From: an endosymbiont of unidentified scaly snail isolate Monju | GTDB taxonomy: Bacteria > Pseudomonadota > Gammaproteobacteria > Chromatiales > Chromatiaceae | NCBI RefSeq assembly: GCF_000801295.1 | Contig: NZ_AP012978.1 | Coordinates: 1,488,001-1,552,000 of the forward strand | Reading direction: 5' to 3' | Length of the DNA: 64,000 nucleotides | In this document: one piece after another, positions 1 to 64,000 of the stretch | Layout: each line of letters opens with the position of its first letter | How positions within the stretch are numbered: position 1 is the first letter of the stretch | The notes under the pieces: model-generated | Databases searched by the model: none | Told to the model about the DNA's origin: nothing | The model's input: the letters and a program-made list of their open reading frames with translations, nothing else | Position numbers and translations under genes: made by a program

Positions 1-486
1 CGAGCCCGCGGCGGTCATCATCATGGGCATGAAGCGCTCGTAGCGCGCGGCCGCCTCGATGACCGCGCGATAGCCACCGATGTTGGCCTGCGAGGAGAGC
101 ACGTCCATCGACTGCGCGCGCGAGATGCGCGGGATGCGCTCGAGTGCCAGCACGGCGATGTCACGGGCGCGCAATGTGGAGGCCACCTCGTCCTCCCCGC
201 AGGTCTCGAGCATGCCGATGAACACCGCGCCCTCGCGCATCTGTGCCGCATCCTCGACCGTCGGTCGGCGGACCTTGGCGACAATGTCGCAGGCCAGCGC
301 CTCGGCGCGATCGACCAGCGTGACGCCGGCCTCGGCATAGGTGTCGTCGTGATAGTGCGCGCCTTCGCCGGCACCGCGTTCGACACAGACTTCAAAGCCC
401 TTGCCGATGAGCGACTTGGCGACTTCCGGGGTGATGGCGACGCGCGCCTCTCCAGTCAATGTTTCTTTGGGTATCCCGAGTTTCAT
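1..486 (-). CDS. pntA: NAD(P) transhydrogenase subunit alpha, N-terminal part (runs off the window)
   Basis: The reading frame opens at the ATG at 486 with MKLGIPKETLTGEARVAITP and stays open to the window edge (162 codons). This is the start of the alanine dehydrogenase/PntA N-terminal domain, which binds NAD(H) in the proton-translocating transhydrogenase that exchanges reducing equivalents between NADH and NADP+. The sequence VERGAGEGAHYHDDTYAEAG and the later VFIGMLETCG stretch fit PntA. Alanine dehydrogenase shares this fold, so the name rests on the absence of Ald-specific residues and on recollection of PntA sequences; pntB would be expected beyond the window. The 180-bp spacer upstream is relatively AT-rich and should hold the promoter. 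Confidence 0.8.
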   Translation of the reverse strand, partial: MKLGIPKETLTGEARVAITPEVAKSLIGKGFEVCVERGAGEGAHYHDDTYAEAGVTLVDRAEALACDIVAKVRRPTVEDAAQMREGAVFIGMLETCGEDEVASTLRARDIAVLALERIPRISRAQSMDVLSSQANIGGYRAVIEAAARYERFMPMMMTAAGS

Positions 487-628
487 GATTCTCGTTGTTC
501 AGGTCGGGAGGGTCCGCCCGCCGTTTTCCGGCCGGGGCCTCGTGTATCGTCAGGAGTTGTATTGAAGGTTTTAATTTCAAAAATTTAGGACATTATCCCC
601 ATGCCCAAGGGGAACCGTCAAAAATCCG

Positions 629-648
629 GTGATCAATGTGTGATCAAT
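629..648. promoter_or_regulatory. Two 9-bp direct repeats one helical turn apart upstream of pntA
   Basis: GTGATCAAT occurs at 629-637 and again at 640-648, an 11-bp period, in the spacer between the HAD gene stop and the pntA start. Same-face spacing fits tandem binding of a regulator, but no protein can be named. It could also be chance in an AT-richer spacer. Confidence 0.25.
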
Positions 649-666
649 TCCCATAATCGCGAATCC

Positions 667-1476
667 TTACCGCTGCTCCAGAACCCCGTCCCGCCACCAG
701 CGCAGCAGCAGCGATCGCAGATCAGGGACATCCCAATCGGGTGGGGGTTCCCCCGCCGGCCAGGATGCCCCCGGCAGGAATCGCCCAGTGCGAACCAGCG
801 CACAGCGCAGTCCGACGCGCGCCGCCCCGGCGATATCGGTATCCGGCCGGTCGCCGACCATCACGCACTCGGCCGCCGACAGCCCCAGGCGTTCCAGCGC
901 CATAACGAACAGCAGGGGTTCGGGCTTGCCGATGGTGGTGGCCCGCAGACCGGTTGCCACCTCGAAAGGCGCAACCAGGGCGCCCCCGCCCGGCAACACG
1001 CGGTGCCTGCCCGCCACCACCGCATCCACGCTGGGGTCGGGGTTGGTCGAGACCAGGGTCGCACCGTTGCGGATCAAATCGATGCCGCGGGAGAGCGTGT
1101 CATAGTCCAGTCCCGGCCCCTCGCCCACCACCACGAACTCGGCGTTTTCGGCATCCTCGGTACCGTGTTCGGCCAGCACCCGGTGCAGACCATCCGCACC
1201 TACGGCAAAGAAACGAAACCCCGGTCGCTCGCGCGCCAGCCAGCGGGCGGTGGCCACGCCACTGGTCAGCACATCCGCCGGATCGGATCGTGGCAGGCCC
1301 AGCGCGGCGAGGTGGTCGGCCACTTCCACGGGGGTACGGATGGGATTGTTGGTGACGAACACCCGCGGCAGATGCGCCGTGGCCTCGAGAAAGCGCCGGG
1401 CATGAGGCAACAGCCGGCTGCCGTGGTACAGCACCCCGTCCATGTCCAGCAACAGCCCCCGGGGCCGGAAACCCAT
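667..1476 (-). CDS. HAD-superfamily IIA phosphatase (NagD-like)
   Basis: A 270-residue protein starting MGFRPRGLLLDMDGVLYHGS. The first HAD motif DMDGV lies at residues 10-14, motif II is the VFVTNN stretch, and the C-terminal motif is GKPEPLLF followed by VGDRPDTDIAGA. The order with a large C2-type cap between motifs II and III is that of NagD / 4-nitrophenylphosphatase-like enzymes, which dephosphorylate small sugar or nucleotide phosphates; the substrate cannot be told. I chose the ATG at 1476 because GGGAGAGGA precedes it and homology starts there, whereas the open frame upstream runs only through REP repeats. It lies in the same direction as pntA, 180 bp upstream of it. Confidence 0.85.
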   Translation of the reverse strand: MGFRPRGLLLDMDGVLYHGSRLLPHARRFLEATAHLPRVFVTNNPIRTPVEVADHLAALGLPRSDPADVLTSGVATARWLARERPGFRFFAVGADGLHRVLAEHGTEDAENAEFVVVGEGPGLDYDTLSRGIDLIRNGATLVSTNPDPSVDAVVAGRHRVLPGGGALVAPFEVATGLRATTIGKPEPLLFVMALERLGLSAAECVMVGDRPDTDIAGAARVGLRCALVRTGRFLPGASWPAGEPPPDWDVPDLRSLLLRWWRDGVLEQR

Positions 1477-1561
1477 GGTCCTCTCCCAGCAAGTACGACG
1501 GGCCGCGATACTGCGCGATCGGACGGCCAGGCACAAGGGGGAACGGATCAGGGATGGTCCC

Positions 1562-1643
1562 CTGCAGGAGCGGCGTCCTCGCCGCGAGTGTTCGGCCCGC
1601 GGACGGGCCTCCTGCCTGTGGGAGCGGCGTCCTCGCCGCGAAC
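1562..1643. repeat. REP/BIME-like cluster 1 (three hairpin units)
   Basis: Three consecutive palindromic units: GCAGGAGCGGCG-TCCT-CGCCGC, then an inverted unit TTCGGCCCG-CGGA-CGGGCC, then GTGGGAGCGGCG-TCCT-CGCCGC. Orientation alternates. The cluster lies between the starts of the HAD gene and the small gene at 1759, which are divergently transcribed. Confidence 0.9.
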
Positions 1644-1758
1644 CGACCAAGCGCACGCCCTGGAACCCACTCCCGTATCGCAGATGGATATCCTGCATTC
1701 ATCAATGGCCCAGTGCTCGCTACAATGCGCGCGTGCGCGGTACACCAGGACAGGCAGC

Positions 1759-2193
1759 ATGAGCGACAAGGCATCCGATTTTTCCCGACGGCTCAACGGA
1801 CGGTTCACCGGCATCCTGCGCTGGGAAGACCTCGACCGCCTGTGGGAGACCCTCAACGGCTCGGGCAAGGCCTGGTACTTCTACCAGGTGGGCAGCGAAC
1901 TGCCGGCCTTGCCGCTCAAGGGCGACGGCTTGCGCCATGCCCTGAGCGAACTCGACCAGCTGCTGCACACCGATCACGACCACGACTATTGCGGCATCGT
2001 CTACGTGGACGACCGCGAATCCCCCACCTTGGTCAAGGTGTACGACCCCAACAACCTGGGCTCGTCCTGCGGCAGCAGCGGCATGACCATCCCGCCGCGC
2101 TGGATCATCAGCCTCGAGCGCCCCACCGAGGTGATCGACGATGCCCCCACCCCGCGCAACCGCCAGCGCTGGTGGCAGCGCCTGTTCAGCTGA
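1759..2193 (+). CDS. Conserved hypothetical protein, 144 aa
   Basis: I do not recognise a named family. The protein starts MSDKASDFSRRLNGRFTGIL and is soluble and mildly acidic, with no signal peptide or membrane segment. It contains the patterns YVDDRESPTLVKVYDP and LGSSCGSSG and ends in a basic RNRQRWWQRLF tail. I chose the ATG at 1759 because coding character begins there; the same frame is open far upstream only because the antisense HAD gene keeps it open. It ends 16 bp before the ArsJ-like gene and is probably co-transcribed with it and nnrS, so an accessory role to that group is possible. Confidence 0.7.
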   Translation: MSDKASDFSRRLNGRFTGILRWEDLDRLWETLNGSGKAWYFYQVGSELPALPLKGDGLRHALSELDQLLHTDHDHDYCGIVYVDDRESPTLVKVYDPNNLGSSCGSSGMTIPPRWIISLERPTEVIDDAPTPRNRQRWWQRLFS

Positions 2194-2209
2194 ATCCCGG
2201 CGAGAGATC

Positions 2210-3292
2210 ATGCAAGCCGCCACACGCCACTACGCGGTGATCACCGCCGGCTACTGGGGCTTCACCCTCACCGACGGCGCCATCCGCATGCTGGTGGTGT
2301 TGTATTTCCACCAGCTGGGCTATTCGCCCTTCGAGGTGGCCATGCTGTTCCTCTTCTACGAGTTCTTCGGCGTGGTCACCAACCTGGTAGGCGGCTGGCT
2401 GGGTGCGCGCATCGGGCTCAACCTGACCATGCACATCGGCATGGCCCTGCAGATAGTGGCATTGCTGATGCTGACCGCGCCCGATGCCTGGTTGAGCGTG
2501 CCCTGGGTGATGGCGGCACAGGCGCTCTCGGGCATCGCCAAGGATCTCAACAAGATGTCGGCCAAGGCCTCGGTCAAGGCCATCACCGCCTGGCTGCTGC
2601 CCGCCGGTGTCGGACGCATGCGCTCGAAACCCCGGTTCACCCAGGTCTTCTCCCGGGTGGCGGCCGTCAACTGGTTGTCGGCCGCGCGCTTCCTGCTGTT
2701 CGGCGCGCGTGACGTGTGGTTCGTGGTGGCCCTCCCGGTGTTTCTCTACGACCGCCTGGGCTGGGACTTCTGGCAGGTGGGCAGTTTCCTCGCCCTGTGG
2801 GTAATCGGCTACGGGCTGGTACAAGCCACCACTCCCGGGCTGCTGCGCGGACGCCGGCGCCTGCCCGGCGGGCGCACTGCCCTTTACTGGGTTGCGACCC
2901 TGGCCCTGGTGCCGACCGGCATGGCGCTGGCACTCGACCAGGGCCTGCCCCCCCACGTGGTGCTGATCGGCGGCCTGACATTGTTCGGCCTGGTCTTCGC
3001 GGTCAATTCCGCGGTCCATTCCTACCTGATACTCGCTTATTCCGAGCAGGACGACGTGGCCCTGCGCGTCGGCTTCTATTACATGGCCAATGCCGGCGGG
3101 CGCCTGGCCGGCACCGTGCTCTCGGGGCTGATCTACCAGCAACAAGGCATCGAAGGCTGCCTGTGGTGGTCGGCCGGCATGCTGGCAGGTGCCGCCCTGT
3201 TGTCCCTCCCCCTGCCCCAACCGGCCTCGCCGACCCCCCGGCACCCCGCTGGCGCCCCAATGTCGGATAATAGCCAGATCACAGAGAGGTAG
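2210..3292 (+). CDS. arsJ: ArsJ-like MFS permease with an apparent internal deletion
   Basis: A 360-residue polytopic membrane protein. The N-terminal stretch HYAVITAGYWGFTLTDGAIR, then GGWLGARIGLN, and the later NWLSAARFLLFGARDVWFVV are hallmarks of ArsJ, the major-facilitator exporter of 1-arseno-3-phosphoglycerate. Family members are usually about 400-420 residues. Here the sequence passes directly from NKMSAKASVKAI to LLPAGVGRMRSKPRF, and about 50 residues (roughly two helices) that I recall between these blocks are missing, in frame. The partner glyceraldehyde-3-phosphate dehydrogenase gene of ars clusters is not adjacent. Function is therefore doubtful. The start at 2210 follows GGCGAGAG. 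Confidence 0.75.
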   Translation: MQAATRHYAVITAGYWGFTLTDGAIRMLVVLYFHQLGYSPFEVAMLFLFYEFFGVVTNLVGGWLGARIGLNLTMHIGMALQIVALLMLTAPDAWLSVPWVMAAQALSGIAKDLNKMSAKASVKAITAWLLPAGVGRMRSKPRFTQVFSRVAAVNWLSAARFLLFGARDVWFVVALPVFLYDRLGWDFWQVGSFLALWVIGYGLVQATTPGLLRGRRRLPGGRTALYWVATLALVPTGMALALDQGLPPHVVLIGGLTLFGLVFAVNSAVHSYLILAYSEQDDVALRVGFYYMANAGGRLAGTVLSGLIYQQQGIEGCLWWSAGMLAGAALLSLPLPQPASPTPRHPAGAPMSDNSQITER

Positions 3293-3296
3293 TCCC

Positions 3297-4493
3297 ATGC
3301 TGCAGATCGACCCCCGTACCCCGCCGCCGAGCTTCGCCCTGTTCCAGCTCGGCTTCCGACCCTTCTTCAGCGGCGCGGCCCTGTTCGGCATCACCGCCGT
3401 CGGCCTGTGGATGGCGACCTATGTCTTCGGACGCCATGCCTCGCCTCCGGCGCTGCCGCCGGTGGTCTGGCACGGTCACGAGATGGTCTTCGGCTACGCC
3501 ATGGCGGTGGTGGCCGGCTTCCTGCTCACTGCGGTGAGCAACTGGACCGGCCAGCCCAGCCTCAAGGGCCCCTCGCTGGCCGTCACCTTTGCCCTGTGGC
3601 TGGGCGCGCGGGTGGCCTTCTATGTCCCCGGCAACGGGCTATGGCTGGCCGCAGCGGCCGACCTGGCGTTTCTGTGCGCCCTGCTCTACGGCGTGGCCCG
3701 CCCGGTGCTGCGAGTACGGCAATGGAAACAGGTCGGCATCCTCGCCAAGCTGATGCTGATGCTGGCCGCCAGCGCCAGCTTCTACGCCGGCGCGCTGGGC
3801 TACCTGGCCGAAGGCATCCAGTGGGGGCTCTATGGCGGGCTGTACCTCATCCTCGCACTGGTATTCATGATGGCTCGCCGGGTGGTGCCGTTTTTCATCG
3901 AACGCGGCGTGGACGAGGACTTCGTCCCGCGCAACCGCCGCTGGCTGGACATCGCCAGCCTGTTCGGTGTGCTGGTCTGGGCGGTGTTCGAGGTCTTCCT
4001 GCCGGGGCAGACAATGGTCATCGGCCTGCTCAGCCTGCCCCTGTTCTGCATGCATGCCCTGCGCCTGGTCGACTGGCACACCCCCGGCATCTGGCGCAAG
4101 CCGCTGCTGTGGTCACTATTCCTGGGCTATGGCGCGCTGGTGGCCGGCTTCGGCCTGCGCGTGCTCTCGGTATGGGGCGAGGTCTCCCCCTTCATCGCCC
4201 TGCACGCCTTCGCCTACGGCGGCATCGGCATGATGACCCTGGGCATGATGTCGCGGGTCGCCCTGGGACACACCGGGCGCAACGTGTTCTCGCCACCACC
4301 GGCCATCCGCTGGTTCCTGGGACTGCTCGCCGCCGGCGCGCTGAGCCGGGTGCTGCTGCCACTGCTCGACGGCGCGCACTACACCCTGTGGATCGGGCTT
4401 TCGCAGACGCTGTGGATGCTGGCCTTCGCCCACTTCGCACTCATCTACCTGCCGATGCTGGCACGCCCCCGCGTCGACGGTCGTCCTGGCTGA
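3297..4493 (+). CDS. nnrS: NnrS family heme-copper membrane protein
   Basis: A 398-residue integral membrane protein with about twelve hydrophobic helices. The N-terminal FALFQLGFRPFF motif, the VVWHGHEMVFGYAMAVVAGF block and the HAFAYGGIGMMTLGMMSRV block are diagnostic of NnrS, a heme- and copper-containing membrane protein linked to nitric-oxide stress and denitrification regulons. Conserved His residues lie in WHGHE and in the LHAFAYGG segment. The start lies 4 bp after the stop of the ArsJ-like gene, after AGAGAGGTAG, so the two are likely translated from one mRNA. The stop at 4493 abuts a REP cluster. Confidence 0.93.
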   Translation: MLQIDPRTPPPSFALFQLGFRPFFSGAALFGITAVGLWMATYVFGRHASPPALPPVVWHGHEMVFGYAMAVVAGFLLTAVSNWTGQPSLKGPSLAVTFALWLGARVAFYVPGNGLWLAAAADLAFLCALLYGVARPVLRVRQWKQVGILAKLMLMLAASASFYAGALGYLAEGIQWGLYGGLYLILALVFMMARRVVPFFIERGVDEDFVPRNRRWLDIASLFGVLVWAVFEVFLPGQTMVIGLLSLPLFCMHALRLVDWHTPGIWRKPLLWSLFLGYGALVAGFGLRVLSVWGEVSPFIALHAFAYGGIGMMTLGMMSRVALGHTGRNVFSPPPAIRWFLGLLAAGALSRVLLPLLDGAHYTLWIGLSQTLWMLAFAHFALIYLPMLARPRVDGRPG

Positions 4494-4600
4494 ACAGCGT
4501 CCTCGCGGCGAACATTCGGCCCGAGGCGGGCCTCCTGCCGTGGGTGTTCGGCCCGAGGACGGGCCTCCTACCCGTAGGAGCGGCGTCCCCGCCGCGAACG
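4494..4600. repeat. REP/BIME-like cluster 2
   Basis: At least three units, including two TTCGGCCCGAGG..GGGCCTCC units and one complete GTAGGAGCGGCG-TCCC-CGCCGC unit. The cluster starts right after the nnrS stop and separates it from the convergent sensor kinase gene, so it may also help end transcription. Confidence 0.88.
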
Positions 4601-4706
4601 GTCCGCCCAACCCGCAGGATGGACAAGCCCATCGAAACCGGGTCCGAGGATTTGATGGGCACGCCGTGCCCTGCCCATCACAGGGCGAGCCCGTGCGCCC
4701 GGGCCA

Positions 4707-6014
4707 TCAGAATGGCAAGCGCACCACCACGCGCAGACCGCCCAGTTCGCTGTCATCGAGTTCGAGCCGGCCATCGTAGCTGTCGACGATCTCGCGCACG
4801 ATGGACAGACCCAGGCCGTGTCCTTCGACCCGCTCGTCGAGACGGCGGCCGCGTTCGAGCAGGCGTTCGCGTTGCGGCCCGGGCACACCCGGACCATCGT
4901 CCTCGATGACGGGCAAGAAACTGCCCTGCTCGATCGACAGGCGCAGCACGGCACGCGAGGCCGCCCACTTGCAGGCGTTGTCGAGCAGATTGCCGACCAG
5001 TTCGAGCATGTCTTCCCGGTCCAGCGGCAGTTCACGCAAGGTCTCGGGTACGACCAGCTCGATGGCGACCTGTTCATGGATGCGTCCCAGCACCTCGACC
5101 AGATCTTGCAGATCGGAACCCGGCTGCCATTGTTCGCCGGTCGGTCCGCTGCCGGCGATGCGCGCACGCCGCAGTTCGCGTTCCACGATCTCGCCGATGC
5201 GGGAGGCCTGTCCCTTCAGGCGCTCGCGCAAGGCATCCGGTGCCACCGAGGCGATGTCCTGCATCAGCAGGTTCAGCGGCGTCTTCAGCGCGTGCGCCAT
5301 ATCGCCCAGGCCATTGCGCGAGCGTTGCAGGCGCTGGTGCAGCGAGCGCACCATGCGGTTGAGCGCGTCGATCAGGGGCTGAATCTCTTCGGGAACCGGC
5401 TGGTCGATACACTCGCGCCCGCCCTCGGCAAGCTCGTCGAGCTGTCGCCGCACGCCGGCCAGCGGACGCAGCGCGCGACGGATATGCCAGCGCTGCAGCA
5501 ACAGCAATATCAATGCCGCCAACAGCGTGATGACCACGAACACCAGGTCGAGCCGCTCCATCGCCTCTTCCAGCGGCTCGATGTCTTCAGCCACCACTGC
5601 CCAGATAAGATGTCCCTGCTTGCGGTAGGCCGCCTGTCGCAGCAATACCAGCTTGCCACCCGGTCCCGCTACCACGGCCGTTTCCACCTCGCCGGATCGC
5701 AGAGGACGCAACGGCAGGTCCTCGTCCCAGAGCGAACGCGACTGGAAGCGGCGCTCGTCGACACGCACCACGTAGTAGTGCCCCGAACGGGGCTGCAGGT
5801 AGGGACCGGCCAGCACATGTTCATCGAACACCAGCCGCCCGGTGGACCAGTCGAGCGCCGAGACCAGGGTTTCGGCGTCATGTTGCAGACGACTGCCGAT
5901 CAGGGTCACCACACCGTCGTGCATGGCCCAGCGCCCGGCTCCCCAGAACACCAGCGAGAGCAGCACCACCACCAGGACGCCGCTGCGCCACAGTTGCCTG
6001 CGCAGCGAGATCAC
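4707..6014 (-). CDS. Sensor histidine kinase of an OmpR-type two-component system
   Basis: A 435-residue kinase. Helix 1 is at about residues 12-28, a periplasmic domain of about 120 residues follows, helix 2 is at about 157-174 and a HAMP-like linker comes next. The phospho-accepting His is residue 241 in GDMAHALKTPLN. The N box is GNLLDNACKW (Asn 346), with EDDGPGVP and GHGLGLSIV as ATP-lid motifs. This arrangement resembles the PhoQ subfamily. Translation starts with GTG at 6014 inside a GTGA overlap with the response regulator stop. As the last gene of the cytochrome operon it probably senses an envelope or redox signal related to those cytochromes; the ligand is not evident. Confidence 0.93.
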   Translation of the reverse strand: MISLRRQLWRSGVLVVVLLSLVFWGAGRWAMHDGVVTLIGSRLQHDAETLVSALDWSTGRLVFDEHVLAGPYLQPRSGHYYVVRVDERRFQSRSLWDEDLPLRPLRSGEVETAVVAGPGGKLVLLRQAAYRKQGHLIWAVVAEDIEPLEEAMERLDLVFVVITLLAALILLLLQRWHIRRALRPLAGVRRQLDELAEGGRECIDQPVPEEIQPLIDALNRMVRSLHQRLQRSRNGLGDMAHALKTPLNLLMQDIASVAPDALRERLKGQASRIGEIVERELRRARIAGSGPTGEQWQPGSDLQDLVEVLGRIHEQVAIELVVPETLRELPLDREDMLELVGNLLDNACKWAASRAVLRLSIEQGSFLPVIEDDGPGVPGPQRERLLERGRRLDERVEGHGLGLSIVREIVDSYDGRLELDDSELGGLRVVVRLPF

Positions 6015-6685
6015 GCCACCCCTTCCCGCCCGTTGGGCATCAGGTAGCCCAGGCCGCGCCGGGTGACGATGCGCTCGGCACCCAACTTGCGGCGCAGGCG
6101 CCGGATGTAGACCTCCAGGCCGTTGCCGACCTGATCACCGTCTTCAAAGGCGGCCATGGCCAGTTGTTCGCGACTGACCACCCGACCGGCGCGGAGCATC
6201 AGGGCTTGCAACAGTCGGAACTCGGTACCCGTCAGGTGCTCCTCCCGACCATCGGGCAAGATCGCGCAGTGACGCTCGCGGTCGAGTTCCAGCCTCGCCA
6301 CCACCAGCCGGTCGGCCGGCTGGCCATGCGAACGCCGCACGATGGCATCGATCCGCGCCAGCAGCTCCTCGGGCTCGAAGGGCTTGCCCAGGTAATCGTC
6401 CGCCCCGGCACGCAGGCCCTCGACGCGCTGCCGCCAACCATCACGTGCAGTCAGTATCAGTACCGGCATGCTGCGCCCCCGCGCACGCCAGCGACGCAAG
6501 ACCTCCATACCGTCCAGCCCCGGCAGGCCGATGTCGAGGATCACCAGGGCATAGTCGTTGTCTTCTCCCATGCGCAGGGCACGTTCACCATCCCCCACCT
6601 GCTCCACCAGGTAGCCTTCGTCACTCAGCCGGCGGATCAGGCGTGCCGACAACTCCCTGTCGTCCTCGACCAGTAACAACCGCAT
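6011..6685 (-). CDS. OmpR/PhoP-family response regulator
   Basis: A 224-residue regulator with an N-terminal receiver domain: acidic pair EDD at residues 7-9, phospho-acceptor Asp 51 in ALVILDIGLPG, and Lys in YLGKPFEPEEL. A C-terminal winged-helix DNA-binding domain follows, with EFRLLQALMLRAGRVVSREQ and VYIRRLRRKLG. It overlaps the kinase gene by 4 bases and its start shares bases with the stop of the PepSY gene (TGATG). Translation is therefore coupled along the operon. Its likely target is the promoter of this same operon upstream of the b561 gene, but no direct-repeat operator is proven. Confidence 0.95.
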   Translation of the reverse strand: MRLLLVEDDRELSARLIRRLSDEGYLVEQVGDGERALRMGEDNDYALVILDIGLPGLDGMEVLRRWRARGRSMPVLILTARDGWRQRVEGLRAGADDYLGKPFEPEELLARIDAIVRRSHGQPADRLVVARLELDRERHCAILPDGREEHLTGTEFRLLQALMLRAGRVVSREQLAMAAFEDGDQVGNGLEVYIRRLRRKLGAERIVTRRGLGYLMPNGREGVA

Positions 6686-6996
6686 CAGTCGTGCTCCTCT
6701 TCTTCTCGCACGATTCCGGTAGCGGCGTCGATCTTGAACTCCTGCACTTGCCCGTCGATCAGGTATTCGAGCTCGTAATTCCAGTGCCCGTTTTCGTTCT
6801 CGAGTTCCAGATCGAGCAGGCGCGCACCTGGTGGCACATCGACCCGTTCGACGATCTCCGCAAGTGACAGGATCTGCCCATTGGCCAACAGGCGACGCGC
6901 CTGTTCGTAATCGGCCTCGTCGTCATCCGCACCAGCGAAAGGCGCCAGGATCATCAGCATCACCAGCAAGACGGCGCGCATCCGATGTTCAGTCAT
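6685..6996 (-). CDS. Periplasmic PepSY-domain protein
   Basis: A small exported protein of about 103 residues. The segment MRAVLLVMLMILAPFAGADD is a clear signal peptide, and the mature part ends with DLELENENGHWNYELEYL and EFKIDAATGIVREEEEHD, the usual form of a PepSY domain. Such domains are found beside two-component systems and cytochromes and may modulate the sensor. The ATG at 6996 overlaps the diheme cytochrome gene; the ATG at 6981 is an equally good start and places the signal peptide at the very N terminus. Neither has a strong Shine-Dalgarno. Confidence 0.85.
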   Translation of the reverse strand: MTEHRMRAVLLVMLMILAPFAGADDDEADYEQARRLLANGQILSLAEIVERVDVPPGARLLDLELENENGHWNYELEYLIDGQVQEFKIDAATGIVREEEEHD

Positions 6997-7537
6997 CCCA
7001 GTAGCCGACACCCGGGATACGCACCTGGTGTTCATCGTAATTGCCCTGGTCCGCCTTGAGGTGACAGGCATCACAGCGGGCGAAACTGCCGACATCGGGG
7101 TTGTTGCTGACCAGACGCTGCGGAATCTCATGATGCTTGCGCCGGAAATAGCGGGTCTCGGTGAAGCGCAACGGCGCCTGCCCGGCCAGCGAGCGCGCCA
7201 CGCCGGGCGAGCGCCCCGTGTCCACGCGATCGGCGGCGTTGCTCTCCAGCAGCGAAAGGATATGCTGCCGCACCGGTTCGTCGAGTTCCGCATTGTCACC
7301 GAAATGATCTTCGAGTCCGTTCATGATACGCCGCCAGGAAGCGGCCGGCAGCATACCCGGCTGGTACGGCATGTGGCAGTCGCCACATTCGGAGACGTAC
7401 TGCGGATCGTTGAGCGGCGCAAAATCGGCGCGCTTCCACCAGCCCCGGCCCCAGTCGTCATCGGCACAGGCCTGGAGCGACAGCCCGGCAATCAGGGCCA
7501 CCGCGGCGGTCATGCCGAAAGAGCGAAAATTCTTCAT
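6989..7537 (-). CDS. Diheme cytochrome c (DHC family)
   Basis: A 182-residue periplasmic protein. A signal peptide with a lipobox-like LSLQAC ends near residue 24, so it may be a lipoprotein. Two heme c sites are visible: CGDCH at 51-55 and CDACH at 155-159. The N-terminal DDDWGRGWWKRADFAPL and C-terminal IPGVGYWDD fit the DHC family of Rhodobacter-type diheme cytochromes, which pass electrons to SHP-type cytochromes. GGGAGGTACC precedes the ATG at 7537. It sits between the DUF1924 cytochrome and the PepSY gene, consistent with a small membrane-to-periplasm electron chain. Confidence 0.92.
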   Translation of the reverse strand: MKNFRSFGMTAAVALIAGLSLQACADDDWGRGWWKRADFAPLNDPQYVSECGDCHMPYQPGMLPAASWRRIMNGLEDHFGDNAELDEPVRQHILSLLESNAADRVDTGRSPGVARSLAGQAPLRFTETRYFRRKHHEIPQRLVSNNPDVGSFARCDACHLKADQGNYDEHQVRIPGVGYWDD

Positions 7538-7553
7538 TGCCGGTACCTCCCAA

Positions 7554-7949
7554 TCAAAGTGAATTCAGCCAGCTCAACAGGTTGGCCTTTTCGGCCGCCG
7601 TGCACTCCCTTCCCAGGGTCCACTTGCAATTGCGCCTGAACCACTTGGCGACCTTTTTCGGATCGGTGAAACGTTTCGGATTGACCGACGGCGCCATCGG
7701 CTCGATGCGCTTGCCCGTACGCTTGTGCTTTCCCGGGCGGGTCAGGTCCCTGCCGTGACAGGTCGTGCAGGAACGGCCCTTGACGCCTTCTGTCATCCAC
7801 AGGCGTTCACCGGCAGCCACATCGACCTGTCCTTCGGCAGCCTGGACATACTGCTGTATGACCCCTTCCCGATCGGCACCCGCCGCGCAGGCCAGCCCGA
7901 ACGGCGCCAGCACCAGACTGGCACTGACAAGAAAAACTCCTGTCTTCAT
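7554..7949 (-). CDS. Monoheme cytochrome c, DUF1924 / SHP-like
   Basis: A 131-residue exported protein. The signal peptide MKTGVFLVSASLVLAPFGLA is followed by one heme-binding CTTCH at residues 61-65. The tail KWFRRNCKWTLGRECTAAEK and LLSWLNSL are typical of DUF1924 proteins, related to the sphaeroides heme protein that binds O2 or NO when reduced. A Met ligand after the heme (PMAP) is possible. Its start overlaps the b561 stop by 4 bases (ATGA). Confidence 0.9.
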   Translation of the reverse strand: MKTGVFLVSASLVLAPFGLACAAGADREGVIQQYVQAAEGQVDVAAGERLWMTEGVKGRSCTTCHGRDLTRPGKHKRTGKRIEPMAPSVNPKRFTDPKKVAKWFRRNCKWTLGRECTAAEKANLLSWLNSL

Positions 7950-8539
7950 ACGTCATCCCCTTTCGTTTCGCCCGTATTTGCCGGCTTGCGGCCTGTGAGC
8001 ATGGCATGCACCAGGTTCTCGCCATGCAGGCGACTGCTGAGCACCACCCCGACGACGTGCAGCACCACCAGCAGCAGGGTGAGATTGGCGAAGAACTCGT
8101 GTACCTCTTCGCCCAGTTCATCGAATGCCTCGCCTGTACCACAGAGGTAGCTGGCCAGCGGCCCGGCACACTCGTCCCCGCCGTAGATGATCAGGCCGGT
8201 GACGACGGTCAGGACAAGCGACAGCAGCAAGGCCACGACCATGGCGCCACCCGCCGGGTTGTGTCCGAGATAGCGACGCGCACGTCCGGCGAGCTCTGCC
8301 TTCAGGTAGGCGATCACCTCTCCGGGAGGACGGACGAAATCGGAAAACCGGGCGTGTTTCGAGCCGATGAATCCCCAGACGATACGGAAGGCCACCAGTC
8401 CGCCGACCAGGTAACCCGCCCAGACATGCAGGGTCATGAAATCGTCTTCGGTGAGATAGGCGACAAAGAACCCGGCCACCAGACTCCAGTGAAAGATGCG
8501 GACCAGCGGATCCCATACCTTGATGGTCAATGTGCTCAT
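7946..8539 (-). CDS. Cytochrome b561-type membrane diheme protein
   Basis: A 197-residue membrane protein with four predicted helices. Candidate heme ligands are His in RIFHWSLVAGF, TLHVWAGYLVGG, EVHEFFANL and VLHVVGVVL. The N terminus IKVWDPLVRIFHW is characteristic of the b561 / Ni-Fe hydrogenase cytochrome b superfamily. It would oxidise quinol and feed the two periplasmic c-type cytochromes encoded downstream. A strong AGGAGGTAAG precedes the ATG at 8539, and this is the first gene of the six-gene operon. Confidence 0.93.
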   Translation of the reverse strand: MSTLTIKVWDPLVRIFHWSLVAGFFVAYLTEDDFMTLHVWAGYLVGGLVAFRIVWGFIGSKHARFSDFVRPPGEVIAYLKAELAGRARRYLGHNPAGGAMVVALLLSLVLTVVTGLIIYGGDECAGPLASYLCGTGEAFDELGEEVHEFFANLTLLLVVLHVVGVVLSSRLHGENLVHAMLTGRKPANTGETKGDDV

Positions 8540-8615
8540 GACTTACCTCCTGCGACTGATGGAGGTGAGCATAGCGGGCGAAGCTGAAAACAGGCTGAAA
8601 AGACCGAAGGCGTTC

Positions 8616-10289
8616 TCAACCGACGATCTCCGCCCAGCGCGCCTGCTGGGCCGGGAGCTCGCGGACGGCAACAGCCAGGCGGCGTATCCAGTCTGCGCGA
8701 AAGGCGGGATCTTCCAGGGCACGAACGGCAGCGGCCTGCGGCGCGTAATTGTGCCGTACCAGCCGTGCAAAGTGACGGTAGGGCTCAAACAGTCTGTCCT
8801 CTACCCGGTGGTGGCCATCGAGCCGACGCTCGAAGGTGGCGAGCCGCTCCATCACCTGCTCGCGTACCTGCCGGTATTCGCCCAACAGGCGTTCGCCCAC
8901 GTTATCGAACAGGGCCTCGACGCGGTCCCCCTTCGGCAGATGGGCGGGGTAGCCTGCGCCGACCAGCTCGATGATGCCGAACAGCATCAGGTCACCCACG
9001 AACTGGCGCTGGTACTCGCCCGACAGCTCGACCAACGCGCCCTCATGACGCACGCCGGGGCGGTATTCCGCGCTGCCGGTCTGCGGCTCGGCGCGACGGT
9101 GCAACAGGGGCAGGGCCGCCTGCACGAAACGTTCGCCCAGCTCCTGCTGCAACAGCCGGCCGAGCGTGGGGCCGGCCATGCGCAGCTTGAGCGCGGCAAA
9201 CGGGATGCCGTGGCGCAGACCCGCGCGGTTGAACACGTAATTGCCGGTATAGACGGTACGCGCCGGGGACAGGCTGGTCTCGACATCGACCGGCGAGAAC
9301 GGCGTGACGCGGGTCGGGTGCTCGCCATCGAAAAACCGTGACAAACGCTCCCCCAGTGCCTGCAAGGTATCGACATGGGTATGCGCTCCGTCCAGCGGAC
9401 AGGCGTATTCGAACGTCTGTGCCGCGGCATCCAGTCCGAACAGGGCCGCCATATCGTGATAGGCACCGTGCCCGGCACCGGCCGTCTCGCCGTGAAAGCC
9501 GCAGGCCGCACCGGGAGCTGGCAAGGCGCTCTCGAGGATGCCATTGAGATCCTGCAACAAGGTACCGGCCATCACAGCCGGCGAGACCGGCGGGTCACCC
9601 ACCACCTTGCCGGTCAGCACCTCGATGTCATGGGTGCGGAACAGGCGGTCGATATGGCGTGCATGATCCAGCAGGTAGCGTGGCCGCGCGGCAAACGGAT
9701 CGACATGGAACACCTGGTCGCTGTCGATGAAATGAAACAGCGGCCGTGTGAATCCCTGGCGAGCCAGCCACAGCATGGCGATGTTGCGCGTCACCGAGGC
9801 CCCCTTGTGCCCCATGGCCTCGGCGCGCTGCCGGCCCAGAAACAGCGGCAGCGTCGCCTGCAGCGGCTCGATCAACGCCCATTGCGCGGCCGTGTCCAGG
9901 TAATGGGCATCCAGCCCGGCCGCGGCGATCTCACGCACCAGGTCGGCGTGCGCGCGCCGGTTGGCGAGATCGAGCGAGTCCTCGACCACCAGCATCGACA
10001 CGCCACCGGCATGAGCGAAACCCCGCTGGTGCTCGGCGAGGCTCTCGAGACAGTGCCGCAACTGGCGCGGCCGGTCGGCGACCGGCACCACCACGACCAG
10101 CCGATGGGCGACCGCGCGTTCACGCGCTGCTGCCTCGCGACAACAGGCCTGGTAGAGCCTTTCGAGTTCACGGCTGGGATCGGCCCAGAGCGCCTGTTCG
10201 AGACGAGCCAACAAGGTGTCGTGATCCACGGCCTCCGCCGTGCTCATGCCCAGCCGCTGGCGGGCCGCTTCGAACGCCGTCTCCGCCAT
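8616..10289 (-). CDS. Glycosyltransferase-like protein (GT-A type), 557 aa
   Basis: I do not recognise a named family. After about 60 helical residues comes LVVVVPVADRPRQLRHCLES, the nucleotide-sugar entry of GT2-type folds. HFIDSDQVFHVDPFAARPRY then supplies a DXD-like metal motif, and GNYVFNRAGLRHGIPFAAL follows. The last 150 residues are helical and rich in charged residues. There is no signal peptide or membrane segment, so it is likely a cytoplasmic enzyme using an activated sugar. It starts at 10289, only 6 bp after the stop of the TPP enzyme gene, so the two form a cassette. The acceptor cannot be deduced. It is longer than ordinary GT2 domains. Confidence 0.6.
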   Translation of the reverse strand: MAETAFEAARQRLGMSTAEAVDHDTLLARLEQALWADPSRELERLYQACCREAAARERAVAHRLVVVVPVADRPRQLRHCLESLAEHQRGFAHAGGVSMLVVEDSLDLANRRAHADLVREIAAAGLDAHYLDTAAQWALIEPLQATLPLFLGRQRAEAMGHKGASVTRNIAMLWLARQGFTRPLFHFIDSDQVFHVDPFAARPRYLLDHARHIDRLFRTHDIEVLTGKVVGDPPVSPAVMAGTLLQDLNGILESALPAPGAACGFHGETAGAGHGAYHDMAALFGLDAAAQTFEYACPLDGAHTHVDTLQALGERLSRFFDGEHPTRVTPFSPVDVETSLSPARTVYTGNYVFNRAGLRHGIPFAALKLRMAGPTLGRLLQQELGERFVQAALPLLHRRAEPQTGSAEYRPGVRHEGALVELSGEYQRQFVGDLMLFGIIELVGAGYPAHLPKGDRVEALFDNVGERLLGEYRQVREQVMERLATFERRLDGHHRVEDRLFEPYRHFARLVRHNYAPQAAAVRALEDPAFRADWIRRLAVAVRELPAQQARWAEIVG

Positions 10290-10295
10290 ACCGCC

Positions 10296-11966
10296 TCAGT
10301 GCCGGCGCGAATCGTAATTGGGGAAGGCGTCGCGCTCGAGCACGATCTCGATCAGGGTGCGCCCGGCGACGAAATCGACCTGCTCGAACACCGCGTCCAC
10401 CTCGTCCGGGCGCGCGATGCAGTGATGGGCCATGCCGAAGCTGGCCGCCAGTTGCCGGTAGTCTGGATTGACAAAATCGCAGTCGATGTAACGGCCCGCG
10501 TAGTTCTGTGCCTGGTTCTTGCGAATCAGCCCCATGGTGGCGTTGTTGAACATCACCACCGTGATCGGGATGTCGTAGTTCACCGCGGTCATCAGTTCCA
10601 TGCAGCACATCTGGAAGCCGCCATCGCCGAGGATGGCCATGGCCGGCACCTCGCGGGCGAAGCGCGCACCGATGGCCGCCGGGATGGCATGCCCCAGCGA
10701 GGAGATGCCGCTGTTGGGAAAGAAACGCACGCCCTCGGTCACATCCAGGAAATTCTGCGCAAAGATGATGTTGTCGTCGAATACCATCAGCCCCGGCAGG
10801 TGTTCGGCCTGGAGGCGCCGGAAGAAGCGCTCGACCACCGAGAAGCCGGCACGGAAGATCTCGCTGGTGCCGGCCTCACGGCGCCTGGCCGGCACATGTG
10901 GTGCGCGGGTACCGGTGGCGCGGCTGCGTGCCCCGCCCTGCTGGCCGATGCGCGAGAGCACCCCATCGAGGACCGCACGGATATCGCCGATCACCGCCAC
11001 ATCCGCCTTGAATACCTTGTTGAGCTGCTGCGGGTCGTTGTCCACCTGCGCGATACGCTTGCCGGCGAGCAGGGCCTGGTCCCAGAGATAGCTGGTGCGC
11101 TCGTTGAAACCGGCGCCGAGAAAGATCACCGAATCCGCATGATCCACGATGTAACGGTAGGCAAAGCCGGTCGAGGTCACCCCCAGGCTGCCCAGCGAAC
11201 GCGGCGAGTTCTCGGCGATCACCCCCTTGCCCTTGAGACTGGTGGTCATCGGAATGTCGAGGGTCTCGCTGAGACGCTCGACCAGGGCCTCGCCGCCCGA
11301 GCGAATACAGCCGTAACCGGCAACGATCACCGGGTTGCGTGCATCGAGCAACAGGTCGGCCAGGGCGTCGATCTGCTCGTGCCGCACATGGATGCCATTG
11401 AGTGGCCTCGATGTGACCACCTGGTCGAGTATCGCTTCGTCCACCTGTTCCTTCTGCACGTTGAACGGCAGGCTGAGCAACACCGGCCCCGGGGTGTCCG
11501 ACAGCAGCTCACGCGCCGCCTGGTTGAGCACATTGGCCAGGTAGTCGGTGCGCTCGATCAGGCGCCGGTAGCGGGTGATGCCTTCGAACAAGGTGCACTG
11601 ATCGATGGCCCCGCCCTCGCCCGCACTCTCCTGCAGGCCGCCCTTGCCGAAGATGTGGGTGGAGGTCTCGCCGGTGATCAGCAGCAGCGGCTGGCGATCG
11701 GCATAGGCACTGGCGACCGCGGTGACGGTGTTGGTGGCCCCCGGCCCCGCCGTGGTGATACAGCAAGCGATGCCGCCACTGACCCGCGCATGACCACACG
11801 CCATGAAGGCCGCGCCCTGCTCGTGCTTGGCAAGCACCGTACGAATGGAGGAGTCATACAGGGCATCGTAAACAGGCAGGATGTGCGCTCCCGGCATGCC
11901 GAAGACGCAATCGATGCCCAGACGCTCCAGAAAGCGGACGATCAGCTCGCTGACTTGAATCTTCAT
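10296..11966 (-). CDS. Thiamine-diphosphate enzyme, acetolactate-synthase-like
   Basis: A 556-residue protein with the three-domain layout of the POX/AHAS family. The N-terminal Pyr domain has the catalytic Glu 49 in LAKHEQGAAFMACGHAR. The central domain has LGAGFNERTSYLW. The C-terminal PP domain has GDGGFQMCCMELMTAV..NN as the ThDP/Mg motif. It is not next to an ilvN regulatory subunit or other branched-chain genes but forms a pair with a glycosyltransferase-like gene. A sugar- or keto-acid-related carboligase or decarboxylase is therefore as likely as acetolactate synthase. I chose the ATG at 11966, preceded by GGCAGG, over a GTG 21 bases upstream. Segment ARSRATGTRAPHVPARRREA looks like a low-complexity linker. 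Confidence 0.85.
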   Translation of the reverse strand: MKIQVSELIVRFLERLGIDCVFGMPGAHILPVYDALYDSSIRTVLAKHEQGAAFMACGHARVSGGIACCITTAGPGATNTVTAVASAYADRQPLLLITGETSTHIFGKGGLQESAGEGGAIDQCTLFEGITRYRRLIERTDYLANVLNQAARELLSDTPGPVLLSLPFNVQKEQVDEAILDQVVTSRPLNGIHVRHEQIDALADLLLDARNPVIVAGYGCIRSGGEALVERLSETLDIPMTTSLKGKGVIAENSPRSLGSLGVTSTGFAYRYIVDHADSVIFLGAGFNERTSYLWDQALLAGKRIAQVDNDPQQLNKVFKADVAVIGDIRAVLDGVLSRIGQQGGARSRATGTRAPHVPARRREAGTSEIFRAGFSVVERFFRRLQAEHLPGLMVFDDNIIFAQNFLDVTEGVRFFPNSGISSLGHAIPAAIGARFAREVPAMAILGDGGFQMCCMELMTAVNYDIPITVVMFNNATMGLIRKNQAQNYAGRYIDCDFVNPDYRQLAASFGMAHHCIARPDEVDAVFEQVDFVAGRTLIEIVLERDAFPNYDSRRH

Positions 11967-12033
11967 GGCCTGCCGGGGTTGCGACACCTGGGGGCGATTC
12001 TATCGCCTTCTACGCAGGCCGCCCATTCCTGTA

Positions 12034-12220
12034 TTCGGCCCGGGGACGGGCCTCCTGCGAACCTGTGGGAGCGGCGTCCTCGCCGCGAATGTTCGGCCCG
12101 GGGACGGGCCTCCTACGGCAGGAGCGGCGTCCTCGCCGCGAACGGTTCGGCCCGGGGACGGGCCTCCTACGGCAGGAGCGGCGTCCTCGCCGCGAACGGT
12201 TCGGCCCGGGGACGGGTTGC
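12034..12220. repeat. REP/BIME-like cluster 3, regular seven-unit array
   Basis: Four TTCGGCCCG-GGGA-CGGGCC units alternate with three GGAGCGGCG-TCCT-CGCCGCGAA units at a near-constant period, and the last unit runs into the ppiD stop codon. Adjacent repeats are almost identical, which points to recent tandem amplification. There is no second gene between ppiD and the TPP enzyme start. Confidence 0.93.
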
Positions 12221-14113
12221 CTATTTGAGCGTCACCTCGATGTCGGCACGGGCGCGCAGCGCCTGCAACACGCCCCGGAACTCGGCGCTGCCAAGGACCT
12301 GCCGCAGCCGCGCCAGGCGCTGCTCGCGCTGGGTCTTGTCGAGGGCATCGAGATCGCCATCGATCACCTGGTCCACCGCGATCAGGAAGTAATCACCATT
12401 GGCCGAGACCACGCCGCCATGGGCGGGCTTGCCATCGGCCGGGCGCGGTGCGTCGAAGGCGGCGCGTGCCACCTCGGCCGGGGCACCCTCGCCACCTCGC
12501 CGACCGACCGTGGCCTGCTTCAGCTCCCAGCCATTCGCCTTGGCCAGGCCCTCGAGGTCAGCCCCTGCGCGCAGTTCCGCTAGCCGTTTCTCCCCTTCGG
12601 CGCGCGCCTTGTCCGAGGCCCGGGCACGGGCAGCGGCCTGGCGGACCTGGTCCTTGACCGCCTCGAAGGGCTTGACCGTCGCCTCCTCGTGCTCCTCGAC
12701 GCGCACCACCACCGCGTGGGTCGGCGCCAGCTCGATCACGTCGCTGTTGTTGCCCTCGCCGAGCACGTCGTCGGAGAAGGCCGCGCTGACCACCTTGGGC
12801 GAATCGATCGCCGGCGGCAGGTCACCACTGCGCGTGATCCAGTCGCTGTGCTGGACCTTCAGCCCCAGCGCCTCGGCCGCCGGGGCCAGGCTGTCGGGCG
12901 TTTCATAGACGAGGTCCGCCAGGCGTTCAAGGCGTTCGAAATAGATCTCCTCGGCCTGGGCGCGACGATAGGCCGCCTCGACCTTGTCACGTACCTGCTC
13001 GAAACTGGCCTCGGCGCCACCGCGCACATCGGTGACCTCGATGATGTGATAGCCGAACTCGGTCTTGACCGGGCCAGTGATCTCGCCCGGTTTGGCCGCA
13101 AACACCGCGTCCTCGAAGGGCTTGACCATCACCCCGCGGTTGACCCAGCCCAGGTCGCCACCGTCGGCAGCAGACCCCGGATCCTTGGAATGTTCCTTGG
13201 CCAGCGCCGCGAAATCTGCCCCCTGGCGCAACTGTTCGACCAGTTGCTCGGCCTGCTGGCGCGCCTTGTCCTCGTCACCCTCGACGGGGATCAGGATGTG
13301 CCTCACCCGGCGTTCCTGCTCGGCAACGAATTCGCCGCGGTGGTCTTCGAAATACTGGCGCACCTTCTCTTCGTCCACCGGCACCTCGTCGGCCAGCTCC
13401 TTCACGTCCAGCTGTATCCAGGCCAGCTTGACCCGCTCAGGCACCTGGAAGTCACGTTGCGAGCGTTCGTAGTACTGCCGGGCCTCCTCGTCGCTGACCG
13501 CCGCGACATCGAGAAAGCCTTCGGCGGGAATCCGTGCATAGCGAATCTGCCGCCGCTGCTCGCCCAGGCGTACCTGCTCGGCCAGGTCGGTGTGGGTGAC
13601 GATCGCGGTATCCCGAATGCCCGACTGTTGCTGCGCCCGGATCATCTCCTCGCGCACCAGGGCCTCGAAGCCGGCCTTGGTCAACCCCCGGCTGCGCACC
13701 GTGGCCTCGTACAGGCTCATGTCGAACTTGCCGCCGTTCTGCAGGCCGGGCAACGAGCGGATAGAGGCCGCCACCTGCTCGTCACTCACCCGCATGCCCC
13801 AGTCGTCGGCCGCCTGGCGCAGCAGGGTCTCGTCGATCATCGCCTGCAACACCTGCGGCTTGAGCAGCTTGTCGGAGAAGATATCGGCATTGAAGGCCGG
13901 TCCCAGGCGCTGGCGCATCGAGTCGCGGAACTCGCGTACCCGGCGCTCGAGCTGCCGGACGGTGATGTCGGTGCCATCGACCGAGGCCACCACCGGGTCG
14001 GCGCTGACCCCGAGATACTGCTGTATGCCGAACAGCGCAAAGGGAATACTGATGAGGATCACGATTGTCCAGGCGATCCACCCCTGGGCCTTTTCTCTGA
14101 TTGCCTGCAGCAT
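12221..14113 (-). CDS. ppiD: Periplasmic folding chaperone PpiD (SurA/parvulin type)
   Basis: A 630-residue protein anchored by one N-terminal helix (WIAWTIVILISIPFALFGI, about residues 11-30), with the rest in the periplasm. An SurA-N-like domain is followed by one parvulin domain at roughly residues 270-370: VRHILIPVEGDEDKARQQAE, then DPGSAADGGDLGWVNRGVMV and TEFGYHIIEV. The C-terminal half is helical. PpiD is a chaperone working with SurA and DegP on newly exported proteins. It sits downstream of lon and hupB, as in many gammaproteobacteria, separated here by two tRNAs and their terminator. The ATG at 14113 gives the canonical MLQAIREKAQGWIAW start. Confidence 0.95.
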   Translation of the reverse strand: MLQAIREKAQGWIAWTIVILISIPFALFGIQQYLGVSADPVVASVDGTDITVRQLERRVREFRDSMRQRLGPAFNADIFSDKLLKPQVLQAMIDETLLRQAADDWGMRVSDEQVAASIRSLPGLQNGGKFDMSLYEATVRSRGLTKAGFEALVREEMIRAQQQSGIRDTAIVTHTDLAEQVRLGEQRRQIRYARIPAEGFLDVAAVSDEEARQYYERSQRDFQVPERVKLAWIQLDVKELADEVPVDEEKVRQYFEDHRGEFVAEQERRVRHILIPVEGDEDKARQQAEQLVEQLRQGADFAALAKEHSKDPGSAADGGDLGWVNRGVMVKPFEDAVFAAKPGEITGPVKTEFGYHIIEVTDVRGGAEASFEQVRDKVEAAYRRAQAEEIYFERLERLADLVYETPDSLAPAAEALGLKVQHSDWITRSGDLPPAIDSPKVVSAAFSDDVLGEGNNSDVIELAPTHAVVVRVEEHEEATVKPFEAVKDQVRQAAARARASDKARAEGEKRLAELRAGADLEGLAKANGWELKQATVGRRGGEGAPAEVARAAFDAPRPADGKPAHGGVVSANGDYFLIAVDQVIDGDLDALDKTQREQRLARLRQVLGSAEFRGVLQALRARADIEVTLK

Positions 14114-14150
14114 GGTCTGTCTTGTTGTTCGTCCGGATTGAATTCGATGC

Positions 14151-14183
14151 AAAAAAAAACGGGGTATCGCAATGATACCCCGT
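14151..14183 (-). terminator. Rho-independent terminator after the Val/Asp tRNAs
   Basis: On the minus strand ACGGGGTATC pairs with GATACCCCGT around a 5-base loop and is followed by nine T residues. It lies 10 bp after the 3' end of tRNA-Asp. Confidence 0.93.
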
Positions 14184-14193
14184 CTTTCAGAGT

Positions 14194-14270
14194 TGGCGGA
14201 GTGGACGGGACTCGAACCCGCGACCCCCGGCGTGACAGGCCGGTATTCTAACCAACTGAACTACCACTCC
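14194..14270 (-). tRNA. tRNA-Asp (GTC)
   Basis: A 77-nt gene with encoded CCA. The acceptor stem GGAGTGG pairs with CCACTCC, the T arm contains GGTTCGAGTCCC, and the anticodon loop CTGTCAC carries GTC. It is transcribed with tRNA-Val just upstream. Confidence 0.97.
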
Positions 14271-14279
14271 TTTTACCCG

Positions 14280-14355
14280 TGGTGGGTGCTGCAGGGATCG
14301 AACCTGCGACCCTCGCCTTGTAAGGGCGATGCTCTCCCGGCTGAGCTAAGCACCC
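14280..14355 (-). tRNA. tRNA-Val (TAC)
   Basis: A 76-nt gene with encoded CCA. The acceptor stem GGGTGCT pairs with AGCACCC, the anticodon stem-loop CGCCCTTACAAGGCG carries TAC, and the T arm is GGTTCGATCCC. It lies 13 bp downstream of hupB and 9 bp before tRNA-Asp, so a hupB-tRNA-tRNA transcript is possible. Confidence 0.97.
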
Positions 14356-14368
14356 CGTTCGAGGTGCG

Positions 14369-14641
14369 TTAATTTACAGCATCTTTGAACGCTTTGCCAG
14401 CCTTAAATGCAGGCGATTTGGAAGCCGCGATCTCGATGGTTTCACCGGTCTTGGGATTGCGGCCCTTGCGCGCGGCACGCTCGCGCAGCGTGAAGGTACC
14501 GAAGCCAATGATGGACACGCTGTCGCCCGACTTGATGGCCTGGGTGATGGCGTCGATCATGCCGTCCAGCGCGCGGCCGGCGGCGGCCTTGGAGATGTCG
14601 GCAGCGTCTGCCATGGCTTCGATGAGCTCAGTCTTGTTCAT
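14369..14641 (-). CDS. hupB: DNA-binding protein HU-beta
   Basis: A 90-residue nucleoid protein beginning [20 protein letters not shown]. The HU signature [20 protein letters not shown] precedes [19 protein letters not shown]; the arms contain the conserved RNPKTG. It bends and compacts DNA as a homo- or heterodimer. Its place after lon is the classical gammaproteobacterial order. A terminator between lon and hupB and about 95 bp of leader suggest it has its own promoter. Confidence 0.97.
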
Positions 14642-14736
14642 GTCGTTGAATGCCCCCTTTGGATACTCCGGCCTGACCCGGCCAGGACGTCATCCAAATT
14701 TCAGTCTTTAAGAGTGAGCGGCTCCTGCCGCAAAAC

Positions 14737-14766
14737 AAAAAAAGAGCGGCTTTATAGCAGCCGCTC
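14737..14766 (-). terminator. Rho-independent terminator of lon
   Basis: GAGCGGCT pairs with AGCCGCTC around a 7-base loop, and the minus-strand copy continues into seven T residues. It lies about 130 bp past the lon stop, after a spacer containing a CCCCTGCAAGCGGGG-type hairpin. Confidence 0.88.
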
Positions 14767-14894
14767 CCGAATCCGGTCAAGCGCTGGCGGCGTCCAAGGC
14801 CCCCTACTGAACTCCCCTGCAAGCGGGGAGAGTCCGGGGCCTCTCTGACGGGGCGCCGCGCAGGCCCTTATTCTACCAGCGATCGCGCCGATAA

Positions 14895-17318
<2,424 letters not shown>

Positions 17319-17420
17319 GGGTTCCTCCGAAAGACGTTCCCCGGACCGGGAAGCGCCTGAATGTCTGTCTGCCGTCCCGAGTTCGGGCCGGCGATCTGGG
17401 TGTGAACTTGATTGAGATCA

Positions 17421-17448
17421 ATCTGGGGACTTCCCCGGCAAAATCAAG
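17421..17448 (-). promoter_or_regulatory. Sigma-32 (heat-shock) type promoter of lon
   Basis: Minus-strand CTTGATT (17448-17442) and CCCCAGAT (17428-17421) are separated by 13 bp, close to the CTTGAAA-N13/14-CCCCATNT consensus of RpoH promoters. It lies between the clpX terminator and lon, at the distance expected for a short 5' leader. The match is visual; no transcription start is known. Confidence 0.75.
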
Positions 17449-17450
17449 TT

Positions 17451-17479
17451 ATAAAAAATGCCCGGGCAGGCCGGGCATT
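17451..17479 (-). terminator. Rho-independent terminator of clpX
   Basis: On the minus strand ATGCCCGG pairs with CCGGGCAT and is followed by TTTTTTAT. It starts 6 bp after the clpX stop and directly precedes the lon promoter. Confidence 0.93.
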
Positions 17480-17484
17480 CGGAA

Positions 17485-18759
<1,275 letters not shown>

Positions 18760-18932
18760 ACTCTAGTACCCTGTTGTGTTGCGACCGGGACAGCGGCGAA
18801 CCTTTCACCCCTTGTCCACGGTTTACGACCCCATCATATCGGAAACCGTTCCATTGACAAGCCGACAATTACCGCCAGCTTTGCCTGCGAATTACGGTCT
18901 CCGCCGGGCGTCGACACGGCCTATGAGCCCGC

Positions 18933-19568
18933 TCAATCCGTGCCGCCGCGCCGTGAGACCACCTCGTCGATCAGCCCGTAGTCACGGGATTCCTCGGCGC
19001 TCATGAAGTTGTCCCGGTCGGTGTCCCGGCCGATCTCCTCGAGCGAACGGCCGGTGTGCTCGGCCAGGATCGTGTTCAGGCGTTCGCGGATCTGCAGGAT
19101 CTCGCGGGCATGGATCTCGATGTCGGTCGCCTGTCCCTGAAAACCGCCCAGCGGCTGGTGGATCATCACCCGCGAGTTGGGCAGCGCATAGCGCTTGCCC
19201 TTCTCGCCCGCGGCCAGCAGTATCGCGCCCATGCTCGCCGCCTGGCCGATGCACATGGTGGTCACGTGCGGCCGGATGAACTGCATGGTGTCGTAGATCG
19301 CCAGCCCGGCGGTCACCGAACCACCCGGCGAATTGATGTACAGGTGGATGTCCTTGTCCGGATTCTCCGACTCGAGGAACAGCAGCTGCGCCACGATCAG
19401 GTTGGCCATGTGGTCTTCCACCGGCCCCACGCAGAACACCACCCGCTCCTTGAGCAGTCGCGAATAGATGTCGTAGGCGCGCTCGCCACGCGCCGTCTGC
19501 TCCACCACCATCGGCACCAGGCCGAGGTTCTGCGGTTCGAAAGTGTTCATGCCCTTGGTATCGATCAT
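18933..19568 (-). CDS. clpP: ATP-dependent Clp protease proteolytic subunit ClpP
   Basis: A 211-residue serine peptidase. The triad is Ser 112 in GQAASMGA, His 137 in MIHQPLGG and Asp 186 in RDTDRDNFM, spaced as in E. coli ClpP. It assembles as two heptameric rings that work with ClpX or ClpA. The ATG at 19568 has AAGGA nine bases upstream; an internal ATG at 19550 (MNTFEPQN) is an alternative and would shorten the propeptide. It follows tig by 36 bp, so the two are probably one transcript. Confidence 0.98.
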
Positions 19569-19604
19569 GCAGAAAAATCCTTGAGTGTTATTTCGGAGAC
19601 CGGT

Positions 19605-20918
19605 TCAATTCTGCGCCTGTTGCTCGGGGTTCATCACCTCGGAGAATGTGCGCTTGTCTTCCTTGACCTCGACCTGTTCGAGCACCCAGTCCACAACCTT
19701 GTTCTCGAGCACCAGGTTCTCGAGCGAGGCCCGCTGCTGCGGGTTGTTCAAATAATAGTCCACGACTTCCTGCGGGTCTTCGTAGGACTGCGCCAGCTGC
19801 TCGATCATTTGACGCACGTCGTCCTCGGAGGCCTCGAGGCCCTGCTTGTCGATGATCTCGCCGACCAGCAGCCCCAGGTGTACCCGCACCCGCGCCTGCC
19901 CCTCGAACAGGCTCGCCGGCAGGTCCAGCGACGACTGCTGCCCGCGCGCCTGCATGTCGGCCATGGCCTGCTGCTTCATGCGCTCGGCCTCCTGCTTGAC
20001 CATCGCATCGGGGACCTCGACGGGATTGGCCTCGCGCAGCAGGGCCATGACATTGTCCTTGGCCAGGCCCGACAGCTTCTGCGCCAGCTCGGTCTCCATG
20101 TTCTTGCGCACCTCGGCGCGCAGGGCCTCCTCGGTGCCCTCTTCAACGCCGAAGTCCTTGACGAACTGCTCGTCGATCTCGGGCAGACGGGCCTCGAGCA
20201 CCTTGCGCACCGTGATCTCGAAGCTGGCGGGCTTGCCGGCCAGGTGCTCGGCCCGGTAATCCTCGGGGAAGGTGACCTCCACGGTGCGGGTCTCGCCAGC
20301 CTTGGCGCCCAGCAGGCCGGATTCGAAGCCATCGATCATGGAGCCGGAACCCAGCACCAGCGGCACGTCCTCGGCAGTGCCGCCTTCGAAGGCCTCGCCG
20401 TCGATGAAGCCCTTGAAGTCGATGTGCACGGTATCGCCGTCCTGCGCAGCACGATCGACCTCTTCCCAGCTCTGACGCTGGCGGCGCAGCTTGTCGATCA
20501 TCTCGTCCACGTCCGCCTCGGTCACCTCGGCCACCGGCTTGACGACCTCCTTGCCGGACAGGTCGGCCAGCTCGATCTCGGGCATCACCTGGAAGGTGGC
20601 GGTGTAGCTCAGACCACCTTCCTCGGCGGCATCGCGCAGCTCGATGCTGGGATCACCGACCGGGGCCACGTTGGACTGCTCGGCCGCCTCGTAGAAGGTG
20701 GCCTGGATCAGGTCGCCATAAACCTCCTGACGCACCTGGTCACCAAAACGCTGGCGCACCACGCGCACCGGCACCTTGCCGGGACGGAAGCCATCGAGAC
20801 GAATATTCTTCGCCAGCTCGGTGAGCTTCTTCTCCACCTCGGTCTCGACCTGCTCTTTCGGCAGATCCACCAACAGACGCCTTTCCAGGCCCTCGCCAGA
20901 CTCAACAGAAACTTGCAT
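19605..20918 (-). CDS. tig: Trigger factor (ribosome-associated peptidyl-prolyl isomerase)
   Basis: A 437-residue chaperone. The N-terminal ribosome-binding domain carries the signature GFRPGKVP at about residue 43, an FKBP-type PPIase domain lies around residues 150-245 (VDRAAQDGDTVHIDFKGFID), and the C-terminal helical arms end in MNPEQQAQN. It binds nascent chains at the tunnel exit. GGAGAATG precedes the ATG at 20918. It heads the tig-clpP-clpX-lon series. Confidence 0.98.
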   Translation of the reverse strand: MQVSVESGEGLERRLLVDLPKEQVETEVEKKLTELAKNIRLDGFRPGKVPVRVVRQRFGDQVRQEVYGDLIQATFYEAAEQSNVAPVGDPSIELRDAAEEGGLSYTATFQVMPEIELADLSGKEVVKPVAEVTEADVDEMIDKLRRQRQSWEEVDRAAQDGDTVHIDFKGFIDGEAFEGGTAEDVPLVLGSGSMIDGFESGLLGAKAGETRTVEVTFPEDYRAEHLAGKPASFEITVRKVLEARLPEIDEQFVKDFGVEEGTEEALRAEVRKNMETELAQKLSGLAKDNVMALLREANPVEVPDAMVKQEAERMKQQAMADMQARGQQSSLDLPASLFEGQARVRVHLGLLVGEIIDKQGLEASEDDVRQMIEQLAQSYEDPQEVVDYYLNNPQQRASLENLVLENKVVDWVLEQVEVKEDKRTFSEVMNPEQQAQN

Positions 20919-21015
20919 GAAACATTCTCCGGCAGCCCTGACTGCCCATATCGGTTCAAATTACGGGTGATCCAGTATCGGGGAGAATCCCCGGGGAATG
21001 CCCCGAACAGCCCAC

Positions 21016-21035
21016 GGGCCGCGAGAGCGCGGCCC
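21016..21035. other. Strong GC hairpin in the 306-bp tRNA-Leu to tig spacer
   Basis: GGGCCGCG-AGAG-CGCGGCCC forms a perfect 8-bp stem with a 4-base loop and has no T tract on either strand, so it is not a typical terminator. The rest of this 306-bp spacer holds no gene that I can see; it should contain the tig promoter. Confidence 0.5.
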
Positions 21036-21224
21036 GGAGTCACTCGATACATCCCCAAGGAACCTCCGAACGCGTCGTGACCCGGAATCCTGACGCCGGC
21101 CTGCACCAGTTCCGCGTTGCGAATCTTCGCAATAGCAGGCTATTACGTGCGATTCGCGCCGTGAACCGACGCATTCCAACGCCAATCTCCCCGATCCAGA
21201 CCTGTCCGGAGGTTCCTTGAATCC

Positions 21225-21309
21225 TGGTGCGAAAGGAGAGACTCGAACTCTCACGGGTTGCCCCACTGGAACCTAAATCCAGCGCGTCTACCAGTTCCGC
21301 CACTTTCGC
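21225..21309 (-). tRNA. tRNA-Leu (TAG)
   Basis: An 85-nt class II tRNA with encoded CCA. The acceptor stem GCGAAAG pairs with CTTTCGC, the anticodon stem-loop CTGGATTTAGGTTCCAG carries TAG, there is a long variable arm, and the T arm is GAGTTCGAGTCTC. It lies upstream of tig, as in many gammaproteobacteria. Confidence 0.97.
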
Positions 21310-21374
21310 ATCCACCGCTCGTCGCGGGAAACGCCTAGTATACAATACCTGCCTTGTCGACATAGCCCGATCCC

Positions 21375-22253
21375 ATGCGCGTATTCCTTGCCTTCGTCCT
21401 GTACCTGGTCGCCTGCATGGCCACCTCGGCGCTGCTCCTGCCCTGGCTGCAGCCCCTGTTCCACGCCACCTTCGGTGCCACGCCCGACCGCGCCCTGTAC
21501 CGTTTCGGCATGCTGCTGATGTTCCTCGGCCTGCCGCTGCTGGCACGCGCCCTGGATCTGCGCGATCGCCAGACCCTGGGCCTGGCCACCGGCCCGGAAG
21601 GCTGGCGCCGCCCGCTGGGCCTGGGACTGCTCTGGGGACTGGGCATGCTCGGGGCAGTACTCGGGCTGCTGATGGCCAGCGGAATACGCTACCTGGCACC
21701 CGGGACGCTGTCGGCAGGCAGCCTGTTCTCGGCGGCGCTCGCCGGCCTGGGCTCCGGCCTGGCCGTCGGCCTGATCGAGGAATTCTTCTTTCGCGGCGCC
21801 CTGCAGGGCGGCATGCGCCGATCGCAGGGTTTGTGGCCCACCGCCCTGGCCATCGGCCTGTTCTACGCGGTGGTGCACTTCATCCGCCCCACGCCCCTGC
21901 CCCCGGAGACCCCGCTGACCGTCACCAGCGCCCTGGGCATGCTCGGCGGCGGGCTGGCGCAGCTCACGCAATTCGGCGAGTACGCCGACAGCTTCGCCAC
22001 CCTGGTCATCGCCGGAATCTTCCTCAGCCTGACCCGCGAGCGCACCGGCGCCATCTGGTTCGCCATTGGCGCGCATGCCGGATGGGTCATGGTGATCCGG
22101 ATCGCCAAGCGGCTGACCAACACCGATCACCAGTCACCCTGGATCGGCCTGATCGGCGACTACGACAACATCACCGGCTGGCTGGCCAGCGGGGTGTTGC
22201 TGGCAGGTGTTTTGCTCTATGCACGGCGCGCTTCTGCCACCAGTTCGACATGA
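21375..22253 (+). CDS. CPBP-family intramembrane metalloprotease (CAAX protease-like)
   Basis: A 292-residue integral membrane protein with about eight hydrophobic helices. The Abi/CPBP motifs are present: EEFFFRGAL (motif 1, about residues 136-144), FYAVVHFIRP (motif 2) and AIGAHAGWV (motif 4). These supply the Glu-Glu and His residues of a glutamic-type intramembrane protease. Bacterial members act in membrane-protein processing or stress; the substrate is unknown. It is divergent from tRNA-Leu and stands alone. Confidence 0.9.
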   Translation: MRVFLAFVLYLVACMATSALLLPWLQPLFHATFGATPDRALYRFGMLLMFLGLPLLARALDLRDRQTLGLATGPEGWRRPLGLGLLWGLGMLGAVLGLLMASGIRYLAPGTLSAGSLFSAALAGLGSGLAVGLIEEFFFRGALQGGMRRSQGLWPTALAIGLFYAVVHFIRPTPLPPETPLTVTSALGMLGGGLAQLTQFGEYADSFATLVIAGIFLSLTRERTGAIWFAIGAHAGWVMVIRIAKRLTNTDHQSPWIGLIGDYDNITGWLASGVLLAGVLLYARRASATSST

Positions 22254-22296
22254 TCCTCACCCGGGAAACTGGCGATTCCAGCCTGGCACAACGTTC

Positions 22297-22336
22297 TTGA
22301 TTTGTTCTCCCCGTGTGCTAGCATGAGGAGAACAAA
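22297..22336 (+). promoter_or_regulatory. Promoter overlapped by a 10-bp perfect inverted repeat
   Basis: TTGATT (22297-22302) and TAGCAT (22319-22324) are separated by 16 bp and resemble -35 and -10 boxes. TTTGTTCTCC (22301-22310) is the perfect inverted copy of GGAGAACAAA (22327-22336), so the arms flank the -10 region as an operator would. It is 25 bp upstream of the small gene at 22361. The repressor, if any, is unknown. Confidence 0.45.
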
Positions 22337-22360
22337 CAAAGAACGAGCGTGGAGGACACC

Positions 22361-22531
22361 ATGAAATCCGATAGCCGCTATGTCATGCACGATCAGGTCC
22401 GCGGTCTGGTTCCCGATCTGATGCGATTCGACGCCCAGGGCGGGCGACGACTGAGAAACACCTTCGGCGAGCTGCTTCTGTTCGCACTGGCCACCCTCGC
22501 CTACCTGCTCGCCCTGGGGCTCAGCAACTGA
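22361..22531 (+). CDS. Small single-pass membrane protein, 56 aa
   Basis: No family recognised. The protein is MKSDSRYVMHDQVRGLVPDL followed by FDAQGGRRLRNTFGELL and one C-terminal transmembrane helix (FALATLAYLLALGL). GGAGGACACC lies directly upstream of the ATG at 22361, which is why I prefer it to a GTG 12 bases earlier that would overlap the Shine-Dalgarno. A promoter with a palindromic operator precedes it and a terminator follows, so it is probably a regulated monocistronic unit. Confidence 0.7.
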   Translation: MKSDSRYVMHDQVRGLVPDLMRFDAQGGRRLRNTFGELLLFALATLAYLLALGLSN

Positions 22532-22655
22532 ATCCCGTTTCCCTGTCATTTCGACCAGAAGAGACAGAATCGACCCTGCGGCCTGGTCTCCCGGGAAGCT
22601 GAAAAAGCGCACTTTCTCCTCCCCCATGGCACAATGGGTAAAGGGCGCCCCTCCT

Positions 22656-22688
22656 GGCCTCTCCCCGCAAGCGGGGGAGAGGCCTTTT
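22656..22688 (+). terminator. Terminator-like hairpin of the CCTCTCCCC repeat type
   Basis: GGCCTCTCCCC pairs with GGGGAGAGGCC around a short loop and is followed by TTTT. It lies between the small membrane gene and the convergent ihfB, and shares sequence with hairpins near 27290, 27340 and 59466. Confidence 0.7.
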
Positions 22689-22708
22689 CAGAGGTTTTCC
22701 CAGACGCT

Positions 22709-23017
22709 TCAGGATGTCTCTTCCTGTGGCGACTGGTAGTTCTTGTTGACCCGCTCGCGCAATTCCTTGCCGGGCTTGAAGTGCGGCACGTACTTGCCTG
22801 CCAGTTGCACCGCCTCGCCGGTCTTAGGGTTGCGCCCGATGCGCGGCGGCCGGTAATGCAGGGAGAAGCTGCCGAATCCCCGGATCTCGATCCGGTTACC
22901 AGTGGCCAGCGCCTGACTCATCTGTTCGATCATGCACTTGACCGCCAGTTCAACATCCTTGTACGCCAGATGGCTCTGCTCCCTGGCAATGACTTCGATC
23001 AGTTCCGACTTGGTCAT
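22709..23017 (-). CDS. ihfB: Integration host factor subunit beta
   Basis: A 102-residue HU/IHF-fold protein beginning [14 protein letters not shown]. It carries the signature [20 protein letters not shown] and [20 protein letters not shown], matching IHF-beta rather than HU. With IhfA it sharply bends DNA at specific sites. The ATG at 23017 is the homologous start. It lies downstream of rpsA, the usual order, with a strong intergenic hairpin between them. Confidence 0.97.
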
Positions 23018-23037
23018 TACGTGTTTCCCGATGATGT

Positions 23038-23063
23038 GGCGGGGCAGCGCAAGCTGCCCCGCC
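23038..23063. other. Perfect 10-bp stem hairpin between rpsA and ihfB
   Basis: GGCGGGGCAG pairs with CTGCCCCGCC around CGCAAG. No T tract follows on the minus strand, so it may stabilise the rpsA 3' end or tune read-through into ihfB instead of terminating. Confidence 0.55.
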
Positions 23064-23083
23064 AATGCAGCTCAGACTGTTCC

Positions 23084-24763
23084 TTACTTGTCGGCGTCGA
23101 GCTGCTCCTTGAGCAGATCGGCCATGGAGGTCTTGCCGGCCGAGCTCGCATCGCTGTTGTACTGCGAGATGAGCGCCTTTTCCTCTTCGTAGTCCTTGGC
23201 CTTGATCGACAGGCTGATGCTGCGGTTGCGACGATCGACGCCCATGAACTTGGCCTCGATCTCGTCGCCTTCCTTCAGCACGCTGCGTGCATCCTCGACA
23301 CGGTCACGCGACAGGTCGGAGGCCCGGATGTAACCTTCCACACCCTCGTCCAGTTCGACGATGGCACCCTTGGCATCGACCTCGCGCACGATACCCTTGA
23401 CGATGGCGCCCTTGTCGTGGGTGGCCAGCCAGGTGGAGAAGGGGTCCTTGTCGAGCTGCTTGATGCCCAGGGAGATACGCTCGCGCTCGGGATCGACCGC
23501 CGCCAGCACCACGGTTTCGATCTCCTGACCCTTCTTGTAGTTGCGGATCTCGTCCTCGCCGGTGTCGTCCCAGGAGATGTCCGACAGGTGGACCAGGCCG
23601 TCGATGCCGCCGTCCAGGCCGATGAAGATACCGAAATCGGTGATCGACTTGATGACGCCGGTGACATGATCGCCCTTCTTGTAGCGCTCGCCGAACTCTT
23701 CCCAGGGGTTGGGCTGGCACTGCTTCATGCCCAGCGAGATGCGGCGACGCTCCTCGTCGATGTCGAGCACCACCACTTCGACTTCCTGACCCAGGGTGAC
23801 CACCTTGCTGGGATGGACGTTCTTGTTGGTCCAGTCCATCTCGGAGACGTGCACCAGGCCCTCGACGCCGTCTTCGATCTCGACGAAGGCGCCGTAGTCG
23901 GCAATGTTGGTGACCTTGCCGAACAGGCGGGTACCCTCGGGATAACGACGGGTGATGTTGACCCAGGGGTCTTCACCCAGCTGCTTCAGGCCGAGGGAGA
24001 CGCGCATCTTCTCGCGGTCGAACTTGAGTACCTTGACCTCGATCTCGTCACCGATCTCGACCACCTCGGAGGGGTGCTTGACCCGCTTCCAGGCCATGTC
24101 GGTGATGTGCAGCAGGCCATCGATGCCGCCCAGGTCCACGAAAGCACCGTAGTCGGTGAGGTTCTTGACCACACCCTTGACCACCTGGCCCTCGGCCAGG
24201 TTGGCGAGCAGCTTCTCGCGCTCTTCGCTGTATTCCTTCTCGACCACGGCACGACGCGAGACCACCACGTTGTTGCGCTTCTGGTCCAGCTTGATGACCT
24301 TGAACTCGAGGTCCTTGCCCTCGAGATAGGAGGTGTCGCGCACCGGGCGCACATCGACCAGCGAACCCGGCAGGAAGGCACGGATCTCGTCCAGCTCGAC
24401 GGTGAAGCCGCCCTTGACCTTGCCGTTGATGCGGCCGACCACGATCTCGTCGTTTTCGAAAGCCTTCTCGAGCTTCCGCCACGCATAGTGGCGCTTGGCC
24501 TTCTCGCGCGACAGGCGGGTCGCGCCGAAACCATCCTCCACGGCCTCGAGGGCCACTTCGACCTGATCACCCGGCTTGACCTCGACGTTGCCATCCTTGT
24601 CGGTGAACTGACTGATCGGGATGCGGCCCTCGGACTTGAGGCCGGCATTGACGATCACTTCGTCGCCGTCGATGGCGACCACAGTGCCGATGACGATGCC
24701 ACCGGGCTGGAGGTTGGTGCTGTTGAGGCTCTCTTCGAAGAGCTCGGCAAAACTTTCTGACAT
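23084..24763 (-). CDS. rpsA: 30S ribosomal protein S1
   Basis: A 559-residue protein of six S1 (OB-fold) repeats. The repeats show the recurring GxVxxxxxxGAFV pattern, for example [40 protein letters not shown] and [20 protein letters not shown]. It recruits mRNA to the 30S subunit during initiation. The length equals that of E. coli S1. It follows cmk by 154 bp and precedes ihfB. No strong Shine-Dalgarno precedes the ATG at 24763; S1 mRNAs are often translated from structured leaders and autoregulated. Confidence 0.98.
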
Positions 24764-24917
24764 GTTGAGTTACCCAAGGCCCGTTCGGGCCGAATTCGCC
24801 GCAGCCGAGGCTCCGGCACTGGTTGAAGTTGAACGAACGCAGGCCAGGCGACCTGCCCCCAATGCGTGTCCCTTGCGGAACGCCATAACGAAACAGCCCC
24901 GGCGAACCGGGACCTGC

Positions 24918-25592
24918 TCAATCCACCGACGGCAACACCTCGCGCGCCGCCTGCAGAATACGTTCGACCACCGCATCGATGGTCATGCCGGTCGAATCGA
25001 TGACCAGCGCCCCCGGCGCCGGAACCAATGGCGAAACGGCGCGATTGCGGTCGCGCTCGTCACGTTCACGGATCTCGGCGGCGAGACGATCAATATTAGA
25101 CGATATACCCTTTTCCTTCAACTGCTTATAACGCCTTCTCGCACGTTCCTCGGCGCTGGCGTCGAGAAACACCTTGAGCGGCGCATCGGGGAACACCGCG
25201 GTCCCCATGTCACGTCCGTCGGCCACCAGCCCGGGCGGACGCGCCGCACGCCGCTGCCAGTCGAGCAGGGCCGCGCGCACCTCGGGCATGGCGGCCACCC
25301 GGGAAGCGTTGTTGCCGGCGGTCTCCGAGCGGATCGCCAGGGTCACATCCTCCCCATCGAGAAAGATCCGTCCCTGCTCGAAGCGCACATCGAGATTCGC
25401 CGCGATTTCTGCCGCCTTTTGCGGATTTTCGAAGCCAATCCCTGCCTTTTCGACCGCCAGACCGGTCAGGCGATAAAGCGCCCCCGAATCCAGCACGTGC
25501 CAACCCAGGGCCTTGGCCAGGCGCGCCGAGACGGTGCCCTTGCCCGAGCCACTGGGGCCATCGATGGTGATCACCGGCACCGACTCAGCCAC
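24918..25592 (-). CDS. cmk: Cytidylate kinase
   Basis: A 224-residue NMP kinase that phosphorylates CMP and dCMP. The P-loop is [20 protein letters not shown]; the CMP-binding region has [20 protein letters not shown] and [16 protein letters not shown]. Translation starts with GTG at 25592, preceded by GAGGTGAACG, and overlaps the aroA stop by 8 bases, giving coupled translation. The order aroA-cmk-rpsA-ihfB is conserved in gammaproteobacteria. Confidence 0.97.
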
Positions 25593-26898
25593 CGTTCACC
25601 TCGATGGCCAGGCCGGTAGCCCCTGCCAGTTCGACAAAGCCGGGGAAGGAAGTGTTCACGTTGGCGCAGTCATCGATCAGGATCTCGCCGTCGGCACGCA
25701 ATGCGGCCATGGCAAAGGCCATGGCGATGCGGTGGTCGCCATGGCTGTCCACCCGGCCGCCACCGATGCGCCCGCCGCGGATCACGATGCCATCGGGCGT
25801 CGGCCGGGCATCCACCCCCAGCGCCTGCAGGCCGTCGGCCATCACCTGGATGCGGTCGGACTCCTTGACCCGCAGCTCCTCGGCGCCGGTGAGCACAGTC
25901 TCGCCCTCGGCGCAGGCCGCGGCGACGAACAGCGCGGGAAACTCGTCGATCGCCAGCGGCACCAGCGCCTCGTCGATGCGAATGCCCTTCAGGGGCGTAC
26001 TGCGCACCCGCAGATCGGCCACCGGCTCGCCACCGACCACGCGCTCGTTGCTCACCGTGATGTCCGCCCCCATGGCGCGCAGGATATGAATGACGCCGTC
26101 ACGGGTCGGGTTCATGCCCACGTGTCTCAGCGTGAGGTCGGAGCCCTCGGCGATACTCGCGCCGACGAGGAAAAAGGCCGCCGAGGAGATGTCCGACGGT
26201 ACGTCGATGTCGCAGGCGACCAGACGACCACCACCACGCACCCCGCGCCGCGGCCCGTCGATCATCACCTCGTAGCCGAAACCCTGGAGCATGCGCTCGG
26301 TGTGATCGCGCGTGGGTGCAGGCTCGCTCACCCAGGTCTCACCTTCGGCATACAACCCGGCCAGCAGCAGGCAGGACTTCACCTGGGCACTGGCCACCGG
26401 CATGGCGTAGTCGATGCCACGCAGACCGTCCACCGGACGGATCACCAGTGGCGCGGTGCCCTTCGGCGTGGTGTTGATCTCGGCACCCATGCGCGCCAGC
26501 GGCTCGGTGACCCGCTTCATGGGACGGCGCGACAGGGAGTTATCGCCGATCAGGGTGACCTCGAACCCCTGCCCCGCCAGCAACCCGGCCAGCAGGCGCA
26601 TCGAGGTGCCCGAATTGCCCAGGTCCAGTGGCACGTCGGGTGCACTCAGCCCGTGCATGCCCACACCGTGAATGGTTACCCGACCGTCCTCGGGACCCTC
26701 GATCTCGACCCCCATGGCACGAAAGGCATTCAACGTGGCCAGCGCGTCCTCTCCCTCGAGAAAACCCTGCACCCGCGTCGTGCCCTCGGCCAGCGAACCG
26801 AGCATGATGGAACGGTGAGAAATGGACTTGTCGCCTGGCACGCGGACATCGCCGCGCAGACGACCACCGGGCTGCACCCTGAACTGAATGGAAGACAC
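25585..26898 (-). CDS. aroA: 3-phosphoshikimate 1-carboxyvinyltransferase (EPSP synthase)
   Basis: A 437-residue enzyme of the shikimate pathway that transfers enolpyruvate from PEP to shikimate 3-phosphate. [19 protein letters not shown] near residue 21 and [20 protein letters not shown] are the substrate-binding signatures, and [16 protein letters not shown] is the C-terminal signature. The alpha region has LGNSGTS, as in class II-like Pseudomonas/Bacillus enzymes. No ATG precedes the homologous start; I chose the GTG at 26898 ([16 protein letters not shown]). Farther upstream only TTG or CTG codons exist. Confidence 0.95.
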
Positions 26899-27031
26899 GC
26901 TCTCTAGGCCCTGCAGGATCACGGAAGGCCGCAAAGGCTAGCGCCCGCCCGTGGCAATTACAAGCCGACCCAGTAGCAAAGGGTCTTGACCACCCTCCTG
27001 CTGCTCAGTAATATTCGCGGCCTCAAGCCAC

Positions 27032-27106
27032 TCCCCTGTGGCGCAGCGGTAGCGCAGCGGACTGTTAATCCGTTGGTCGTTGGTTCGAATCCAACCGGGG
27101 GAGCCA
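27032..27106 (+). tRNA. tRNA-Asn (GTT)
   Basis: A 75-nt gene with encoded CCA. TCCCCTG pairs with CGGGGGA (one G-T pair), the anticodon loop ACTGTTAATC carries GTT, and the T arm is GTTGGTTCGAATCCAAC. It is followed by a terminator. Confidence 0.97.
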
Positions 27107-27113
27107 TACACAG

Positions 27114-27139
27114 AGCCCGGCCAAAGCGCCGGGCTTTTT
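27114..27139 (+). terminator. Rho-independent terminator of tRNA-Asn
   Basis: AGCCCGGC pairs with GCCGGGCT around a short loop, followed by TTTTT, 8 bp after the tRNA end. Confidence 0.95.
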
Positions 27140-27151
27140 CATGCCCCCACA

Positions 27152-27176
27152 CCCCGGTTGGGTTCGAACCAACGAC
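27152..27176 (-). repeat. Inverted partial copy of the tRNA-Asn 3' half
   Basis: The 25 bases at 27152-27176, read on the minus strand, repeat 27076-27100 of tRNA-Asn (anticodon-side end of the variable loop, whole T arm and acceptor start) with one mismatch. No acceptor, D arm or anticodon arm can be built around it, so it is not a second tRNA. It looks like the scar of an integration or duplication at the tRNA. Confidence 0.75.
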
Positions 27177-27374
27177 GTTCCGGAATGGCGGTTCGACAAC
27201 GGCGCAGCCGTTGGTCGCGCGCAGCATGGGGTAGAGGCCGCCCGGGATGAGGAAGGTGTCGATTCCTGGCCATGCCGGGAGGCCCCTCCCCGCAAGCAGG
27301 GAGGGGGCCGTTCTCCCTGGTTGCCGAAGGTTCACCCCTCCCCCGCTCGCGGGGGAGGCCGGGAGGGGGAGAAG

Positions 27375-28322
27375 CTACTCCGCCAGCGATTCCGCCTCCA
27401 TCGAGAGATAGACGTTGTAGGCGTTGACGCGATGCGCTGCCTCGAAGGCCGGCAACTGCGAGAATTCCGACCAGTCGGCGGATTCGAAGGCGGTCTTGAA
27501 GTCTTCCATTTCCTCGACCGCAGCGCCCATCACCTCGCGCAAACGCTGCAGATAGCGCCGGGTCAGCGTGATGGCGGCGGCAGGGTTGCGTGCCGCGGGG
27601 CCATGCCCTGGCACCAGAGCGACAATCCCCTTGCTCTCGAAGCCTTCCAGGGTATCCAGCCAGTGCTTCGTGTCGGCATCGCCAACGAAGGGCACGCGCC
27701 CCTCGAAGATGATGTCGCCGGAATACAGCACGCGGTCGGGGGTGACGAACACCGTCATGTCGCCATCGGAATGCGCCTTGCCGAGGTAATTCAGGCGAAA
27801 GCCCACGCCCCCCAGTTCGAACTGCTCCACCCCGTCCACGATGCGATCCGGCAATACCAGGCGGGTATCGTCGTCCACCCAGGGAAACAGCGAGACCCGG
27901 CGCTCTTCCAGGCGGTTGATCGCGGCGTCCGAATCCAGGTATTCGAATACCCCCTGCGGCGCGATGATCTCCGCGCCTTCGTCCTTGAACACCTGCAAGC
28001 CATAGATGTGATCGGCATGGTAGTGGGTGAGGATCACCTTCACGACCGGCTGGTCGGTGATGCCGGCGATCAGGCCACGCAGCTTCTCGGCCAGCGAGGG
28101 CGAGCCCAGGCTGTCGATCACCACCACGCCGGCATCGGTGACCACGAAGCCGGCGTTGGAAATGAAGCCCTTGTTCTCGGTCGCTGCCCCGGCAGCCCCC
28201 TGCACATAGTAGCTGTGCGGCCCCACCTGCCGGACCTGCATGTCCACATCGACCGGGGCATAACGGGTGGCCGCCCAGGCCAGTACGGGCAGCAACAGGA
28301 GCAGCTTGAACAGTGACTTCAT
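27375..28322 (-). CDS. Exported metallo-beta-lactamase-fold hydrolase
   Basis: A 315-residue protein. The signal peptide MKSLFKLLLLLPVLAWA is followed by an MBL domain with the metal motif THYHADHIYGLQ (HxHxDH), a further His in GKAHSDGDM, Asp in YSGDIIFEG and His in LVPGHGP. It resembles SoxH-like and quinoprotein-associated zinc hydrolases known from sulfur oxidisers and methylotrophs, but the substrate cannot be assigned. GGAGA precedes the ATG at 28322, which lies 4 bp after the tadA stop; the two are likely co-transcribed. Confidence 0.88.
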   Translation of the reverse strand: MKSLFKLLLLLPVLAWAATRYAPVDVDMQVRQVGPHSYYVQGAAGAATENKGFISNAGFVVTDAGVVVIDSLGSPSLAEKLRGLIAGITDQPVVKVILTHYHADHIYGLQVFKDEGAEIIAPQGVFEYLDSDAAINRLEERRVSLFPWVDDDTRLVLPDRIVDGVEQFELGGVGFRLNYLGKAHSDGDMTVFVTPDRVLYSGDIIFEGRVPFVGDADTKHWLDTLEGFESKGIVALVPGHGPAARNPAAAITLTRRYLQRLREVMGAAVEEMEDFKTAFESADWSEFSQLPAFEAAHRVNAYNVYLSMEAESLAE

Positions 28323-28326
28323 GAAT

Positions 28327-30394
<2,068 letters not shown>

Positions 30395-30426
30395 GGCGAT
30401 TCAGATTCAGGGCCGATGAAAGAAAA

Positions 30427-30594
30427 CCACAAAGAGCACAAAGAACACGAAGGCGCTTGCGTTCGCAAACCATTCAGCAGGGAAAGCGTCTCTATCTCCC
30501 CCACTGATCAGACCGTTTCGCAAAGCGGCCCGCCGGAATGGTTCCGTTAAAGGATGCGCCTCCCATTCCTTTGTGTTCTTCGTGCCCTTCGTGG
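30427..30594. repeat. MITE-like element A with 9-bp-periodic terminal inverted repeats
   Basis: The left arm at 30427-30453 is three 9-bp units (CCACAAAGA, GCACAAAGA, ACACGAAGG). The right arm at 30568-30594 is its inverted copy with three mismatches. The total of 168 bp fills most of the guaB-guaA spacer. No protein is encoded. Confidence 0.75.
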
Positions 30595-30627
30595 CAGATC
30601 AGAAAGGTTTCTTCCGCTTCCGACGAC

Positions 30628-32139
<1,512 letters not shown>

Positions 32140-32174
32140 TTATAGGTTTCAGGGAGCTGCCGGTAAACCGCGCC

Positions 32175-32347
32175 CACCGCGAATGTTCGGCCCGAGGACG
32201 GGCCTCCTGCCGCAGGAGCGGCGTCCCCGCCGCGAAGATTCAGCCCGGGGACGGGCCTCCTACGAACCTGCGGGAGTGGCGTCCCCGCCGCGAATGTTCG
32301 GCCTGGGGACGGGCCTCCTACCCTAGGAGCGGCGTCCCCGCCGCGAA
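32175..32347. repeat. REP/BIME-like cluster 4
   Basis: About six alternating units, for example TTCGGCCCGAGG..GGGCCTCC and GGAGCGGCG-TCCC-CGCCGC, between adk and guaB. One unit reads CGGGAGTGGCGTCC, a stem with a G-T pair. Confidence 0.9.
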
Positions 32348-32383
32348 CGCCCACCTTGCCGCAAACGATTCGGCTCGAACAGA

Positions 32384-33121
<738 letters not shown>

Positions 33122-33220
33122 TTATCGGCGCCCGACGAACGCCTCCACCGCGAACGCTCGGGCCTGGGACAGACAGATCTCCTGCCGAATGCCGAACCAG
33201 GAAAAACCACAAAGGACACG

Positions 33221-33248
33221 AAAAAGCCCGGCCGGGGCCGGGCTTTTC
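33221..33248 (-). terminator. Bidirectional terminator after the second adenylate kinase
   Basis: AAAAAGCCCGGCC and GGCCGGGCTTTT form a stem with T tracts on both strands. On the minus strand it follows the 33271 stop by 22 bp. A half-element of the CACARAG repeat (33206-33220) abuts it. Confidence 0.9.
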
Positions 33249-33270
33249 CGAGGCATCGATCGCCTGTCTA

Positions 33271-33912
33271 TCAGACGCCGACGTGCTTGCGAATGGCCTC
33301 GACCACGGCATCGCTGGAGGTGGCATTCACGTCCAGCAGCAGGCCTTCCTTTTCGTAGAAACCGACCAGCGGGGCGGTCTGCTCGTTGAACACGTCCAGG
33401 CGCTTGGAGATGGCCTCCTCGGTCTCGTCGGCGCGCTGCACCACCTTGCCACCGCACTTGTCGCACACGCCCTCGACCTTGGGTGGGTTGCTCTTGACGT
33501 TGTAGATGGCGCCGCAGTCCTCGCAGGTGCGACGGGTGGTCAGGCGGTCGAGGATCACCTCGCGCGGCACATTCAGGTTGACCGCAGCCTGCAGCTCGAT
33601 ACCCAGCTTGGCCAGCAGTTCCTTGAGCGCCTCGGCCTGCGGAATGGTGCGCGGAAAACCGTCGAGCAGGAAACCGGCCTTGCAGTCGTCTTCCAGCAGG
33701 CGCTCGCCCATGATGTCCATGATGAGCTCGTCGGGCACCAGTTCGCCGGCCTTCATGTACGACTCGGCCTTCTTGCCCAGTTCGCTGCCCTCCTTGACCG
33801 CGGCACGCAGGATGTCGCCGGTCGAGATCTGGACCGAACCGTCGATCGCGGTCAGCATCTTGGCAACGGTGCCCTTGCCGGCACCAGGGGCGCCCAGAAG
33901 AATCAGTCGCAT
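33271..33912 (-). CDS. Second adenylate kinase, with a four-Cys (metal-type) LID
   Basis: A 213-residue NMP kinase: P-loop GAPGAGKGTVAK, AMP motif [11 protein letters not shown], and a LID with CEDCGAIYNVKSNPPKVEG and CDKCGGKVVQR, the Cys4 metal-binding form typical of Gram-positive and some delta-proteobacterial enzymes. It lies directly upstream of the Cys-free adk in the same direction. It is diverged from its neighbour well beyond a recent duplication, so transfer or an old paralogue is likely. AGGAG lies near the ATG at 33912. Confidence 0.93.
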   Translation of the reverse strand: MRLILLGAPGAGKGTVAKMLTAIDGSVQISTGDILRAAVKEGSELGKKAESYMKAGELVPDELIMDIMGERLLEDDCKAGFLLDGFPRTIPQAEALKELLAKLGIELQAAVNLNVPREVILDRLTTRRTCEDCGAIYNVKSNPPKVEGVCDKCGGKVVQRADETEEAISKRLDVFNEQTAPLVGFYEKEGLLLDVNATSSDAVVEAIRKHVGV

Positions 33913-33954
33913 GGCTAGCTCCTCGAGAATATCTGTAAATTTTGTAAAACCGGG

Positions 33955-34058
33955 TTCGCGGCGAGGACGCCACTCCTGCGCAGGAGGCCCGTCCTCGCGC
34001 CGAACCGTCGCAGTGGGGACGCCGATCCTACCGCAGAAAGCCCGTCCCCGGGCCGAAT
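33955..34058. repeat. REP/BIME-like cluster 5
   Basis: Four units in the order TTCGCGGCG-AGGA-CGCC, GCAGGAGGCCCGTCC, a degenerate CAGTGGGGACGCCG, and GCCCGTCCCCGGGCCGAA. It lies upstream of the second adenylate kinase. Confidence 0.85.
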
Positions 34059-34131
34059 ACCGCGGCGAGTCTGCCACAAGGCTGGCGCCACCGGCATTCG
34101 ACCCTGCAAATGGGTCGATTCAGGAGATTTA

Positions 34132-34566
34132 TCAGGGCAGAAAACGCGCCTGTTCACGGTAGGGGTAGAGATCGGGCACCCGACTGACTTCGGCATCGTG
34201 CTGCAGGCGACGCCAGGTCTCGGGGCGCATAAGTTCACCTTGCAAGGCCATGAAACAGCGCCGCCATTCCGGGTCGGCTTCCTTCAGGTCGAAGCGCTTC
34301 CGCAGGCTCTCGATGGCCTCACGCCCCCGCCGGTCGTACAGGTTGATGCGCGCGGCATTGTCCTCGCGCGCCGCCAGCCAGTCGCCGCGAACGAAATGCC
34401 CGCATGCGCGCCAAGTCACCTCGCGGAAGATGCGGAAGTACCAATCGAAGGCCTGCAATATCGCCTGGGCGATGGCGCGCGCATGCAACAGCTGCCTCGC
34501 ATCGGCATCCACCAGTCCGCCGGCGGATACCGATGTCATGCGACCGCCGAACAGGCAGCGTTCCAT
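34132..34566 (-). pseudogene. aceK: Remnant of isocitrate dehydrogenase kinase/phosphatase with a huge in-frame internal deletion
   Basis: Only 144 codons remain of a family of about 570-600 residues. Residues 30-92 (AIAQAILQAFDWYFRIFREV, then ADW-like GDWLAAREDNAARINLYDRR) match the AceK N terminus. Residues from about 98 (CFMALQGELMRPETWRRLQH and DLYPYREQARFLP) match the extreme AceK C terminus (FEEMHADLF..YW..LQ and Dvf.YRR.QRF). Some 440 residues, including all kinase and phosphatase motifs, are missing while the frame is kept. It starts 10 bp after the aceA fragment, preserving the aceA-aceK order. The assignment is from memory of the family. Confidence 0.75.
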
Positions 34567-34576
34567 GCCCCCGCCC

Positions 34577-34795
34577 TCAGGCGAACTGCGCCTCCTCGGT
34601 GGAGCCGGTCAATGCGGTCACCGAAGAGTTGCCTCCCAGGATCACCGTGGTGACCTCGTCGAAATAGCCCGCCCCCACTTCCTGCTGGTGCGAAACGAAG
34701 GTGTAACCGCTCTCGCGTGCCGCGAACTCCGGCTGCTGCACCTTCTCCACATAGTGCCGCATGCCCTCGCCCCGCGCATAGGCGTGGGCCAGATC
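34577..34795 (-). pseudogene. aceA: C-terminal fragment of isocitrate lyase
   Basis: The last about 72 codons ([40 protein letters not shown] and [15 protein letters not shown]) match the C terminus of E. coli-type isocitrate lyase closely. Upstream the frame continues to about 34912 without resemblance to AceA, and the catalytic KKCGH region is absent from the window. The fragment cannot be active. It lies head-to-head with an intact LysR gene. Confidence 0.85.
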
Positions 34796-34959
34796 GACAC
34801 CTTGGGCGGTCTCCTCGATGCGGCGGCCTGTTCCCCTGGTGGCAAGAGGAGAAGTTAATTCCCAATAGCGGCCTCCCCTGAGATTTCGTGGCCTTCCATT
34901 TGGTGATAACAAAGACTAAGCTAACCCGAGCATTTTCCAATCCAATCATTTCAATAAAA

Positions 34960-34980
34960 ATTATTTGATATTCCAATAAT
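34960..34980. promoter_or_regulatory. LysR-type palindromic site
   Basis: ATTATT and AATAAT form perfect arms around 9 bp in a strikingly AT-rich 60-bp stretch just upstream of the LysR start. T-N11-A palindromes of this kind are usual LysR-family binding sites at divergent promoters, here between the regulator and the aceA remnant. Confidence 0.5.
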
Positions 34981-34998
34981 ACGGAGCACGAGCCGGCG

Positions 34999-35958
34999 AT
35001 GAGTAGCAAACTCAAGACGCCCTACTACAAGCAGAACCGACTCAAGCAATTGCGCGCCTTCTGTCATGCCGCCCAGTGCGGCAGCATCACCGAGGCGGCC
35101 GAGAACCTGTTCCTCAGCCAACCCTCGGTCACCCTGCAGATCCAGGCCCTGGAACGCGAGATGGAGATCACGGTGTTCGAACGCCGCGGTCCCAAGATCA
35201 GCCTCACCCCCGAGGGCGAGGTGCTCTATCGCCTGGCCAGCCCACTGGTCGAGGCCATCGACGGCCTGCAGGAATCCTTCCATGCCCACATGGGCAACCT
35301 GCAGAAGGGGGAACTGAACATTGCCGCCGGGGAGTCCACCATCCTCTACGTGCTGCCCGACGCCACCAAGCAGTTCGCCGACCAGTACCCCGGCATCAGC
35401 CTCAAGCTGCACAACGTCACCGGGCGCGACGGCCTGTCCATGATCCGCGCCGACCAGGTGGACTTTGCCGTGGGTTCCATGCTCGAGGTCCCCGACGACA
35501 TCCGCTACGAACCCATCGTGACCTACTACCCCGCCCTGATCACCGCACGCTCCCACCCCCTGGCCGATCGGGACGAGGTCAGCCTGGAAGACATCGCCGA
35601 ATATGGCCTGATCCTGCCCCCGCGCCACCTCTCGACCTGGCGCATCGTCGAGCTGGTGTTCCAGCAGCACGACCTCCAGTTCAAGGTCGCCCTGGAGGCC
35701 GGCGGCTGGGAAGTCATCAAGAAATACGTCGAGCTGGACATGGGCATCTCCATCGTTACCGACGTGTGTCTGACCGAGGCCGACCGCGAACGCCTGGCGG
35801 TCAAGCCGCTGGGCAAGTACTTCCCCACCCGCTCCTACGGCATCGTCTCGCGGCGCGGCAAGTTCCTGTCGCCGGCGGCGGTGCGCTACATCGACATGCT
35901 GCGGGAGTTCTACGAAGACCGCGATCCCTCCGACGTGAGCCGCTGCGCCAACTGCTGA
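34999..35958 (+). CDS. LysR-family transcriptional regulator
   Basis: A 319-residue regulator. The N-terminal winged helix has LKQLRAFCHAAQCGSITEAA and LFLSQPSVTLQIQALEREME, followed by the linker FERRGPKISLTPEGEVLYRL and a periplasmic-binding-protein-like effector domain (residues about 95-300) ending in a Cys-containing tail. It is intact, although the metabolic genes on both sides are remnants of the glyoxylate bypass, so it was probably their regulator and is now orphaned or has other targets. The start lacks a strong Shine-Dalgarno; the ATG at 34999 is the first in frame. Confidence 0.92.
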   Translation: MSSKLKTPYYKQNRLKQLRAFCHAAQCGSITEAAENLFLSQPSVTLQIQALEREMEITVFERRGPKISLTPEGEVLYRLASPLVEAIDGLQESFHAHMGNLQKGELNIAAGESTILYVLPDATKQFADQYPGISLKLHNVTGRDGLSMIRADQVDFAVGSMLEVPDDIRYEPIVTYYPALITARSHPLADRDEVSLEDIAEYGLILPPRHLSTWRIVELVFQQHDLQFKVALEAGGWEVIKKYVELDMGISIVTDVCLTEADRERLAVKPLGKYFPTRSYGIVSRRGKFLSPAAVRYIDMLREFYEDRDPSDVSRCANC

Positions 35959-36009
35959 ACCCGCTCCCTGCGCATTGAAAAAAGCAATGCGCGGGGAGGC
36001 AGGCTGCGG

Positions 36010-36639
36010 ACGGAGCAGAAGATCGCCCACCCGCGCGCCGGCGCGAACACCGCCTGGGTTCCCTCGCCCACTGCCGCCGTGCTGCATGCGGCCTATTATC
36101 ACGCGGTGGACGTGCGTGCCGAGCAGGCCCGGATCGCCGAACGCCCGCGCCGCCGGCTGGCCGAACTGCTCACCCTGCCGCTGGCCGACTCGGCCAGCTG
36201 GTCACCCGAACAGATCCGTGAGGAACTCGAAAACAACTGCCAGGGCATCCTCGGTTACGTGGTGCGCTGGATAGACCAGGGCATCGGCTGTTCCAAGGTG
36301 CCCGACATCCACGATGTTGCGCTCATGGAAGACCGCGCCCCCCTGCGCCTCTCCAGCCAGCACATCGCCAACTGGCTGACACATGGCATCATCAGCGAAC
36401 GCGAGGTGCTGCTCACCCTGCGCCGCATGGCACAAGTGGTGGACCGACAGAATCGCCACGACCCCGCCTATCGCCCCATGGCCCCCGCCTGTGACGGCCC
36501 CGCCTTCGAGGCCGCCTGCCGACTGATCTTCCACGGCCGCGAACTCCCCAACGGTTACACCGAACCGGTGTTGCACCCACTCAGGCAATACGCCAAGGCC
36601 GCTTCCGGCAGCCAAGGGAGCGACGACACTCCGGCCTGA
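36010..36639 (+). pseudogene. glcB: C-terminal fragment of malate synthase G
   Basis: About 210 codons matching the malate synthase G C terminus: [56 protein letters not shown] and [19 protein letters not shown], then [10 protein letters not shown]. The N-terminal about 500 residues, with the acetyl-CoA and glyoxylate sites, are missing, and no ATG start exists upstream. The fragment is in the same frame as, and starts directly after, the LysR stop codon. With the aceA and aceK remnants it shows loss of the whole glyoxylate bypass at this locus. Confidence 0.88.
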
Positions 36640-36833
36640 TGCACGGCGGACGATTCTAAACTTTCGTCCTCCACGGCCGACTGGTCTGCACAGGAGCCTC
36701 GGAAAAGGTTCTTTACTCCCTCACACATGCGTTGGGGGAGACCGGGAAGGCTGTCAACACAAGCCCTTTTCCCCCTCCGCACGCCGAGAGAGGAACTCGA
36801 TCAGAGGCTTCCGAATGCCCCAGGCCCGAAGAG
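36640..36833. other. Non-coding spacer between the malate synthase remnant and IS3 copy 1
   Basis: About 190 bp without a convincing gene. It does not contain the missing N-terminal part of the FIST gene that lies on the other side of the insertion sequence. Confidence 0.5.
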
Positions 36834-36884
36834 TGAACCGCCCCGGGTTTCCCGGAGACTCCATTTCTTGAGAGGATAGAGTCT

Positions 36885-38014
<1,130 letters not shown>

Positions 38015-38053
38015 CTCAAACAAAACAGTCTCCGGAATATCCGGGGCGGTTCA

Positions 38054-38994
38054 AGCCGCTGTTTGGCGGCATCTTTCCCGCTGTCCTCCACAATGGTCAA
38101 ATGTATCGTCAGGGACACCTGCTGCTCGGCCTTCCCGCGTCGGTGGAATACTGCCTCATCGAACCGCTGGACAATCTGACAGAACAGGCCCTGTGTGCTC
38201 TCGACACGACTGACAAGGGGACACTGTTTGTCCTGGTAGACGGACTGGCCCCCAGGATCGGGGCATTGATGGACGAGATCTACAACACCTTTGCACTGGA
38301 CGTTCATTATCTCGGCGGCGGATGCGGCAGCTGGGACCTGAAAAACCGTGACTGCATCCTCAGCAACCCGGGCGTGTCGCGAAATGCCGGGCTGCTGTGC
38401 TTTGCCAAAGGTATCCGGTCACATATCGGGGTCGCTCATGGCTGGCAGCCGATATCGGAACCCATCAAGGTCACCGAATCACGTGACGGCCGCCTGATCA
38501 CGCTCGACTGGAAACCGGCACGAGAGGTGTACTGTCAACACCTGTTCGAATACACCAGCACGGAGATCGACGAGAACAATTTCCCCCTGCTGGCCCCCAC
38601 CTACCCTTTCGGCATCGCCCGGCTGGATGCCGAAATGGTCGTCCGCGACCCTTATGCACTGGATGGAAACGACATTCTCTGTCTGGGCGATATCCCGGCG
38701 GGCAGCCATATCCACATCATGCACGGCAAGGAACAGCACTTGCTCGATGCCGCTTCGGAAGCACGCCAACGCGCACAGGCGACAGCAGGCAGTACGCCGG
38801 GACACTGCCAACTGGTCATGGACTGTATATCGCGCGCCCTGTTCCTGGGCGACCGTTTCGAACGTGAACTGAAGGCCTTTACCCAGCCCGGCCTGCCGAT
38901 GCTGGGCGCGCTGACGATCGGGGAAATCGCCAATCATGGCGACGACTACCTGGAGTTCTACAACAAGACCGCGGTCGTGGGAGTTCTCGAATGA
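38054..38994 (+). pseudogene. FIST-domain sensory protein, 5' end removed by IS3 copy 1
   Basis: About 313 codons remain. They run from FGGIFPAVLHNGQMYRQGHL through VDGLAPRIGALMDEIYNTF and VHYLGGGCGSWDLKN to the FIST_C part ending in NHGDDYLEFYNKTAVVGVLE. FIST proteins are small-ligand sensors paired with signalling proteins. The first about 50-70 residues are missing at the IS junction and are not on the other side of it. An internal ATG at 38101 could allow a shortened product. The stop overlaps the start of the GGDEF/EAL gene (ATGA). Confidence 0.83.
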
Positions 38995-41585
38995 GCAATG
39001 ACCGTCTCTACGAACTGGTCATTCTGCACGAATTCTCCCTAGCCATCGGCTCCAGCCTGGATCAGCAGGACATGCTGAACGTCTGCCTGCCGCTGATGCT
39101 GCGGCGCCTGGGTGGTCGTGCCATCACCTTGTTCGAACAGCGCGATAACGGCGAGATCCTCGAATCGGCATTCCGCCTGCCCCGGCATGCACAAGCAGAA
39201 GGACAGCTACAGACGGCCAGGAAGCTGGTGCAGCAGAAGGACAGTCCCTGGCTCGTCTGCAGAACCGGCAACTACTGGAGCCATGCCTGGCAGGTTCCCG
39301 GCTTCGGCATCCTGGTACTGCTGCGCGGCAGACAGCTCGAAGAGTCGATGTGCCACGAAATCGGCCAGATCGCCGGCAAGCTGAGCATGGCATTGCTGGG
39401 TTGTCGCCAGTATGCCCAGCTGCGCGCGGTGCGTGCGCAACTCGCCAGGGAAGCCGACCTGCACCGCGAGACCCTGCTGGCCATCGGCGATGCTGTCATC
39501 ACTACCGACACCGAAGGCTGCATACAGGAGGTCAATCCCGCAGCGGAACAGCTCCTCGGGCATCCACGGAAACACATGATCGGGCACCCCCTCGACCAGA
39601 TCCTGCGCATGTACCCGTTCTATATCGGCATGGACGCTGCTACTATCCGGGGTGCCGATCCGATCGACATTTCACGCAACACCGATGGCACCGCGCGTCT
39701 TCAGCGACCGGATCAGTCGTCCGTCACGGTGCAATTCAACATCCGGGACATCACAGCCTCCAGTGGCGAGACCATGGGCCGGGTGATGGTGATACGCGAC
39801 ATCAGCGACCTGCAGGCCCTGGAGCAGGAAGTCGCCTGGCGTGCCACCCATGATGTACTGACCGGACTGCCCAACCGGGCCTTGCTGAGCGAGCGACTGG
39901 GCTGGTTGCTCGCACAAGCCGATCGGCACGAAAAGCTGCTCGCCGTGGCACTTGTCGATCTCGACGAATTCAAACCGGTCAACGACCGCCTCGGCCACGC
40001 CGCCGGCGACAAGCTGCTGTGCGCCGCCGCCCAGCGCATGCAAGAAGCCCTGCGTGCCAGCGACACCCTGGCACGCCTGGGGGGCGACGAGTTCGTCATC
40101 ATTCTCGACGACCTGGACAACATGAACCACGCGGAAAAGATCTTCGACCGACTCATCGACCAGCTGTCCCGGCCATTCGAGATCGAAGACCAGGAAGTCC
40201 GTATCTCGGCAAGCCTCGGCTATACCCTCTACCCGCTGCTGGACGAAACCGATGCCGACACCCTGCTGCGCCATGCCGACAAGGCCATCTACCAGGCCAA
40301 GCTCGCCGGACGCAACTGCCATCGACTGTTCGATGTACGAGAGCAGCAGCAACACCTGGCCATGCAGCAACACACCAAGGTCATCATGCAGGCCCTGCTC
40401 AACCAGGAGTTTCGCCTGCACTATCAACCCAAGGTCGACATGCGTGCAGGACGCATCCTGGGATTCGAAGGACTGGCGCGCTGGCATCACCCGGAGCGGG
40501 GCGTGCTGCTGCCGGCGCACTTCCTGCCCTGGATGCAGGACAAGGAACTGGCCTGCATGCTGGATCGTTTCGTCATCGGCGAGGCCTGCCGGCAACTCGT
40601 ACAATGGCACCAGGCCGGGCGCGACTGGACCCTGTCGGTGAACATCGCGCCGGCGCACCTGCTCTCGCCCGACTTTCTCGAACAGCTCGATGCCATTCTG
40701 GCAGGCCATCCCGACCTGCCACCGGAACGCCTCGAGTTCGAGATCCTCGAGAGCGCGGCCATCTCGGACATCGAATCGGCCACCCGGGTTATCGACGCCT
40801 GCCATCGCCGCGGCATCTCGGTGGCGCTGGACGACTTCGGCGTCGGCTATGCCTCCCTGGCCTACCTCAAGAACCTGCCGATCGATTGCCTGAAGATCGA
40901 CCGCAGCTTCGTGCAGGACATGCTCAACGACCGGGGCGACCGCATTCTCATCGAATCGATAATCGCGCTCGCGCGCCTGTTCGGCCAGACACCGATCGCT
41001 GAAGGTGTGGAGGGCCCCGAACAGGGCGTGATGCTGATGCGACTGGGATGTGACCTGGCACAAGGCTTCGGCATCGCCCGGCCGATGCCCGCCGAACAGA
41101 TCGACGACTGGAGTGCGCAATGGAAAACGCCGGAGCTGTGGCGACTCTGGTGCGATACACCATGGAAACTGGACGATCTGCCCCTGCTGGCGGCGCAATA
41201 CGATCACCTGCGCTGGATCGAGCAAGTGTTGCACGTTGCGGAGGGCGAGCCCCTCACACTCTCGCACGAAGAGCTGGCCGATCACCACTGCTGCCGGCTG
41301 GGCAAGTGGTACGACACCTGCGGACGCCAACGCTACGGACAGCTGCCCGCCTTCCAGGAACTCTATCCCGTGCACGTCGCAGTGCACCAGGCCGGCCGTG
41401 AGATCGTTCGCCTGGCCGAAAACGGTCAGATGGAGCAGGCAAGACACCTTTGCGCCAGACTGCTACGCCTCAAGGACCGGGTGCTGCACTACCTCACCGA
41501 GCTCGAACGTCAGGTCGCACACCAACTCTCCGCCGACAACGACCTGCCGGACAGTCTGTCCCCGTCCAAATCCAAAGCGTCCTGA
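38991..41585 (+). CDS. Cyclic-di-GMP signalling protein: GAF-like, PAS, GGDEF, EAL, CZB domains
   Basis: An 864-residue cytoplasmic protein. Residues 1-150 form a GAF-like sensor. A PAS domain starts near 160 (LLAIGDAVITTDTEGCIQEV). The GGDEF domain (about 280-445) has an intact LGGDEFVIILD. The EAL domain (about 455-705) has FEGLARWHHP, an EGL variant, with LDDFGVGYASLAYLKNLPID and IAEGVE. A C-terminal zinc-binding CZB-like domain has HLRWIEQVL, CRLGKWYDTCG and VHVAVHQAGREI. It probably makes or degrades c-di-GMP under control of the upstream FIST protein, whose gene it overlaps by 4 bases. Confidence 0.92.
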   Translation: MSNDRLYELVILHEFSLAIGSSLDQQDMLNVCLPLMLRRLGGRAITLFEQRDNGEILESAFRLPRHAQAEGQLQTARKLVQQKDSPWLVCRTGNYWSHAWQVPGFGILVLLRGRQLEESMCHEIGQIAGKLSMALLGCRQYAQLRAVRAQLAREADLHRETLLAIGDAVITTDTEGCIQEVNPAAEQLLGHPRKHMIGHPLDQILRMYPFYIGMDAATIRGADPIDISRNTDGTARLQRPDQSSVTVQFNIRDITASSGETMGRVMVIRDISDLQALEQEVAWRATHDVLTGLPNRALLSERLGWLLAQADRHEKLLAVALVDLDEFKPVNDRLGHAAGDKLLCAAAQRMQEALRASDTLARLGGDEFVIILDDLDNMNHAEKIFDRLIDQLSRPFEIEDQEVRISASLGYTLYPLLDETDADTLLRHADKAIYQAKLAGRNCHRLFDVREQQQHLAMQQHTKVIMQALLNQEFRLHYQPKVDMRAGRILGFEGLARWHHPERGVLLPAHFLPWMQDKELACMLDRFVIGEACRQLVQWHQAGRDWTLSVNIAPAHLLSPDFLEQLDAILAGHPDLPPERLEFEILESAAISDIESATRVIDACHRRGISVALDDFGVGYASLAYLKNLPIDCLKIDRSFVQDMLNDRGDRILIESIIALARLFGQTPIAEGVEGPEQGVMLMRLGCDLAQGFGIARPMPAEQIDDWSAQWKTPELWRLWCDTPWKLDDLPLLAAQYDHLRWIEQVLHVAEGEPLTLSHEELADHHCCRLGKWYDTCGRQRYGQLPAFQELYPVHVAVHQAGREIVRLAENGQMEQARHLCARLLRLKDRVLHYLTELERQVAHQLSADNDLPDSLSPSKSKAS

Positions 41586-41632
41586 TGCATCAACTCTCCA
41601 TGATATAGGGCCGCCTACACCCCCGATCACGG

Positions 41633-41804
41633 AAGTTCACCACAGAGGACACAGAGTGCACAGAGCTTGACGATGGCAAAAGACGAGGCGCGGACTTTTT
41701 CTACAGGTGGACCATCGGTCCGTCGGTCGCGGGTTGCAACCCCGCCGGGACAGACCCCAGCGTCAACCTCTCTGTGATCTCTGTGTACTCTGTGGTGTTG
41801 ACTT
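41633..41804. repeat. MITE-like element B with CACAGAG terminal inverted repeats
   Basis: The left arm at 41633-41672 (CCACAGAGG, ACACAGAGT, GCACAGAGC units, then TTGACG) is matched by an inverted, imperfect right arm at 41761-41804. The total is 172 bp, nearly the size of element A. The core differs from that of A. No gene is present in the 229-bp spacer. Confidence 0.75.
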
Positions 41805-41814
41805 CCACATTAAC

Positions 41815-42051
41815 TCACAGGCCCTCGCTCAGACGCCGCACCAGCCAACCACGAAAAAAGGGATTGCCGGTATCGGCATAGAGTCGCGCCTCACGCAGCC
41901 AGGCACCCAGTTCATCGGGATCCTCCGGTGGTCGCCCGTGCTGGGACTGGAAGCAATCGAGGTAGAACTCGCCCTGAAGCTGCTGCCAACGCTCGTCATC
42001 GATGGCATCCTTGAGCTGACCCGGGAAAGGAATGATGTTGTCGTCGGACAC
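41815..42051 (-). CDS. Small conserved hypothetical protein, 78 aa
   Basis: Not recognised as a named family. It starts with GTG: VSDDNIIPFPGQLKDAIDDE. An acidic helical middle (WQQLQGEFYLDCFQSQHG) is followed by the C-terminal ADTGNPFFRGWLVRRLSEGL. It is soluble, with no Cys pair. The GTG at 42051 is the best start because upstream codons lose coding character. It lies downstream of the htpG fragment in the same direction. Confidence 0.6.
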   Translation of the reverse strand: MSDDNIIPFPGQLKDAIDDERWQQLQGEFYLDCFQSQHGRPPEDPDELGAWLREARLYADTGNPFFRGWLVRRLSEGL

Positions 42052-42201
42052 GTCAGAGGACCTGGTAAAGGGGGGAATCCGAAGTCTAGCATCCCCGGAA
42101 TCCCCCCTCCCCCGCCTTTCCCAGGAACGGCGAGGTGCCGGGCCGAAGCCCGACCTCCGGCCCACCGGGCCCGGCCGCCCTCCTTCAGGACGACATCACG
42201 C

Positions 42202-42469
42202 TCATCCCTGCATGTCGAGGATCAGCCGGTTGAGCCGATGCACGAAACTGGCCGGATCGTCGAGCTGTCCGCCCTCGGCAAGCATGGCCTGGTCGAAGAT
42301 CAGACGGGTGAGGTCGGCAAATTTCTCCTCGTCACTTTCCTTCTCCAGCCGCTCGAGCAGCGGATGCTCGAGATTCAGCTCGAGGATGGGCCTGGGCATG
42401 GGCGCATCCTGACCGAGCTGCTTGAGCACCCGAGCCAGGTTCTGGCTCATCTCGTACTGGTCGACCACC
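42202..42469 (-). pseudogene. htpG: C-terminal fragment of chaperone HtpG (Hsp90)
   Basis: The last about 88 codons (VVDQYEMSQNLARVLKQLGQ, ILELNLEHPLLERLEKES, FADLTRLIFDQAMLAEGG and DPASFVHRLNRLILDMQG) match the HtpG dimerisation domain end. The remaining about 540 residues with the ATPase are not in the window. IS3 copy 2 borders the fragment, and beyond the IS the sequence is unrelated to htpG. An IS-derived frame reads into the fragment. Confidence 0.9.
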
Positions 42470-42508
42470 TGAACCGCCCCGGATATTCCGGAGACTGTTT
42501 TGTTTGAG

Positions 42509-43717
<1,209 letters not shown>

Positions 43718-43768
43718 AAACTCTATCCTCTCAAGAAATGGAGTCTCCTGGAAACACGGGGCGGTTCA

Positions 43769-44260
43769 CCACCAACCTTTCCAGCAATAGGGTTATTAAC
43801 CTAATACTCCTTGACCTCGCATTTTTCAAGCCACATGGCCATCGTCACGATTTGATCCACTTCGGATTTTTCGATAGGCCAGGACGGTTCAGCTCAACCG
43901 CCATACGCATAAGCCCGCCCCAGACCATCCCTGGCAACGAAGGAGAATCCTTTCGCTTCCCCCAACATCCTGAGGCCTCTTCAAAAGGGGACGTTTAGGA
44001 ATTTCGTTGACATTCCAGAGCGCCACCCACGAACCACATGCGGAGGCCCATACAATCGCAGGGGCCTTTAGGTGCGATAATACGCTGGGTTCAGAAAATG
44101 AAAGCCCATGCTGAATTCAGCATGGGCTCGAGAGTGAGGGATTGATTCGCGGCTTCGCCGCTCACCCCTGCGGGGCGCCGTCGCTTCGCTCCGGCGTCCT
44201 GCGGCGCTGCGCGCCTTGTCGAACCCTGACGAGGGTTCTCATCCCATCATTCCCCTGATA
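43769..44260. other. Unassigned, lower-GC region between IS3 copy 2 and tRNA-Ser
   Basis: About 490 bp without a convincing gene. On the minus strand, fragments GEAKGFSFVARDGLGRAYAY and AEPSWPIEKSEVDQIVTMAM are open in one frame but broken by stops, which suggests a decayed gene of unknown identity. Composition differs from the neighbouring htpG fragment, so this is foreign or rearranged DNA. Confidence 0.4.
44103..44128 (-). terminator. Perfect 26-bp palindrome, possible terminator
   Basis: AGCCCATGCTGAA followed directly by its reverse complement. On the minus strand it is followed by TTTCATTTT, so it could form a terminator hairpin; as duplex DNA it could also be a protein-binding site. 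Confidence 0.5.
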
Positions 44261-44293
44261 ATGCAAAAGGCCCCATACAGGGGCCTTTGCATT
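44260..44293 (-). terminator. Terminator of tRNA-Ser
   Basis: On the minus strand AATGC-AAA-GGCCCC pairs with GGGGCC-TTTT-GCATT around 5 bases, starting 2 bp after the tRNA 3' end. Confidence 0.85.
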
Positions 44294-44295
44294 AT

Positions 44296-44388
44296 TGGCG
44301 GAGAGTGAGGGATTCGAACCCTCGATGGAGCTATTAACCCCATACTCCCTTAGCAGGGGAGCGCCTTCAGCCACTCGGCCAACTCTCC
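44296..44388 (-). tRNA. tRNA-Ser (GCT)
   Basis: A 93-nt class II tRNA with encoded CCA. The acceptor stem GGAGAGT pairs with ACTCTCC, the anticodon loop CTGCTAA carries GCT, there is a long variable arm, and the T arm is GGTTCGAATCC. The csrA-tRNA-Ser order is usual in gammaproteobacteria. Confidence 0.97.
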
Positions 44389-44490
44389 GGATTTGTGCAG
44401 TCCGTCAGTGACCCTTGCGGGCTCGACAGGGAACACGCTGTGTGCAGCAGTCTCGCCATCCCCTGTGCAGAACGGGGGCCTTCTGAAGGG

Positions 44491-44519
44491 AAACAGAAAG
44501 CCCCGCGGTCAGCGGGGCG
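44491..44519 (-). terminator. Terminator of csrA
   Basis: On the minus strand GCCCCGC pairs with GCGGGGC around 5 bases and is followed by TTTCTGTTT. It lies about 45 bp after the csrA stop. Confidence 0.75.
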
Positions 44520-44563
44520 CATTCTCGCATATTCTGGCCCCTTGAGGCCAGTCGCGAAGCAAC

Positions 44564-44746
44564 TTATTCGGACTTGGCCTGTTGCTCGTTCTTGATCCGC
44601 TCGTAGATCTCCTCGCGATGCACCGAGACATCACGGGGAGCATTGACCCCGATCCGAACCTGGTTTCCCTTGACACCCAAAACGGTTACCGAAACGTCGT
44701 CGCCAATCATCAAGGTCTCTCCGACCCTGCGCGTCAAAATCAACAT
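44564..44746 (-). CDS. csrA: Carbon storage regulator CsrA
   Basis: A 60-residue RNA-binding dimer: [20 protein letters not shown], then [20 protein letters not shown] and [15 protein letters not shown]. The RNA-contact residues Arg in TRRVGE and Arg in VHREE are present. It represses or activates translation by binding GGA motifs. AGGAGAG is upstream of the ATG at 44746. It lies between lysC and tRNA-Ser. Confidence 0.98.
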
Positions 44747-44898
44747 GAGATCTCTCCTGCGTGCCTGGACCAGCCTGTCTTGGCCTGTGTCCTGAGTTTG
44801 CCAACCAACCCGGTTGTCTGTTGTTGTTCGGGCCGCCGTTATTCTACCAACAACCCATTCATAGCAGAAGATCAAAGACCCTGCTGGGATGGAAATAA

Positions 44899-46125
44899 TT
44901 ATCCTTCTTCCCGATCCAGTCCGAAGGCCTCGTGCAGGGCACGCACGCCGAGCTCCAGGTACTTTTCATCCACCACGACCGAGATCTTGATCTCGGAGGT
45001 GGAGATCATCTGGATGTTGATGCCTTCCTTCGACAGGGTCTCGAACATCTTGCTGGCGATACCGGCGTGCGAGCGCATGCCGACGCCAACCAGCGAGATC
45101 TTGACGATCTTGTCGTCACCGATGACCTCGCGCGCGCCCAGCTCGCTGGCAATCTGTTCGAGGATGGCCTTGGCCTTGGCGAACTCGCCCCGGTTGACGG
45201 TGAAGGTGAAGTCGGTGGTGCCATCGTTGGCGATGTTCTGCACGATCATGTCGACCTCGATATTGGCATCACCTATCGGGCCGAGGATCTCGTACGCCAC
45301 GCCCGGCTGGTCGGGCACGCCCCGGATGGTCAGCTTGGCCTCGTCACGGTTGAATGCGATGCCCGAGATCTTTGCCGCTTCCACGCCTTCCTCCTCGAAT
45401 GTGATCAGGGTGCCCTCGCCCTCCTCCTCGAAACTGGAGAGGACGCGCAGGGGCACGTTGTACTTGCCGGCGAACTCCACCGAGCGAATCTGCAACACCT
45501 TGGAGCCGAGACTGGCCATCTCCAGCATCTCCTCGAAGGTGATGCGGTCGAGCTTGCGCGCACGCGGTTCCACGCGCGGGTCGGTGGTGTAGACACCATC
45601 GACATCGGTGAAGATCTGGCACTCGTCGGCCTTCAGCGCCGCCGCCATGGCCACCGCGGTGGTGTCCGAACCGCCGCGTCCCAGGGTGGTGATGTTGCCG
45701 TGCTCGTCCACGCCCTGGAAACCGGCCACCACCACCACGCGGCCGGCCTTGAGGTCGGCATGCACGCGCACATCGTCGATATCGCTGATACGCGCCTTGC
45801 CGTGCGCGCTGTCGGTGAGAATGCGCACCTGGGCGCCGGTGTAGGAACGGGCGTCGCAGCCGATCGCCTGCAGCGCCATCGACAGCAGGGCGATGGTCAC
45901 CTGTTCGCCGGTGGTCACCAGCACGTCGAGTTCGCGCGGATCGGGGGTGTCGGTGATCTCGCTGGCGAGTGCGATCAGGCGATTGGTCTCACCGGACATG
46001 GCCGAGACCACCACCACCACGTCGTCACCGGCATCGCGGCGCTTCTTGACCCGGCGAGCGACGTTCTGGATGCGCTCCACCGTGCCGACCGAGGTGCCAC
46101 CGTACTTCTGGACGATCAGTGCCAT
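44899..46125 (-). CDS. lysC: Aspartate kinase (LysC type)
   Basis: A 408-residue enzyme making aspartyl phosphate for Lys, Thr and Met synthesis. The kinase domain starts [20 protein letters not shown] and has [20 protein letters not shown] and [11 protein letters not shown]. Two C-terminal ACT domains (about residues 265-400, e.g. [20 protein letters not shown] and [20 protein letters not shown]) suggest feedback inhibition. The length is that of the monofunctional Pseudomonas type. Confidence 0.97.
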
Positions 46126-46192
46126 CTTGATTTACCGCCGATTACTGGAAAGCGCGGTATTAGACCGCATTCCCCCGTAGTGATAAAGGGTT

Positions 46193-48817
<2,625 letters not shown>

Positions 48818-49025
48818 ACAGGCTGGAGCAGTGGTTACGACAGACCGGGAATGGTATGCAGCTTCGCTGGGAATGTCACCTGGAGAAGCGTGGTGGCGGC
48901 CACTTGCCGTGACACCCTCAGCCCCTCGCGAGGGAACCTCGCGAACAAAGTGCCCTGTCTCCTCCCTCATGCGCGGGAGAGGCCAGCAAGGGGGTCACGA
49001 CAGGCACCTCTCCAACTGGGCGAGG
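48818..49025. other. Non-coding spacer with CCCTCGCGAGGG-type hairpins
   Basis: About 208 bp with no gene. It holds a CCCCTCGCGAGGG palindrome and a CTCCTCCCTC..GGGAGAGG motif of the same general kind as the hairpin at 22656. Confidence 0.4.
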
Positions 49026-50719
49026 CTATTCGATACCCAACACCAGCTCGTTCTGTTCGCGGCGGCATTCGATGTGCACATCGAAGCGCACCCCGGCATC
49101 CTCGGGGAAGCTCTGCGCCACGATCCACACCTGACTGATGTCCTCGCCCAGCTCGGCCAGGGCCGCCAGTGCGCGGCGGGTGCGTTCCTCGTCGAAGAAG
49201 GCGAACTGGCGACCGCGCACCTTGCGCGCCAGCAGCTTCTGCGACAGGGCCAGGCGCAGCGCCAGCATGATCTGGCGCTAGGTGCCGCTGGAGACTTCCT
49301 CGAGGTCCATGAAATCGCGTTTCTCGGCGGAGAAGACCCGTACGCTGAGATCCCGGTCGATCTGCAGGTGCTCGTAGCGCCCGTCGGTAAAACGCGGCAG
49401 CAATCGCGCCACCAGGTCCTTGATATCCCGGTTGAACTGGTTGGACAGGGCACCGACCGCGCCTTCCAGCAGCTCGATGACAGTCTCGCGCAGGCGGATG
49501 CGCGCCTCGACCTCCTCGCGTTGCTCGCGCAGCCCCTCGAGCACCTGTTTCAGGTTGGCTGCCTCGCGCAGGCGTGCCTGCTCCTCCTCGATGGCCCCTT
49601 CGAGCGTCGCAACCTCCGCACACAACTGCTCACGCACCCAGTCCAGCCAGGCCAGTTCGGGCTCGACATAGGCGCGCACCTGGCGCACCGTGGCCTCGCC
49701 GCTGGCAATGCGTTCGACCAGCGACTCGAATGCCATGGCATCCGGCCGCTCGGGCAGCGGTTCGGCATGCGCCTCCTCCCTGGTCTCGTCATCCAATGCC
49801 TGCTCGGCGGCCTCCCCGACAGGCGCTGCCGGCGCCTCCTCCACCGCCTCGGACAACGGCGCCTCGATCTCGATCTCCAGGTCGCGTGCGCGTTGCAGGC
49901 TCTCGGCCAGCTGACCGGCCTCGGCACGCAGTCGGCGCACCCGACCACCCTTGGCGGCGACACGCATCCAACTCAACAGGAACAACCCGCCCAGCCCCGC
50001 GGCACCCCACAACCACCACGGGAGCGGCACCTGGACATATTGCGGCGCATACTGGTCGAGCAGACCGCGCACCTGTCCGGCCAGCGGCATGTCCGCCCCC
50101 TCGCCCAGCAGCCACCACAGAGCCAGGGCAGCCAGTGCCAGCAGAAAGAAGACAAAACGCAGGAAGGGCGCGCGCGAACGTGCCGACTGCGCCTGGTAGA
50201 TGGCGCGCATGTGTTCCGCATAGGTATCCATGCGCTGACCGATCTCCTCCCTCAGCCCCCCGATCTGGTCGGCCTGGTCGCGCAGGGTGGCGCGCTCGCG
50301 CTCGAGTCGTTCCAGCCGCCCCGGCTCGATGTCCATCCCGTCCAGGTCGTTGCGGACCGTGTCGATTTCGGCCTGCACTTCACCGAGCAGCTCTTGACGC
50401 TCGCAGATCTCACCCGCGATTTCCTCGCGCACCCGCTCCAGCGGAGCGATGCCGGCCATGATCTTGACCGCCTGGCTGTGCGGGTGCGGGGTGGTGATCT
50501 CGCGCTGCGCCAGGTAGAAGGACTCGACGAACTGCTCGTACTCGAAGCCGATCAGCTCCACCAGCCGCTCGTTGACCACCTTCACGCCCCGCGCGACCGG
50601 CTCCTCGTCACCCACCCTCGTCAGGCTGGCGCCGTGGTTGCCATCCCGGTCGAGCATGCGCGAGAGTTCCCAGGCCACCCCGTCGACGTTGAAGTCGAGG
50701 GTGACCGTGCAGTGGTTCT
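49026..50719 (-). pseudogene. AAA ATPase (SbcC/YhaN-like), middle and C-terminal part
   Basis: This continues the gene whose first 68 codons are at 51940-52144, beyond IS3 copy 3. It encodes coiled-coil (ERLERERATLRDQADQIGGL), two membrane helices (FVFFLLALAALALWWLLG and WWLWGAAGLGGLFLLSW), more coiled coil, and the C-terminal ATPase half with LEEVSSGT and FAFFDEERTRRALAALAEL (Walker B). Near 49278 the codon after SSGT is TAG where CAG is expected before RQIMLALRLAL, so even without the IS the gene carries an amber stop. The membrane-spanning coiled-coil layout resembles YhaN. Confidence 0.85.
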
Positions 50720-50770
50720 TGAACCGCCCCGGGTTTCCCGGAGACTCCATTTCTTGAGAGGATAGAGTCT

Positions 50771-51900
<1,130 letters not shown>

Positions 51901-51939
51901 CTCAAACAAAACAGTCTCCGGAATATCCGGGGCGGTTCA

Positions 51940-52144
51940 TCTCGCCCCAGCGCACCACCTTGTCCAGCTCATCGGGGCCGATGGAGAAGGTCCGCCCGAA
52001 CAGGGCGAAGCAGACCGCCTCGCCGATACTGCTCTTGCCCGACTCGTTCTGCCCGCTGATGGCGATCAGGCCGCTCTCCGGCAGGGCCAGCTCGAGACGA
52101 CGGTACTTGAGGATATTGCTGCCCTTGATGCGCGTGATGATCAT
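51940..52144 (-). pseudogene. AAA ATPase (SbcC/YhaN-like), N-terminal 68 codons
   Basis: MIITRIKGSNILKYRRLELA is followed by LIAISGQNESGKSSIGEAVC, a Walker A motif, then FALFGRTFSIGPDELDKVVR. The frame ends at IS3 copy 3. Joining the two gene parts across one TCT copy leaves them out of register by my reading, so a small indel may exist near the junction. It overlaps the stop of the 64-residue gene upstream by 4 bases. Confidence 0.85.
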
Positions 52145-52335
52145 GCCCGGCCCTCGTCTTCCAGTCGTTGCAGGCGCTCGATGACCAACTGCATGGCCTT
52201 GTGATAGTGCTCCTCGTCGAAGTCGTCACCCGAGTTGCGACGGCGCTCGAACTCGGCCTCGCACCAGGCCGCGAACTCGGCCGCCGGGGTGTTGGGGGAA
52301 ATCTCGCCGGAATTCGGGATCTCGCTGTCGGACAT
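52141..52335 (-). CDS. Small acidic hypothetical protein, 64 aa
   Basis: MSDSEIPNSGEISPNTPAAE is followed by FAAWCEAEFERRRNSGDDFD and a helical tail LVIERLQRLEDEGRA. No family recognised. GGAGACAAGG precedes the ATG at 52335. Its stop overlaps the AAA ATPase start (ATGA), so it is translationally coupled to that gene and may be its small partner. The usual SbcD/YhaO-like nuclease partner is not seen. Confidence 0.7.
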   Translation of the reverse strand: MSDSEIPNSGEISPNTPAAEFAAWCEAEFERRRNSGDDFDEEHYHKAMQLVIERLQRLEDEGRA

Positions 52336-52418
52336 GCCTTGTCTCCTGCAGGCGGATGCTCAGGGCGCGGAGTATATCGGGTTTGCGCACCCAGGATAAT
52401 GCGCCGGATCAAGCGAAG

Positions 52419-52540
52419 CTTCGCCCCGGGGACGGGCTTCCTGCGAACCTGCAGGAGCGACGTCCTCGTCGCGAATGATCTGCCACGAACGGTTCGGCCC
52501 GAGGACGGGCCTCCTACATAACGGCGTCCGCGTCGCGACC
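52419..52540. repeat. REP/BIME-like cluster 6
   Basis: Units TTCGCCCCG-GGGA-CGGGCTTCC, GCAGGAGCGACG-TCCT-CGTCGCGAA, TTCGGCCCG-AGGA-CGGGCC and a degenerate one. The GCGACG/CGTCGC stem is a compensated double change relative to GCGGCG/CGCCGC. Confidence 0.85.
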
Positions 52541-52560
52541 CCTCCCCGCAAACCTGCGGC

Positions 52561-53547
52561 TCACCCCCCGGTCATGGACATGAAACGCACCACCTTCTCC
52601 TGGCGCTCATTGAACTCGTGGCGCTCGGGCTTGAGGTTGATCGCGGCCAGCACGTGCTCGGCCAGTTCCTCGTCGCCGCACCCGGCACGCAGGGGCTCGC
52701 GCAGGCCATAGCGGTGCTCGTCACCCAGGCAGGCGAACAGATCGCCCTCGCAGGACAGGCGTACCCGGTTGCAGGTAGCGCAGAAATGCTGGGAGATGGG
52801 AGTGATGAAGCCGATGCGCGTCTCGCTGCCAGGCACCCGGTAATAGCGGGCGGGCCCGGCACCCACCATCGAGGCCGGCACCAGGCCGTGCCGCTCGACC
52901 AGCTCCTGGCGCACCCGCTGCAGATTCAGGTAACTGCCCAGGGCCTGTCGGCCGGTATCGCCCACCGGCATGGTCTCGATGAAGCGCAGGGCATAGCCGT
53001 GCTCGACACAATAGGCGATCAGGTCATCGAACTCGTCGTCGTTGAAGCCCTTCATGGCGACGGTGTTGATCTTGATCGGCCACATGCCGGCCTCGCGCGC
53101 CGCCTCGATGCCGCGCAGCACCTTGTCGAGCCGGCCGCCGCCGGTGATCTCGCGGAAACGCTCCGGACGCAGCGAGTCCAGGCTCACGTTGAGCCGCTTC
53201 ACCCCGGCTTCGGCCAGCGGCCCGGCCAGTTTCTCCATGCGCATGCAGTTGCTGGAGAGCGAGATATCCTCCAGGCCCGGGATCTCGGCGAGCATGCGCA
53301 CCAGCACCGGCAGGTCACGGCGCACCAGCGGTTCACCGCCGGTCAGCCGCAGGTGACGCAGGCCCAGGCGGGCGAACACCGCCACCAGGCGTGTCAGTTC
53401 CTCGAAGCTCAACCAGCCACCGGGCTCGGCAAAGTCCTTGAATCCCTTGGGCATGCAGTACTGGCAGCGCAGGACGCAGCGGTCGGTGACCGACAGGCGC
53501 AGGTAGTCGATGGTACGGCCGAAATTGTCGCGCAGTATCGGGTTCAT
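52561..53547 (-). CDS. moaA: GTP 3',8-cyclase MoaA (molybdenum cofactor biosynthesis)
   Basis: A 328-residue radical SAM enzyme. The N-terminal cluster Cys are 24, 28 and 31 in RCVLRCQYC. RLTGGEPLVRRDLPVLV and SLDSLRPERFREITG are SAM and substrate motifs, and the second [4Fe-4S] site is CATCNRVRLSCEGDLFACLG. The C terminus ends MSMTGG, the GG tail needed for activity. It starts molybdopterin synthesis from GTP with MoaC. No other moa genes are adjacent. The ATG at 53547 is the homologous start. Confidence 0.97.
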   Translation of the reverse strand: MNPILRDNFGRTIDYLRLSVTDRCVLRCQYCMPKGFKDFAEPGGWLSFEELTRLVAVFARLGLRHLRLTGGEPLVRRDLPVLVRMLAEIPGLEDISLSSNCMRMEKLAGPLAEAGVKRLNVSLDSLRPERFREITGGGRLDKVLRGIEAAREAGMWPIKINTVAMKGFNDDEFDDLIAYCVEHGYALRFIETMPVGDTGRQALGSYLNLQRVRQELVERHGLVPASMVGAGPARYYRVPGSETRIGFITPISQHFCATCNRVRLSCEGDLFACLGDEHRYGLREPLRAGCGDEELAEHVLAAINLKPERHEFNERQEKVVRFMSMTGG

Positions 53548-53640
53548 GGGCCTGTCCCGAGCATAAGGATCAGCATCTGACGATACACTGATACTCGAAA
53601 GATAGCACCTCGGAAAAACATCGGGTGGACGCAGCGTCCC

Positions 53641-53741
53641 TGTGGGAGCGGCATCCCCGCTGCGAACACCCGGCCCGGAAATGGTTCGGCCCGGGGACGG
53701 GCCTCCTACAGCCTCTGCAGGCGCCGCCGCCTCGCCGCGAA
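53641..53741. repeat. REP/BIME-like cluster 7
   Basis: Units GTGGGAGCGGCATCCCCGCTG, a degenerate CCGGCCCGGAAA, TTCGGCCCG-GGGA-CGGGCCTCCTAC and a partial GCCGCCTCGCCGCGAA, between moaA and tlpA. Confidence 0.8.
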
Positions 53742-53790
53742 CCATCCCTGCGGACCCGGGAAATGCCCCATTCGCCCGGGGCCTGGGCTC

Positions 53791-54303
53791 CTACTGACGC
53801 AGGGCGAGTACCGCCTCCAGCAGGCGGCGCGGGCTGTCCCACTTGCGGCTGCCCACTGCACGATAGACCAGCCGCCCCTCGGGATCGACCACGAAGGTGG
53901 TGGGCAGACCGCGCACGCCCCAAGCATCGATCACGCGCGAATCCCGGTCCAGCAGCAGGGGGAACTCCACCGGGTAATCGGCCAGGAACTGGAACACCGT
54001 CTCCTCGTCCTCGCCCACATCGATACCGAGCATCACCACACCCTGGTCTCGGAGTTTTTCCCAGGCACGCTGCATGGACGGCATCTCGGCACGGCAGGGC
54101 GGGCACCAGGTAGCCCAGAAGTTGACGATGACGACCTTGCCGCGATAGTCGGCCAGATGGTGGGTCTCGCCATCCAGGTCCAGCAAGGTGAAACCCGGGG
54201 CCTCGGGCCGCCCCTCCATCGGGGTCAGGCCGCGCCCGGGCTCTTGCGCCAGCACGATCCCGGTCAGCAACAGCAGCACGAACAAGCGGGAAATCGTTTT
54301 CAT
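53791..54303 (-). CDS. TlpA-family periplasmic thiol:disulfide protein
   Basis: A 170-residue exported thioredoxin-fold protein. The signal peptide MKTISRLFVLLLLTGIVLAQ is followed by the active site FWATWCPPCRAEMP (Cys 67 and 70) and the cis-Pro loop VRGLPTTFVVDPEGR. It probably reduces or delivers disulfides to cytochrome c or cuproproteins. GGAGACC precedes the ATG at 54303. Its start overlaps the upstream gene by 4 bases. Confidence 0.92.
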   Translation of the reverse strand: MKTISRLFVLLLLTGIVLAQEPGRGLTPMEGRPEAPGFTLLDLDGETHHLADYRGKVVIVNFWATWCPPCRAEMPSMQRAWEKLRDQGVVMLGIDVGEDEETVFQFLADYPVEFPLLLDRDSRVIDAWGVRGLPTTFVVDPEGRLVYRAVGSRKWDSPRRLLEAVLALRQ

Positions 54304-54875
54304 GGTTGGTCTCCGTCGCGGGGGCATTCGATACCGGGCAACAGCGCCTCCACCGGCTGCCCGCCGATGTGCATCACCAGGCGCAGGTCGAAACGGCTGC
54401 CCGGCGCCAGCCCGTAGGCGCTCATGCCCCAGTTGTAGTCGCCGGGCTCGAAATGCTGGCGGGTCGGCAGCAGCGACCAGCGCAGGGCAATGCGCGCCGC
54501 CTTGGACACCGTATCCGCCGGCCAGAGCGCGTCCCAGTCCTCGCGCACGCGCAGTCGCGAGGACCGGCCCTGGTGCAGCACCCGCCAGTCGCGCAGATCG
54601 AAGTCCACCGGCCGGGCACCGTCGTTGCGGAAGATGGTCTGGAACACGCAGGCCCGGGCAATGCGATCCGCCTCGGTGGCGCGGAAACCACGCGCCAGGA
54701 AAAAGCCCCGGGTCTGGTCGGGCAGACGCTGCACCAGACGCACCGAGACACCGTCCTGCGACCATTCCCAGAAACGCAGGCCGCTCTGCGGGTCGCTGCC
54801 GGTCTCGGTCGCGGCCAGCACCAGGGCCGGGAAGAACAAAGCCGGCAGCAGCCAGGTACGAAGTGGTCCGGGCAT
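54300..54875 (-). CDS. Exported hypothetical protein paired with TlpA, 191 aa
   Basis: Not recognised. The signal peptide MPGPLRTWLLPALFFPALVLA is followed by a beta-rich domain with FWEWSQDGVSVRLVQRLPDQ, GFFLARGFRATEADRIARAC, VFQTIFRNDG and LLPGIECPRDGDQP. Two Cys remain in the mature part, possible substrates of the adjacent TlpA. AGGAGGCACC precedes the ATG at 54875. It overlaps tlpA by 4 bases, so a shared periplasmic function is likely. Confidence 0.75.
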   Translation of the reverse strand: MPGPLRTWLLPALFFPALVLAATETGSDPQSGLRFWEWSQDGVSVRLVQRLPDQTRGFFLARGFRATEADRIARACVFQTIFRNDGARPVDFDLRDWRVLHQGRSSRLRVREDWDALWPADTVSKAARIALRWSLLPTRQHFEPGDYNWGMSAYGLAPGSRFDLRLVMHIGGQPVEALLPGIECPRDGDQP

Positions 54876-54994
54876 GGTGCCTCCTGAAACACAATCCGGC
54901 TTCAGTAGGCCAGTTTTCGGCCCTGGCGGTCAAGCCGGTATTGACAGGAACGACCTCCAACGGGCACGGCGCAGTGTGCCTTCCCCCGTTTACG

Positions 54995-55182
54995 GGTTCG
55001 GCCCGAGGACTGGCCTCCTACACGTGGGGGCGGCGCCCCGTCGCGAACATTCGGCCCGGGGACGGGCCTCCTGCGGGTAAGAGCGACGTCCCCGTCGCGA
55101 AAATTCGGCCCAAGGACCGGCCTCCTGCGGTAGGAGCGGCGTCCCCGCCGCGAACCCTTCGGCCCGGGGACGAGGGTAGGAG
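54995..55182. repeat. REP/BIME-like cluster 8 (left part of the array split by IS110)
   Basis: Alternating units, including GAGCGACG-TCCC-CGTCGCGAA and GTAGGAGCGGCG-TCCC-CGCCGC. The last unit ends after its GTAGGAG head at 55182, and the remainder of that unit (CGGCGTCCCCGCCGCGAA) resumes at 56371 after the IS110 element. Confidence 0.92.
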
Positions 55183-55185
55183 ATC

Positions 55186-56143
55186 CTATGTCTGCATGCA
55201 ACGATTTCTTGGCCGATATTCGGTTTCATTTCGCAAGATGGCAAAAGCGACCCTGGCGAGCTTTCTGCCGAGGATGACCAGGGCCTGGACCAGGGCCTGG
55301 ACCGGCGCCAGGCCGCGGTCGAGATACCGCTGGTAGAAATCTCGCCAGGCTGGCGTTCGACACGCGCGCATGGCAGCGAGGTAGAGCAGGCGTCGCAACT
55401 CGGCGTTGCCTTTCTTGGTGAGCTTTCGTCGCCCACGCATCTGACCGGAATCATGCACGCGCACATCCATGATAAAGGCGTCGGAGGAGCGGAATGAGCC
55501 GCGCTGAAAGGCGGTGACCAGGGCGGCGGCGGTGAGGGGGCCAAATGCCCTCGATGGCCTGCACACGCAAGGCCCTGTCTTTCCAGGCAGCTTTCTCGAG
55601 CCATTTCTGGATCTGCTGATCGATCTTTCTTTCAAGTGTCTTGAAGTGATCGAAGAGCGCCTGAATCTGTGGCTTGAGGCCTGGCAGATCAGCCAGGCTT
55701 TGTCGCAGTTTGGTCTTGGCCTGGACGATGACGGCACGCCGGTTGAGCAATCCCAGCAAGGTGGTATAGGCCTTGGGAGGCGGGCTCCAAGGGCGCAGGC
55801 TGTCGTGCTCATTGACCAGGTAACGGCGCAGCAGGCGAGCATCGGAGGTGTCGTTCTTGGCCCGGATGCCCACGCTGTCCCGATAGCGACTCAAGCGGAA
55901 GCCATCAATGAGATAGATCGTATGGCGGGCCTTGAAGGCGAGTTCGCACACCAGGAGGTGAAAGGTGCTGGTGGCCTCGAGGGCGATTTCGACCGGACCC
56001 GGTGGCAGCGAATCGAGCCAGGCGGCAATGGACTGACGGTCATTGGAAATCGACTGGACGGGGCCGTTGCTGTCATCACAGATATCCAGGCCCTGTTTGC
56101 TGACATCGATACCGATCAGCAGGGGTTGCACAGGCATTGCCAT
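55186..56143 (-). pseudogene. IS110-family transposase (bridge recombinase) with a one-base frameshift
   Basis: The N-terminal DEDD (RuvC-like) domain has Asp in LLIGIDVSKQGLDIC, Glu in EIALEATSTFHLLVCEL and Asp residues in AKNDTSDARLLRRYL. The C-terminal Tnp domain has GPLTAAALVTAFQRGSFRSS with the candidate catalytic Ser and KLTKKGNAELRRLLYLAAMR. Between VQAIEGI and GPLTAAAL the frame breaks near 55543, where ATTTGG stands for an expected ATTGG (one extra T). Without it the protein would be about 318 residues, the usual size. GGAGGAAAC precedes the ATG at 56143. Confidence 0.92.
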
Positions 56144-56149
56144 GATGTT

Positions 56150-56345
56150 TCCTCCCGACTAGTGTAGAGAGCAGGATTTGTCGGGGTTCACCCAAGGCGC
56201 TGGCTTGCGAAAATTGTCGGTCCGTATTGGCCGATAGATCCCTTATTGGCGCTGGGGTGAGGGCGGGACGATTTCTCCTACTGTCTGTACTCAAGGTCAA
56301 AGGTCAGATGCGGCGTTCGTCCCTCCGCCCCGACAGGTCCTTTCT
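56150..56345 (-). ncRNA. Candidate bridge RNA of the IS110 element
   Basis: The leader of the element contains, in RNA sense, a stem GGGACGA (56323-56317) / TCGTCCC (56271-56265). The enclosed internal loop has ACGCCGC on its 5' side (56316-56310) and GTAGGAG on its 3' side (56281-56275), with an inner stem TCTG/CAGA. ACGCCGC equals the left target half on the top strand and GTAGGAG is complementary to the right target half CTCCTAC, as known for the target-binding loop of IS621-type bridge RNAs. GGATCT at 56241-56236 matches the element's right end plus core and may be the left donor guide. Limits are approximate. Confidence 0.65.
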
Positions 56346-56370
56346 GACCCATCGAGAGGAAACATACAAG

Positions 56371-56545
56371 CGGCGTCCCCGCCGCGAAAATTCGGCCCGA
56401 GGACCGGCCTCCTGCGGTAGGAGCGGCGCCCCCGCCGCGAACCCTTCGGCCCGGGGACGGGCCTCCTGCGACAACCCCACCATCCGACCGCAGGAGCGGC
56501 GTCCCCGCCGCGAACAGCCAGCACCCTCGCCGCGAATATTGGCGA
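56371..56545. repeat. REP/BIME-like cluster 9 (right part of the array split by IS110)
   Basis: It begins with the distal part of the interrupted unit and continues with about five units up to 6 bp before the RNB gene stop. A 70-75-bp block (56386-56460) repeats 55099-55172 with about two differences, so the array had been tandemly duplicated. Confidence 0.9.
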
Positions 56546-56550
56546 CGGAT

Positions 56551-58368
56551 TCAGACCACCCGGAACCAGACATCCTGGGTGGCGAGGTCGAGGTCGCGGA
56601 GGCGCAGGCGCACCGTCTGGTCGAGCGCGAAACGATCGTGCAGGCGCATGCGGATCTCCATCGCCAGCTCGGGGATGATGAGCACGGCCTTGCGCTCCTC
56701 GAGCGCGGCGACCACCCCCTCGCCCTCCCAGCCCGGGTGACGTTGCAGGTAGATCAGCTTCCAGTGCAGGTTCGACTGGCGCTCGGCGCGGCGAATGCGC
56801 CCGCCAGCCACGTCGATGCCGGCGATGCGCTCGGCCAGGGTCTCGCGCGACATGGGATCGCCGCCGGAGACGAAGGCGCGCAACTGCTGGTGCACCAGCA
56901 GGTCGGCATAGCGGCGCAGCGGGCTGGTGGCGCGGGCATAACGCTCCAGCCCCAGGCCGAAGTGCGGCTCGGGGTGCAGTACCGTGTTGCTCGGCTTGAA
57001 CAACCGCCGGTAGGCGTACATCTCGGCCAGGGTCTGCGGCTGGCGGATCTCCTCGGGCTCGGGCTCGGGCTGCATGGCATAGGGGATGGGCAGATCATTG
57101 GCCTCGGCGAAGCGGGCCACCGCCTCGCCGGCCATCAGCATGGCGTCGGTCACCAGGTCGCGCGCCGGCATCTTGGGCAGCGGGCGGATCACCACTTCGC
57201 CGTCGATCACGCGCACCGCGGCCTCGGGCAGGTCGATACGCGCGGCATTGCGTGCCAGCCGTCGCGCGCGATAGGCGGCGGTGAGCTCCGCCAGGCGCGC
57301 GAACAGCGGCTCGTTCAGGCGCTCGTTGGCCGCCTCGTAGCTGGTGCGCGAGACCTTCACCCAGGTGCGTTCGACACGAATGTCACGCGGCTCGCCATCG
57401 ACCAGGCGCACGCCGATCGACAGTGCCGGGGAGACCGGCTGCAGGCCCAGGCCCAGCTGCTCGGTGAGCGCCGGCGGCAACATGGTGACGGTACACTCGG
57501 GCAGGTAGAGATTGCTCGCGCGCTCGCGCGCCGCCTGATCGAGATGCCCATCGGGACGCACCAGGGCAGCCACATCGGCTACATGTACCCACAGGTAGTC
57601 GCCGTCCAGGCTGATGGCGTCGTCCGGGTCCTGGTTGCCGACATCGTCGATCGCCCAGGCCTCGAGGTGAGTCAGGTCGAGCCGGTCTTCCTCGGGCAGG
57701 GCCGGCACGCCGATCTCCGGCGATTCGAGCACTGCCCCAGCGCGCCGCGGCCACGGATTGTACTCGGCCGCCCAGTAGCCGCAGCGCAACAGGAATCGGT
57801 GTGCCGCCTCGGGCGTGGCCTCCACCTTGAAATGGTCCAGGATGCGGCTCTTCGCGGCATCGCCCAGGGCAACGCGTTCCACCTCGGCCAGGCGCTTGCG
57901 GTCCTCCTCCTCGAGCGCCGCCTGCTCCACGCGGGCGAGAAAGCCTTCCCATTCCTCGGCCTCGCGCTGCTTGCGTTCACGTTCGGCGCGCAGCGCGGCG
58001 ACCTGCTCGGGGGAATTGACCTTCACTGCCCCGGGGGCGCCGGTGAAATACAGGCCGCCCTGCAACAACTCCCAGGTCGCCCAGGCGCTGGCCGGGGTGA
58101 ACTCGCCGAACACCAGCTCGGCCAGTTCCTCGAAGGCTGGCTGCTCGCCCTGCAACAACTCCCAGGCCTCCTCGACATTGGCCTCGGGGGCGTCCAGGGC
58201 AGCGAGCGAATGCAGAGGCCCCGGGTGCAGCAGGCTGATGTCCTTGGGACGCACCTTGCGCGACTTGCCGCCGGCCAGTTCGATCTCGATCTTCTCGCCC
58301 ACCGCGCTGACCCGGGTCGGGTGGATCTTGTAGAGCACCAGACTGCCGGCGCGGATGGATGCGGACAC
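56551..58368 (-). CDS. RNB-domain ribonuclease (RNase II/R-like exonuclease)
   Basis: A 605-residue protein. A short N-terminal OB-like region (AGSLVLYKIHPTRVSAVGEK) and helical linker precede the RNB catalytic domain starting at HLEAWAIDDVGNQDPDDAIS, whose Asp cluster binds Mg2+. It continues LWVHVADVAALVRPDG and RASNLYLPECTVTMLPPALT and ends with YARATSPLRRYADLLVHQQL. A degenerate C-terminal OB part follows. It degrades RNA 3' to 5'; it is neither a full RNase R nor a typical RNase II. Translation starts with GTG at 58368 after GAGGGAATTCC. It is divergent from ygfZ. Confidence 0.9.
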   Translation of the reverse strand: MSASIRAGSLVLYKIHPTRVSAVGEKIEIELAGGKSRKVRPKDISLLHPGPLHSLAALDAPEANVEEAWELLQGEQPAFEELAELVFGEFTPASAWATWELLQGGLYFTGAPGAVKVNSPEQVAALRAERERKQREAEEWEGFLARVEQAALEEEDRKRLAEVERVALGDAAKSRILDHFKVEATPEAAHRFLLRCGYWAAEYNPWPRRAGAVLESPEIGVPALPEEDRLDLTHLEAWAIDDVGNQDPDDAISLDGDYLWVHVADVAALVRPDGHLDQAARERASNLYLPECTVTMLPPALTEQLGLGLQPVSPALSIGVRLVDGEPRDIRVERTWVKVSRTSYEAANERLNEPLFARLAELTAAYRARRLARNAARIDLPEAAVRVIDGEVVIRPLPKMPARDLVTDAMLMAGEAVARFAEANDLPIPYAMQPEPEPEEIRQPQTLAEMYAYRRLFKPSNTVLHPEPHFGLGLERYARATSPLRRYADLLVHQQLRAFVSGGDPMSRETLAERIAGIDVAGGRIRRAERQSNLHWKLIYLQRHPGWEGEGVVAALEERKAVLIIPELAMEIRMRLHDRFALDQTVRLRLRDLDLATQDVWFRVV

Positions 58369-58454
58369 GTGGAATTCCCTCGGGAGACTGCGAAAACTCG
58401 ACTCGGAAGTTGGCTATGATACCTGCCCACCCCGAGGATTTGCGGAGAACATCC

Positions 58455-59441
58455 ATGCTGGACTGGCAGGAATTCCTGAACCAACAAAAGCTCGACGACG
58501 GTCCCCTACCCGATTGTGCCCTGACCGATCTCTCGCACATCGGCCTGATCCAGGTGAGCGGAGAAGACGCGCGCGACTTCCTGCAGGGTCAATTCACCAA
58601 CGACATCAACAAGGTCGATGTCACCCACAGCCAGCTCAGCGCCTATTGCAGTCCCAAGGGACGCATGCTGGCAAGCTTCCGTGTCTTCGAGCGCGATGAC
58701 GTGCTGTTGCTGATGGTCCCCGCCGAACGTCTGGCAGCCAGCCTGCAACGGCTGCGCATGTTCGTGCTGCGCTCGAAGGTGCAGATCGAGGATGCCAGCG
58801 ACAGGCTGGCGCGCATTGAACTGTCGGGCGACTGCGCCCCCGGCCTGCTGCCCATCGATCCGCCGAGCGAGGACAATGGCGTGCACAGCCTCGACGGCTA
58901 CACCGTGATCCGCATCCCCGGCGACCGACCACGCTTCCAGGTGCTGGGCGAGCCCGAGGCCATGCAGGCCCTGTGGGAAGAGGCTGCCGCCACAGCCCGA
59001 CCCACCTCGGCGGTCGCCTGGGCATTGCTCGATATCCGCGCCGGCATTCCCACGGTGTACGAGGCCACGGTCGAATCCTTCGTCCCTCAGATGACCAACC
59101 TGCATGCGATCGAAGGCGTGAGTTTCACCAAGGGCTGCTATACCGGCCAGGAGATCGTGGCGCGCATGCACTACCTGGGCAAACTCAAGCGCCGCATGTA
59201 CCGGGTGCGCATCGACAGCACGCACCAGCCCGAGCCCGGCGAGGCCCTGTTTTCACCGCACAGCGGCTCGGGCCAGGGTGCTGGACGCATCGTCTCGTCC
59301 GCCCCCTCACCGGACGGCGGTTACGAGGCCCTGGCAGTGATCGAGATCGCCGTCGCCGAGACCGGCGACGTGCACCTGGGCGCCGTGGACGGCCCGCGGC
59401 TGACCTTCCTCGACCTGCCCTACACGGTGAGTGCCCCGTAA
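58455..59441 (+). CDS. ygfZ: Folate-dependent Fe-S cluster/tRNA-modification protein YgfZ
   Basis: A 328-residue GcvT-like protein. The YgfZ signature VSFTKGCYTGQEIVARMHYL with its conserved Cys is present, along with FLQGQFTNDINKV and SPKGRMLASFRVF. YgfZ helps MiaB-type radical SAM enzymes through Fe-S cluster assembly or repair and binds tetrahydrofolate. GGAGAAC precedes the ATG at 58455. It is a single gene divergent from the RNB gene with an 86-bp spacer holding both promoters. Confidence 0.95.
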   Translation: MLDWQEFLNQQKLDDGPLPDCALTDLSHIGLIQVSGEDARDFLQGQFTNDINKVDVTHSQLSAYCSPKGRMLASFRVFERDDVLLLMVPAERLAASLQRLRMFVLRSKVQIEDASDRLARIELSGDCAPGLLPIDPPSEDNGVHSLDGYTVIRIPGDRPRFQVLGEPEAMQALWEEAAATARPTSAVAWALLDIRAGIPTVYEATVESFVPQMTNLHAIEGVSFTKGCYTGQEIVARMHYLGKLKRRMYRVRIDSTHQPEPGEALFSPHSGSGQGAGRIVSSAPSPDGGYEALAVIEIAVAETGDVHLGAVDGPRLTFLDLPYTVSAP

Positions 59442-59465
59442 CGCCAGGAAAGCGCTGTTCACGTG

Positions 59466-59491
59466 CCTCCCCCGCGCAGGCTCGGGGGAGG
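59466..59491. repeat. CCTCCCCCG hairpin between ygfZ and the HDOD gene
   Basis: CCTCCCCCG pairs with CGGGGGAGG around 8 bases. No T tract follows directly. It belongs to the same hairpin type as those near 22656 and 27340. Confidence 0.6.
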
Positions 59492-59595
59492 ACGAGAAAA
59501 TGCCTTTTCAGCGATTTCCCGGATTTTTCATCGGGGCTCAAGTTCGCCGCAACTGGCCGATACAGGGGATATCTCGCTGCAAGGGATAGCCATTC

Positions 59596-60453
59596 ATGTC
59601 TGCTGCCGTACTCGACCCCTCCGCCTTCGCCGAACAGATCCGCGAAGACATTGCTGCCAACCGTATCCAGTTGTCAACCCTGCCCGAGGTCGCGCTGCGG
59701 GTGCGCGAAGCGGTCGAGAACGAAGACAGCAATGCGGCGACCATCGCCGAGATCGTGACCCAGGACCCGGCACTCACTACGCGCCTGCTGCAAGTCGCCA
59801 ACAGCGCTCTCTATCGCGGTGCACGCAGCATCGACAATATCCAGATGGCGGTCACCCGCATGGGGCTGAAGCTGGTCAGGAACCTGGTCATCAGCCTGGC
59901 CATGAAACAGATGTTCCAGGCCACCTCCGACGCACTGGACCATGCCTTCCGCCGCATCTGGAACGACAGCGTGGAGGCTGCCGCCATCGCCCGGGTACTG
60001 GCCACCAACGTGCGCGGCCTCGAACCCGAACAGGCCATGCTCGCCGGGCTGATCCACAACATCGGAGCCCTGCCGGTACTCACCAAGCTCGACCTGGAAC
60101 TGGGCTTCGACACGGACCGGACACTGGTCGAGCGCCTGCTCAACGAGATCGCCCCGGCACTCGGGCGCGACATGCTGCGCGAATGGCAGTTCGCCGATTG
60201 CCTGGTCGAGGTACCAGTGGCCTGCCTGGACCTGAAGCGCGAACGCGAAAGGGCCGACTACGCCGACCTGGTACTGGTCGCGCGGCTGGAACACCTGGCC
60301 TCCAGCGGCAAGCTGGATGCGGATACCAGCCCGATGGAATGGCCCAACTACAGCGCCTTTGCGCGGGTCGGGGTAGACACCGAGATCACCGTGCTGGAAA
60401 TGGAAGGCCCGGCCGAGCAGATCGCCGAAGTCCGTTCGCTGCTCTCCGGCTGA
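59596..60453 (+). CDS. HDOD-domain signalling protein
   Basis: A 285-residue cytoplasmic protein. The HDOD domain runs over about residues 20-215: LSTLPEVALRVREAVENEDS, IVTQDPALTTRLLQVANSAL, IDNIQMAVTRMGLKLVRNLV and MLAGLIHNIGALPVL. The HD dyad is replaced by HN in LIHNIG, as usual for HDOD proteins, which are non-hydrolytic regulators in motility, chemotaxis or c-di-GMP circuits. It is convergent with the SEL1 gene, 4 bp apart. Confidence 0.92.
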   Translation: MSAAVLDPSAFAEQIREDIAANRIQLSTLPEVALRVREAVENEDSNAATIAEIVTQDPALTTRLLQVANSALYRGARSIDNIQMAVTRMGLKLVRNLVISLAMKQMFQATSDALDHAFRRIWNDSVEAAAIARVLATNVRGLEPEQAMLAGLIHNIGALPVLTKLDLELGFDTDRTLVERLLNEIAPALGRDMLREWQFADCLVEVPVACLDLKRERERADYADLVLVARLEHLASSGKLDADTSPMEWPNYSAFARVGVDTEITVLEMEGPAEQIAEVRSLLSG

Positions 60454-60457
60454 AGCG

Positions 60458-61312
60458 CTACTCGGCCAGGCGCTCGCGAATGCCGGCCAGGCTGCGCGGC
60501 CAGGGATCGTTGCGGCGGAGCGACGGAGGCAATTCCAGGCGGGCCCGCACCGCCTGCTTCGCATCGGCAAAGATGCCGTATCCCAGTGCCCACAGGACCT
60601 GCCCGTCGCCAGCGCGAATCCGGTAACGCAACAGGGGGCGTTGCCAGCTCCGGAACCCCACCAGCTCTTGCAATACCGCGCGATCACGCGTGGCCATCAG
60701 TTGCAAGGTGAACTCCTTGTCCCGACGCGCCTCCAGCCAGGCGGCGTTCACCACGATTGTGCCGGCGTCCTGCCCTTCCCCGGTTTCGTCCTGCAGCTTG
60801 TCGAGTGCGGCGAGCGCCTCGGCAGATCGCGTGGAACCGTTGCGTTGCGCCATCCGGTACCAGTAGCGCGCCTGCTCGAGATCGCGCTCTACCCCCTTGC
60901 CCAGTGCATACAGGCTGCCCAGGTTGTGTTGCGCCAGCACCAGACCCTGTTCCGCCGCCTGACGCCACAAGGCAGCGGCGCGTGCGGTGCCGGCCTCGGT
61001 ACCCTCGCGCAGGTATTCGTTACCCAGGTTGTACTGGGCCAGCGGATCACCGGCATCGGCGGCCTGCCGCAACAGGCGATGCGCCCGTTCGGGATCCGCC
61101 TCCACGCCCAGCCCCTTCTGGTAGATCAGGCTCAGGTAGAAGGCCGCGCGCGGCACACCCCGGGCCTGCAGGGGTTCGAGCAGCGCCCTGGCGCGGGCAT
61201 AGTCGCCCAATTCCAGTGCCAGACGACCATCGTCCAGGGCCCCGTCGATGGCATATGTCTCGCCCAGCCACAGCACCATGAGCAGGAGCAGCAGGCCAGG
61301 GCGTCGCATCAT
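60458..61312 (-). CDS. SEL1-repeat protein with a C-terminal SPOR-like domain
   Basis: A 284-residue exported protein. The signal peptide is MMRRPGLLLLLMVLWLGETYA. SEL1/TPR repeats follow (YLSLIYQKGLGVEADPERAH, AQYNLGNEYLREGTEAGTAR, AQHNLGSLYALGKGVERDLE). The C-terminal part EFTLQLMATRDRAVLQELVG with YRIRAGDGQVLWALGYG resembles SPOR, which binds denuded peptidoglycan at the septum. The ATG at 61312 overlaps the MscS stop (ATGA). A role in the envelope alongside MscS is inferred. Confidence 0.85.
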   Translation of the reverse strand: MMRRPGLLLLLMVLWLGETYAIDGALDDGRLALELGDYARARALLEPLQARGVPRAAFYLSLIYQKGLGVEADPERAHRLLRQAADAGDPLAQYNLGNEYLREGTEAGTARAAALWRQAAEQGLVLAQHNLGSLYALGKGVERDLEQARYWYRMAQRNGSTRSAEALAALDKLQDETGEGQDAGTIVVNAAWLEARRDKEFTLQLMATRDRAVLQELVGFRSWQRPLLRYRIRAGDGQVLWALGYGIFADAKQAVRARLELPPSLRRNDPWPRSLAGIRERLAE

Positions 61313-63036
61313 TCCGTTCCCAAGGCCTGCCGGGTCTGTTGCACCACGCGGCGCGCGGCCTCGCGCCCATGATCGGCCGCCTCGGAAAGCGGCGGCTGGC
61401 CGGGTTGTGGCGGTTCGTAATCCTCGTTGCGCAGGTACAGCGTCTGCGTGGGATAGGCGAATTCCACGCCCAGCTCGCGCGCCACGCGCAGGCAGTCGAG
61501 CAGGAAGCGGTGCCGCTCGCGCAACTCGGTGCTCCAGTCGGGCGTCTGCCAGAAGACGTAGATCAACACCGACAGGGCGCTGTCGCCCAGGTCGTTGAGG
61601 TAGATGTGGAAGTAGTCCTTGCGCATGTAGGGATGCTCGCGCACCAGTTCGCGCAGGGCCTCGCAGAAGGCCTCGACACGCGCCGGCGGGGTGTCGTAGG
61701 CGAGCCCGAAATGCGCCTTGTAGCGCCGGTAGCGGCGCGCCCCCATATTGTCCACCTTGGCGGTGATGAAGCGCGAGTTGGGGATGGTCACCAGCGAGTT
61801 GTAGAAGGTACGGATGCGCGTGCTGCGGAAGCCCATGTGTTCCACCGTGCCTTCCACGTCGTCGAGCACGATCCAGTCGCCCACGGTGAACGTGCGATCG
61901 AGCAGTACGGTCACCGAGCCGAACAGATTCTGCACCATGTCCTTGGCGGCCAGGGCGAAGGCCAGGCCGCCCAGCCCGAGGCCGGCCAGCAGCCCGGTGA
62001 TGTCGATGTTGAGGTTGTCGGCGATGAACACCAGGCCGACCACCGTGACGAAGATCTTCAGCGAACGGGTGATCAGCGGAACCAGCACGTCGTCGATCTT
62101 GTTGTCGGTGGCCGCGGCACGGGCGCGCAACCAGACCGCGAAGATATCCACCACCCGGTAGGCCGCCCAGACCGCGGCCAGACTGGCCAGGGTCTTGACC
62201 GCCACCAGCAGGATCAGCAGCGCCAGTTCCGGCAGGCCAATGGCGTTGATGCCGGCCCACCAGATGCCGGCCATGACCACCATGCCCAGCGGGCGCAGGC
62301 GGTTCTCACCGTCTGCCACCGCCGCATAATCGCCGGGGTTGCGACGCATCCAGCGGCGCATGAAGCGTCGCAACGCACGGCTCACACTCCAGTCGGCGAG
62401 CACGCCGAGCACGATCACCAGCAGCAACGCCGCCCAGCGCCAGTTCTCCAGCAGGAAGGTCTTGTGCCGCAGCACCTCGGGCATCATGCGTTGCAGGCGG
62501 ATCTCCCAGGGCAGGTAGTCGGCATTGTCGTCCAGCCCCTTCACCGGCGCCCGACTGGCAACCCGGTCGTAGATCTTCGGCAACTGCTCGATGGTCGAGG
62601 CGTCGAACAGCCAGCGCCCGTCTTCCTGGCGGCGCAGGCGGATGATGCCGTCGTCGTAACGGGCGAAGGTCCATTCGCTGCCGTCCGGGCGCTTGGGCAC
62701 CCGCTTGAGATTCACCTTGCGCGTGCGATCCATGATCTCGAGCAGCATCCAGGCACGCTTCTCTCCGATCTCGCGGCGCACCGGGGCACTGATCTGCGAC
62801 AGGTCCAGCGTCTCCAGGGCATCCTGGATGCGCCTGGCATCCCCGCGCTTGATGTCGTTCATGGCGCTCAGGAAGGTGCGCAGGGTCTCGCGCGGCGAGG
62901 CCAGATGTGCGGGCGGCGCCTTGGACGCGCTCGCCGGTGGCGTCTCTGCCGGTGTTTCTGCCGCGACCGTCGCCAGGCTCAGGAAAGCCAGGAAGAAGGC
63001 CAGAAGAATCGGAATCCGGTACGTCGTTCCAGTCAC
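61309..63036 (-). CDS. MscS-family mechanosensitive channel with a large periplasmic N-domain
   Basis: A 575-residue membrane protein. The signal peptide MTGTTYRIPILLAFFLAFLS is followed by a soluble periplasmic domain of about 170 residues, then helices, then the MscS core: the pore helix GLLAGLGLGGLAFALAAKDM with QNLFGSVTVLLDRTFTVGDW and the cytoplasmic beta domain (EGTVEHMGFRSTRIRTFYNS, VTIPNSRFITAKVDNMG). It releases solutes on hypoosmotic shock. It starts with GTG at 63036 in a GTGA overlap with the panC stop. Confidence 0.93.
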   Translation of the reverse strand: MTGTTYRIPILLAFFLAFLSLATVAAETPAETPPASASKAPPAHLASPRETLRTFLSAMNDIKRGDARRIQDALETLDLSQISAPVRREIGEKRAWMLLEIMDRTRKVNLKRVPKRPDGSEWTFARYDDGIIRLRRQEDGRWLFDASTIEQLPKIYDRVASRAPVKGLDDNADYLPWEIRLQRMMPEVLRHKTFLLENWRWAALLLVIVLGVLADWSVSRALRRFMRRWMRRNPGDYAAVADGENRLRPLGMVVMAGIWWAGINAIGLPELALLILLVAVKTLASLAAVWAAYRVVDIFAVWLRARAAATDNKIDDVLVPLITRSLKIFVTVVGLVFIADNLNIDITGLLAGLGLGGLAFALAAKDMVQNLFGSVTVLLDRTFTVGDWIVLDDVEGTVEHMGFRSTRIRTFYNSLVTIPNSRFITAKVDNMGARRYRRYKAHFGLAYDTPPARVEAFCEALRELVREHPYMRKDYFHIYLNDLGDSALSVLIYVFWQTPDWSTELRERHRFLLDCLRVARELGVEFAYPTQTLYLRNEDYEPPQPGQPPLSEAADHGREAARRVVQQTRQALGTE

Positions 63037-63881
63037 TTGATTTCCATCTCCAGATTGTCGATCAGGCGTGCCTTGCCGAGCCAGGCGGCAACCAGAATCA
63101 CCAGCCTGTCACTCCTGTCCGTTGGCGGCAGCAGGGTGGCGGCATCCACCACCACGGCATAGTCGGTACGAAAACCCGCACTGTCCAGCTCACCCCGGAT
63201 CCAGTCCGCCAGCCTGTCCCAGTCGCGCCCCCCCCCGGCCACACGGTCGGCCGCTGCACACAGCGTGGCATACAGCCGTGGGGCAATGCGGCGCTCGGCC
63301 GCGTCGAGGTACTGATTGCGCGAACTCATGGCCAGACCGTCGGATTCACGCACCGTATCAACTCCCAGGATTTCCACTGGCATGGCCAGGTCGCGCACCA
63401 TGCGCCGGATCACCAGCAACTGCTGGTAGTCCTTCTTGCCGAATACCGCCAGGTCCGGCTGCACCATGTTGAACAGCTTGCACACCACGGTGGCCACGCC
63501 GGCGAAATGCCCGGGGCGGGAAGCACCGCAATGCAGGGCGCTGATCTCGGGCACCTCGACCCGTGTCTGCTGCTCCAGCGACACCGGATACATGACCTCC
63601 ACCGGCGGCGCAAACAGCAGGTCCACGCCTTCGGCCTCGAGCGCACGGCGGTCGGCCTCGAGAGTACGCGGGTACTTGTCGAGGTCCTCGTTCGGACCGA
63701 ACTGCAGGGGATTGACGAAGATGCTCACCACCACGCTGTCGGCATGCCGGCGTGCCTCGCGCACCAGTGTCAGGTGACCGGCGTGCAGATTGCCCATGGT
63801 CGGCACGAAGGCCATCCGACCATCGGCACGCAGCCCGGCCACCGCCTCGCGCAGCGCCTCGACCCGCTCGACTGTCTTCAT
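63033..63881 (-). CDS. panC: Pantothenate synthetase
   Basis: A 282-residue enzyme joining pantoate and beta-alanine with ATP. FVPTMGNLHAGHLTLVREAR contains the HIGH-like site, followed by VSIFVNPLQFGPNEDLDKYP, VFGKKDYQQLLVIRRMV and LAMSSRNQYLDAAER (KMSKS-like loop). It overlaps panB by 4 bases (ATGA) upstream and the MscS gene downstream, giving a coupled panB-panC-mscS-SEL1 series. Confidence 0.98.
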   Translation of the reverse strand: MKTVERVEALREAVAGLRADGRMAFVPTMGNLHAGHLTLVREARRHADSVVVSIFVNPLQFGPNEDLDKYPRTLEADRRALEAEGVDLLFAPPVEVMYPVSLEQQTRVEVPEISALHCGASRPGHFAGVATVVCKLFNMVQPDLAVFGKKDYQQLLVIRRMVRDLAMPVEILGVDTVRESDGLAMSSRNQYLDAAERRIAPRLYATLCAAADRVAGGGRDWDRLADWIRGELDSAGFRTDYAVVVDAATLLPPTDRSDRLVILVAAWLGKARLIDNLEMEIK

Positions 63882-64000
63882 TCGAAGGTGTGCTCCTGGC
63901 CCGGGAAGGTGCCCTCGCGCACGGCCGACACGTAGGCCTGGACCGCCCCCTCGATGCTGCCCGCCCCCGGCATGAAGTCGTGCGCGAACTTCGGGATGCG
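63878..64000 (-). CDS. panB: 3-methyl-2-oxobutanoate hydroxymethyltransferase, C-terminal 40 residues
   Basis: The frame from the window edge reads RIPKFAHDFMPGAGSIEGAV, then QAYVSAVREGTFPGQEHTFE and stop, which matches the PanB C terminus (PKF..nFM.gagSI..A...Yv.aVk.g.FP..eH.F). PanB makes ketopantoate for the same pathway as panC, whose start overlaps this stop. Confidence 0.93.
   Translation of the reverse strand, partial: RIPKFAHDFMPGAGSIEGAVQAYVSAVREGTFPGQEHTFE

What the first reader, a model, noticed from the sequence alone, without database searches (positions are those of the whole stretch)
55183..56370. IS110 element inside a REP hairpin with a readable bridge-RNA target loop
Seen directly: deleting 55183-56370 restores a perfect REP unit (GTAGGAG|CGGCGTCC), both junctions carry CT on the transposase strand, and the 5' leader has a stem GGGACGA/TCGTCCC whose internal loop carries ACGCCGC on one side and GTAGGAG on the other. 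These equal the left target half and the complement of the right target half. Known: IS110-family elements such as IS621 use a bridge RNA with such left and right target guides, a CT core, and REP targets. Inference: this leader is a bridge RNA programmed for this genome's own REP family. With more than 30 potential targets in this window alone, REP arrays may be a safe landing pad.
Basis: partly seen in the sequence, partly recalled or inferred. Interest (0 to 1): 0.88.

Follow-up and report, generated by a model that had tools for sequence, protein, structure and literature searches.

The report
REP-targeting IS110 element with bridge RNA
This is a jumping gene of the recently explained RNA-guided IS110 kind, whose guide RNA is matched to a repeat scattered through its own host's genome; the principle is already known, but this copy is a clear new example and its recombinase gene is broken in an unexpected, shared way.

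Summary
55183-56370 is a 1188-bp IS110-group element. Its exact removal restores a type-1 REP unit (GACGCCG^CT^CCTAC), and its 228-nt leader is a bridge RNA. The helices around both loops covary in 26 homologues, and guides match targets across elements far better than shuffled (0 of 20,000). RT and RTG agree in 75 of 77 readable pairs.

All six copies in this genome with both ends readable sit at the same position of type-1 REPs. None sits in the equally abundant type-2 REPs, which mismatch the left guide. In a sister genus, guide and host REP changed together (ACGCCG to GCGCCG). The REP family has its own RAYT gene.

"More than 30 targets" is overstated: the window holds 12 type-1 REPs and 15 CT-core sites within three mismatches of the guides.

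All five full-length copies share one extra T in the GIGP motif, which separates the RuvC domain from the catalytic-serine domain. No intact copy was found. Either broken copies were moved in trans by a lost intact one, the break spread by gene conversion, or a +1 frameshift is used.

The parts
55183..56370 (-). Complete IS110-group insertion sequence, 1188 bp
   Evidence: Five full-length copies in the genome with identical ends and different flanks; flank joining restores a REP
56371..56384 (-). Left target half: ...GGGGACGCCG, type-1 REP arm abutting the LE end
   Evidence: Sequence; 14-mer across the junction identical to intact REPs at 55130 and 4574
55176..55182 (-). Right target half CTCCTAC including the CT core copy
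   Evidence: Sequence
56363..56370 (-). LE tip CTTGTATG (CT core copy plus TGTATG, right donor)
   Evidence: Invariant in all 26 aligned leaders
56143..56370 (-). Leader / predicted bridge RNA region (228 nt)
   Evidence: z -4.8 fold; covarying helices in 26 homologues, 11 pairs changed on both sides, 0/500 shuffles
56317..56323 (-). 5' arm of the target-binding-loop stem GGGACGA; its 3' arm TCGTCCC is at 56265-56271. The last A overlaps the first base of the LTG
56309..56317 (-). Left target guide AACGCCG followed by the two core-facing bases CA
   Evidence: Matches the left target of own copies at 4-6 of 7 positions; covaries with target across elements
56284..56308 (-). Apical hairpin of the target-binding loop, TCTGACC...GAGTACAGA
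   Evidence: 7 pairs, 98.9% of cells paired, 3 pairs with changes on both sides
56275..56281 (-). Right target guide GTAGGAG (complement of CTCCTAC)
   Evidence: 7/7 match at all own copies; T/C polymorphism tracks the target in 75 of 77 readable pairs
56236..56244 (-). Left donor guide AAGGGATCT (donor RE end is ATAGGAT^CT)
   Evidence: An A to G change in guide and donor end is shared only by this element; relatives have A in both
56204..56207 (-). Putative right donor guide CAAG, complement of CTTG of the LE tip
   Evidence: Invariant in 26 leaders; role by analogy with IS621 (PMC11208158)
56143..56158 (-). Ribosome-binding-site region able to pair with the LE tip (-27 kcal/mol)
   Evidence: strong only in this element among 41 leaders
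55451..56143 (-). N-terminal ORF, 230 aa, RuvC-like DEDD domain (PF01548, E 6e-15)
55534..55549 (-). Frame break: GGCATTTGGCCCCCTC (one extra T; frame-intact copies and the sister-genus copy have GGCATTGG / GGCATCGG)
   Evidence: Present in all 5 full-length copies, absent from two degraded copies and from the sister-genus homologue
55186..55842 (-). C-terminal ORF carrying Transposase_20 (PF02371, E 4e-11) with the predicted catalytic serine (HDSGQ)
   Evidence: aligned with the IS621 Tnp domain
55183..55201 (-). RE end ...TTGCATGCAGACATAGGAT; joined to the LE it makes TTGCAT-17-TATGTT, a sigma70-like promoter in the circular form
   Evidence: consensus match only
55130..55143 (-). Neighbouring intact type-1 REP target site, unoccupied

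Best explanation
The element is an IS110-group insertion sequence. Its leader encodes a bridge RNA. One internal loop pairs with a type-1 REP (left guide AACGCCG, right guide GTAGGAG). The other pairs with the element's own RE-LE junction (ATAGGAT^CT^TGTATG). A RuvC-like/Tnp recombinase would then exchange strands at the CT core, so insertions land at one base of one REP class. Shown here: family domains, ends, exact site, guide-target and guide-donor match, covarying structure, and co-change of guide and host REP in a sister genus. Inferred: that the RNA is made, binds the protein and guides recombination in this organism. The window copy is a dead or non-autonomous copy: its reading frame is broken and it lacks four conserved residues, so it was most likely placed by an intact recombinase supplied in trans or decayed after insertion.
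For: Pfam domains PF01548 and PF02371. Homology to the IS621 and ISCro4 recombinases of known structure, E about 1e-24. Six copies with both ends readable are all at the CT core of type-1 REPs, 0 in the equally common type-2 REPs (136 against 137 sites), and every right target is CTCCTAC, though only about 28 of the 100 listed type-1 sites are. Left guide-target matches across 38 distinct pairs: 186/266 against 139 +/- 6.5 shuffled, 0/20,000. Right guide tracks the target's T/C in 75 of 77 readable pairs. Donor guide and donor end share an A to G change. Structure covariation: 11 pairs changed on both sides, 0/500 shuffles, collapses when slid. Sister genus G019: guide GCGCCG, host REP mostly GGCGCCG, against ACGCCG/GACGCCG here. 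RAYT gene embedded in the same REPs.
Against: No RNA or activity data. The fold of the isolated RNA leaves the guides about half paired. The left guide mismatches position -7 of every own target, and one copy (L003) has three mismatches of seven. The nine loci of Pseudomonas laurylsulfativorans (within L080-L089, in the register I used) and L098, L105 match poorly. The two core-facing bases of the left guide are CA, not CT. No intact recombinase gene of this element was found in the genome.
Confidence: 0.93

Rival explanations
1. The recombinase protein, not an RNA, recognises the REP palindrome; the guide-like leader sequences are a coincidence or a relic of REP capture.
For: Before 2024 the transposase itself was thought responsible for REP targeting (PMC1525189). 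The guide motifs are only 7 bases each.
Against: Guide and target covary between elements at each half, guide and REP change together in the sister genus, type-2 REPs with the same right half and palindromic form are not used, and the mechanism is proved for IS621 (PMC11208160, PMC11208158).
Confidence: 0.04
2. The split reading frame is functional: ribosomes shift +1 at TGG CCC CCT to make the full recombinase, as a dose control.
For: All five full-length copies at different sites share the same break. The three base differences downstream of the break are all synonymous in the C-terminal frame. A CCC-C run is present at the break.
Against: Nearly all homologues with a readable ORF have it uninterrupted, and so has the sister-genus fragment. 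The break lies in the conserved GIGP motif. No report of programmed frameshifting in this family was found in the library. The window copy also lacks AFLG. Three synonymous changes are few and may predate the break.
Confidence: 0.1
3. The frame break arose once and spread among already inserted copies by gene conversion, so no broken copy needed to move.
For: The window copy is a mosaic: 5' part with the extra T, 3' part with the 12-bp deletion and 12-bp duplication typical of the other copy class, so copies do recombine.
Against: Conversion would have had to carry the T to all five full-length copies while leaving other differences in place.
Confidence: 0.35

Closest known systems
IS621 (E. 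coli, IS110 group; bridge RNA archetype)
   Same: RuvC-like plus Tnp domains, CT core, leader-encoded bridge RNA with target and donor loops, REP target (PMC11208160, PMC11208158); detectable protein homology over residues 9-307
   Different: Different REP family and guides; right guide pairs over at least 7 bases rather than 4; left-guide core bases CA; almost no RE beyond the stop codon; frame-broken gene
ISPpu9 and ISPpu10 (Pseudomonas putida, IS110 family)
   Same: All copies at one position of the host REP (PMC1525189); [quoted passage not shown]
   Different: Host REP sequence; I could not compare them letter by letter with named records
Unnamed IS110-group elements in Pseudomonas, Alcanivorax, Methyloversatilis and Natronospira (L027-L106)
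   Same: 46-54% protein identity, LE CTTGTATG, RE ATAGAAT^CT, same loop anatomy
   Different: Intact ORFs; guides and targets differ in step with each other; donor base A instead of G

Membership tests
[quoted passage not shown]
   E 6.1e-15 on the N-terminal ORF
IS110 family, IS110 group | C-terminal Tnp domain with conserved serine (PF02371) | tested here: met
   E 4.1e-11, but in the shifted frame; HDSGQ lies opposite the IS621 YESGS (S241 region)
IS110 family, IS110 group | One uninterrupted recombinase ORF of about 300-460 aa | tested here: not met
   Frame break in this and all full-length copies. Homologues are intact, so I read this as a defective member, not as another family
IS110 family, IS110 group | Long LE, short RE, no terminal inverted repeats | tested here: met
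   LE about 227 bp, RE 3 bp after the stop codon
IS110 family, IS110 group | Dinucleotide core shared by target and both ends | tested here: met
   CT at both junctions and in the empty site
IS110 family, IS110 group | Bridge RNA with target and donor loops | tested here: met
   Covarying helices, guide-target and guide-donor agreement
IS110 family, IS110 group | Circular intermediate with promoter across the RE-LE junction | tested here: inconclusive
   TTGCAT-17-TATGTT on joining the ends, 7 of 12 consensus positions; other stretches score the same
IS110 family, IS110 group | RNA-guided recombination activity | not testable with these tools
   Needs expression and recombination assays
IS1111 group | Long RE and subterminal inverted repeats of 7-17 bp | tested here: not met
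   RE is 3 bp
REP / RAYT system (the target) | Many dispersed imperfect palindromes plus a REP-associated tyrosine transposase gene flanked by them | tested here: met
   136 type-1 and 137 type-2 sites; RAYT (PF01797, HVHW) at C1:734816 with REPs on both sides

The most novel reading that the evidence does not exclude
The recombinase of this IS110 lineage is made by programmed +1 frameshifting between its RuvC and Tnp domains. Since the active site is composite between protomers, such a split would throttle an RNA-guided recombinase; it would be the first such control in the family that I know of.
Probability: 0.08. Interest if true: 0.5.

Novelty: new member of a known kind. Interest (0 to 1): 0.32.

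Why it matters
It independently confirms, in an organism outside the published examples, that bridge-RNA guides follow the host's own REP sequence: two sister genera differ at the same base in guide and REP. That makes 'how do RNA-guided elements keep up with a drifting target family' testable by comparison. The shared frame break also suggests that copies with a dead recombinase gene can spread as long as the guide RNA and ends are intact, which bears on non-autonomous elements of this family.

Tried and rejected
Rfam has no family matching the region, so no ready-made bridge-RNA model was available; I used covariation on homologues instead. RNAalifold on the MAFFT alignment put the right guide into a stem (columns 101-121); that came from the target-stem register and I replaced it with a hand-drawn structure whose controls are clean. 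My first guide-extraction pattern was wrong and was rerun (then 24). No programmed frameshifting paper for IS110 was found. Masking of the ribosome-binding site by the LE tip looked general at first but is strong only in this element among 41 leaders, so I do not build on it. Plasmid records gave only distant relatives, all below 60% identity (about 30% for the best rows listed).

Full report
What is there. On the transposase (minus) strand it begins CTTGTATG (56370) and ends ACATAGGAT (55183), followed by CTCCTAC in the flank. Joining the flanks gives ...TTCGCGGCGGGGACGCCG CT CCTACCC..., whose core 14-mer is identical to intact REP units at 55130 and 4574. The host genome (2.6 Mb, one contig) holds five full-length copies, one copy interrupted by another insertion, and one 5'-truncated copy. 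All six copies with both ends readable have the same junction inside a type-1 REP, and the truncated one shows the same right half. The 228-base leader is identical in six copies.

Is the REP a REP? The repeat comes in two forms, ending GACGCCGCTCCTAC (type-1) and GACGGGCCTCCTAC (type-2), arranged in opposite orientation as in BIMEs. Pattern counts are 136 and 137 in the genome, against 9 and 0 for reversed patterns. A 148-aa RAYT gene (PF01797, HVHW motif) at C1:734816 lies inside an array of both forms. So this is a genuine RAYT-associated family.

Is the leader a bridge RNA? Rfam has no matching family. Eighty homologous loci at 46-54% protein identity were collected. All but three share CTTGTATG at the LE, and those with a readable end share ATAGAAT^CT (in one, ATAGAAT^TT) at the RE. 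In 26 aligned leaders a structure with an outer stem, a target stem, an apical hairpin TCTGAC.../...GTACAGA and two donor-side helices has 93% standard pairs. Eleven pairs show changes on both sides against 4.1 in shuffles (0/500), and the signal collapses when partners are slid by one base. The guides lie between these helices.

Do guides match targets? For 38 distinct left guide-target pairs, 186 of 266 positions agree, against 139 +/- 6.5 when guides are shuffled among elements (0 of 20,000). By distinct guide the figures are 110/140 against 75 +/- 4.8. The right guide is CTCCTAC- or CTCCCAC-specific, and the target agrees in 75 of 77 readable cases. Related sequences are not independent events, so the shuffle is a guide to size, not a strict probability. 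Within this genome the same logic holds. Type-2 REPs share the right half but differ at three positions in the left half; none is occupied. All right halves used are CTCCTAC although only about 28 of 100 listed type-1 sites have it. On the donor side, this element has ATAGGAT^CT with guide AAGGGATCT where relatives have ATAGAAT^CT with guides such as AAAGAAT or AAGGAAT: one base changed in both partners.

Does the guide follow the host? In a sister genus (G019), five leader pieces 84-90% identical to this one were found. The left guide of the longest (84% identical) reads AGCGCCG and its left target GGGGCGCCG. There, 86 of 98 REP-like sites have G at position -6, while in the window's genome about 95 of the 100 listed have A (counted by eye from the lists, and the two patterns used differ slightly). 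Guide and repeat therefore changed together between sister genera. Other copies in G019 have guide AGCGTCG next to GGCGGCG, a mismatch, so the match is not perfect.

The recombinase gene is split. Frame 1 (55451-56143) carries the RuvC-like domain; the Tnp domain with its serine is in another frame. The cause is one extra T in GGCATTTGGCCCCC, present in all five full-length copies but absent from the interrupted and truncated copies and from the sister-genus homologue (GGCATCGGCC). The frame-intact copies in turn lack 12 bp coding for AFLG in a conserved motif and carry a 12-bp duplication. The window copy is a mosaic with the T on the 5' side and the deletion and duplication on the 3' side. 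No intact gene was found in this genome by protein search. I take the likeliest history to be mobilisation of defective copies in trans by an intact copy since lost, together with exchange among copies. Gene conversion alone and a functional +1 frameshift are the rivals. The three base differences downstream of the break are synonymous in the C-terminal frame, which is suggestive but too few.

How it works. By established knowledge of IS621 (PMC11208160, PMC11208158), the excised circle joins RE to LE, and the bridge RNA, transcribed from a promoter across that junction, holds target and donor for strand exchange next to the CT core. The joined ends here give TTGCAT-17-TATGTT, a weak consensus match. 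Expression, binding and recombination are inferred, not shown.

Novelty. Insertion of IS110-family elements into REPs was described by 2006 (PMC1525189, which cites the earlier IS621 work) and RNA guidance in 2024 (PMC11208160). This is a new member.

Noticed in passing
L014 (G000:C1:845443-846741) and L015 (near C1:716048): A second insertion sequence with ends like TGAACCGCCCCGGGTTTCC...GGGGCGGTTCA interrupts one copy of this IS110 element and abuts the truncated one.
   Followed up: no
window 56143-56158 with 56347-56370: The LE tip can pair with the ribosome-binding region of the transposase gene (-27.2 kcal/mol, shuffled -10.4 +/- 2.8), which could silence read-through transcripts. Strong only in this element among 41 leaders.
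   Followed up: partly
L107 (G000:C1:734816-735049): RAYT gene of 148 aa lying in an array of both REP forms, the probable source of the REP family.
   Followed up: partly
G000:C1:752909-753258: Array of seven type-1 REP sites at 56-bp spacing, six of them GATGCCGCTCCTAC, ending 50 bp before another copy of the element.
   Followed up: no
G000:C1:708335, 715572, 1543161 and 709776: A REP variant CTCCTACCCTCGTCCCCGGGCC occurs only four times: beside three copies of the element and once unoccupied, hinting at exchange between these loci.
   Followed up: partly
L080-L089 (Pseudomonas laurylsulfativorans): The left guide appears shifted by about one or two bases relative to the usual spacing (AAAGCTCGTCATCTGAC), yet the copies read here sit in REP-like sites.
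   Followed up: no
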